A stretch of 64,000 nt of DNA, from positions 8,647,135 to 8,711,134 of the forward strand of contig NC_135255.1 in the NCBI RefSeq assembly GCF_964204865.1, written 5' to 3'. Source of the DNA: Styela clava. Lineage: Eukaryota; Chordata; Ascidiacea; Stolidobranchia; Styelidae. Positions 1 to 64,000 of the stretch are shown here, piece after piece. Each line of letters begins with the position of its first letter. Position 1 is the first letter of the stretch. The position numbers and the translations under genes are program-made. The notes below the pieces were generated by a model, which saw only the letters and a program-made list of their open reading frames with translations, was not told the DNA's origin and did not search any database.

Positions 1-599
1 GTCAAATCCCCTGAATATAGCTGGCGGAACATGTGGAGAAAATACACAAAAAATACTTTTTATCATTTGTCACCTATGCTAAACGGATATTATTTTGTTG
101 TAGAAGCTACCTATGACAATTATACAGTAACGTTTATGGAAATAAAAAAAAGTGGTATCTTGTAGAGCTAAACAATAAAACATCAAATCCTTGCTTGGCG
201 ATAACACACCAGTTGCTTTATTTTGAAAAGCCCATATTCTGACGGTTATCCCGGGAATACAAAAAACACCACATACCAAAAAAAATTTTGGAACTCAATT
301 CATGTATGAAAGTAAAAATAATTACCGCAAATAGTACTTGCGACAAACAGAGGAAGTCTATTCAACGCAAATACTAAAATAATCACTTACAGAGGGACCA
401 ATCTAGCACATAGAACTATTCATCCCACACAAATGGCTCAAATTAAAGCTAGATACCAAAGCAGGCCCCAGTACCAACAAATCAATGTAATAGTTATTCA
501 TAACGACACCCACACATCCCTCCGATTTCATTTCACCTGAGCTATTATTAAAACAATAGCAATGTGAGTGATTTTTTCAATACAATGTAGTACATTTGG
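1..599. other. 3' flank of TUT1, no gene recognised
   Basis: This is AT-rich sequence downstream of the TUT1 stop codon. I see no convincing coding region; the short open frames here have no recognisable motifs. A minus-strand AATAAA (plus-strand tttatt at 217-222) lies about 380 bases beyond the TUT1 stop and could be its polyadenylation signal, but this is only a guess. Confidence 0.4.
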
Positions 600-3500
600 C
601 TAGACTTTCAAACATTTGGCAACAATAATTGGAAGAGAAATTTCCAGATGATGAAAAAAGTTATTGAAATCTTGCTCTGGGTTTCGAGCAGTCGCCTTCT
701 TATCAAATGGCAAATATCTAAAACCAAGATGTAGAATATCACTCCCGGATTCATACATGCAGAGCTTGAAATGAAAGTTGGTTTTAACAGAATCTTTGAT
801 GCTTGTGGTTTGAGTTCCACCGTTTGTAGGACAGGATGTATCACTCGTGACTGTAGACTCAGAAACTAACAGTTTCGAAATCTGCCTTTCGAGATCAAGT
901 AAATCCCCCATACCAGGTTGTACCAAATGCCTTCTTGCTTTTCTTCGGCCTTCCCAAACACGATACTTCGATTCACATTCGAATGTTACAGGTAGGTTAT
1001 ATTCAAAATCAGTACCATGCTTAGATGCTTTTGTTTTCAAATTCAAAGCTTCTGGGGTAGTTACTACAATTTTAGCACGTTTGTGGGACACTGGACTGTC
1101 TTCGGGATGCCTTTTTCTAGATTCTGGGCTTATGGTATGACATACAGCAGACCCAGCTTCTGAACTATACTTTGTGTGTATTGCTGTACTTGACGAATCA
1201 GCAATAACAGAATCTTCAGTTTGATTGATCTCAATGTCATTATCAAGGTCAAATTGAATAAAAAATACTTCAGTTAAGATTGTTAATACCAATGATGCCA
1301 GATCCATACATGATTTATCTTCGTTTTTACTTTTCAGTTTGATCGTTAAATCAGTCTTATCAAGAAATGAAATTTTTCTTGGATTAATATCAGATGATTT
1401 CTTATTGTGATGATCAACAAAAAGATTTAAAATACCCCAAGGTTCTCTGTTATTTGTTTCACCTGTTTAAAAGTAAAAATAGTATAATGGTCAACGATAT
1501 TGTTTTGAAATCACAAGATGTCTTGAAAAAATAAACTGATAAAACTGAAATAATAACTGAAAATAAACAACATGAATAACAAAACAACCCACACTATTCA
1601 AAAACAAATGAATTGTTCAATAAAATCCTATATAGACCAAAAACTATTCAGTTTGAGACAATATTTATTCAGGTCATTCAAGGTACATTACTTTTCACAT
1701 TGAGAACAACTGCCTAATCATATAAGGAATTATGGTCTCGCATACAGGAAAATCATCATTCCAGATACCATAAATAAAACTTAGCCAGTGGAGTAAGTCG
1801 GGATTCAGCTAGATCCAGACCAGAGTTGGATCAATTACAGTAATTCAGTTCAATTACAATTACTCCCTTACATATTCCAATTACATTTACAATTACAACA
1901 GAGCAATGCTCAAATATATGGACACGTTACACAGAGCAAAGCAGTGCTTGCACCCTTGATGCTACCGCTATCCCCCCCCCCCCAAAAAAAAATCCTACTT
2001 TCGCGTAGCAAGAATTAACAGATTCAAACCAGACAGCCAAGTGTTCCCATGGATTTACCTTATTTTATCACAGCTATTTCTAGACTAACTTTTGACTACT
2101 ACTATTAATTGAACTACAACTCCTAAGAAGGCTATATGATGATTCACTTATTTGATTCAAACCTAAATTTCCGAAACACAATTAAAAACAAACGAATAAC
2201 ATTCGAAATCGCAAAATGAGGTATTGTTTACAATGTCCTAACGGATGCGAAAAGGCATATTGTTACGTCAATTTTTCGCATCTTGCTGATTGACTAATGT
2301 TACGAAATGAAAAAGGAAGGCGATTCTCGGAAACGCCCTATGGAAAAATAGTTCGGCCTTTTTCGTGTTTTGCGGGTCAGATGAAAGGACGCCGTGGTTT
2401 GGTGAGCCCTGGTGTAATTGAAAGTGTAAATGAGCTAAAATTTTAGCAAATTACAATTACATTTACAATTACACAGACTGAAAATGCCTTAATTACATTA
2501 AAATTACAATTACATGAAAAACTAATTAATTACATCAATTACAATTACAAATTACAATTGATCCAACTCTGATCCAGACATAGTGACAGTAAGAGATACC
2601 AAAATTAGTCCTACACATAAGCGGCTACAGCTTGAGACTTGAATCTTCTACTCACGTTGTTTCTTTGTGAACAATTTCATACCACAAGCAACAACTGAAT
2701 TTCTGATACATTTTATAAACATCGAGACATGTTTTTGACCCACATTTCCAGCAACATTATGATTCAGTTCGAAGGGATCACGTATATTAAGAGCACCAAT
2801 TTTGAAGCATCGCTTCGATGGTTCTGTAAAAAAAATGGATAGCTAGACTATAGGCCAGTGGTTCCCAAACTAGGGTCCGTGGACCTTTTGGGGTCTGTGA
2901 AGCACTTTCAGAGGGTCCACAAAAGAAATCTGTTATATGGCTTATAGTTTGATAATATAAAGATTAGGTGCCCAAATTTGCAAATACACATTTGTAGTCT
3001 TTTGCTACTTCACAATCCCTGCTGGGGACACTAATTCTTCAATTTCTCTTTCGATCATGCTGCCTAGTTGTGATGTCATAGAGCTGTGGGCACAGAGAGA
3101 GTTCTATTGATGCCAATAGAAGTTAACTGACTGCAGAGGTGTAGCTGACGCTGCCTTTTTGCACGCTTGTTGGTATAGGAGGAAGTTACTGTAGGCATTT
3201 TATAAAGTATGCAAGTCCGCTTCTAAATGTTGTTTTACGTTTTATGTTGAAAGGTAGATAGCGTTAGGTAAGTAGAGCGTAGACAGAGAGGCACTAAGTT
3301 TTAGTTTTCAGCTGTCAAATTTAGCCTTTGACATACTGTAACGGTAGGCCTATATTCAAGTTTTCAACTCTGTGATATTAATTTCAAGATGCCTTCTAAA
3401 ATTAAAATTGAGATACAACGAATGGTATGTAAAGTTAGGGTGTACAGCGCATTTATTTTTGTGTTGTTATCTTTTAATGTTTTATTTTAGTGCACAAGGC

Positions 3501-6500
3501 TGCAAATCATTAAAAAAATTGCAAGGGTTCCGTCATGGAATTTTTTTCAAAAACGTTTGGGAACCACTGCTCTAGGCTGTAAAATCTGACAAAAAAAATA
3601 TGAATTCAATTGTAAAAAGAAAAAAATTCAGAGCAAAAACATTAATTAACCATAAGTAGCCTATATTTGAAAACATTCCTACCTGTGTATTTTGGTGAGC
3701 TTTTTCCGTTTTCTGATTTAAATTCATCTACCTTTATACATGTTCCTGATTTCAGACTGAGAATATTCTTCGAAAATTCAAACTTAGTATAGAAATGAAA
3801 AAAACCAGCAAAAAGTTCAGGTAGAGAGTAGGATTCTTTATCGCTTGTTAGGAAACTAGTATTTGGAAAACTACAATCCCAAGTTTCAATAACACAAGAT
3901 TGTAAATTCTCATCCATAGAACGAATTTCTTCCAATGTGTAAATTTCCTTCTTCTGATAGAGGTAGAACAATACAAGTAATGTGACGGCATAATTGTTTA
4001 GCATTGACCTTGCAGATTGGTTGGAACCTGAAAGACAAAAATAATAATACCAATAAATCATTCCATAGAAAAATAACCAAGTTAAACATCGCCATTGCCA
4101 ACCCTTATTTGAAAAAGGGAACTTTAAACTTGACAAATGTTTAATCATATCTATTTAAAGTTCGAGACTTTCACAATCACTCCATATCAATACAGAATAA
4201 AAAAAGCTCTTATCTGAAAATGATGCGACATAGTAGCTGCCTTCATGAGTATTAAAAAAATAACGCACTAACATCTATAATTCTGTATGTAACATGACAA
4301 GTCATCCGGAATGGATGAATCAGCAATTTTTAAAATGCATATGACCTATGTAATGATTTCACATCTGTCCTTGATCTTTCTATTCAAAAAGAAGTGAACA
4401 GCATATCAACCGAACATGGAATGTAACACTGATACTAGGTTTCAGATAGCCAACAAAAGGAATTCAAATCACCATTTGACATACAAGTCAGATTTAACGC
4501 CTTAGGAGAAATTTTGTATGAATCTTATGAAAACAATATTATATAGGTAAAACTGTTGCAACTTTATAGATAGCAAAGCAATTATTCGAAATAATACCTG
4601 CTAGTTTCCAATGTTTCATCCATAACCTGATTGCTTGCACTAGAGAAGCAAGATATGGAACTTTATCGCTTAAATGCCTTAAAAATAAAGTATTTCTAAC
4701 AGCCAAAGAATTTCCAATAGAGATATCACAACACATTCCAGATGACTTGTGATGGAATTTCACAACTGGACGTCTTGCAGTCAATATTGCTTTGACCTGT
4801 ACAAAGCAGATTTATGGAACCAATGAGGAAAGAAGATAAACACATAAAAAGTATGCCTAGATAATTTGGATAATTGAAATTTCAAATTGGTGCTATTTAA
4901 AAAAAATATAATGTTTGGCCAGTGTGTGTGTTTGTTTCATTCAATGGAGATGGAAATCCAAACTTTCAATGGTGACAAAATAAGTCAAAACAAGGCCTGC
5001 AATGCCAAAGTCTTCATTATCAAAATTTAATTTTTTTGGGGTTTGAATTTGAAATTTCGGTAGTATATTGAGAATTTTCTAAAACTCCACAGTCCTGCTA
5101 ACTACTGCCGCTTTGTTTCTGCCTAAGTGTTATATAATGAATGAAGGCTGTTTAACTAAATCTTCATAGATCATCCGTTGAACTATTTACCTGATTGCAG
5201 TCTGGAACACATTGTCTTATGATGCCAGCAATTACAGAGAGTATTTGTTTGACATTTAATGTTCCAGATTTATTCTGATTTTCTTCTAAGTTTGGTTTTT
5301 CTTCTGAATCTTCTGGTAAAAATTGAATTGCAGCATCATAATTTAGAGATTCATATTTAAAATTGAGATCTAAATCACAGCCGTGAACCCCAAATCCATT
5401 CACCTAAAAATACAAAATGAATATTTTAATTTTTTTTTCTCAAATTCCTATTCTGTTTGGCGCAACGGATTTGCCAACCAAGAATACACTAACATAAGTA
5501 GCTTCAATCATATTTATAAACATATATTTGTGTCAAAAATTTTGTACCCCAAATGGGAGAAAATGGCAAAAACCTGAGTAGCAAAGGAGAGTAATAAACT
5601 TCGTAATCGTAACAAATAAAATTTAAAATAAATCAGATAGCAGTACAAAAGTTTAGCATAATTTAAATCAGATCAAATTAACCTTATTGACTGACATTCT
5701 TGCAAAAAAAGATTATGCATTATGTTATCATAATTCTACTAATTGACTGATTTTTTTGTCTATTCATATCACCAACAATACCTTACTATTTTTTACAAAT
5801 TTTGATATAAAAGTCTGATAAATAAAACTCACTGATGATCCAAAAGGTTGAATTTCACATTGTGTAAAAACTTCTTCAAATGCAGTTTCCAGTAATTTAC
5901 AAATGAGATTTCTCAGATGCTTATCTTCCACAGTTAATGAAAGTTTATTTTGTAGCACTATAAATTGTGAAGACACCTAACAATATATGAAAACATGACA
6001 AAACATAAATATGTTTATAAAGAGAACAGTGAAAACCGACATTAGATGCCAATAACTTACAAAACGATAACACATACCAGATACGAGGAGTCACCAGAAA
6101 AAAAAAAATGAGAATCAAATTAACCAGAAACAGTATTATTTTGAACATCAATTACAAAACAATTTCGCTGTTATGATCAGACGTTACAGTATTCAATAAC
6201 TTATACATGACCAGTACTTGCAATAAAATAGGAAATTGATTGTTTAATAAAATATGACTGTACAATTCTTAGTCCTTGTTTTGTGATATAAATAGTAATT
6301 TAGTCATATTTGGAATATTATTAAAACAATGATAACTGACATCATCTGCATCCATAAGAGCTTTCCAAACATCAGGATGCATCTGTGTATGTACAATGTG
6401 ACGTTGCTCAAAGTTTGATCTTTTTGATGTTGGTAACTTGACTTCCCTGCAAAAAGTGTGTTAGAAAAGATATTAGGTGCCTAGGGAGAGAAAGAAAACT

Positions 6501-9153
6501 TATGTTTCATAGACTGAACACTGAAGGGTGAAGGCTATAGAGGTTTATATACAAATAGTTCATTGGTCTATTAGTGTGAAAAATACACTATAATTTTCAA
6601 TATCTCAAAGCTTATATCAATATGAAAACTGCTACATTTTTGTGAATAATATAATATGAATGAAAGAATGATATTTATCTGAGGTGAAGACGAAATTACA
6701 CACCAACCTTGGTTTAACAATAATGGATTTTGATCCGAGAAAATGTTCTTTTACTTGCAACACTTTTTTCACAGAATCAACTTCACTGAATTCGAGAATG
6801 GCAAAGCGATTCTGAAATGGGAAATATTGTCAAACAAAAAAAAAATGTAAAAATACCACAAAAACTAAATCGTTCTATATCTGAAACACAGGCAGATAGA
6901 ATCTAGTAGGCCTAAGTGTTAACTTAACGATGCTGTTATCACAAGTTAAAGATCTTGCACTCAGGGCGCAATAAATTCGGTAGCCTCAGCAACGATGAAT
7001 TGAAGTTTGCAGTATTCCCAAGAACAGTATCTCCATATATATTAACAGTGACATGTCCATAATAGACTTTAGTTTGAAATGAAGGCCAGAAAACACCTCA
7101 ATCGGTCAAAAATCAAATTCCTGCATAATATGGGCCACGCATGAAAAACAATGGACTCAAGTCAGCAAACTGAATATGAACCTTATATAAAAGTGGTCTC
7201 TTAACCGTTTCAAATTTAATTTGAGGTCACTGATGTTTCTCATTTATCCAAGGTTTAGTAAAACTACATTACTGCCAACTTACATTATTTTTATCCATTG
7301 TTATCTTTGCAATTGATCCATATTTTGAGAAATAATCAGCAAGAGATAATTCTATTGCTTGAGGACATGTAGAGAATCCTGTTATGTACAATGATCTTTT
7401 CGCCTCTGATTCCAATTTCTGTATTCTTTCAATATTTTTAACATGCTTTTTGCCTTTTAAATGTCCAGCTAATGATGCTTCTACAAGAAAAGAAATAGGA
7501 AACAAACTAAAATAATGTCAGCCTATGTTGGGAATGAGATTAGTTAGCCAGTTAGAGGTATTTGTTACAGATGCATGAAGTTGCATCTCTCGTTGACTTG
7601 AAAAAAAAGCAATTCCATGGTTAGTTTCGTTTCAGGTGATGGTTCAGGTTTATGATTAGAGTTCGATCCATCAATGATTTTTATTGAGATTTCAGGATTT
7701 GTTGATGAAAAGATGAATTCAAATCCTGGTTGATATAAATATGGGGTCTCGTGTAGTTTTGTATCACAATAACTTCCAGTGGGCGTGGCGTAACAATTTT
7801 TGCACACCCCCCATCTGACTACGTCATCTGAAAATTACATCCCTATTCCTTCATAGTGACGTAAGAAGGCCCGCCAAAATATAAGGATGATTGTGCATAA
7901 GGCGCAGACGATTATCTGTAGTCGAGCAAGCTATTTCTCTCGTTATAGCCATCATGATATGAAGGTTGAGTTTGTTATTGTCGGCGCACAAGCCAGCTCG
8001 AGCTGTGATTTTGACGTCATAGTGACACAGTTTTTGGATTACGTAGTCAGGTGGGGGTTGGGAATAACATATTCAATAATGGTTAAGACAAGCCTACTAA
8101 AAGTACTTGTGCTGTTGTGGTACTTAACTACTTACTAAATAGACCCAAAATTTGAAAGACCAGAAGATGGGACTATGTACAGAAATATTATAACGTACTT
8201 GTATGTATGTTTATTAGTCTCGTAGACGTAGTAGTAAGCAATATAAAAAATTGACAATATTAATATTGGAGACGGGGCGCATGCACAAGACCGTACTGGC
8301 CTAAAACACAAATGTGCGACATGCACCCCTTTCGACAAGTACAGAACAAAAAATGTTAGATTAAATGCATATGATATGGTCCCTTATACAGACCATTGTG
8401 TAAGGTGGGGCAATGGGTTGGTGTGGCAAAAGTGGTAAGGGAGGAGTACACAGAACTGTTTACACAAGGGAGTTTATAAGACAAGACAATATATATAAAT
8501 AGGGACAACACAATACACCAAATACATAATGATAAAATAAAAATTTAGGCGTAGATACAGCACCCTTGGGGTCTCATGTAGTTTCTTACCTAACATACTT
8601 CTAGTGGGCGTAGCATGACAATTTTTTTCATGTATCAATCCTAACCCCCACCTGACTGCACAATCCAGAAATTACGTCATTACGACGTCACAGTGACGTA
8701 ATAGAGCCTGTTAAACTATACGAACTGCCATCCAAGACGCGCAAACGAGCACCCGAAATCGAACAGTTATTTCTCTCGTCGCAACGATTCCAATAGGAGA
8801 GAGACCGATAACGTCAGTCAGTTCTTTATCGTCGGCGCCAATACCATTTCGGTCGATCGTGCGTATATTTGGCAAGCTCTATGACGTGATTGTGATGTCG
8901 TAGTGATTTAATTTTTGGATGGCGTAATCAGATGGGGGTTATGATTAACATATAAAAAAAAAAAAATTGTCATGCTACGCCGACTAGAAGTGGGTTAGGT
9001 ACGAAACTACACGAGACCCCACCCTTGAGTGTGCTTCTCTAGTGTGCTTTAGTTTTATCTTTAACATAACATGGTACTAGTGAACTAACCATTTGGAATG
9101 TAAACATCACATTTGTCGCAAAATATTCCCTTGCCTTTCACATCTTCATCCAT
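600..9153 (-). CDS. TUT1: TUT1: U6 snRNA-specific terminal uridylyltransferase / Star-PAP (10 exons, complete)
   Basis: Coding exons, 5' to 3' on the minus strand: 9153-9090, 7480-7284, 6811-6708, 6446-6341, 5976-5833, 5403-5191, 4796-4598, 4027-3683, 2823-2656, 1462-600. All junctions are GT-AG and in phase, giving 800 residues. Domain order fits TUT1. A U1-type C2H2 zinc finger comes first (C12, C15, H28, H34). An RRM follows (RNP2 near SLYITGF, RNP1 at NRFAILEF, residue 88 on). The split nucleotidyltransferase core has PFGSS at 201-205, the catalytic pair D215/D217 in GCDLDL and a third Asp at D300 (CCDIS). A PAP-associated region follows (LNNYAVTLLV, WDCSFP at 392-397). The C-terminal part has a basic stretch (SHKRAKI) and the VWEGRRKARR motif also found near the end of human TUT1. 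Known role: nuclear oligouridylation of U6 snRNA and polyadenylation of selected mRNAs. The start is the first ATG, just before the zinc finger. The segment between the second and third catalytic Asp is much shorter than in mammals. Introns hold four transposon insertions. Confidence 0.95.
1821..2571. mobile_element. hAT-type MITE in the last TUT1 intron
   Basis: This 751-bp element has terminal inverted repeats starting CAGAGTTGGATCAATT and ending with the complement. It is flanked by a perfect 8-bp duplication ATCCAGAC (1813-1820 and 2572-2579). Both ends carry many degenerate copies of an ATTACA/TGTAAT motif in inverted arrangement. The 8-bp target duplication and CAG start suggest a non-autonomous hAT element. 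No transposase is visible. Confidence 0.85.
2856..3569. mobile_element. hAT-type MITE (CAGTGGTTCCC family) in TUT1 intron 8
   Basis: This 714-bp element runs from CAGTGGTTCCCAAACT to its complement GTTTGGGAACCACTG. The flanks CTATAGGC (2848-2855) and CTCTAGGC (3570-3577) match at 7 of 8 bases and have a central TA, as in Buster-type hAT target sites. It lies 33 bases upstream of the exon 9 acceptor region, on the intron side. Its ends resemble those of the element at 24901-25837. The short open frame inside has no transposase motif. Confidence 0.85.
7744..8146. mobile_element. GGGTCTC-family MITE in TUT1 intron 1
   Basis: The left end (GGGTCTCGTGTAGTTTTG) matches the left end of the element at 8569. 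The right end (AGACCC) is its degenerate complement, and internal blocks are shared with the 8569 and 20439 copies (a GTGGGCGT..GTAACAATTTTT block, a CTGACTACGTCATC block). The flanks TAAATATG and AAAATTTG agree at 6 of 8 positions, so this is probably an old copy. Confidence 0.6.
8569..9019. mobile_element. GGGTCTC-family MITE in TUT1 intron 1, near exon 1
   Basis: This 451-bp element has inverted repeats of about 60 bp (GGGTCTCATGTAGTTTCTTA and complement). It is flanked by a perfect 8-bp duplication CACCCTTG at 8561-8568 and 9020-9027. It ends about 70 bases from the splice donor of TUT1 exon 1. The 8-bp duplication suggests the hAT superfamily; it has no coding capacity. Confidence 0.85.
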
Positions 9154-9601
9154 CGTGATCCTTCGTCCTTATTGGTGGAAGACCTCTGTGAAGTTAGCAG
9201 ATAATCACGAAATTGGAGCTGACAGAATCGCAGAAAATTCCTACACGTAAAATCAAATGTTCCCAATCATTTTGTGCTAGGAAGTGTATATTTTGAGTGA
9301 TTTACCGATAGCAATTAAAGTAAAACAATTAGTCATCACACTATTCATATTTTTAATATATATTACCACGCTAAAATTACTGTAACAGTCCCAATTTCAA
9401 ATTCCAAATTGTATTAAAGGGTTGTTTTAAATTGACTGAATTTCAATATTGACTCGATTCGGGGCAGGTATTTCTCGAAAATCTCCAATGAAGCCGGCAT
9501 AACGACCTATTGGTAGAAAAGAAGAATCCTTATAGATTCGAATTCATCATGACAGAATACTAACAGCACGTTTTGAACTGGCCATATATAATACCAAACA
9601 T
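9154..9601. other. TUT1 5' flank running into a diverged repeat
   Basis: Upstream of the TUT1 start codon I see no clear promoter motif. From about 9470 the sequence (block ATCTCCAATGAAGCCGG) resembles 14090-14195, so it belongs to the repeat array that the hAT element at 9602 interrupted. The last 8 bases, 9594-9601 (CCAAACAT), are the target duplication of that element. Confidence 0.6.
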
Positions 9602-10007
9602 CAGTGGCGGCACGTGGTCATTTTGATAACCGGGGCAAGCTACTGCGGGACCAAGTAACCCCAAGTCAAGGATGAGCGCTGTAAGTTCTCCCATCATTTT
9701 ATGAGTATAAAAACCATTCTATCGGTAACAACCAATCGGCAAAAGCGACAATTTTTAACGATAAGAAAGTGTCTTTAAAACCGGTCCAAGGCAAGGGATT
9801 AATAAATATAGACATAGTTTATTTTGAAACCTCTTTCAAAAGGAAAGGCAATATTTACCCAGATAAATACAATGACATATTAACAGAAACTTCGGGAAAG
9901 CAGACAAAACCTAAAATAAGGTTTAAAACGTTACTATGAAGAAAGGAAAGTTATGCAAAGATAAGGACATGCGTCGCTCACTCATAGATATATATGCTGC
10001 TATACTT

Positions 10008-13000
10008 CTACTGCTTGAACATATATGCAACACGCCGCGGTTTCTTGGAAGCAAAATGCTCAATAACGCGCTGATTAAAGTCATGCATCCCAGAAATAAC
10101 GTCTCTGTGAATGGATAAAACATCCAAGGAATTTAATCTATCTTGCTTCATTGTGTTTCTGAGATACGTTTTAATACGCTTCAGCGTGCTGAATGTTCGC
10201 TCTACGTCGGCGGAAGAAATAGGCGTCGTCCAAATGATGTCCAGAAATTTTGCAGACGCCGCAAAGGTAGTTACCAGAGTGTTATCTATGAGGAACCCAT
10301 AGAGCGCGCAAGTTGATGTGATGTTCAAAAAAGTTTGATTGGTGTATATACATCGCAATTCATTTTCCAATTTACCCACGTTTATCATGGGGTAAAATTT
10401 GGAGACAGTAGCCAACAAATGGATGCGAAATTACGTGCAAATTTTGAAAATTTTTTGGGGTTCATCAAAGAGAACGCGGCAAGGTGTTCAGTGCGCAGAC
10501 GATCGCCTATTTGATTCACCAGAATGTCACAGCATTCCTTTGCAGACAAAATCAAACGCTGCGTTGTTTGCCCTCGGCGTAAAGAAGCACTCCATGTGTC
10601 GTCGTATTTTATTGTTTCCCGGATACGAGATACAGCATCGCAGAAGTCTGAAATACACGACTGCACAGACGCTCCATCCATTAGCCTTGACTGCAATGCG
10701 CCGTATAATACATCCACGTGATAGAATATTGTGGAGAAAAAGGCGAGAAAAAATGAAAACTCACCATCTTCTAGCAGACGCTTTAGACTAGAGATGTACC
10801 GATGTATCGGTATCGGGTATCGGTATCGGCCATGTATCGGTATCGGTTAGATTAAGGCCGATATTTCCGATATATTTACCTTTTTGATATGGTCCAGAAT
10901 GTTTTAAAAGATAAGTTGGAATACTACTTTTTATTTTATTTTTTGTCTGGAGAGATCGTGAGCTATGAGCCATACATGTCCCTACCCCCGCGAGAGAATA
11001 TGATTCACGTATTTTTAGCTATTTTCGCCGTCAAATTTTTATATTGACATTTTTAATATTACATAGTAATTATGAAGAAATATATCAACACGGCACATAA
11101 CAAAAAGCAATTAGGCGCCCAGTTTTAAATCATACAGTGGAATTGGGGTCCTTATTAACGGCACATGGACTTTTGGCACGGGTATAAATTCTGACTGTTT
11201 GTCGTCAAGTACGAGTGTCATTTAGTCCGACGACATCGATAAACTAAATTCCGACACAATTATCCCTCTACGCAGATATTAATTTTGTTTAACAACATAA
11301 TTTCTTTATAGATATATTGACATGACCGCCTAGCCCTAGAGCGCCTAGAGTCCTAGACTGTCTCAAAATATATGATAGCAATTGTATAATAATATAAAAT
11401 AGTAAAGTAAAAAAACATCCTCGACGGTTATAGGTAGGCCTTCTTTTGGTCGGTGCTGAATGATATTCTTTCATGCTGGCTTTGACTTATTGCGTCGACG
11501 ATTACGATTAGCCACGAAATAAAATATTTGAAAAATGCTTTTAATTTGAACGTAGGACGGCGGCTCTAGAATGTGTGGGTGATATTCGATATTCTCTTAA
11601 ACACGAATAACGATATTCGAAGGTCGCGATATTAACATTAAATTCAAATTGGACATCCCGGCTTATGAGTTTTCTAATTGAACACCGAGATTACTAGCGT
11701 TACTGTACAGTGTATCTTAATCAGTTGAAGCAAACACCAAACATTAATTTCATATTATGTGATATATCATTTTTCGATCTGAAATAATGTGTACTATGAA
11801 CAACGCTCAAAGACCATTGTTTTAACCCGTCTGCCCTACACAGCACACCTAATTAAGTAATATTTACATAGTATCGGTATCGGAATATCGGCCTTTTTGT
11901 AGTATCGGCGTATCGGTATCGGCTTTTTTAGCTGGTATCGGATCGGTATCGGTATCGGCGACAAAAGTGGTATCGGTACATCTCTACTTTAGACCTGCCG
12001 CCTCCCTGACAGAGCGTTCGTCCCAAACCGGAGAGCTCTGAATGCCATTGAAACACTCAATGAGCTCAGACCTAATTTCGGACACGCCCTGCACCACGCG
12101 TGATTGGAAGTTCCAACGTGTTGGTGCACAAGCTGGGAGACGGCGGCTACATATCTGGCGAAGGAGGTCAGAGCGCTTCAGCGAAACGGAAAAAATGAAG
12201 AAAACCCCGAGACATTTGCAAAAAATATACGGACGAGAGGGGTATCAAGACACATATTTTTAATAACGAGGTTAAATTGGTGTGCATAACAATGTAAAAA
12301 ATGCGCATGAGGAAAATCTTCTTTTATATAAACTTTAACACCATGTTTCGACCCACTCATGACTGCCGCGCCGTCATAAGTTTGAGCTATCAATTTTGAC
12401 TTCGCGTTGTAAGGCTGTAACACTTCTTTCAGTACAGCCGATATCCCGCAAGCCGTGCGATCAACGATTGGTACAAAGCTGTGAAATCTCTCGGTAGGTT
12501 TACCATCTTTCACAAACCGAAAAATCACAACCAGTTGGGAAACGCACGTGATGTAAGTGGTCTCGTCAAACTGAATCGAAAGGAACTGGCAATTCTCAAT
12601 TTCCAGAGCCAAATGTTGTAAATAAATTTTATACATTGAGTCGAGCAAATCATTTTGGATATCCTTAGATGTCCCTTTCGAAACAGTTGCGGCATCAAGA
12701 TGATCTCTCAATACTGTATCTATATAGGGATGCGGTGTATTCCACCATATCCAAAAATACCCCTCTATTAGAAGAGCCAGCCCGTTCATCGTGCCCACGG
12801 AGGGACAGCTCGTGACAACCAATGAACTTCAAAACATCTATCAATCGACCGAGAACATGGCGGTTTTTCTCGACGTTTCGGTTGTGCCGACGAATAGAAA
12901 CCGCGCGTCCTTCATCCAACTGTGTTGCAATATTAACATTTCCGAATGTTCGGTATTTTACTGCATTGTCCAGATGCTCCATAGAAGATTGATGATCCCT

Positions 13001-13257
13001 GGCACGCTCGGAAAGATGTTTAAGATCTCTAAAACCAAATTTACACCAACGGTAGCAAAAAGTAGGCAATAAAAACAAAAAAGTGCATTTTTGTCCCCGC
13101 TGTAACACAACCATTCGTGTTTTTTATACCAAGTTTCTGCGCAGAATGTACGCCGACGCTTTCCTCCGTCATGGGATTGTTCCAGTGAACAATTTTTTGG
13201 TTGATAAGGCCCAAGACGTTGTACCTCTAATTTTTGTTCCAGCGGCAGCTGCGAAAC
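10008..13257 (-). pseudogene. hAT transposase pseudogene (TTF zinc finger, DUF4371, hAT dimerisation domain)
   Basis: Read on the minus strand, the order is as follows. A TTF-type zinc-finger region covers about 13250-13040 (KNCS, RRTFCAETWYKKHEWL, ALFCF). A DUF4371/RNase H-like core runs from about 13030 to 12180 (SERARDHQSS, LDEGRAVS, FDETTYITC, TYDGAAVMSG, HCYAHQFNLV). A linker follows (PTRWNFQSR, near 12100). The C-terminal hAT dimerisation domain ends at 10008 (ISSADVERTFSTLKRIKTYL). The reading frame is broken at least four times, near 13040, 12750, 12190 (a T-run) and 10400, and is split by the element at 10789-11986. It is therefore a relic. Its family is clear from the motif order; it is not expected to be active. 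Confidence 0.88.
10789..11986. mobile_element. Nested non-autonomous hAT element with TATCGG-rich ends
   Basis: This 1198-bp element starts TAGAGATGTACCGATGTATC and ends in the complement GGTACATCTCTA. A perfect 8-bp duplication CTTTAGAC lies at 10781-10788 and 11987-11994. Both subterminal regions are packed with TATCGG/CCGATA repeats. It interrupts the transposase frame between the codons for ...EAAGLK and RLLEDGEF, and the frame is continuous if the element and one duplication are ignored. No coding region is seen inside. Confidence 0.9.
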
Positions 13258-13837
13258 GGAGTGCGAAGTAGTGCATCAACCTTATTCATTATGAAGTCTA
13301 CGGCTAAGAAATGCGAAGCCGGGAAGAAGTGAGGAGCTCAAAAGGAATGTGGAAAATCGAAAGCAAATGGACTAAAGGTCTCTAACTGATTCAAATAGCG
13401 AAACAAGCGACAAAAACGAAGGCGAGGAAACTATCAACTCTTCAAGCAACCAACGAACGAGAAGGAATGCGTGAATATGTCAACACGTTGTTGTAAGAAA
13501 CGTCGGCACTGTGTCGTCATAATTTCGGGGCTAGCCCCGATCGGCCCCGATGATTTAGTAAAAGAAACAGAAAACAAACGAGACAAACGCGGCGAGTGGA
13601 AGATAAAAGAGAGAATACGATATACAATGAGCAACCGGGGCAAAATCGGCGTCGCCCCGTCGACGTTCGGCGAAGGCTTTGCGAGCGAAAAATGAACCAT
13701 GTCGGGAGAATATGGCTAGTGTAGACAGTCTGTGCAATCGATATTGAGGTATTTTTCGAATATTTTTTATTATACCGAAAAAACTACCGGAGCGTTGCCC
13801 CGGTTGGCCTTATTGACGCGCCGCCACTGCCAAACAT

Positions 13838-15560
13838 AGCGTATTTTTCGGTAATTCTAGAAATAATATATATCAATCATAGTTGAAATTGGTATTGTAT
13901 TTCCATTAAATTCACTAAATATTTAAACAATTATCTTTATTAGTTTCTAATACACGATATTAAACGTCTAATACATTTAAAACGGGTATTGGAGAGAATA
14001 AAATAGGAAAAAACATTTTACGCCATGGCGTGGATTATTTTGGAAATTTCAAAAAATGACAGTTTTGGATGGACGATTTATTGAAAACCTCCAATAAAGC
14101 CAGAATAACGACATAATGGCGGAAATGAAGAAACCTTATAGATTTGATTTCACCATGGCAGAATAGTAGCAGCACGTTTTGAACTGGCTTTGTTTGGTAT
14201 TATATATGACTAAGTCAAAACATGCTGCTACTATTTTGGTGAAGTGAATTCCAATTTATAAAGTATCTACTTTTCTCCGAATGTGTCGTAGTGCTGCCTT
14301 TATTGGCGGATTTCGATAAATTGCCCTTCCAAAATCGATAATTTTTCGAAATTTCGGAAAGAATCCACGAGAGGGCGTAAAATTTTTTTTTTTGGTATTT
14401 TATACTTTCCGCAACTCATTCTAAGTTTAATAGACGTACAGTTTTAATGTGTGACAAAGAGAAAAATATATATTTTATCAATTGTTCAGAAAATTTTGTT
14501 GACATACAAACTCTTTTTAAGCGTTTTAGCAGGGTTAAATTTGTTTCGTCCACATTGTTCGTAAAATTGAAGAATATTTGCTACGTTTGATATTATATAT
14601 GGCAAAGTCAAAACGTGCTTCTACCGTTCTGACATAATAAAATTGAATCTATGAGTTATGTGCTTTTTTCTGAATGTGTCGTGATGCTGCCTTTATTGGC
14701 GGTTTTCGAGAATTCAGCACTCCAAAAACGATAATTTTCGAAATTTTCAAACTAATTCACGAGGGTGCGCAAAATCTTTTTTAATATTACTTTATACTTT
14801 CTGAAGCTTATTCTAAGTTTAATAGACGTACAGTATTGATGTGCGACAAAGAGAAAAAGATATTTGATCAATTATCCTGCAACTTTAGTTAAATACAAAC
14901 CCTTTTTTAATATGTTACGTCCGCGTTGTTTTAAAAATTGAAGAATATACGCTATGTTTGGTATTATATATTATCCAAGTAAAAAAGTGCTGCTACTGTT
15001 CTGACATAAAAAAATCGAATCTATAATGTATGTGCTTTTATCCGAATATGTCGTAGTGCTGCCTTTATTGGCGGTTTTCGAGAAATCGCCATTTTTAAAA
15101 CGATGATTTTTTGTAATCCAGGAAAGAATCCACTGGAGGTCGCAAATGTTTTTTTGCTGTTTTATACTTCCCGCAACGTATTCCAAGTTTATTAGATGTA
15201 CATTATTAATGTGTGACAAAAAGAAAATAATATTTAATCAATTATCTAGCAAATTTAGTTAAAATACAAAATCAATTTTAAATTTGTTACATCCATGCCG
15301 TTTGTAAAATTTAGATTACACGATATGTTTGGTAATATATATGGCCAAGCCAAAACGTGCTGCTACTGTTCTGTTATAGAAAAATCGAATTTAAAATCTG
15401 CTAGCTGGTATCTGCTCTTTTCCCAATGTTTTGTGGTGCTGCCTTTATTGGCGGTTTTCGAGAAATCGAGGTTCCAAAAACGATAATTTTTCGAAACTTC
15501 GTATTCGCGAAATACCTGAAAATTCATTTTTCGCCCAGTTAGTGTTTTTTTGAACATTAT
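13838..15560. repeat. Diverged ~380-bp tandem repeat array with an inverted head
   Basis: The block GCTGCCTTTATTGGCGG recurs at 14293, 14686, 15058 and 15438, spacing 393, 372 and 380 bases. Each is preceded by a TTTGGTATTATATATG block and a CTGCTAC(T/C)(G/A)TTCTG block. An inverted copy of the same unit occupies about 14050-14200, and its counterpart lies left of the hAT insertion at about 9470-9601. I see no coding sequence in it. Confidence 0.75.
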
Positions 15561-17544
15561 TTTCTTGTCAAATTTGTTGTATTCATTCAGTTTAAAGATT
15601 TTTCATGTATTTCCGTGCTGAAATTATATTTTGATCAGCCTTTTCAATTTTTATATATAACTATAAGTGAACACTATATGCGCGTGGAACCTATATTCAA
15701 TTTGTAAAAATGTTCTGGCTGAAAGTGCTGCTATCTTCACAGTGGTGTCCGGAAGCGTCAACTGGACGTGGACTGGACGTTGTTGTAGAAAGCAATGCAT
15801 GAATGGTATGGTGGTAGGAGTCGCATTGTATTTTATGTATGATTTATTTATAAAACGTTTCAGTACAACTGAAATCTCTACATTAAAATCATGTTTACAA
15901 TATTCAAACAAGACCTAGAATTTGGAATTCAATTTTTAACGACTACGGTTTCTTTATAGAATATTTCATTGTCGAAGCGCTTCCGGATTCTTTTTATCAA
16001 CAGTCACACCACCAGTTGCCGCGCGGACTTTGAAAACTGGAGGGGATTCCCCTAGTATCCACTTGTATGCAGTATATTTTTTCCGCAGCAATGTGTTCTC
16101 AGCCGGGAGTTATAAAACGACATTTTGTAATTGCCGCACCACTCAAACCAGATATGTTCTAGTTTTATCACAAAGAGTGTCGACTCGTTTTGTACTAATG
16201 TAATTTATTTATGGGCGTTTATTGTGATCGTGATTGTGTAAATCTTATCTAGTGGCGCGGCCGCACCTCTGGTTACTCTGCGTGTGTTCGCACTCTGTTG
16301 AGTTGTTTCGATTATCTTTGAAACTGTGCTAAATAGGTATAATGATTTATTTTTACCAACCTCGCTCGATAACCAGTTATTCCTGGGTTGCCATAATGTG
16401 GCCAGGAAATATACGGTAGCTCAATCTCAGAACCTTGATTTTTGTTAGACTTGAACTTTGACATAGAAAGTTTGTTTGTCGATTATGATTTATGTTATAC
16501 AGGCTTCACAAAAATATGAGTAGGATACTTATATGCAGGGCGGATTTGGCCCAAGGCTATGTCATTTGTGAGGCCCCTACCTAACAATGAATGCTTCTTG
16601 AGAGCAAGAGCTTGAGACAGGAGGTATTAACCAGTCAAGTCAAGTTTATTTTTTCCAACCAGTAAAAAACAAAAAAAAAACATGCAAAAATATAAAGAAA
16701 AAATGATATTTAAGTTAATGGGGAAGGGAAGCCGCGGGGAACCAAAGCTGGTTATCGAGCTGCGACACCCAAGGTTTTGTAATACCTAGTTTGACAGATC
16801 GGGGAGAAGAGTTTCAACGATTACGGTAGATACCATATAAATTTTACTAATTTCAATGGTTATATATATAATACTAGAAATTACCGTGCATTAAATGTCC
16901 CATAGCAGCAGCGAATAACGGGGGATTTCCCGTTTGCACTGACGTAGCTGTAGCGAGTAAGTTGCTCTGTAGAATAACTGGGGAATTTTGAAGGTGACCT
17001 GGCCATCAAAGTGGTTGTGCTATGAAATGATATTGCAATTTAATGACTAAAAAATTGAACAAATATCAGTCTTTTTAAATTCTAAACCTGCTTTAGTTTG
17101 AAACATGTTTTGAAAATGTAGAAACAACTTGGAAATAAATAGGAGTTTCAGAATTAAATGCCGAGCTACCCAGGCTTCAGCTTTCCTGATGATGAATCTG
17201 GCACTGCTTATTTAGTATAAATCTCGAAAAACTCAAAAATATTTGTTACCCGCTGTAATTTAGGTTCCTTCAAAAAATGTTTAAAAGCTGATTATGAAGC
17301 ATTTTTGAAGCTCTTTTCACGAAATATGATGAAATTTTTATGTTGTTCATCTCTGATTTTCTTAACACACATGTACAAAAGGAAACATTATGTTTCTGAT
17401 AAAGTCTGATTTTGGACATTATCGAAAAGCTTATTGCTCATTCTACTAGATTAAAATTGATCACACAACATTTCTAAATATAAAACACGATGTTTATTTC
17501 TCAACATATAGAATCAAAAACTTTTATTTTCGGATGAAGATGGT
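15561..17544. other. Intergenic region, no gene recognised
   Basis: There are short open frames on both strands (for example 15651-15918) but none has domain motifs, splice partners or similarity I recognise. A 13-base sequence GCTCGATAACCAG near 16366 recurs inverted near 16748, perhaps part of an old repeat. A minus-strand AATAAA (plus tttatt near 17492), about 50 bases past the GATD3 stop, is a plausible polyadenylation signal for GATD3. Confidence 0.5.
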
Positions 17545-20374
17545 TCACTTTGTGAGTTCAAGGACTTTTGAAACCATTTGACCAATTCCATCAAATACCA
17601 TATGAACTGGTCCATCATACATAAATGCAGGTGTTGTAACAACTTTGTTCACTGCGTCCACATGAGCTTCGTAAAATATAATTAAGGAAAGAATATTCAT
17701 TCGCACAGTGCATTTAGAAATGATAAATTTTTACAAGTTTAAACGAGAGAGCAATGCAGCATGCTCAAACATATCACACAAAAGTCAAATGGCTACATGA
17801 AAAGACCCAATACATTTCACATCGTAACCAGCAATGTCGAACGCAACGTTAACAAAAAAAAACAAAGAACAGTCGAGGCGGTCAAATAAAAAGTGTTCCC
17901 CTGATTTTAAATGAAAAAAAAGGAAATTTTGGACTAAATATCATATAGGACTCTGAGAAAATTCGTAAGTTAGACATAATAGTCTTCTATTATTAGGTTC
18001 TGAAAAATTCAATTAGTTGCAAAGAAGAGTGATATTTTCAGTGAATCACCTGTATTTTCACATACGTAAGGCTATTAAATTTAATATAAAAAGGATATTG
18101 TAACTTCCTTGACAATGTGTCTCGCTCCACAAGTTTCTATCCCAGCTGCTGTACCCGCATATGGCCATTTGCCTCCTTCAGATTCTGTATGTCCAACTGT
18201 CACTTCCACATTAGATAAGCATTTTGCTGCAAGTACAGGAGCAATACAGGAAAATCTGTGGATGATGAAGTAAATATTTGGATGAAAATTTAAGTCACAT
18301 AGGGTCAAGGACTAATTGGATAAAGATGATTTTAGCAATATGTTTCAGATCCAAAAACTGTTTATACTGACTTGTTGCAAATGAGTTCATGTAATGTTGT
18401 ATAAACAAAATTTGCTGTTCATAAGTGAAATAGTAATATACATCGCGCTGCAAATGCATACAGGCGGCTTTGAAGAAAATTTACCATCGACTCATAATCC
18501 GGGTTGAATAAAAAATTATGCTCCAGGTTAAGAATAATTTCGACACATACTCTAACTTTGAGAAAATCAAATATTGATGACAAAATCTTTCTTTTTTTTT
18601 AATAGATAGTTAAGAACGCTTAGTAAACTATACTTTGAGTTTTGCTGAAAATTGGACTTTTTCATTACAATTAAAAGCCTGAAACCAAGACCCTCACTCC
18701 ATGACTCCAGTGAGTTTGAAAATACGACTCCAGACGTCAGTGAAAGCATGCCTAATTTCAACTCCACATCCCTGGTATATAAAACATGAAATTTTACAGC
18801 AAGCATATGTATAAACGTACCCGATTGGTTTTTTCTGTGAGTGAAATGCTTTAATCGTTGATTCAACCTCTTTATTCACTGTACATTTCTCGCTTTTTAC
18901 AGCCCAATCACAAAGATTTTTTGCGGCTCCAAATCCTCCTGGAAGAACTAGGGCATCGAAGCTGTCTGGCTTGATTCTAAAAAAATGATAATCTTTGCTG
19001 TACAGTTACATATACATTTGAATATATAAAATACTCCTGTTTTATGAATTGTTTCAATACGCAAGATATTTACTCCATAGTTAAACCCAGTGGTGCTTGA
19101 TTTATGCAAAATTTCGATTTGAAATCATGACTTTGGGCCATGAGTTAAAATGGATTACCATGATAAAAACATATGCCAATTAAGAAATTACTATTCAATA
19201 CCACCGGTAATCATAATGCTATGCTAGACTATTCCTCAGTTAATATTCCCAGTTTAATTTGAACCAGAATATACACCAATCAGAATGAGCTGTGAATCAA
19301 ATAAAATGCATAACAGAAGATAAAACTAAAATTTTGAATTTAATTCAACTCGCACATAATTATTGACATAAATAATGATTGTTATGTGGTACTACATACT
19401 CAGACAAGGCTTGTACGTTTCCTCTTGCAATTCTTGCCGATTCAACAAGAACATTTCTGTTTACTTTCATAGGTTCTCCTTTGGTATGATCAATAGTATG
19501 CATTTGGTCAATGTCTGGTGCAAACATGGATACATCTGCTCCAGCACGACTTAAATGAACAAGACATCTGAAATAAAATAAACAAATTATGAATATGTTG
19601 TTACTCAGTTACTCAAGTTCATGAGTGAGCGTGCACTGACAACATGTATAAGCTTTAACATTTTAAGGCTGGGAATCAGTCATGATAATGGTAAAAAATG
19701 ATTCTAATATTTTATTGTTAGAAAGACAGTTTGAGACGAGACACAAGATCAAACCTACTGCCAATATCAGATTATTAAGTTGCCAGGCATGCACATTTTA
19801 AATTCTTTGTAACTCCTTAAAAATTGCCAAACATTCAAAGTTAATTTATAAAGTCTGAAGTTGGAGATTGGTGTTACATTTGTAATACTTGCAAAAGTAA
19901 AACACATCTTCAGGCCATTGCAATAGATCGAAAAAGGTCAACATTTATTGAACAGTAAATTTAAACAATGGTACATACGCCGATGCTTCATGCACTTCAC
20001 TTCCATCGTATACACCACATCCAGAAAGGACCTGAATTCAGGATCATAATTATAAAAGGCTGAGGATGTGTAAATTCTAGCGGTTGGAATGAAAAAGTTT
20101 GGGCAATTAAATGCATGAAAAATTGACTTTCAGTTCCTCTACTTGTTATTTCAACATGAGATATAACATCAGAACATGGGAACTATCACCTCTTCAATAC
20201 TGTTAAAAAAAGTTCAATTCAAATGAGAATTATGTTGAGCCTAAGAATAACAGTTATAATAATGTATAATAAAATAAATTAATTTCTCACCACTGCAACT
20301 TTGGCAGAAGCTGGATTGGACATATGCAATGTTCTAGAAAACCTCTGCAAACTGCTAATCACAGGCCTTAGCAT
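17545..20374 (-). CDS. GATD3: GATD3 / ES1 protein homolog, DJ-1/PfpI superfamily (6 exons, complete)
   Basis: Coding exons on the minus strand: 20374-20291, 20031-19979, 19567-19400, 18976-18821, 18255-18099, 17670-17545. They join in phase to 247 residues. Motifs match vertebrate ES1 (C21orf33/GATD3) throughout: [109 protein letters not shown] and [14 protein letters not shown] at the end. C157 in GFSCIAP lies where the family has its nucleophile-elbow Cys. The N-terminus ([18 protein letters not shown]) is basic, Ser/Arg-rich and free of acidic residues, as expected of a mitochondrial targeting peptide. Related proteins act as glutamine-amidotransferase-like or deglycase-type enzymes; the exact reaction is unsettled. 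The first four introns are GT-AG; the fifth is an AT-AC intron (see 17671-18098). A MITE lies 65 bases upstream of the ATG. Confidence 0.95.
17671..18098 (-). other. U12-dependent AT-AC intron (last intron of GATD3)
   Basis: The 5' splice site reads ATATCCTTTT (18098 downward). The branch site TTCCTTAAT (17689-17681) fits the U12 consensus TTCCTTRAY exactly. The 3' end is AC at 17672-17671, 11 bases past the branch adenosine. Using these sites the protein reads VKEVTEAHVD, with the same length as vertebrate ES1 (VKEVVEAHVD). No GT-AG pair gives an in-frame join here. Splicing must use the minor spliceosome. Confidence 0.93.
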
Positions 20375-20438
20375 TTCACCTGGGATTTAAATTTCAAAGA
20401 ATACAAAAAATAAGAGATAAACACACAATGTCTCCGCA

Positions 20439-20940
20439 GGGTCTCGTACCTAACGTACTTGTAGCATAACAATTTTTTGACATGTCAATCCTAACCCCCA
20501 CCTGACTACAGCCATCCAAAATTTACGTCACTACGACAGTCACAATCATGTCATAAAGCTTGCCAAATACACTTACGATCGCCCGAAATGTCATAGACGA
20601 TAAAGAACTGATGACTAGCTTCAGCGATCTCTCTACTTTTGGGATCGTTGCCACGAGAAAAATAGCTGTTCGATTTCGGGTGCTCGTCTGCGCGTCATGG
20701 ATGACAGTTCGTATAGATTCAGATATTTATTTTCGTCACGCAAAACCAATGTACGATATGAAAAAACAAAAAAAAGTATAGTATAGTTTGAAGGGGTCTT
20801 CCATTACATCACTGTGACGTCGTGGTGACGTAGTCAGGTGGGGAGGACTGAGGTTAGGACTGACAAGTGAAAAAATTGTTATGCTACGCGGGTGAGTACG
20901 ACCACTAGAAGTACGTTAGGTAAGAAACTACATGGGACCC
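20439..20940. mobile_element. GGGTCTC-family MITE upstream of GATD3
   Basis: The internal blocks and right end (TAGAAGTACGTTAGGTAAGA then AACTACATGGGACCC) match the complement of the 8569 element. The left end (GGGTCTCGTACCTAACGTAC) has lost a short ATGTAGTTTCTT segment. I find no matching target duplication. It lies 65 bases upstream of the GATD3 ATG, so it may include part of the promoter or 5' UTR. Confidence 0.7.
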
Positions 20941-21435
20941 AAACAGTCTACCGGTATCACCAGGTTCATCTGTAAATACCATCGCCTTCATACTTTTGGG
21001 TGAGCGAACACGTAGGCTACTACTTCTTTTATCAATAGGCCTACCTTTCTATTCTATCTAAAATCTGTACGCTTCAAACCTTACTTGAAGTTTTGCTTGC
21101 TTTCCCGATTCTATAATCAGTTACTTTCATTTTTTGTCTTTATCTATTATTTTATCGTCTATTGATGATTATGCAGTCGAAATAAACTTATACTTATTTA
21201 TTATACCTATATACAGATATATTTAACTTTTTTCGAAATATGCATATCAATAAACGCGTAGTTTTATACGTATTCACCAGGTTATTATCCCGGAATCAAC
21301 TTGAACAGTGTGCGTAAGAATTAGCTGGATGAAATTCACGTGAATCGTATCAATGAAATAAAGAAAATAATATGGCACAAAGAGTGGTAATGATAAACAA
21401 TAGGTAACAGCCTGTATATAAATAAAATACACCAG
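20941..21435. other. Intergenic, no feature recognised
   Basis: Sequence is AT-rich and lacks open frames of note or splice-linked coding motifs. The last six bases, CACCAG at 21430-21435, duplicate those after the foldback element (22603-22608). Confidence 0.5.
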
Positions 21436-22602
21436 TATGGTGGCCCATCGTTGTCACGCGTAAAATTGAAAATAAAAATAAAAATAAAAAACCGATAATA
21501 AAAAAAATTTTGTGAAAAAACATAAAAATAATTAAAAAAAAAAATAAAAAAAAAAAAATTAAAATTAAAAAAAAATAAATAAATGAAAACGAAAAAAAAA
21601 AAAAAAAAAAAATGAAAAAAAAAAAAATTAAAAAAAAAAATTGAATAAAAAGAAAATAAAAAGGTTGACAACGATGGTCCGCCTCGTGGCCCATCGTTGT
21701 CACGCGTTTTTATTTTTAGAAAATTTGCTTCTGCTTGGGACCAACGTTGTCAGGCATAATCCTACGCGCACAAATGTGTTCCCTGGGTTTCAAACTCACT
21801 ACTGATTTTCTTGAGCAATATTCAATATGAAAATGTTCTATAAATTCTCCATGCTACAAGTTCAACAAGAAGTAATATATTTATAATAATGATAAGAGAA
21901 TATAGAATTGAATACGAAAATTCGGAAAATTTGTTTTTACGTGTATAAGGTAATTTGGAGAATGCTGCTTAACTACTCAGTTACCGGACACTCGCGATGC
22001 CGGTACCGTACCGTCTTACCAAATACCGGTAGTCGGTTACAATCACTCATCATCTCCCACTCTTTCACGAGTGATTGCATGGGTACCGGTACGGTCAGAC
22101 GATACCGGTACCGTACCGGCATCGCACGAGTGTCTGAGCAGTTAAGCAGCATTTTCCAATTAAATTACCTTCTACACGTAAAAACAAATTTTCGTATCCA
22201 ATTCTATATTCTCTTATCCTTATTATAAATATATTGCTTGTGGTTGAACTTGTAGCATGGAGAATTTGTAGAACATTTTCATGTTGAATTTATTGGATAT
22301 TGGTCATGAAAATCAGTAGTGAGTTAGAAACCCAGGAAACACATTTGTGCGTGTAGGATTAAGTCTGACAACGTTGGTCCCAAGCAGCATCAAATTTTCT
22401 AAAATAAAAACGCGTGACAACGATGGGCCACGAGGCGGACCATCGTTGTCAACCTTTTTATTTTCTTTTTATCCAATTTTTTTTTTCAAATTTTTTTTCT
22501 TTTTTTTAATTTTTTTTTTTTTTTTCAATTTTTGTTTTTTTTTCATTTTATTTTTTCATTTTTTTTTTTAAATTTTACACGTGACAACGATGGGCCACCA
22601 TA
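21436..22602. mobile_element. Foldback element: 1.17-kb near-palindrome
   Basis: The whole interval is an inverted repeat with arms of roughly 500-570 bp and a loop of under about 100 bp near 22020-22100. Ends are TATGGTGGCCCATCGTTGTC and complement, flanked by CACCAG on both sides. Each arm contains two more copies of the motif GGCCCATCGTTGTCACGCG, one of them followed inversely by GACAACGATGGTCC, then a long A-rich (left) or T-rich (right) tract. The arms meet at a GGTACCGTACCGG-rich centre. The long low-complexity open frames here are artefacts of the A/T tracts. It resembles foldback-type DNA transposons; it has no transposase. Confidence 0.85.
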
Positions 22603-22628
22603 CACCAGCCAACTACGCCAAGGTCTAC

Positions 22629-25600
22629 CAATGAGCATATATACAATGAGTGGAAACTTCCAAATATTTGCTCATTAATCCATTGTGTCCTGCATTTTTA
22701 CGTCGTCCAGCTAAATGGTTCGTTGCATATGGAGAAAGCATATCGTTCACTGCAAAAATCCCTGGGATATCTTGCCATTGAAATTTAAATTTTGCCATTT
22801 TCATGTTTTGTGAATTTACACAAAAAAGTTTGTTTTTCATTTTATTATTTAGAGTACATTTTGTTATCAATTATGATTTTTGCATATACTGTATATTATT
22901 TAATTTTAACGATCTTTTATAGAGTCATGTATATAGATACTGTTAATTTTAATGCAATTATACTTTTGCAATCGATAGTGAGATATAGAATTTGGACAAG
23001 GGACGCAGCCAGGATTTTGTTCAACGGGGGGAAGGGGGAGGGGCATTACGATGAAATTAGAACAGTGCACCAAAAGTTCAATTCACGACGGCGTGAGGCG
23101 TGGAATAAATTAAAAACAATGCGCCGTTCACAGCGAAATTCCACAGTTACTTGTAGCTCGCCTCTGTTTTCTTGACGGTGTTTGGTGAATATATACAAAA
23201 ACACGCTCGAGTGTAGCGCCGATCGAATGCATGAAATGTGGAACTTTTACTTGGAATTTAATGCTAATAAAGTTGATTTTTATTGTCATTCAATGATTAT
23301 TTAGATGCGCCGTGATTAGTGGTGGGCAACATCGTATTTTTTTATATAAAATTTTTTGAATTTTCTAACGAACATCGGCCAAGATGTTAAAGACAACTAT
23401 TAAGGAATATATTCACGACAAAAATTAATTTTATTCTGATTTTTATCTTCTGTATAGGATTTGTATCACAGTTAGGGTCCCAGTTCTAAGCGAACAATAT
23501 TATCATTACTGACGCCGGGATGCGATATTTGTGAAGCTGATAGTTGACATTTTTATGTTGTAATTTTATATCGTTTCCGTGTTACTTTCGTATTAAATAA
23601 TAATAAAAATAAAAAATCTGCAAATTGGTAATCTCTTGAATACTCAGTGTTGAGTATTCACGTAACTCAGCTTTGGTTTAAAACACTGATACTTAACACG
23701 TGAATAAATCAGCAGTAATGGCATTTCTACGTGGTCAAAATATTTTTTCTACACAGTATCTCGGGAAATTTGCGTAAAGTACATTATTCATATGCCTTGC
23801 TTATCTGATTCAACGTTTCTAAATGTACAAAAACGATGTTGACGCGATTTACGCAAAATTAGAAATTGAAAAATATGATGGCACAAAATTGAAACAAAAA
23901 ATTCTCACATTCATCGTTTCTGCCTGTTGGCGATAGCCGTCGGTAAATTTTACGTAACTCATTGTGAATTTATGTTAATAAATTCTATTTTGCTTTTCAA
24001 TGCGCCCTGCTTTGTATTAAAATAAAAGAGAACCGGGAAGAGAATGTCCTTAAATTAGCTTATAACCCTTCTTTCATTTTGAACGCCCATAACGGCGGTT
24101 ACATACGCGTTACTGAATAACAATCAACAATCACGCATTCTTATTTATCATTATCAGCGCCAACTAAAAAAGATGACATATCGTAAAGATAAAAAAGTCT
24201 GGTGGTGTAATTGCGCTGCGGTGATAATACACAGAATAATATCGTTTTGACGAAACCATATTGCGCGACCGCAGAACGACGGTGCCGCTTTTTTGTGGAA
24301 GAAGTTTCACATGAAAAATTTTTCTCAAACGGAAGGGGGGGGGGGGGGGGGGTTACGACCTATGTAAAGGGGGACGCGGGGCATTGTATTCATTGGTATA
24401 GGATGGGTTTAACATATTTACCCAGGTAGAGAGGAAAGCCGATTCCCTGCTATTCTTCTAATTTTTGTCTTCGTTTTTAATGTCAAAATATCCCAGACTG
24501 CCAGTGTAATTTAACATCGGGGAGCCCTGGGGGTTTGTATGTTGCACCTTATAAACTATGATTGCGAGAAACCGTGGTTCGCCATATATTTAGGCCTTCT
24601 TATCACTTTCCTTTCCCTTGGATGAATATGTACCTGAATCCCATGCTATAATCAAAAATAATCGCACTTGACTTCATATTCTGCGCTAGCTACGTTTTCT
24701 GCCTAATAGATATGCATTCCCAATAAGCAATTGCTCATAGTTAGTATGCTTTCAACATACCATACTTCAAAACCCAAAACCGAACACGAATCGAAAAATT
24801 AAAAGCCTCAATACGGCCAATTTTGCACCCGGCGCGGCCGAAGCAAGGGATTTTTGCCAGAAGCGATATGCTTTCTCCATATGCAACGAACCATTAAGCT
24901 CAGTGGTTCCCAACCTGTGGTACGCGTACCACTAGTGGTACGCGGGAGCTTTCAAGTGGTACGCGAGCTGATTTGAATTATTGCAACCATTAACCTTTCA
25001 GTTGGTTAAAAGATACCGGCAACACTTTATCTTCCTTACTGTATGTATTCGCTGAGCGTTTATGGATGTTTTCCCAAGCTTCAGTTTCCTTGTTTATTTC
25101 CGTAACTATAACCAATCAGCAATAAGTCTATAATGACGCAACAGGTAACAATTGCAATTTCTGCAACCAGTCGCTCAGACAATTCTGTCGCCCAAACAGA
25201 TATTCAAGCATGGTTGCAAACATTGCCTCGTTTTTGTAGTTTTGAGTGATATTTGTCAGTTTTCAGTTGTGTTTCAAGAAAAGAATTGTGAATAAATTAA
25301 CTTAATTGTCATTATGTCTTCCGCGGAGATTTAATTTAGTTGCAGTAATTGAAAATGAATCTCGCAAATGCTGCGATAAACAAGGCTAAACTTAGCTATA
25401 ATATATCAGTACCTGCAAACGGCACATGGTTGAATAATTTGTATTGATGGTTTCAAACACGTAAACCAGTTTATATGCGCCAACACATCAAAACACTCTT
25501 AGAATAAGTATAAAGTTTGCTATAGTAAAGTATAGGGATAACTTTTTCCGGGATCAATGTTCGGGGAAACGTTCATAGCGCCGACACGCTACCAGTCCTT

Positions 25601-25926
25601 TACTTTAGAGATCGCTCTCGCCCGCTATTGCTCACCTTAAATGAAGCAATATGGGCATGTTTTTTTTCGTTTTGCGTGTTACGCCACAAGGGATGTAGTG
25701 CCACATTATAAAATACTCCCATAGCATGTTTCTTGTGTATTTTTCCTCACGCCAAAAAAGTGGCTTGGTCGGTGGTACGCGGCCATAGTAAAAAACCGTA
25801 AAGTGGTACGCGGTCAGTAAAAGGTTGAGAACCACTGATTTAGCTGGACGACGTAAGAAATGCAGGGCACAATGGATTGAGGAGCAAATATTTGTAAGTT
25901 TCCACTCATTGTATATATGCTCATTG
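22629..25926. mobile_element. 3.3-kb DNA element with ~130-bp inverted repeats
   Basis: The left end (CAATGAGCATATATACAATG, from 22629) recurs inverted at the right end (to 25926). The match extends about 130 bp, past the block GTTCGTTGCATATGGAGAAA. The flanks are a perfect 7-bp duplication GGTCTAC at 22622-22628 and 25927-25933. The right inverted repeat is interrupted by the hAT element at 24901-25837. The interior holds short open frames (22792-23175, 24211-24429) with no transposase motif and a G-run near 24336-24352. I take it as non-autonomous, superfamily unknown. Confidence 0.78.
24901..25837. mobile_element. hAT-type MITE (CAGTGGTTCCC family) nested in the 3.3-kb element
   Basis: This 937-bp element has ends CAGTGGTTCCCAACCT and AGGTTGAGAACCACTG, with repeated GTGGTACGCG motifs just inside both ends. 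The flanks ATTAAGCT (24893-24900) and ATTTAGCT (25838-25845) agree at 7 of 8 bases. The uninterrupted counterpart of the site is present in the left inverted repeat of the host element, near 22713-22722, as a single AGCTAAAT (complement ATTTAGCT). That confirms the boundaries. No transposase is seen. Confidence 0.9.
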
Positions 25927-25933
25927 GGTCTAC

Positions 25934-26647
25934 TCATTTAGTTATTTATTTTTGCCAAAAAACAAATCTTATGATGATCTGTTCGTAGGACAATAAAGCG
26001 TTCCCACTGCAGTATATACTTGGGAAAGAGAAAAGGGTCGATGACAGCCAACACAAGACGCCCCTAATATGCAGCAACTAAAAGGTAATCACGATAACTC
26101 TTTAGATGGGGCGACATGGATTGTCTTAGGGTTCTCCCCAAGTTAAACTGAGATACTCGAGGCTGTTATTATTCAGAATTGAATTCGATATCCGTGCGCT
26201 GATGCTTTTTCACCATCTACCGTGTCTCCATGTAAATAAGACTGGGTCTTATTTAAATTTTCTTTCGAAGACTAACACTAGGGCTTATTTTCAGGAGATA
26301 TCTTTTATTTTCATTCATAAAAAATAAAAATGACAAAGTAGAGAATTACGAGATTTTCAAATATACAAAATATGAAAACCGATATCCATTTACTTAAAAT
26401 AACACGTTTTAGATTAATCATTTAAAACGTATAAGAGAGATTTCTTGCTATCGACTAGGTCAAAAAAAAATTTCGCGCTGTTGACTAGGTGTTATTTTAA
26501 GCGGAGAGCTTATAATAAAATCATTCCTAAAATTCAAGCTTAGTCTTATATTTCGGGTAGATTTTATTTTCGGGGAACCATTCACAAAGTAACCTTCGAA
26601 TTTGTATCAAATTTCAGTATACGGACGAACAAAATAAAATATCAAAG
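25934..26647. other. 3' flank of actin gene 1
   Basis: I see no coding region. Minus-strand AATAAA (plus tttatt at 26563-26568), about 80 bases past the actin stop, is a plausible polyadenylation signal. The stretch 26240-26580 carries recurring GGGCTTATTTTC/TTATTTTCGGGG-like blocks of a type common in old DNA-transposon remnants, not further identified. Confidence 0.5.
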
Positions 26648-28240
<1,593 letters not shown>

Positions 28241-30520
28241 ATATATTCTTCACTTATCGTAGCTGTCACGACATTGATCCCAGAGATTTCATTGTGAGAA
28301 GTTTTATGTGATACTTTGCTCAACTAGTTGAGCAAGAGATGATTGTATATACAAAAAATTCTACGAATAACAAATAAATACAAAATTTACAAATAATTCA
28401 GTTCCTTCATTTGATCATCAAAATTGCAATAGAAGCTACGTTGAATGGTGAAGTAATACTTCGTACAATACCTTGCTTTTTGTATCATAGCACTATTTTC
28501 TGCTTGAGGCATCATATTTCTTATTTATTTCTCATGTATTTGCTGAACCGGATAGATACCTTTTAATCTAGCAGTGAGCTTTTTGACAGCCACCTCAAAC
28601 CGGTCTGTTGATTTGAAGAAAATTTATATTCGATTCCTACTCTAAACTCCGAGATTCCGATTCCAGGTGAAGGAAATTTTGGTTCCATATCCCAACTTTT
28701 TTTAGTCAACTCTCCGAGAGTGAAAATAGTAAAATGCTCACTTCCCAGTACAGACTGAACTCTAATTCATAAAGTTGTCGTTTTCCCCAAATCGCTATAT
28801 ATAGGTGATGAAAGCTCACATTTTCATCAATGTAAAGGTGATTTTGTACCTTTGTGCCCACACATTCAAGCACCCGCATCAGATTAGACCCGCGCACATT
28901 AAAACCAAAGAACATGAGCAGGAGCACCCATAGACGCGTGTACCCATCATTAACACCAACCGAATTTGAACTCACGTACATTTCAAACATGGACATTTTA
29001 ATGCACAGACATCTGCACCCGTGGATATTTGCACCCATGGATATTCTAACCCACAGTCATTTTCATTCTCGAAAATTCAATAAATATATATTGACATTAA
29101 GGTGGTTTACAAACTCTAAGTAAATTCTTGGTGAGGCTCGGTACATTATTCCAATCATTGTTAGTTAAAATCCTATATCACACTTTTGCCCTTTGTTGGT
29201 AATTGTCTTTCCACAAATCATCACAAACATAGTCGGCGGTCGATTAGTACACGCTGGAAATTGCATGTATGAAAACTGAATACTAAATAAATTCATCAAG
29301 TCAGAGTTGACCAATCACGCAAGAGAAACGTGCTTCAATAAGTAACAATGACAACAACAACAACGGATCGTGTGAAGAACCCTATCCCTCCTATACGCAC
29401 ACGGACATTGTCATGCACAGGCATCTGCACCCATGAATGTTTGAACTCCCAGTCATTTTCACACGCGACTCACTACACTTATTACATTTCATTGCTAGTT
29501 ATCCCACTTCTACCTCCCTTATATCCCCCCTCCCTACCAACCTACAACGATACATAGGGCCACTTAGTGTCCAATAATAATTAAACGTTAGAAAAGAAAA
29601 AATAAAGAACAATAAACAAGCATATCTAACGAGATTATAATATTGAACCATATTAAGTTCCTCCAAAACCTACTCGGGTTTTCTATTCTACTAAAATAAA
29701 TGCATATCGTTGGGATTCTATTTCAGATCTTGGAATTTTTTCAACAATCATCTTGAAAACAAGAGGGCTATGCTCAAATATATGGACACGTAGCGACTTC
29801 TAGTGGCAAATTTGGATGGCGTCATTACACACAAAAAACGACTCCCATGCAGCTCACCGGAATATTTGAAATAAATAAAAGTAATAGCATTCTAGCGAAA
29901 AATTTATTCTTAAAGTACTGAAATTTCAAAGCAATTGGTCCAGTAATCAAAGAGAAAAGTTTTTTTCTGTGACGAAGAAGAACAACAACAACATAATAAT
30001 TGAACGATTCATAGGTCCACCTACGTGTTCAATAACTGATTGCAGTAACATATCAAATTTGTCGATTCAACAAGATCAGAAAAATCCTTATCCAAACCAG
30101 ATATAATTCGTCGCACATGTTGAATTCGAATTATTCCGTTGAACATTGAGGCACCTTTGAATATTCGTCTATGGACATTTCTAAGGTGCTCCCTTCCCCT
30201 TGGTGACATAAGCACCTGCTTATATTGCTTAATGGTTAATCTAGAACTGATTACAGTGAACTACAGTTGCATATATGGCATTTCGATATGGTTTGTCGAT
30301 TTTAATCTTTCCTACTACGGCATATATCAGTAAAAGATAAAGAAGCGAGGTCTATCAGTTACGAAACGTCTTAACTGGATTGCAGTCGTTCGGACGGTTG
30401 CTAACCGGTTGAAGTGACTTTTCCGTTGACTGTATAATATCTTATGCCATCTATCGGCTTCTCTAGGTGTGGCGACATTTTTTAGGTTTTAAATCTAAAT
30501 AGCCTAAATATCTAATTTAG

Positions 30521-31493
30521 CGATCAGTAGAGGTTGCGCGAGACTAACTCCCAATCCTTTCTCTATGCCTTTGCGCTAGTGGATCCGTATGCATGTAATG
30601 CAAGGATGCTGTAGCAGGAATAAAATACCATAATATGCAATTCAAGAGTCCTGCTGCACACTAACACAAATATATTTCTGTAACGTTTCGTCTGACTAAA
30701 ATCAGACTTCCTCAGACAAGCAGTTTACAACAATGACAAGAAAAGAGCAATCATGCAGTTTAAATATGGCGATAAATAAATTTGTTTGAAATTAATTGTG
30801 AGCAAACAATGAAAAAACAATTATTGATATTCAGAAACAGATTGCGAAATAAAAAAATGCAATCGGTTCTCAGCATGGAATAATTGTTCCGCGGCGTGCT
30901 TGATTTCACAATAAGAAAAGACAACGCCACCATCACCATTGTATAGTGCTGAGACGTTATAGTAAAATACAACATCAACTCGTGGGAGGACATTGTATTG
31001 TCAGATTTGCAAGTGTTGCAGCAAAGTGTCGTGATCGTTGTATAACGAAATAAGTTGTGCTGCTGAGAAGACCAATCAGCTATACAGTAAATACCCGCCA
31101 TGTTAACAAAATCTGAAAAAAAGTCATATTGCTAATCTAAAAGATGATTTGGATTTCTCGCCTTTCATAAAGTGCTTCCCAAATGTTGGCAGCTTTTCTT
31201 TGTTTTTTCTTTTATTGTGAAATCAAGCACGCCGCGGAACAATTATTCCATGCTGAGAACCGATTGCATTTTTTTATTTCGCAATCTGTTTCTGAATATC
31301 AATAATTGTTTTTTCATTGTTTGCTCACAATTAATTTCAAACAAATTTATTTATCGCCATATTTAAACTGCATGATTGCTCTTTTCTTGTCATTGTTGTA
31401 AACTGCTTGTCTGAGGAAGTCTGATTTTGGTCAGACGAAACGTTACAGAAATATATTTGTGTTAGTGTGCAGCAGGACTCTTGAATTGCATAT
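30521..31493. mobile_element. Inverted-repeat insertion private to actin spacer 1
   Basis: This 973-bp insertion lies between direct repeats of CTAATTTAG (30512-30520 and 31494-31502; up to 13 bases match). Most of it is an inverted repeat with arms of about 288 bp (30633-30920 and 31206-31493) ending ATATGCAATTCAAGAGTCC. The left end has about 110 extra bases. The two arms produce near-identical open frames on opposite strands, which are shadows of the repeat. Homologous spacers have the uninterrupted site (37572-37580, 42531-42539). The 9-bp or longer duplication and long arms suggest a Mutator-like or foldback element. Confidence 0.75.
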
Positions 31494-31640
31494 CTAATTT
31501 AGGCCTACATCTTTCTCGAGGCGCAGTCATAGCCATTATATGGCGGCTCTTATATGAAGCTTTCATAGGTTGTTACTACATGACATGGTTGCGGCAGCTC
31601 TTGCTATTGTTCATGGCGTATTACAAATAGATGCTATGAG

Positions 31641-32463
31641 TAGGGATGTAAGTTTTAGAATTTCGAATCGAAGCGATTCGAATCAATGTCAATTCGAATC
31701 GATTCGGAGCAATTTGAGAAAAGAGGGCTTGATTTTACATAAAAAAAAAAAATTTAGATAGCACGAGGCGATTGCACAACACAGTGCCGTTGTCTTATAA
31801 TCGACCAAAAGCGTATATTTTCCCTGCGTTTACAGCGTCCCCAGGTCCGAAGTTAAATTTCATATGCGTCACAGCTTTAGAGGAACCAATGGTTTCGTTA
31901 CATTTTATTTAGACTATTTAAAATGTTAAGAAGTTCTACAAATATGTCATTTTATAAACGTGTCTTTAAATTACCTATGTAATGCCACTATAACAACAAC
32001 AATATTCTTCATTAAAAACGTAGGTATTCGATGCTTCTCTCGCATCATATGCTTTCTTTAAAATCACGGCCCAAGTGGTACTGAAGCATGGTTCACTGAG
32101 GCGTATCATTTGGATGAATTTTAAAGGTTAATTCTAGAAGAAACGATCACTATATATTCGGTATTTTTGGCGAACATAAATTTATGTAATAAGTAAATAT
32201 AACTGAATGTAACTCTATGTAACTAAATAAAATATTCTTTAATATATTTTAAAGATTAAGCATCAATGCAATGTGTTCTTCTACTAGCTTTACTCATTCT
32301 TCATGTTCGTTATGCTATAGTTGAAATAGTTCTCTCAAATTTGAAGGAATTTAATGATAATGTGATGTTATACTAAATAGAATCAGATTCGAAAATTTTC
32401 GAATCGGAACTTTCCGATTCGGATTTCGATTCGAAATTAAAATATTAAAAACTTACATCCCTT
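31641..32463. mobile_element. hAT-type MITE in actin spacer 1
   Basis: The ends are TAGGGATGTAAGTTTT and AAAACTTACATCCCTT, the target duplication GCTATGAG is perfect (31633-31640, 32464-32471), and the length is 823 bp. Subterminal GAATCGATTCG palindromic motifs occur at both ends. The same insertion is present in spacers 2 and 3 but not in spacer 4. Confidence 0.88.
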
Positions 32464-33145
32464 GCTATGAGAGCTTACCCGCCATGGTTTCCGATTTGCT
32501 GCGTAGTACCCCGCCTCACACCATTATTTGTGGCAGTCTAAAAGTCAAACGCAATGGTTTGGGCATGGTGGCCATGAGTATACGGCAACAAAGTGGTAAA
32601 CGAGAATATCTGTCGGAGACCGAAGACTTATCGATCGAAACTGCGGTTTCGATTCGTGACTCTATAGTGACACCGCGTGTCCCATAACTAATTTATCAAT
32701 AACTCGCTAATTATACGACATAATTCATCCAAAATCAATAGACGAGATATGATGAATGATGAATGCACATGCAAAATTTGGAGCAGATTCAATCTCGCCT
32801 TCGTGATATATCGCGTTCATCTAACAGACAAACAAACAGAGAGACAGACAATTATCTATCAATATACTTACCGATCTTAAGATCGATAAGTAATAACTGC
32901 ACTTGTCTTTCTGTGTAGTATTATCCACTTCCATCTTATCAGTAGAGTTTGCTTTCAGCACCGAAGAGTTAAAAACTGAGATAACCATGACCGTTATCAT
33001 TCAAAAGCGAATATGATATCGAGACGCTGATGCCTTTGTACCAGCTTCATATTTATTCATATTAGTTTATTCCAATTATTTATTATTTTTAGAATCAACT
33101 CTTCGTATTAAATTTTAGTTAGAACGAGCAAATAAATATTTAAAG

Positions 33146-34735
<1,590 letters not shown>

Positions 34736-35500
34736 ATATATTCTTCACTTATAATAGCTGTCACGACATTGACCCCAGAGATTTCATTGTGAGAAGTTTT
34801 ATGTGATACTTTGCTCAACTAGTTGAGCAAGGGATGATTGTATATACAAATAATTTTACAAATAACAAATAAATACAAAATTTACAAATAATTCAGTTCC
34901 TTCATTTGATATTCAAAATTGGAGTAGAAGCTTTGTTGAAAGGTGAAGTAATACTTCATACAATACCTTGCTTTTTGTATCATAGCACTATTTTCTGCTT
35001 GAGGCACCCTATTTCTTATTTATTTCTCATGTATTTGCTGCCGGATTGATACCTTTTAATCTAGCAGTGAGCTTTTTGACAGCCACCTCCATCCGGTCTG
35101 TTGATTCGAAGAAAATTTACATTCGATTCCTACTCTAAACTCCGAGATTCCGATTCCAGGTGAAGGAAATTTTGGTTCCATACCCCAACTTTTTTTTGTC
35201 AACTCTCCGAGAGTGAAAATAGTAAAATGCTCACTTCCCAGTACAGACTGAACTCTAATTCATAAAGTTGTCGTTTTCCCCAAATCGCTATATATAGGTG
35301 CTGAAAGCTAACATTTTCATCAATGTAAAGGTGATTTTGTACCTTTGTGCCCACACATTCAAGCACCCGCATTAAATTAGACCCGCGCACATTAAAACCC
35401 AAGAACATGAGCAGGAGCACCCATAGACGCTTGTACCCATCGGTACATTATTCCAATCATTGTTAGTTAAAATACTATATCACACTTTTGCCCTTTGTTG

Positions 35501-35700
35501 NNNNNNNNNNNNNNNNNNNNNNNNNNNNNNNNNNNNNNNNNNNNNNNNNNNNNNNNNNNNNNNNNNNNNNNNNNNNNNNNNNNNNNNNNNNNNNNNNNNN
35601 NNNNNNNNNNNNNNNNNNNNNNNNNNNNNNNNNNNNNNNNNNNNNNNNNNNNNNNNNNNNNNNNNNNNNNNNNNNNNNNNNNNNNNNNNNNNNNNNNNNN
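35501..35700. other. Assembly gap (200 N)
   Basis: Exactly 200 N. The sequence on its left (about 34970-35500) and right (35701-36240) is the same block, with extra homopolymer bases on the right. Any open frame across it is an artefact. Confidence 0.98.
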
Positions 35701-37718
35701 CTGCTTTTTGTATCATAGCACTATTTTCTGCTTGAGGCACCCTATTTCTTATTTATTTCTCATGTATTTGCTGCCGGATTGATACCTTTTAATCTAGCAG
35801 TGAGCTTTTTGACAGCCACCTCCATCCGGTCTGTTGATTCGAAGAAAATTTACATTCGATTCCTACTCTAAACTCCGAGATTCCGATTCCAGGTGAAGGA
35901 AATTTTGGTTCCATACCCCAACTTTTTTTTTGTCAACTCTCCGAGAGTGAAAATAGTAAAATGCTCACTTCCCAGTACAGACTGAACTCTAATTCATAAA
36001 GTTGTCGTTTTTCCCCCAAATCGCTATATATAGGTGCTGAAAGCTAACATTTTCATCAATGTAAAGGTGATTTTGTACCTTTGTGCCCACACATTCAAGC
36101 ACCCGCATTAAATTAGACCCGCGCACATTAAAACCCAAGAACATGAGCAGGAGCACCCATAGGACGCTTGTACCCATCGGTACATTATTCCAATCATTGT
36201 TAGTTTAAAATACTATATCACCACTTTTGCCCTTTGTTGGTAATTTTTTTCCACAAATCATCGAAAACATAGTCGGCGGTCGATTAGTACACTCTGGAAA
36301 TTGTATGTATGAAAACTGAATACTAATAAATTCATCAAGGTCAGAGTTGACCAATCACACAAGAGAAACGTGCTTCAATAAGTAACAATGACAACAACAA
36401 CAACGGATCGTGTGAAGAACCCTCTCCCTCCTATACGCACACGGACATTTGTCATGCACAGGCATCTGCACCCATGAATGTTTAAACTCCCAGTCATTTT
36501 CACACGCGACTCACTACACTTATTACATTTCATTGCTAGTTATAATCATATCCCACTTCTACCTCCCTTATATCCCCCCTCCCTACCAACCTACAACGAT
36601 ACATAGGGCCACTTAGTGTCCAATAATAATTAAACGTTAGAAAAGAAAAAAATAAAGAACAATAAACAAGCATATCTAACGAGATTATAATATTGGACCA
36701 TATTAAGTTCCTCCAAAACCTATTCGGGTTTTCTATTCTACTAAAATAAATGCATATCGTTGGGATTCTATTTTAGATCTTGGAATTTTTTCAACAATCA
36801 TCTTGAAAACAAGAGGGCTATGCTCAAATATATGGACACGTAGCGACTTCTAGTGGCAAATTTGGATGACATGGCACACAAAAAACGACTCCCATGCAGC
36901 TCACCGGAATATTTGAAATAAATAAAAGTAATAGCATTCTAGCGAAAAATTTATTCTTAAAGTACTGAAACTTTCAAAGCAATTGGTCCAGTAATCAAAG
37001 AGAAAAGTTTTTTTCTGTGACGCAGAACAACAACAACAACATAATATTTACACGATTCATAGGTCCATCTACGTGTCCAATAACCGATCAAATAACCGAT
37101 TGCAGTAACATATCAAATTTGACAATTCAACAAGATCAGAAAAATCCTTATCCAAACCAGATATAATTCGTCGCACATGTTGAATTCGAATTATTCCGTT
37201 GAACACTGAGGCACCTTTGAATATTCGTCTATGGACATTTCTAACGTGCTCCCTTCCCCTTGGTGACATAAGCACCTGCTTATATTGCTTAATGGGAATC
37301 TAGAACTGATTACAGTGGACGTACAGTTGCATATATGGCATTTCGATATGGTTTGTCGATTATAATCTTTCCTACTACGGCATATATCAGTAAAAGATAA
37401 AGAAGCGAGGTCTATCAGTTACGAAACGTCTTAAGTGGATTGCAATCGATCGGACGGTTGCTAACCGGTTGAAGTGACTTTTCCATTGACTGTATAATAT
37501 CTTATGCCATCTATCGGCTTCTCTAGGTGTGGCGACATTTTTTAGGTTTTAAATCTAAATAGCCTAAATATCTAATTTAGGCCTACATCTTTCTCGAGGC
37601 GCAGTCATAGCCATTATATGGCGGCTCTTATATGACGCTTTCATAGGTTGTTACTACATGACATGGTTGCGGCAGCTCTTGCCATTGTTCATGGCGTATT
37701 ACAAATAGATGCTATGAG

Positions 37719-38563
37719 TAGGGATGTAAGTTTTAGAATTTCGAATCGAAGCGATTCGAATCAGCGTCAATTCGAATCGATTCGGAGAAATTTGAGAAAA
37801 GAGGGCTTGATTCTACATAAAAAAAAAATAATTTAGATAGCACGAGGCGATTGCACGACTCAGTGACGTTGTCTCATAATCGACCAAAAGCGTATATTTT
37901 CCCTGCGTTTACAGCGTTCCAAGGTCCGAAGTTATAATTTATATCGCTCACAGCTTTAGAGGAACCAATGGTTTCGTTACATTTTATTTAGACTATTTAA
38001 AATGTTAAGAAGTTCTACAAATATGTCATTATATAAACGTGTCTTTAAATTACCTATGTAATGCCACTATAACAACAACATTATTCTTCAATAAAAACTT
38101 AGGTATTCGATGCTTCTCTCCCATCATTTGCTTTCTTTAAAATCACGGCCCAAGTGGTAATGAAGCATGGTTCACTGAGGCGTATCATTTGGATGAATTT
38201 TAAAGGTTAATTCTAGAAGAAACGATCACTATATATTCCGTATTGTTGGCGAACATAAATTTATGTAATAAGTAAATATAACTGAATGTAACTCTATGTA
38301 ACTAAATAAAATATTCTCTAATATATTTTAAAGATTAAGCATCAATTCAATGTGTTCTTCTACTAGGTTTACTCATTCGTCGTGTTCGTTATTGTTATTT
38401 AATCATAATTTATGCTATAGTTGAAATAGTTCTCTCAAATTTGAAGAAATTTAACGATAATGTGATGTTATACTAAATCGAATCAGATTCGAAAATTTTT
38501 GAAACGGAACTTTCCGTCTCGGAATTCGATTCGAAATTAAAATATTCAAAACTTACATCCCTT
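37719..38563. mobile_element. hAT-type MITE in actin spacer 2
   Basis: Same insertion as at 31641-32463: same ends and the same GCTATGAG duplication (37711-37718, 38564-38571). Because it sits at the same point in the unit, it was copied with the unit rather than inserted anew. Confidence 0.88.
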
Positions 38564-39241
38564 GCTATGAGAGCTTACCCGCCATGGTTTCCGATTTGCT
38601 GCGTAGTACCCCGCCTCACACCATTATTTGTGGCAGTCTAAAAGTCAAACGCAATGCTTTGGGCATGGTGGCCATGAGTATACGGCCACAAAGTGGTAAA
38701 CGAGAATATCGGTCGGAGACCGAAGACTTATCGATCGAAACTGCGGTTTCGATTCGTGACTGTATAGTGACACCGCGTGTCCCATAACTAATTAATTAAT
38801 AACTCGGTAATTATACGACATAATTCATCCAAAATCAATAGACTTCTGGTCCGATGAATGCACATGCAAAATTTGGAGCACATTCAATCTCGCCTTCGTG
38901 AGATATCGCGTTCATCTAACAGGCAAACAAACAGAGAGACAGACAATTACCTATCAATATACTTACCGATCTTAAGATCGATAAGTAATAACTGCACTTG
39001 TCTTTCTGTGTAGTATTATCCACTTCCATCTTATCAGTAGAGTTTGCTTTCAGCACCGAAGAGTTAAAAACTGAGATAACCATGACCGTTATCATTCAAA
39101 AGCGAATATGATATCGAGACGCTGATGCCTTTGTAAAAGGTTCATATTTATTCATATTAGTTTATTCCAATTATTTATTATTTTTAGAATCAACTCTTCG
39201 TATTACATTTTAGTTAGAACGAGCAAAATAAATATCCAAAG

Positions 39242-40610
<1,369 letters not shown>

Positions 40611-43600
40611 TTATCATAGTTGTCACGACATTGATCCGAGAGATTTCATTGTGAGAAGTTTTATGTGATACTTTGCTCAACTAGTTGAGCAAGAGATGAT
40701 TGTATATACAAATAATTCTACAAATAACAAATAAATACAAAATTTACAAATATTTCAGTTCCTTCATTTGATATTCAAAATTGGAATAGAAACTACGTTG
40801 AAAGGTAAAGTAATACTTCGTACAATACCTTGCTTTTTGTATCATAGCACTATTTTCTGCTTGAGGCACCACATTTCTTATTTATTTCTCATGTATTTGC
40901 TGAACCGGATTGATACCTTATAATCTATGAGTGAGCTTTTTGACAGCCACCTCCATCCGGTCTGTTGATTCGAAGAAAATTTACATTCGATTCCTACTCT
41001 AAACTCCGAGATTCCGATTCCAGGTGAAGGAAATTTTGGTTCCATATCCCAACTTTTTTTAATCAACTCTCCGAGAGTGAAAATAGTAAAATGCTCACTT
41101 CCCAGTACAGACTGAACTCTAATTCATAAAGTTGTCGTTTTCCCCAAATCGCTATATATAAGTGATGAAAGCTAACATTTTCATCAATGTAAAGGTGATT
41201 TTGTACCTTTGTGCCCACACATTCAAGCATCCGCATTAAATTAGACCCGCGCACATTAAAACCCAAGAACATGAGCAGGAGCACCCATAGACGCTTGTAC
41301 CCATCATTAACACCAACCGAATTTGAACTCACGTACATTTCAAACATGGACATTTTAATGCACAGACATCTGCACCCGTGGATATTTGCACCCATGGATA
41401 TTCTAACCCACAGTCATTTTCATTCACAAAAATTCAATAAATATATATTGACATTAAGGTGGTTTACAATCTGTAAGTAAATTTTTGGTGAGGCTCGGTA
41501 CATTATTCCAATCATTGTTAGTTAAAATCCTATATCACACTTTTGCCCTTTGTTGGTAATTGTCTTTCCACAAATCATCGCAAACATAGTCGGCGGTCGA
41601 TTAGTACACGCTGGAAATTGTATGTATGAAAACTGAATACTAAATAAATTCATCAAGTCAGAGTTGACCAATCACACAAGAGAAACTTGCTTCAATAAGT
41701 AACAATGACAACAACAACGGATCGTGTGAAGAACCCTCTCCCTCCTATACGCACACGGACATTGTCATGCACAGGCACCTGCACCCATGAATGTTTGAAC
41801 TCCCAGTTTTTTACACGCGACTCACTACACTTATTACATTTCATTGCTAGGTATAATGATATCCCACTTCTACCTCTCTTATATCCCCCCTCCCTACCAA
41901 CCTACAACGATACATAGGGCCACTTAGTGTCCAATAATAATTAAACGTTAGAAAAGAAAAAAATAAAGAACAATAAACAAGCATATCTAACGAGATTATA
42001 ATATTGGACCATATTAAGTTCCTCCAAAACCTACTCGGGTTTTTTATTCTACTAAAATAAATGCATATCGTTGGGATTCTATTTCAGATCTTGGAATTTT
42101 TTCAACAATCATCTTGAAAACAAGAGAGCTATGCTCAAATATATGGACACGTAGCGGCTTCTAGTGGCAAATTTGGATGGCGTCATGGCACACAAAAAAA
42201 CGACTCCCATGCAGCTCACCGGAATATTTGAAATAAATAAAAGTAATATCATTCTAGCGAAAATTTATTCTTAAAGCACTGAAACTTTCAAAGCAATTGG
42301 TCCAATAATCAATAAGAAAAGTTTTTTTCTGTGACAAAGAACAACAAGAACAAGAAGAACAACAACATATATTAGAACGATTCATAGGTCCACCTACGTG
42401 TTCAATAACCGATCGAATAACCGATTGCAGTAACATATCAAATTTGACAATTCAACATGATCAGAAAAATCCTTATCCAAACCAGATATAATTCGTCGCT
42501 TTATGTTTTAAATCTAAATAGCCTAAATATCTAATTTAGGCCTACATCTTTCTCGAAGCGCAGTCATGCCATTATATGGCGGCTCTTATATGACGCTTTC
42601 ATAGGTTGTTACTACATGACATGGTTGCGGCAGCTCTTGTCATTGTTCATGGCGTATTACAAATATATGCTATGAGTAGGGATGTAAGTTTTAGAATTTC
42701 GAATCGAAGCGATTCGAATCAGCGTCAATTCGAATCGATTCGGAGCAATTTGAGAAAAGAGGGCTTGATTCTACATAAAAAAAATAATTTAGATAGCACG
42801 AGGCGATTGCACGACTCAGTGACGTTGTCTCATAATCGACCAAAAGCGTATATTTTCCCTGCGTTTACAGCGTTCCAAGGTCCGAAGTTATATTTTATAT
42901 CGCTCACAGCTTTAGAGGAACCAATGGTTTCGTTAAATTTTATTTAGACTATTTAAAATGTTAAGAAGTTCTACAAATATGTCATTATATAAACGTGTCT
43001 TTAAATTACCTATGTAATGCCACTATAACAACAACATTATTCTTCATTAAAAACGTAGGTATTCGATGCTTCTCTCCCATCATTTGCTTTCTTTAAAATC
43101 ACGGCCCAAGTGGTACTGAAGCATGGTTCACTGAGGCGTATCATTTGGATGAATTTTAAAGGTTAATTCTAGAAGAAACGATCACTATATATTCGGTATT
43201 GTAGGCGAGCATAAATTTATGTAATAAGTAAATATAACTGAATGTAACTCTATGTAACTGAATAAAATATTCTCTAATATATTTTAAAGATTAAGCATCA
43301 ATTCAATGTGTTCTTCTACTAGCTTTACTCATTCTTCATGTTCGTTATTGTTATTTAATCATAATTTATGCTATAGTTGAAATAGTTCTCTCAAATTTGA
43401 AGAAATTTAACGATAATGTGATGTTATACTAAATAGAATCAGATTCGAAAATTTTTGAATCGGAACTTTCCGATTCGGAATTCGATTCGAAATTAAAATA
43501 TTCAAAACTTACATCCCTTGCTATGAGAGCTTACCCGCCATGGTTTCCGATTTGCTGCGTAGTACCCCGCCTCACACCATTATTTGTGGCAGTCTAAAAG

Positions 43601-44197
43601 TCAAACGTAATGATTTGGGCATGGTGGCCATGAGTATACGGCCACAAAGTGGTAAACGAGAATATCGGTCGGAGACCGAAGACTTATCGATCGAAACTGC
43701 GGTTTCGATTTGTTACTGTATAGTGACACCGCGTGTCCCATAACTAATTAAATAATAACTCGCTAATTATACGACATAATTCATCCAAAATCAATAGACT
43801 TCTGGTCCGATGAATGCACATGCAAAATTTAGAGCAGATTCAATCTCGCCTTCGTGAGATATCGCGTTCATCTAACAGACAAACAAACAGAGAGACAGAC
43901 AATTACTTATCAATATACTTACCGATCTTAAGATCGATAAGTAATAACTGCACTTGTCTTTCTGTGTAGTATTATCCACTTCCATCTTATCAGTAGAGTT
44001 TGCTTTCAGCACCGAAGAGTTAAAAACTGAGATAACCATGACCGTTATCATTCAAAGGCGAATATGATATCGAGACGCTGATGCCTTTGTACAAGCTTCA
44101 TATTTATTCATATTAGTTTATTCCAATTATTTATTATTTTTAGAATCAACTCTTCGTATTACATTTTAGTTAGAACGAGCAAAATAAATATCCAAAG
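40611..44197. repeat. Actin spacer 3
   Basis: Homologous to the other spacers. It carries the TGCTCAAATATATGGACACG repeat (42132), a deletion near 42500 that removes about 400 bases including the conserved short minus frame, an uninterrupted CTAATTTAG site (42531-42539), the MITE 42677-43519 and the palindrome near 43930. No host gene is seen. Confidence 0.7.
42677..43519. mobile_element. hAT-type MITE in actin spacer 3
   Basis: Third copy of the same insertion, duplication GCTATGAG at 42669-42676 and 43520-43527, ends as in the copy at 31641. Confidence 0.88.
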
Positions 44198-45787
<1,590 letters not shown>

Positions 45788-48593
45788 ATATATTCTTCAC
45801 TTATCATAGTTGTCACGACATTGATCCCAGAGATTTCATTGTGAGAAGTTTTATGTGATACTTTGCTCGACTAGTTGAGCAAATGATGATTGTATATACA
45901 AATAATTCTACAAATAACAAATAAATTCAAAATTTACAAATAATTCAGTTCCTTCATTTGATATTCAAAATTGGAATAGAAGCTACGTTGAAAGGTAAAG
46001 TAATACTTCGTACAATACCTTGCTTTTTGTATCATAGCACTATTTTCTGCTTGAGGCACCATATTTCTTATTTATTTCTCATGTATTTGCTGAACCGGAT
46101 TGATACCTTTTAATCTAGCAGTGAGCTTTTTGACAGCCACCTCCATCCGGTCTGTTGATTCGATGAAAATTTACATTCGATTCCTACTCAAAACTCCGAG
46201 ATTCCGATTCCAGGTGAAGGAAATTTTGGTTCCATATCCCAACTTTTTTTAATCAACTCTCCGAGAGTGAAAATAGTAAAATGCTCACTTCCCAGTACAG
46301 ACTGAACTCTAATTCACAAAGTTGTCGTTTTTCCCAAATCGCTATATATAGGTGATGAAAGCTAACATTTTTATCAATGTAAAGGTGATTTTGTACCTTT
46401 GTGCCCACACATTCAAGCACCCGCATTAAATTAGACCCGCGCACATCAAAACCCAAGAACATGAGCAGGAGCACCCATAGACGCTTGTACCCATCATTAA
46501 CACCAACCGAATTTGAACTCACGTACATTTTAAACATGGACATTTTAATGCACAGACATCTGCACCCGTGGATATTTGCACCCATGGATATTCTAATCCA
46601 CAGTCATTTTCATTCACGAAAATTCAATAAATATATATTGACATTAAGGTGGTTTACAAACTGTAAGTAAATTCTTGGTGATGCTCGGTACATTATTCTA
46701 ATCATTGTTAGTTAAATCCTATATCACACTTTTGCCCTTTGTTGGTAATTGTCTTTCCACAAATCATCGCAAACATAGTCGGCGGTCGATTAGTACACGC
46801 TGGAAATTGCATGTATGAAAACTGAATACTAAATAAATTCATCAAGTCAGAGTTGACCAATCACACAAGAGAAACTTGCTTCAATAAGTAACAATGACAA
46901 CAACAACGGATCGTGTGAAGAACCCTCTCCCTCCTATACGCACACGGACATTGTCATGCACAGGCACCTGCACCCATGAATGTTTGAACTCCCAGTCATT
47001 TTCACACGCGACTCACTACACTTATAACATTTCATTGCTAGTTATAATCATATCCCACTTCAACCTCCCTTATATCCCCCCTCCCTACCAACCTACAACG
47101 ATACATGGGGCCACTTAGTGTCCAATAATAATTAAACGTTAGAAAAGAAAAAAATAAGAACAATAAACAAGCATATCTAACGAGATTATAATATTGGACC
47201 ATATTAAGTTCCTCTAAAACCTACTCGGGTTTTCTATTCTACTAAAATAAATGCATATCGTTGGGATTCTATTTCAGATCTTGGAATTTTTTCAACAATC
47301 ATCTTGAAAACAAGAGAGCTATGCTCAAATATATGGACACGTAGCGGCTTCTAGTGGCAAATTTGGATGGCGTCATGGCACACAAAAAAACGACTCCCAT
47401 GCAGCTCACCGGAATATTTGAAATAAATAAAAGTAATAGCATTCTAGCGAAAAATTTATTCTTAAAGAACTGAAACTTTCAAAGCAATTGGTCCAGTAAT
47501 CAAAGAGAAAAGTTTTTTCTGTGACAAAGAACAACAAGAACAACAACAACATATATTAGAACGATTCATAGGTCCACCTACGTGTCCAATAACCGATCGA
47601 ATAACCGATTGCAGTAACATATCAAATTTGACAATTCAATATGATCAGAAAAATCCTTATCCAAACCAGATATAATTCGTCGCACATGTTGAATTCGAAT
47701 TATTCCATTGAACACTGAGGCACCTTTGAATATTCGTCTATGGATATTTCTAAGGTGCTCCCTTCCCCTTGGTGACATAAGCACCTGCTTATATTGCTTA
47801 ATGGTTAATCTAGAATTGATTTCAGTGAACGTACAGTTGCATATATGGCATTTCGATATGGTTTGTCGATTATAATCTTTCCTACTACGGCATATATCAG
47901 TAAAAGATAAAGAAGCGAGGTCTATCAGTTACGAAACGGGTTAACTGGATTGCAATCGGTCGGACGGTCGCTAACCGGTTGAAGTGACTTTTCCATTGAC
48001 TGTATAATAACTTATGCCAATAATTGTCAGATCTATCGGCTTCTCTAGGTGTGGCGACATTTTTTGGGTTTCAAATCCAAAAAGCCTAAATATCTGATTT
48101 GGGCCTACATCTTTCTCGAGGCGCAGTTATAGCCATCATATGGCGGCTCTTATATGACGCTTTCATTGGTTGTTTCTACATAACATGGTTGCGGCAGCTC
48201 TTGCCATTGTTCATGGCGTATTACCAATAGATCGCAAGAGAGCTTACCATGCGTGGTACCCCGCCTGACGCCAGTATTTGTGGCAGTCTAAAAGTCAAAC
48301 GCAATGGTTTGGGCATGGCGGCCATGGGTATACGGCCACAAAGTGGTAAACAACTGCACTTGTCTTCCTGTGTAGTATTATCCACTTCTATCTCATCAGT
48401 AGAATTTGGGAGTTAAAAACTGAGATAACCATGACCGTTCTCATTCAAAGGCGAATATGGCATCGAGACGCTGATGTCTTTGTACCAGCTTCGTATTTAT
48501 TCATATATATTAGTTTATTCCGATTATTTAGTATTTTTAGAATCAACTCGTATTAAATTTTAGTTTGCGAACGAGCAAAGTAAATATCCAAAG
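45788..48593. repeat. Actin spacer 4, the shortest, without the MITE
   Basis: Homologous to the other spacers up to about 48350, with the TGCTCAAATATATGGACACG repeat (47332) and the conserved short minus frame (47578-47784). The site that holds a MITE elsewhere is uninterrupted here (CGCAAGAG at 48233-48240), and the segment with the GATCTTAAGATC palindrome is missing. Confidence 0.7.
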
Positions 48594-50189
<1,596 letters not shown>

Positions 50190-51621
50190 TTTTATTTTTT
50201 ATTATTGGTGCTATTATGAAGTTGTTCCCAGAGAAGTTCCCAGGACACTCCGCAAATTATTTTCTCGCGTGCAAACAAGCGGAGCAAAAAAAATGATCAT
50301 AAAAATATTTTCACGTGCGAACTATTCGTAGATCAGTCTATTTGATTCTCTTACGGAAGCGAAGTTGGAAGTTATGTTTTGCATTGCACAATAGCAAATT
50401 ATTATTATCGTTGCACTATTTTTTGTTAAATTTTTATCGTAAGCATACCGAATTTCCAATTTATTACCTAGTTAAGACGGCATTCGAATAGAAATAAACG
50501 TTTCAGATGCTCTACACAGCTTTATTGCTGGTTTTGCTTTAATCTGCTCTATCATTGCTAGTGTCTGAACACTAATTCTTCCTTATACCTCATTGAGTGC
50601 TATCATCAGATGTTTATTGAGCTTCTCTTCCATTTTCTTTTAGTGCTTTGAAACATAAGAAAGTGTTCAGTAAAAAAGAGTTTATTATTATCGACGGACG
50701 GGTAAGCAAATGTATTTTGAAACAAAGTTAAAAAAGAGATAGACACGCTATATTGTTAAATAAAACATATTCATGAATTTTTTTGTACATTTCATGTTGC
50801 GATATAACATTTATCAAACAAAAAAGTAAAGGTTTTTGTATTAAAATTCAGACAAAAACAACATTAAATATAATTATTCGGCATAATTTTAATTAAAATT
50901 AAATAAAAAAAAAATCGACGACATGACACCACACACAAATCAGACAAGAGTGTTGAATGATCGCACAAAATTGTTTAAAGCGATCAGTTCTCCGCAATAT
51001 AACCATATTTTGGCTGTTCAAATATGTAATTGAACAAACGGCGTAGGCCTACAAATCAGTCTGTGCTGATATAATGCAATAAGTTGATATGATAGTGTTA
51101 CATCGGATATTTGATGGCGGTGTGAGTTGGATCGTGCTAACGCTGTGCTAATCTATGAACTATTTATGGATGGGGTTATAGTAACGACCGCAGGCTAAAC
51201 AAGCGAAGGGGCCGCTTTTTATTTTTATCAACAAAAAGTGTTTATTAATATATATAAACATTGGAGGCAGTGTAAAGTAAGCAAAATATAAACAACAAAT
51301 TGAATAGAGTTGACGTTCAAATGCAAACAAGGTAAATGAAACAAAGGAATAAAAAAACTACAATAAATTTTGTACATAAAGTGTATAAATGATGTATTTG
51401 ATGGTATAGTTGAAACAATTTCAGTACTAATGGAACCCATTACAATAGGTCAAATGCGCATTTCGGGACAGCGAAAATGTGGCTCCGTTGAATTTATGCA
51501 TTCTACGCCCTTGGCGATTACGTCTCATCATTTACACACGTTGTTGTTACTGGCATCCGATCATATCACCCTGAGATCGTATCGCCAATTAAAATACCAC
51601 TATAATATAGTATTCGTTCTT
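50190..51621. other. Intergenic, 3' flank of the LGR gene
   Basis: No gene recognised. Minus-strand AATAAA (plus tttatt near 51241), about 380 bases past the LGR stop, may end that transcript. Confidence 0.45.
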
Positions 51622-54600
51622 TCAAATTGTTGTTTCTGGGTTACCAATAGAATTTTCATTTACTAGGTCTTTGTTGGTCCCCGTTAAAATAATATCAAAC
51701 TCTGACTGTTGAGGCAATTTGAATCTATCGATATCTTGTTCACAGAGTGTTGAAATAACACCGTTTTTCAAATGTACATTATTGGTCGAAAGTCTCAACC
51801 TACGACCTATACTGGTATCTGAATAAGATGCCCCGCTTGCCGAATCGATCTCCGAATGAATACCAGAGTCTTTCGAAGCTGCTGAATCGCAGTATTCACA
51901 AGAATTAACTGAAATTTTGCCCACTCTACCTAGTAATGGGTTATCACTACTGCCTGATGAATGAGATGCTGCTCTTTCTTTACGCATTGTTAATTTAACA
52001 GGATGCTTTCCATTTACATCTCCCATAGAATCATCATGCGATGCGTTTCGCATTGCTTGTAAAAGATATGACTCATCTTCACGAGATCTTGCGCGCTGAA
52101 TTGTTTTGTTTCTGGTCGTGTTTTCTCGTAAACGCTTCACCGTATCCCTCTCGCCAAAAAAGTGATTCTCATCCGGCACGCATGGCGGAAACGCGGCAGA
52201 GTTTATTTCTGCAACTTCCATATCCACTTCAAATGAAGTTGCAGAGGTTTCTCCGGAATTTCTAGATTGAAACTCTGTCGGCGACTCTGTCATTGCACGT
52301 GAACGTGTGTCATTTACATCTGATACACAAAAGGAATTTAAAGCCGAGAGGTCATAATGAGTGGGATTCGATTCATGATCGTTGAGTTCGCAATTTTCCG
52401 TCAATAAACCACGTGCATCAGTACGTGCAGGAGCTGATAGTGCAACAGTGTTGTTGTTGTGATAAGACGATTGCTGTGCAACACTCCTGTTTGCTGGCAT
52501 TATAGGATATATGGTGGAGTCTGATGCCTGTGAAGAAGAAGCTATCGGGCGTTGTGGGAAAACAAGTCGCTGGAATTCGTCCTTTGCATTTACACCTCCA
52601 TTTCGAACACTCAATTTCTTTCGTCTCCTCTCACGTGCGTCCGGATTGTATGAAACTGCTTCTCCGCCTCGATGAAATGTTATGACCTCGGATTCTGTTG
52701 TTGGGTCGGTGTCTGTTGTTCGCCGTTCAGTGCGTCGTGATCTAGTATGTCGCCGCCGCCTTTTACGTTCGGCTGACCTTTGACCACTCACTGAGTGGCT
52801 GGATGACTGTGGCAGTGCTACTGATGGCGGTGCGTGATAGCTTACAGAACTGGAAGACGCTATCCCACGATTGTCGTAAGCGACCGCTTGCTGAAGTAGG
52901 GTGTTATCGAATACAGGTTGAGTGAAGTGTGAAAAATTGTGGCCTGCTTCACGTGGAACGTCTGTGACACTGTCAAACATCGTTTCTAAGATGCTGTTTT
53001 GTTGTGGAGGGAATTGGATGTGTCTGGGATTAGAGTCGTTCATAAATATTTTTCTGGTTACATAAATCAAATCTCCCCGAAGACCTTTATTGAACGCAAT
53101 GTATAATATAGGATTCAGCATAGGCCTGAAAGGTATGAGAAACATAACAAAAGCGAGCAATCGACCCATGTCCAAAACTGTATGAGACCCATCTGGGGAG
53201 GCATACTCATCATCTTGTCCCGAGATCATGTCAGAGAACGTCATCATTCCAGAAACATACAGACCAACCGCAGCTAATGGCAGAATGCAGATGATGTTGA
53301 ACACTACCGACAACGTAACTTGACGTCGAGTGTTCTTCCTTGCACTGAGCCAAGATTGTTTTCGTTTCGCGCAAAACATCATAACACAAAACATGGTCGT
53401 CACAAGACACAAGAGAACATGTAGGCCGACGAACGTTCCAATGTACACAAAGTCCGTAGTCCAGGGTAGACATGATGCACCACTTTTAGCAGGCATCATA
53501 CCCTGAATTCCGTCTATCGCTTCGTCTCCTGCACCACCGAACAGGGTGACTATTCCTGTCATCAGTGACAACGCCCATGCTGAGATAAGTGCCAGCACCA
53601 AAAGGTTTTTTCTCAGGTGTCTTTCAGTTTGAAGTGGATACATCGTTGCTAAATATCTTTCCACCGACATCACAGCTATGGTAGTGAAGGCAAGTTGAGT
53701 TCCAAAAGTTAACAGGAATCCAGCGGAATGACAAAGGGAAGATTGCTGCCACCACGCACCTTGAACCGCAAATTCGCCACGAGTGGCATGGTCGTAAGAG
53801 AGGAGCACTGCGGTGTATGCACTAACGATGAAATCAGCCAATGCTAGATGGCAAAGTGCCAAGTCGAAGCTGTCACTGTCTCTGTACATACTTCGTGAAC
53901 CACGCGTCAAGTTCAGGCAATAATGCGACCCGTAAACTTCGGAATCATCATACACCATCGCTCTTGCTTCTGTATATGGCGAATCGCTATCAGCCCTTCT
54001 GAGCATTTGTTCGTCCGAAGGTATTGTAGTTGGACCTCGAGATCTTCGCCTTACACAGTATCGCAATCCGCAAGAAAGCAAAATTAGAGCATTCAGAATA
54101 AAAGCGACGATCATAGCAATCCATGAAAATATTCGAAGAGGTGTTGACGGCAGAAGATCGTCACATGGTGTCATAGGTCCCGGATCCGGACTGCACTGAA
54201 CAGGGGAACTTAATGGGGCGAACGGATGATTTTGGGGTGAAAACGAAGAATCTTGGATTCCAGGTTGCATGTAATTTGATGTCAGCGAAGTCTGTGAAAG
54301 AAGAGAATATAGTTGATAACTGATTACGTAATAGACTAAATGGAGGAAATACTTGTTTAGTTTACTTTAGAAGAAAAAGAAGTAACAGGAATACGGTTAT
54401 ATAGTTGGTGACGCTCTATTAGTCTTTTAACCAATATATGTAGTGCATAACATACCTCGGCTAATTTTTGTTTCATTCTTGCCACTTGACAGCAATGGTA
54501 AGGATAGTATGCGACCAGACTTCTTAAACTATGGAAGAGATCAACTGGAGGTAGGTAGAACATAGTTCGGACTCCGCTTATATTTAGTTCTCGTAGATTT

Positions 54601-57600
54601 CCGAGTCCGTTCATTGGAAGATATGTGAATGAGTTGTAAGCGAGGTTACTGAAATGAAAAAAGAACTATTACTCTACACTAGAAGGACCGCACTCCCTCC
54701 GTTAAACATCCCCCACCTAATTTATTACACGCTGGATGATGTGGTGGGCATTGGATTTGGACTCAAACGTTTCAATTTGCAATGCCAACATAGTTAGGTC
54801 CACCAGGGCCTAGGCCACAGCGCCCTTCGATTTATTTTGGAAATTTATTCATTTCGGAATATGCATGTTCGTTAAAGGCATTTTTTTGTAAGTTGTTTAT
54901 GTGTTCCAAAGTTTTGTCGCAAACAGTAAAACAATATCACTATAGATCCATTGTATGCCGTAAAACACAAAACATGTAAAGCAAGTAAATCTAATAAATT
55001 TTGGGATTGTTCTAATTATAACGAAGAACTCATTTCTACTTACATTTTTCGAACCATTTTCATTTCAGAGAAAGCGTCTTCATCGATCTGTTTTATTTTG
55101 TTGTTACCTAATTTTCTACAAAGAAACAATAAAGTCTTATAAATAAAAATGAAATATTTCAATCTTTATCGTGACTAAATTTAGAACAAAATAATGATTT
55201 AAGTAAATGTAGAACTTCGATACAAAAGATTGTTTTGTTCATAACTGAATGTTACATGTTTTAGATTGAAATGTGAAAGCGAACTCATGTTAGATGTAAC
55301 TTCGACATTGCATTGGAATTTCAAAATTTATATTGTGATTGAATTTTGTGACGTTGGCCTAATACCCCGGCAATAGCGTTAAGTCAACTGGATATAGCTA
55401 AAAGTGTTTGAAAAACGCAGACTGTGCACGACTCCGGCATGCTTACTATTTTTTGAACAAATTTTTATAATATAATTCATGGAAGTTTGCCAAAGCAAGG
55501 TCGCACGCATTTATTCAGATAAAAGAGGTTGATCTCTGAGCCAAGTTAGGGGCAACCACTAAAGTGCCAAGCGCTACTGAGCCTATGATTGACGCGAGAG
55601 TTGAAGCAGTTCTTGTCAATACGATCAGGAAATAGAATTGCGTACGGGAGTGAATTTTGCATAACTGAAGTTTTTTGAAAGAAAAACTTTGGGCGTAAAA
55701 TTAAATTAAGATGCTTTAATACTTACAAGTCTAACATTTTGGTAAGATGTTTTGTTTCATTGAAAATTAATTCCGTTAGTTGATTTCCGGATACATCGAG
55801 TGAAGTAAGATTTGAACATTTCGACAGTCCCATCAAAGATCGCAAGTTGTTTCCTTTCAAGGATAATTTTCTAATACTTGGTAAATTGGAGCAAAAACTT
55901 TGTGGAACAGATTTGATTTTTCCTCCGTCAATAGACCTGAAATTTAATAAATGATATATTGTTACTAAGTAATTAATATGATTACTTAAATTTGAAATGT
56001 ATGTTAAGACGTCGTCGTTACGCTGAGCTACAGCATCGATCCTCCTCTCTAAATTAAGAGTCTTGTTTTTAGGGGTATCCTGGGAAGTTCGAGTTACAGT
56101 TTCAATTTTACTGCCAATTAAATTTAAAATCTCAACTCACAATTCTTTTAATGAAGAACATCCTGAAAAATCGGGAATTTCTTTCTGATCTTCCACATTT
56201 CTGAGATACCTAAATAGTAGTAGATAAAATAGTAATTAAATGAAAATTAGATGAGTGTGTCAATTGCATAGAGTATATAAAAAGTCCAGTCGAATCATCA
56301 ATAAAAGAAAAAGGCTGTTGCATACTAGTGTAAGTAACTTACAGAGTTTGTAGATGACTCAGTCCTGAGAAAGATGCCGGTCCAACTGATCTGATTGGAT
56401 TCCCAGCTAAAGATCTGAAAAAATATACATGTAAAACAGTTAATTATCTAAGGTTCAATTTTTCAATTGGTGCAACATAAGAAAAAAATATTACAAAAAT
56501 AACTAGAAACTTACAACTGACGGAGCTCCGGATTTCCAGCGAATGCCAAATCTGGTAACTCTTCAATATTATTATAAGGTATGATTCTAAAAAAAAATTA
56601 AAACGTGTTATTATTTCATAACTATTTGATTACAATATATAATTTTTTTTTGTTACACTCACAGTTGTTCTAGATTCTGAACTACCTTGATTGCGATGGG
56701 AAGCGACGTCAAATTGTTGTACGAAAGTTCTCTGAAAATAAAATTATAAATAAACATGAGCAATAATCAAATATATGGACACGAAAGACCGTTATCGGTA
56801 TGGTAAGGTTAATTAAGCACAGATTTTTCTGAAAAGATCAGAAGATCAGAAGTGCTGCAGTATTTCATTAAAAATTTGTTCACTCAAAATAAAATAGCAA
56901 ATTTTAGGATAAATATACTGTTCCGTAAGACTCTGAGATAAAAGTAATAACTTTACAGCGGCTTCAAACATATATAAGTGCTTAAAATTTGGTGGTTTTA
57001 TCAAATCGATTGGTCCAGTAAATGCGAAAACAAGCGATTTGTCACAACAACATCAACAAGAACAACAACAAGTTTTCAGCAAAATAATCTACAGGTCTAC
57101 TTTGTGACCAATAATTAACTTGTTATCTAACTTGCGAAAAGTTTTATAATTATGTTTATAGTTACGTTTATCTATTGTCATAATTATGAATCTTATGAAC
57201 GCTTCTCAGCATAGTTAACGAAGACAGGTGTTAATGTTTGTATATCAACACCTGGAAAACGCGAGGCTTCATTAATTTTTATACGTTATAGGGAAATCAT
57301 AGAACTTTGCTGATATCCAGGATGTCGAGTAATAGTCCACGTTTGTAACAGATGTGAAAAAAATTGTGTGAATCAAATAATTCATTTGAAAATATCTTCA
57401 AGGTATGTTATTAACATTATCGACAGGTGTTTTACTTAAAATACCAAAAGATAATTGACAGTAGACGATCGGGCGTACAAATTCAACAACTTGATAAAAA
57501 TCATTATAGAGATTTTCAATTACAATCAATCGGGATCATTCTGGTTTATATTATGCGGGAAAATCAAATTTTAGGTAAAAATGCCGAAATACCATATATA

Positions 57601-60600
57601 TTGGGGATTCTTTCATCAATATGGTTTAATACATATTATTCCATATATTAGAACATCAAGCATTTGAGACCAATGCCGAGAAGATTGAGGGCATATATAT
57701 ATATTACAACCTTTCTTACATCTAAAAAGCAGAAAATATCTTTCCACTCCAGGGAATTATAAAATCTGTTGTAGAACGCAGAACGAATTTTCAAGTGGCA
57801 CATACCACAACGGATGTTCTGCATAAACAAACAGAACAATGCGTGACAAATGTTATATTTATTCCCACGTGTGGGAGAGAATTAATTTCAGATAATATAG
57901 ATTTATAATTCTATGTTCCTCTTTACTTCCGCTCTTTCAATTACGAGAAAAACCCGTGACAATGCGACTCCAATCACCTCCTTTCGTAATTGTAATTATT
58001 TCAAGCTATGCGTGACATTTCATAGTTCATTTACAATCGATTTTGTTTGCACTTTTTATTCTGTCACTCAAACTATTGTGGATGGAGTCACAATGCAGAT
58101 GTGTGTGATAAAAACTTTTTATTCCTATAAGATCGCACCCAGAGATAATCATTTTTGTACAACAGAAACTTCATATCTCAGTTGATTTATCCATTATTGT
58201 TACATTGTCGAATATGAAAATGTATTTTTCAAAACGTTTACACCATTTAGAGCACTATACTGAGATATGTAGCAAATTCTTAGAACTTTGGCACAGACTG
58301 CTCATTATTGGCGTGCAGTGTGAAAATTTGTCAGTGTTAGCTGACAGAAAATTGATCGTGTTTGATATCAGCGATATAATGTCAAGATGCATAAAAATTG
58401 TCATGAATTTTCTCAGCATCGTTTAAATTTATATGAAAAACTGATTGAATGAAACCGCATATAAATGTATAAAATCTGCTTGAAAAGAACGTCAATCAGA
58501 TAAAATCAATTTTTGTGCCACCGTGACGACTTCCCGGTCCGCTTCACAGATTGTATTTTACGCCGTGACTAATTTTTTGTTTTCACGATTTCTCTGGAGA
58601 AAAAATATTAAATAACAGAATATATACAGAACGTTGTGACTAGTGTGATTATCGGTCAAAAGATAGACGAACGTAGGGTGCATGTTTTGCCGCAAGACAA
58701 TAAGAAAAAAACAAAATCTGAAATTGCAAAAACCAAGTGCAAAATTCTTTATAAATCATTCCCGAGCAAAAATTCATGAAACCTCAGATAACAGTTCTGA
58801 ATTGCAGGTCAGTCTGCATAACTAATCATAATTATATGCAAAAATTTAAAAATGTACTGATTTTATAAATGTAAATTGAACTCACAGAATTCGAATATTT
58901 CTTGAGCTTTCAAATGCATTATTTTCGATCATTGATATTCCGTTGTGTTTCAAAAGTCTGAAACGTAAAATAATATATAATATAGTTTCTATAATACAAG
59001 ATGTCTCAAAAGTAAGTATACACTTTTAATTTTGATTTTCTTTACAGGTACTCATCATAGAGCGTTCATTTCTTCAGAAAACATAGTATTGATAAGTAGT
59101 AAAATTTAGGTATTGTTTGCATTTTTCATCAACCCACAGAATGACAAGGAGAAACCCAAGAATTGAGGTGCAAAATTGCTGTTTGGCAAGAAGCATATAA
59201 ATCAGTGAGACAAACTCAGCGTCTCTTATATCATCTTGTCCAATATTACAGAGTTGGTGGTTATAGTAACATAAAGTATAAAATATATTTACGTAGAAAA
59301 TAAACTCACAAAACTCTCAATTTCACCAGAGCATCCAGATCTCCATTTCTAACAGTAGTTATTCTGTTCATGTCCAAATTCCTGCAAAGATAAACGTATA
59401 TTGCATCATCATACTTGGTGCTTTATACTAATTAAACTATTGGTTTCAAGGTGTCTTAGAAACAAATGCACGTAACTTCTGTCGACATATTTAGGAGAAT
59501 GTCACCTTGTGCTTCAAAAATATTTGTTGTTGTTGTTCAAATTGCGTTTGTTCGGAAATTTTGAGAGAGATTTTCTCGGCAATTTCTCGTTTCTGGATTA
59601 GCATTCTGGATTTTTTTTAATATTTACAGTTACAGACCTGATTGACTAATGCTCTCACACAAGAATGTATTAATCCCCTATTATATCATCAAGACATTTC
59701 AGGGAGACCAGATTAGACCGAAGTGGCGGAAGAAGCACAAAACGTCCACTGGAGTGGAAAAATAAGTAAATACGTCGTGGGATAATGAAAACGAGGGTCA
59801 TAAGTTAAAATTTCGTGTGTTGTTTTCTTCTTAATTCACCAAAAACAAGCAGTAGGATTTGTATTTGAACGTTGCAGTCAGCTCATTAGTTTCATTTAGA
59901 ATTTTTGGTTGAGGATAAGTGTAAGTATAGTCCGCCCGCGACACAGACACAAATTTTGCACGAATCATTTTATGAACCACGAAGATTACACATGTATGAC
60001 TCAGTGGTATATTGAAGTTCAGAAAAGCCATCGATGAAGATCTATATTCAATATGAAGAATTCTAATCGACACAAACTGTAAAATATCAGTTAGTTCGAT
60101 GTAACATATTTTTATCCAATACAATTTTTATTCGATGTTTATATTTTGTGTTAAGCAGAGCGAATAGGATTTTGAGAAACGGTTAATCTGAAATAATATT
60201 TTCTTTGCAGTAACATCAAAAAGTCCGCGGCACTTAGTGTAACTAATCTCATATCATGCGACACTAATTTTCACTGGAGACGCTTTTTCATAAGGGGTGT
60301 GTGACGTGATACCCACATCTAAATAATTTCCCCTAATCAAGTAATTTAGATATTGTAAAAGGCACAAAGATTTCTCATACATAGAAGACAATGACATATA
60401 TATGTATGGTGAAGTAAAAGACATAATATCTTCCAAAACCAAGTTGGCTTGAGTTAACATGTCTTTCAGTTTTCCAGTGAGCAGGATGATTGCTTTATCA
60501 AACTAATTATAAGTACAATTATACATATATATTCAATTATGAAATGGTACAAACAAAAGCATCGGTGCAATGGCCGACTAAAAATATTTTATATATATCA

Positions 60601-63600
60601 TCCATTGATTCTCAATAATGGCAACTTTTCGATGTTAGGGAATAAGTTGTCGTCGACAAATAAAATCACCCACGACTTATGACCTCAACGCGTACTGTTT
60701 GATTTCTATAAAGATCTATCTGGCAAAAAAAAAACGTCGATCATAACAATGAAATTATAAGGTCAAGTAGTTTACAGTATATCTTTCTTTTAAATCGCTT
60801 TATATTGTCAGGTAAAATAAAACAGCAACTCAGCGTTACAGAAGTTTATTCAAGCAGTTCATGAAAATTTGAGTAGTTTGCGATTTCGAATACCTATTCA
60901 AAACACGAGGTTCCTTACTGTCAATTTTGATAATTGATACAGACACTATATAAATGACTTTTTATAATTTCAAAAAATTTGGTTAAATTGACATTTACAT
61001 TTTGCGAGTGAAAGATTGTTTTGGAAGTTCATTATCAACCAAATGCAGGTGCGAGTTTGACGACAAACATTTTATTTTGGAAACATCAAAATTTACTCAA
61101 AACATTCAAATCTCTCTGATCGTTCGTGATAAGTTTGTGTTGTTCTGCTTCGTTTGACGTTCAAACATTCACGCAAACGTGTGATTTTTCAAGTTTTTGT
61201 AATAAAATACTGTCGGCTATTTTGACAAAAATTTTGATAGAAATACTGCATGAAACATAATATATACGTATAGGGATTATATAGGCAACGTTATTCGAAT
61301 AAAGACGGCAATAAAACAAGGACTTTGAAAAACAATTGCAGTTTTCTTTCTATTTAATATCTGCTTTCTTATAGCCTTTTTTAATAACGTATAGAAGGGT
61401 ATTGAAAAGTGTAAAAATACAGCAACTGTACAGCAATCGAGTTTTGTTTAAATATCTGATATATTGATATATAAATATGTTTTATCAATCCACACACATA
61501 ATTTTAAAGTTTAATATTTGTTTTTGAAAACTCTATTGAGTTGATTGTTCCCAACACACATCGATTTATTAACACAATTTATCGAATTCAAGCATCAAAT
61601 GTACACGCGATTGTATTCGCGTATAGTCGCCTTAAAATATTTCAAGCATTTGTTCATGAATAGTAGCTCTGTGCAAAGATGTTTGTTTGTTTGTGTTGTC
61701 ATAATTTTTACTCTGTTTCGCTTTGATGTTCGACAATTAATCATATTTTGAGTTCTAACGTTGTTATCGTCTACATCTTCCCAAAAAAGAAGCAACCACG
61801 CGTATCAAAACGACCAATTAGCAGCTGTTGCTACTTTTTTTATCAAATATTTCATAGATAAAATCATTTCAAGACACGTGTCTGCCATTTTTACTAATTT
61901 GGACGTTTTTTAAGATTGTTAATATCAATAAAATATCAATTGAACTGTTACCCTTTTCGACAGCCGTCAGAAATGTTCTCTATTGATAAAATGATAAATT
62001 CTGGAAATATGTTACGCCTCGAAACGTACTTCTCTAATGTGATGTTAGTAATTTTTTTTCTTTCACGATTGCATTAAATTAGACTTCGTCAAGGGTGATG
62101 CTACTCGATAACCAGTATTATGTTTATTGCGTCTCCTTTTACTAGCAAATAACATTTTCCTTTTTTCTATATTCTATCGTCCAATTTATGTATTTTCCGT
62201 ATGGCGAAGAAATAAACTACCGAGTACTGAGGGCGGATGTGAAAATAAGTTAGTATTTTTTCGTTTTACTAAGACATGATGAATTTTATTTAGTTAAACT
62301 GACTACCAATGGGAAACTCAATTTCCGATCATTCTTTTTTTGTCACATTATTTTGTATGAATTAAAAAATAAATAGATTGAAAAGTTAGAGGTAAAATTA
62401 GGGCCATCATTTAGAAAAAAAAAACGACTTCAAATACCGAACCCAATTCAAACCTATATCCCCAGGTCGAGATCAAATGAGAGCATATTATGATAGTGTT
62501 TATTATGAGTTGTCCAGACTTTTTGATTTATTTATTTAAAGAAATCCTAACATCAATTTATTGTATTTTATCCTTTCCCACACGTGAAAGACAACGCTGT
62601 AGGTGGCGGATTATTGCACGCTTTGTACAAAGAGAACATATTCACTATTATCAACTCAAACGATGAACAATGACTACTTGTTTATTCCGGCCCGTGCCTT
62701 GGTGGCAAAAGAACAATGTACGATCTAATTATAGAATGTAAAAACGTTTCTTATGTTTCGTCAAGTTTTCCCACAGTAACATTATGTGTCCGTGGGTTCT
62801 TGAATACTGCTAGTAAATCGCAGCATTTATTGTAATTTTATAGTATACCTGTCAGAATGATAACCACCTTTAAAGTACATCAGTTTCAATCAGTCGGCTA
62901 TTGGCCGTAAATGGTTTATGGTTCGATGATATTTTTTAAAAATCGAACATCAAGTTACGATTAAAAAACAGATATATTACATTTTGCCTATTAGGGCATC
63001 CTAACACCAATAATATAGTTGATTTTGATTTTTTAATTATCCCCATTTAGGCTTGGTTTTCTGATATTTTAAATGAGCTTATCTAACATCACGTATGAAT
63101 TCACTCTGCAACGTTTTCTTTTTTAAAGCTATTTTATTTGTCAATGCTGACAGGAAAAGTGTGCTAAATGTGTTTGTTTTGAAGAGGTGTAGGTCGAAAC
63201 ACGACCTCGCAGCCTGTGTCTTGTTCCTCGTAAATCATGTCAAGAAAACGAAGTGACTCAAGGGTGGCGCAGTAATTTAGTGTATAAAACGCCCCACTCG
63301 AAGTGCATATACGATCTGCGCTTACATGGTGTCGTTGCCAGAGGTTACGGGGTCTTTAAAACATACAAAATTGAAACAGACTGTTTAAAGTGAAGATCAT
63401 GCTTGTTTTTTAGGCTTTACCCCAAGTATTTTTGTCACATGAGTGAATCATAATATTGAGTCTTAATTGAGCGTGATTATAATTTGTTGAAAAAGATTCA
63501 AAATTGATAAATTTTATTAAAATATTACGCGAACCAATGCACGAATCTCATCTCTATTGGTGTTGAGGGAAAACTATAGCCAATAGGCGTCAAAAAGAAG

Positions 63601-64000
63601 TCTTTTAAAACAAGTATCTAATCGGTGGCTGACTGTGACGAGGTTCTTAGCCTGAAATTGGGTCTAAATTACTGAATAGAATAAGTTCAGCCATAAAAGT
63701 GGAGGTTTGGAAATAAGAATTTAGCGAGACAGGAGATCATAGCCCTGCTCAATATAATGAAACGAATAAAACCGCAAATCTCCCGCATTTGCGTTCACAC
63801 ACGGGACCCTTCTGTTTAATATGACATCGTAAGTAACCGTTTTGGCAGAAATATGAAATAATAGTCAAAATATACTTACAACGCTTTGATATTTGGAGCT
63901 TTGCTTAGAGCTCTGAATGGGATTTCTGACAAAAAGTTATCATCCAACCAAACGTGTTCTAAATTTTCAAGTCTTGCAAATGCATTCGCTGAAATTTCTT
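51622..64000 (-). CDS. LGR4/5/6: LGR4/5/6-type leucine-rich repeat GPCR, 5' end outside the window
   Basis: Exons on the minus strand: >64000-63880, 59381-59310, 58957-58886, 56731-56663, 56586-56515, 56414-56343, 56209-56141, 55936-55727, 55115-55044, 54648-54456, 54291-51622. All are in phase; most are 69 or 72 bases, one LRR each. The ectodomain reads WLDDNFLSEIP, then about eleven LRRs including the LGR5-like EIPDFSGCSSL repeat, then the hinge (YYPYHCCQ). The last exon carries VQCSPDPGPMTPC, as in LGR4-6, and seven helices. Counted from the Met at 54270: TM1 48-68, TM2 135-158, TM3 182-206 with ERY, TM4 222-245, TM5 274-300, TM6 317-341, TM7 370-393 with NPILY. Cys180 and Cys267 probably form the extracellular disulphide. 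Relatives bind R-spondins and enhance Wnt signalling. Odd: a first intracellular loop of about 66 residues and a tail of about 490, Ser/Arg-rich, ending TTI. The signal peptide and first LRRs are missing (beyond the right edge). Confidence 0.94.
56760..57105. repeat. Dispersed repeat in an LGR intron, related to the actin spacers
   Basis: It begins ATCAAATATATGGACACG (56766) and ends with ATTGGTCCAGTAA followed by an ACAACAACA-rich tail. The same order of blocks occurs in each actin spacer (for example 29771-30000). A single-strand layout with an AAC-rich tail suggests a SINE or the 3' end of a non-LTR retrotransposon; I cannot name the family. Confidence 0.5.
57106..58885. other. LGR intron, no further feature
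   Basis: AT-rich intron sequence between the LRR exons at 56663-56731 and 58886-58957. Short open frames here show no domain motifs. Confidence 0.5.
59382..63879. other. 4.5-kb LGR intron
   Basis: The largest intron seen in this gene. I find no coding exon in it with LRR motifs and correct phase; the exons either side join in frame (KAL-NLDMNR). It contains a possible tRNA-derived remnant near 63262-63352. Confidence 0.55.
63262..63352 (+). repeat. Possible decayed tRNA-derived SINE head
   Basis: GGGTGGCGCAGTAATTTAG looks like a degenerate pol III A box of the kind in tRNA-derived SINEs, and GGTTACGGGGTC at 63341-63352 could be a degraded B box. The spacing is roughly right. The match is weak. 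Confidence 0.25.

Follow-up and report, generated by a model that had tools for sequence, protein, structure and literature searches.

The stretch of the Styela clava genome analyzed here, a window of 64,000 nucleotides, contains on its minus strand a six-exon gene of the GATD3/ES1 (ElbB) family, with 247 codons, a stop codon, and five introns. The first four introns have GT-AG ends, while the fifth starts with AT and finishes with AC (Table 1). GATD3/ES1 is the name of the animal member of the ElbB family. The preliminary description had already identified the gene as GATD3/ES1, and this identity is borne out by a match of 274.8 bits to the ElbB equivalog model NF008747 (cut-off 180), in which residues 24–246 of the protein cover positions 2–217 of the 218 in the profile. 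Against three aligned ElbB chains of known structure, the protein is free of gaps over the border between exons 5 and 6. As judged from its predicted sequence, the product is a full-length ElbB/GATD3 family member, and approximately the first 20 residues resemble a mitochondrial presequence, so that the protein is probably mitochondrial. Bacterial ElbB belongs to the same family, but the prokaryotic relatives used here are read from uninterrupted frames. Searching the 376.6 Mb assembly with GATD3 returned five matches, all within this one gene, which is thus the single copy found; no retrocopy recording the spliced junction was among them. A few bases 5' of the start codon, an AG preceded by a pyrimidine-rich stretch is seen by eye at 20380–20381 on the minus strand, and it is possible that this is a spliced-leader acceptor or the end of an intron in the 5' UTR.

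Table 1. Features of the window, with positions counted from its first letter
Feature	Positions	Strand	Basis or remark
GATD3/ES1 gene	20374-17545	-	
Exon 1	20291..20374	-	start codon at 20374; genome match to residues 1-30
Intron 1, GT-AG, 259 bp, phase 0	20032..20290	-	splice model
Exon 2	19979..20031	-	mean identity 0.80 to 74 relatives; no separate match in genome search
Intron 2, GT-AG, 411 bp, phase 2	19568..19978	-	splice model
Exon 3	19400..19567	-	splice model and genome match
Intron 3, GT-AG, 423 bp, phase 2	18977..19399	-	splice model
Exon 4	18821..18976	-	splice model and genome match
Intron 4, GT-AG, 565 bp, phase 2	18256..18820	-	splice model
Exon 5, last codon 206	18099..18255	-	splice model and genome match
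Intron 5, AT-AC, probable U12-type, 428 bp, phase 0	17671..18098	-	splice model, motif set, homology
U12-type 5' splice site ATATCCTTT	18090..18098	-	9/9 against consensus
U12-type branch motif TTCCTTAAT	17681..17689	-	9/9 against consensus; 10 bases before intron end
AC 3' splice site	17671..17672	-	sequence and splice model
Exon 6, including stop codon	17545..17670	-	splice model and genome match
AATAAA, possible polyadenylation signal, 47 bases past stop	17493..17498	-	read by eye
Pieces of hAT-type transposase	10011-13123	-	separate frames
Five tandem muscle-type actin genes	~26700-49942	-	
Actin first exons	27995-27153, 34490-33648, 40610-39744, 45542-44700, 49942-49100	-	
914-codon stop-to-stop frame	51625-54366	-	rhodopsin-family GPCR domain

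The remainder of the window holds other genes. The five tandem actin genes are closely similar, each with a separate C-terminal exon; the first-exon stretches beginning at 45542 and 34490 differ at one of 843 bases, and in the stop-to-stop frame at 40610 the N-terminal part preceding the actin core reads differently. One of the actins was searched and, among the 60 of 105 sequences listed, scored higher against vertebrate muscle actins (584.9 bits at best) than against cytoplasmic actins (567.2 bits at best). A literature search found no paper on an ascidian muscle actin cluster. The transposase pieces include a hAT dimerisation domain at 37 bits (cut-off 21.4) and two DUF4371 matches that, at 28.9 and 22.3 bits, lie below the cut-off of 32.1; the GPCR domain scores 69.5 bits. 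No tRNA was found in the window, and an Rfam scan of it at gathering scores gave no match.

Two features of the assembly as a whole were also recorded. The tunicate cellulose synthase gene pairs its synthase with a GH6 domain. One exon of the assembly matches GH6 at 35.4 bits (cut-off 27), and an exon lying ~1.8 kb upstream of it, in the same orientation, has cellulose-synthase/GT2 matches and a QxxRW motif; the pair, which may belong to one transcript, supports the tunicate identity of the assembly. Tunicates are described as the only animals that make cellulose (PMC6523144, PMC10334666). A search of the assembly for COX1 had no match, and therefore the mitochondrial genome seems to be absent from it.

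Intron 5 starts with ATATCCTTTT and finishes with TTCCTTAATTATATTTTAC. The consensus for U12-type introns is RTATCCTTT at the 5' splice site and TTCCTTRAY at the branch, near the 3' splice site. Intron 5 agrees with both at every position, in contrast to introns 1–4, which match the donor consensus at 3–5 of nine positions and the branch consensus at 5–7. The coordinates, letters, and U12-type hallmarks given for this intron in the preliminary description are exact; the 11 bases that it counted between branch and AC are right if the count starts at the final A of the branch motif and stops at the final base of the intron, and 10 bases follow the end of the motif. Pairing with the snRNAs of the same genome follows a similar pattern. 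The U6atac piece pairs with the intron 5 donor at −8.7 kcal/mol, compared with +0.9 to −1.8 for the other four donors, and the U12 piece pairs with the 3' region at −11.3 kcal/mol, compared with −2.9 to −9.3 in the other four introns; 1.6% of random 40-mers pair with U12 as well as or better than the 3' region of intron 5. U11 pairs with the donor at −5.7 kcal/mol, more strongly than with the donors of introns 1–4 (−0.7 to −2.3). Among 3000 random 12-mers from the window, however, 11.9% do as well or better, and the U11 duplex energy is therefore a weak discriminator. The phase of the intron counts against a U12-type assignment, because phase 0 is less common among minor introns, at ~22% on average in the account of PMC10639083.

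A count over the two strands of the window gives one ATATCCTTT and two TTCCTTAAY, and there is a single instance in which donor ATATCCTT, branch motif, and AC come together within 3 kb. In 300 windows simulated by a first-order Markov model, the mean was 0.067 sets per window, placed anywhere. Because the set in intron 5 also falls on both codon borders defined by homology, a chance origin appears very unlikely. No further combination of donor, branch, and acceptor, strict or relaxed, was found in the window except for one variant of intron 5. This variant, whose acceptor is an AG located four bases further downstream, shifts the frame and was rejected.

To place the join, we considered every in-frame and stop-free junction with its first intron base at 18230–17991, its last at 17760–17581, and GT-AG, GC-AG, AT-AC, or AT-AG ends. 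Seventy joins qualify, comprising 38 AT-AC, 16 AT-AG, eight GC-AG, and eight GT-AG. Of 573 prokaryotic relatives, the 80 best were taken, and 74 of these went into the profile; the six left out (L008, L047, L060, L061, L070, and L083) had no phmmer match in the frame used, which was apparently the wrong one. A phmmer alignment to the GATD3 query served to trim the relatives, and the query was left out of their subsequent alignment and of the model. The AT-AC join 18098/17671 ranks first by both homology scores, with 183.9 bits against one E. coli ElbB chain (next join, 176.2; best GT-AG, 175.6) and 300.5 bits against the profile (next, 290.7; best GT-AG, 282.6). Homology thus sets the AT and AC termini at the exon borders, and the fit of the protein join that had been claimed for this intron stands. 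Residues 199–220, which span the junction, are gap-free in all 74 relatives, and residue 211, five past the border, is D in every one of them. On homology alone, however, this join leads the runner-up by a modest 7.7 bits for the E. coli chain and 9.8 bits for the profile; the motifs settle the choice of join.

The preliminary description had proposed looking for the minor-spliceosome snRNA genes in the genome, and all four are present above their Rfam cut-offs. U12 has two copies at 97.3 and 95.1 bits (cut-off 53), and single values of 106.3, 77.5, and 72.6 bits were obtained for U11 (cut-off 39), U6atac (cut-off 33), and U4atac (cut-off 53), respectively. A third match to U12 (L003, 1501–1637) reaches 44.5 bits, below the cut-off of 53, and its branch-pairing stretch is altered. 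Upstream of the five full genes (L001, L002, L004, L005, and L087), a 19-base element, CACCACAAATGGTAGCATA, lies at −54 to −65 and matches at 16–19 of its 19 positions. The element was defined from one of the U12 genes, where the match of 19/19 holds by construction, but the U4atac flank, which was not used in choosing it, also has 19/19. The weak U12 copy retains 15/19. In a control of 2000 random 100-mers from the window, the maximum was 14/19 and 37 reached at least 13. The element is likely to be the snRNA promoter element of this lineage.

A protein component points the same way. PDCD7, the U11-59K protein, is represented by a match at 55.2 bits (cut-off 27), with an adjoining match of 26.0 bits just below the cut-off. 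A genome search for CENATAC had no match, and the same search was also without a match in any control genome. In human cells, CENATAC promotes A-type minor introns, 92% of which were affected by its depletion, as described in PMC8280824. The predicted genes for U11, U12, U4atac, U6atac, and PDCD7 support retention of the minor spliceosome in the S. clava lineage.

Because the join fits the protein, the donor and branch follow the consensus, and the genes for the snRNAs and PDCD7 are present, we read the segment from 18098 to 17671 as a U12-type AT-AC intron of the single GATD3/ES1 copy found, predicted to be removed by the minor spliceosome (probability approximately 0.96). From what is established for this machinery, the U11 snRNP would bind the donor ATATCCTTT, while the U12 snRNP would pair with TTCCTTAAT and bulge the branch adenosine. 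U6atac, once freed from U4atac, would then take the place of U11 at the donor. Joining of the exons after codon 206 would yield the 247-residue ElbB/GATD3 protein.

It is very improbable that the major spliceosome instead removes the segment as a GT-AG intron through nearby sites. The eight GT-AG joins in the tested range do offer it open frames, the best being 18130/17667, but that join gives a protein 12 residues shorter (235 versus 247) and 17.9 bits lower on the profile, and it has to compete with an AT-AC junction over which none of the relatives has a gap. Still less credible is that the AT-AC ends are genuine but handled by the major spliceosome. A few U2-type AT-AC introns are known (PMC2831892, PMC8280824), and in the account of PMC2831892 every one found in a sodium channel gene carries G at +5. 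Intron 5 has C at this position, which disfavours the U2-type class; its complete agreement with the U12 donor and branch consensus and the full set of minor snRNAs in the genome also argue against it.

Equally hard to entertain is the idea of a decayed gene copy, or of a segment retained in the transcript, with the motifs arising by chance. The simulated windows do yield such a set now and then, at the mean given above for any position. However, no second copy of the gene turned up in the genome search, the frame is open over 247 codons, and exon 6 is conserved, with a mean identity of 0.40 to the prokaryotic relatives. Retention of intron 5 would lead to a stop after five intron codons.

A U12-type AT-AC intron is to be expected in an ascidian genome, since Ciona intestinalis already has catalogued ones. 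U12DB lists 113 U12 introns for this species, and of the 154 human U12 positions that can be compared, 41 are still U12 in Ciona, according to PMC2831892; in IAOD, 23% of Ciona U12 introns are AT-AC (PMC7367187). The Ciona introns in U12DB and IAOD are thus of the same subtype and from the same animal group as intron 5 of GATD3. The loss of the U12 machinery reported within tunicates is that of larvaceans, in the account of PMC13326754, so that the minor snRNA genes of this assembly most likely point to an ascidian or another tunicate outside the larvaceans. It is unlikely that the U12 position in GATD3 is a later tunicate-specific gain or change of subtype rather than an old animal U12 intron.

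Beyond tunicates, the AT-AC introns of PHB2, STX6, and KCMF1 would be expected to share the U12-type donor and branch motif. They appear as U12-type AT-AC introns in the Drosophila–human table of PMC2831892, with the same termini but in other genes. GATD3 was not found in the searched text of PMC7367187, nor C21orf33 in that of PMC2831892. Among the papers listed in a literature search, none was found on a U12-type intron in GATD3/C21orf33, although lists of single introns sit in supplements, outside that search.

The preliminary description had valued this intron as a marker that the minor spliceosome is kept in the lineage. The snRNA genes and PDCD7 bear out the retention, but the weight placed on the marker does not hold, as minor introns were already on record in Ciona. 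Minor introns, including AT-AC ones, being known in sea squirts, intron 5 of GATD3 adds a solid but unremarkable example, and the existing picture of the tunicate minor spliceosome is unchanged by it. What it provides is one clear AT-AC minor intron, accompanied by the matching snRNAs, from a group that has reportedly lost a large share of its minor introns. The case is useful for gene annotation, as a predictor restricted to GT-AG introns would misjoin or truncate GATD3 here, and it can serve for comparison where the loss of introns in tunicates is studied.
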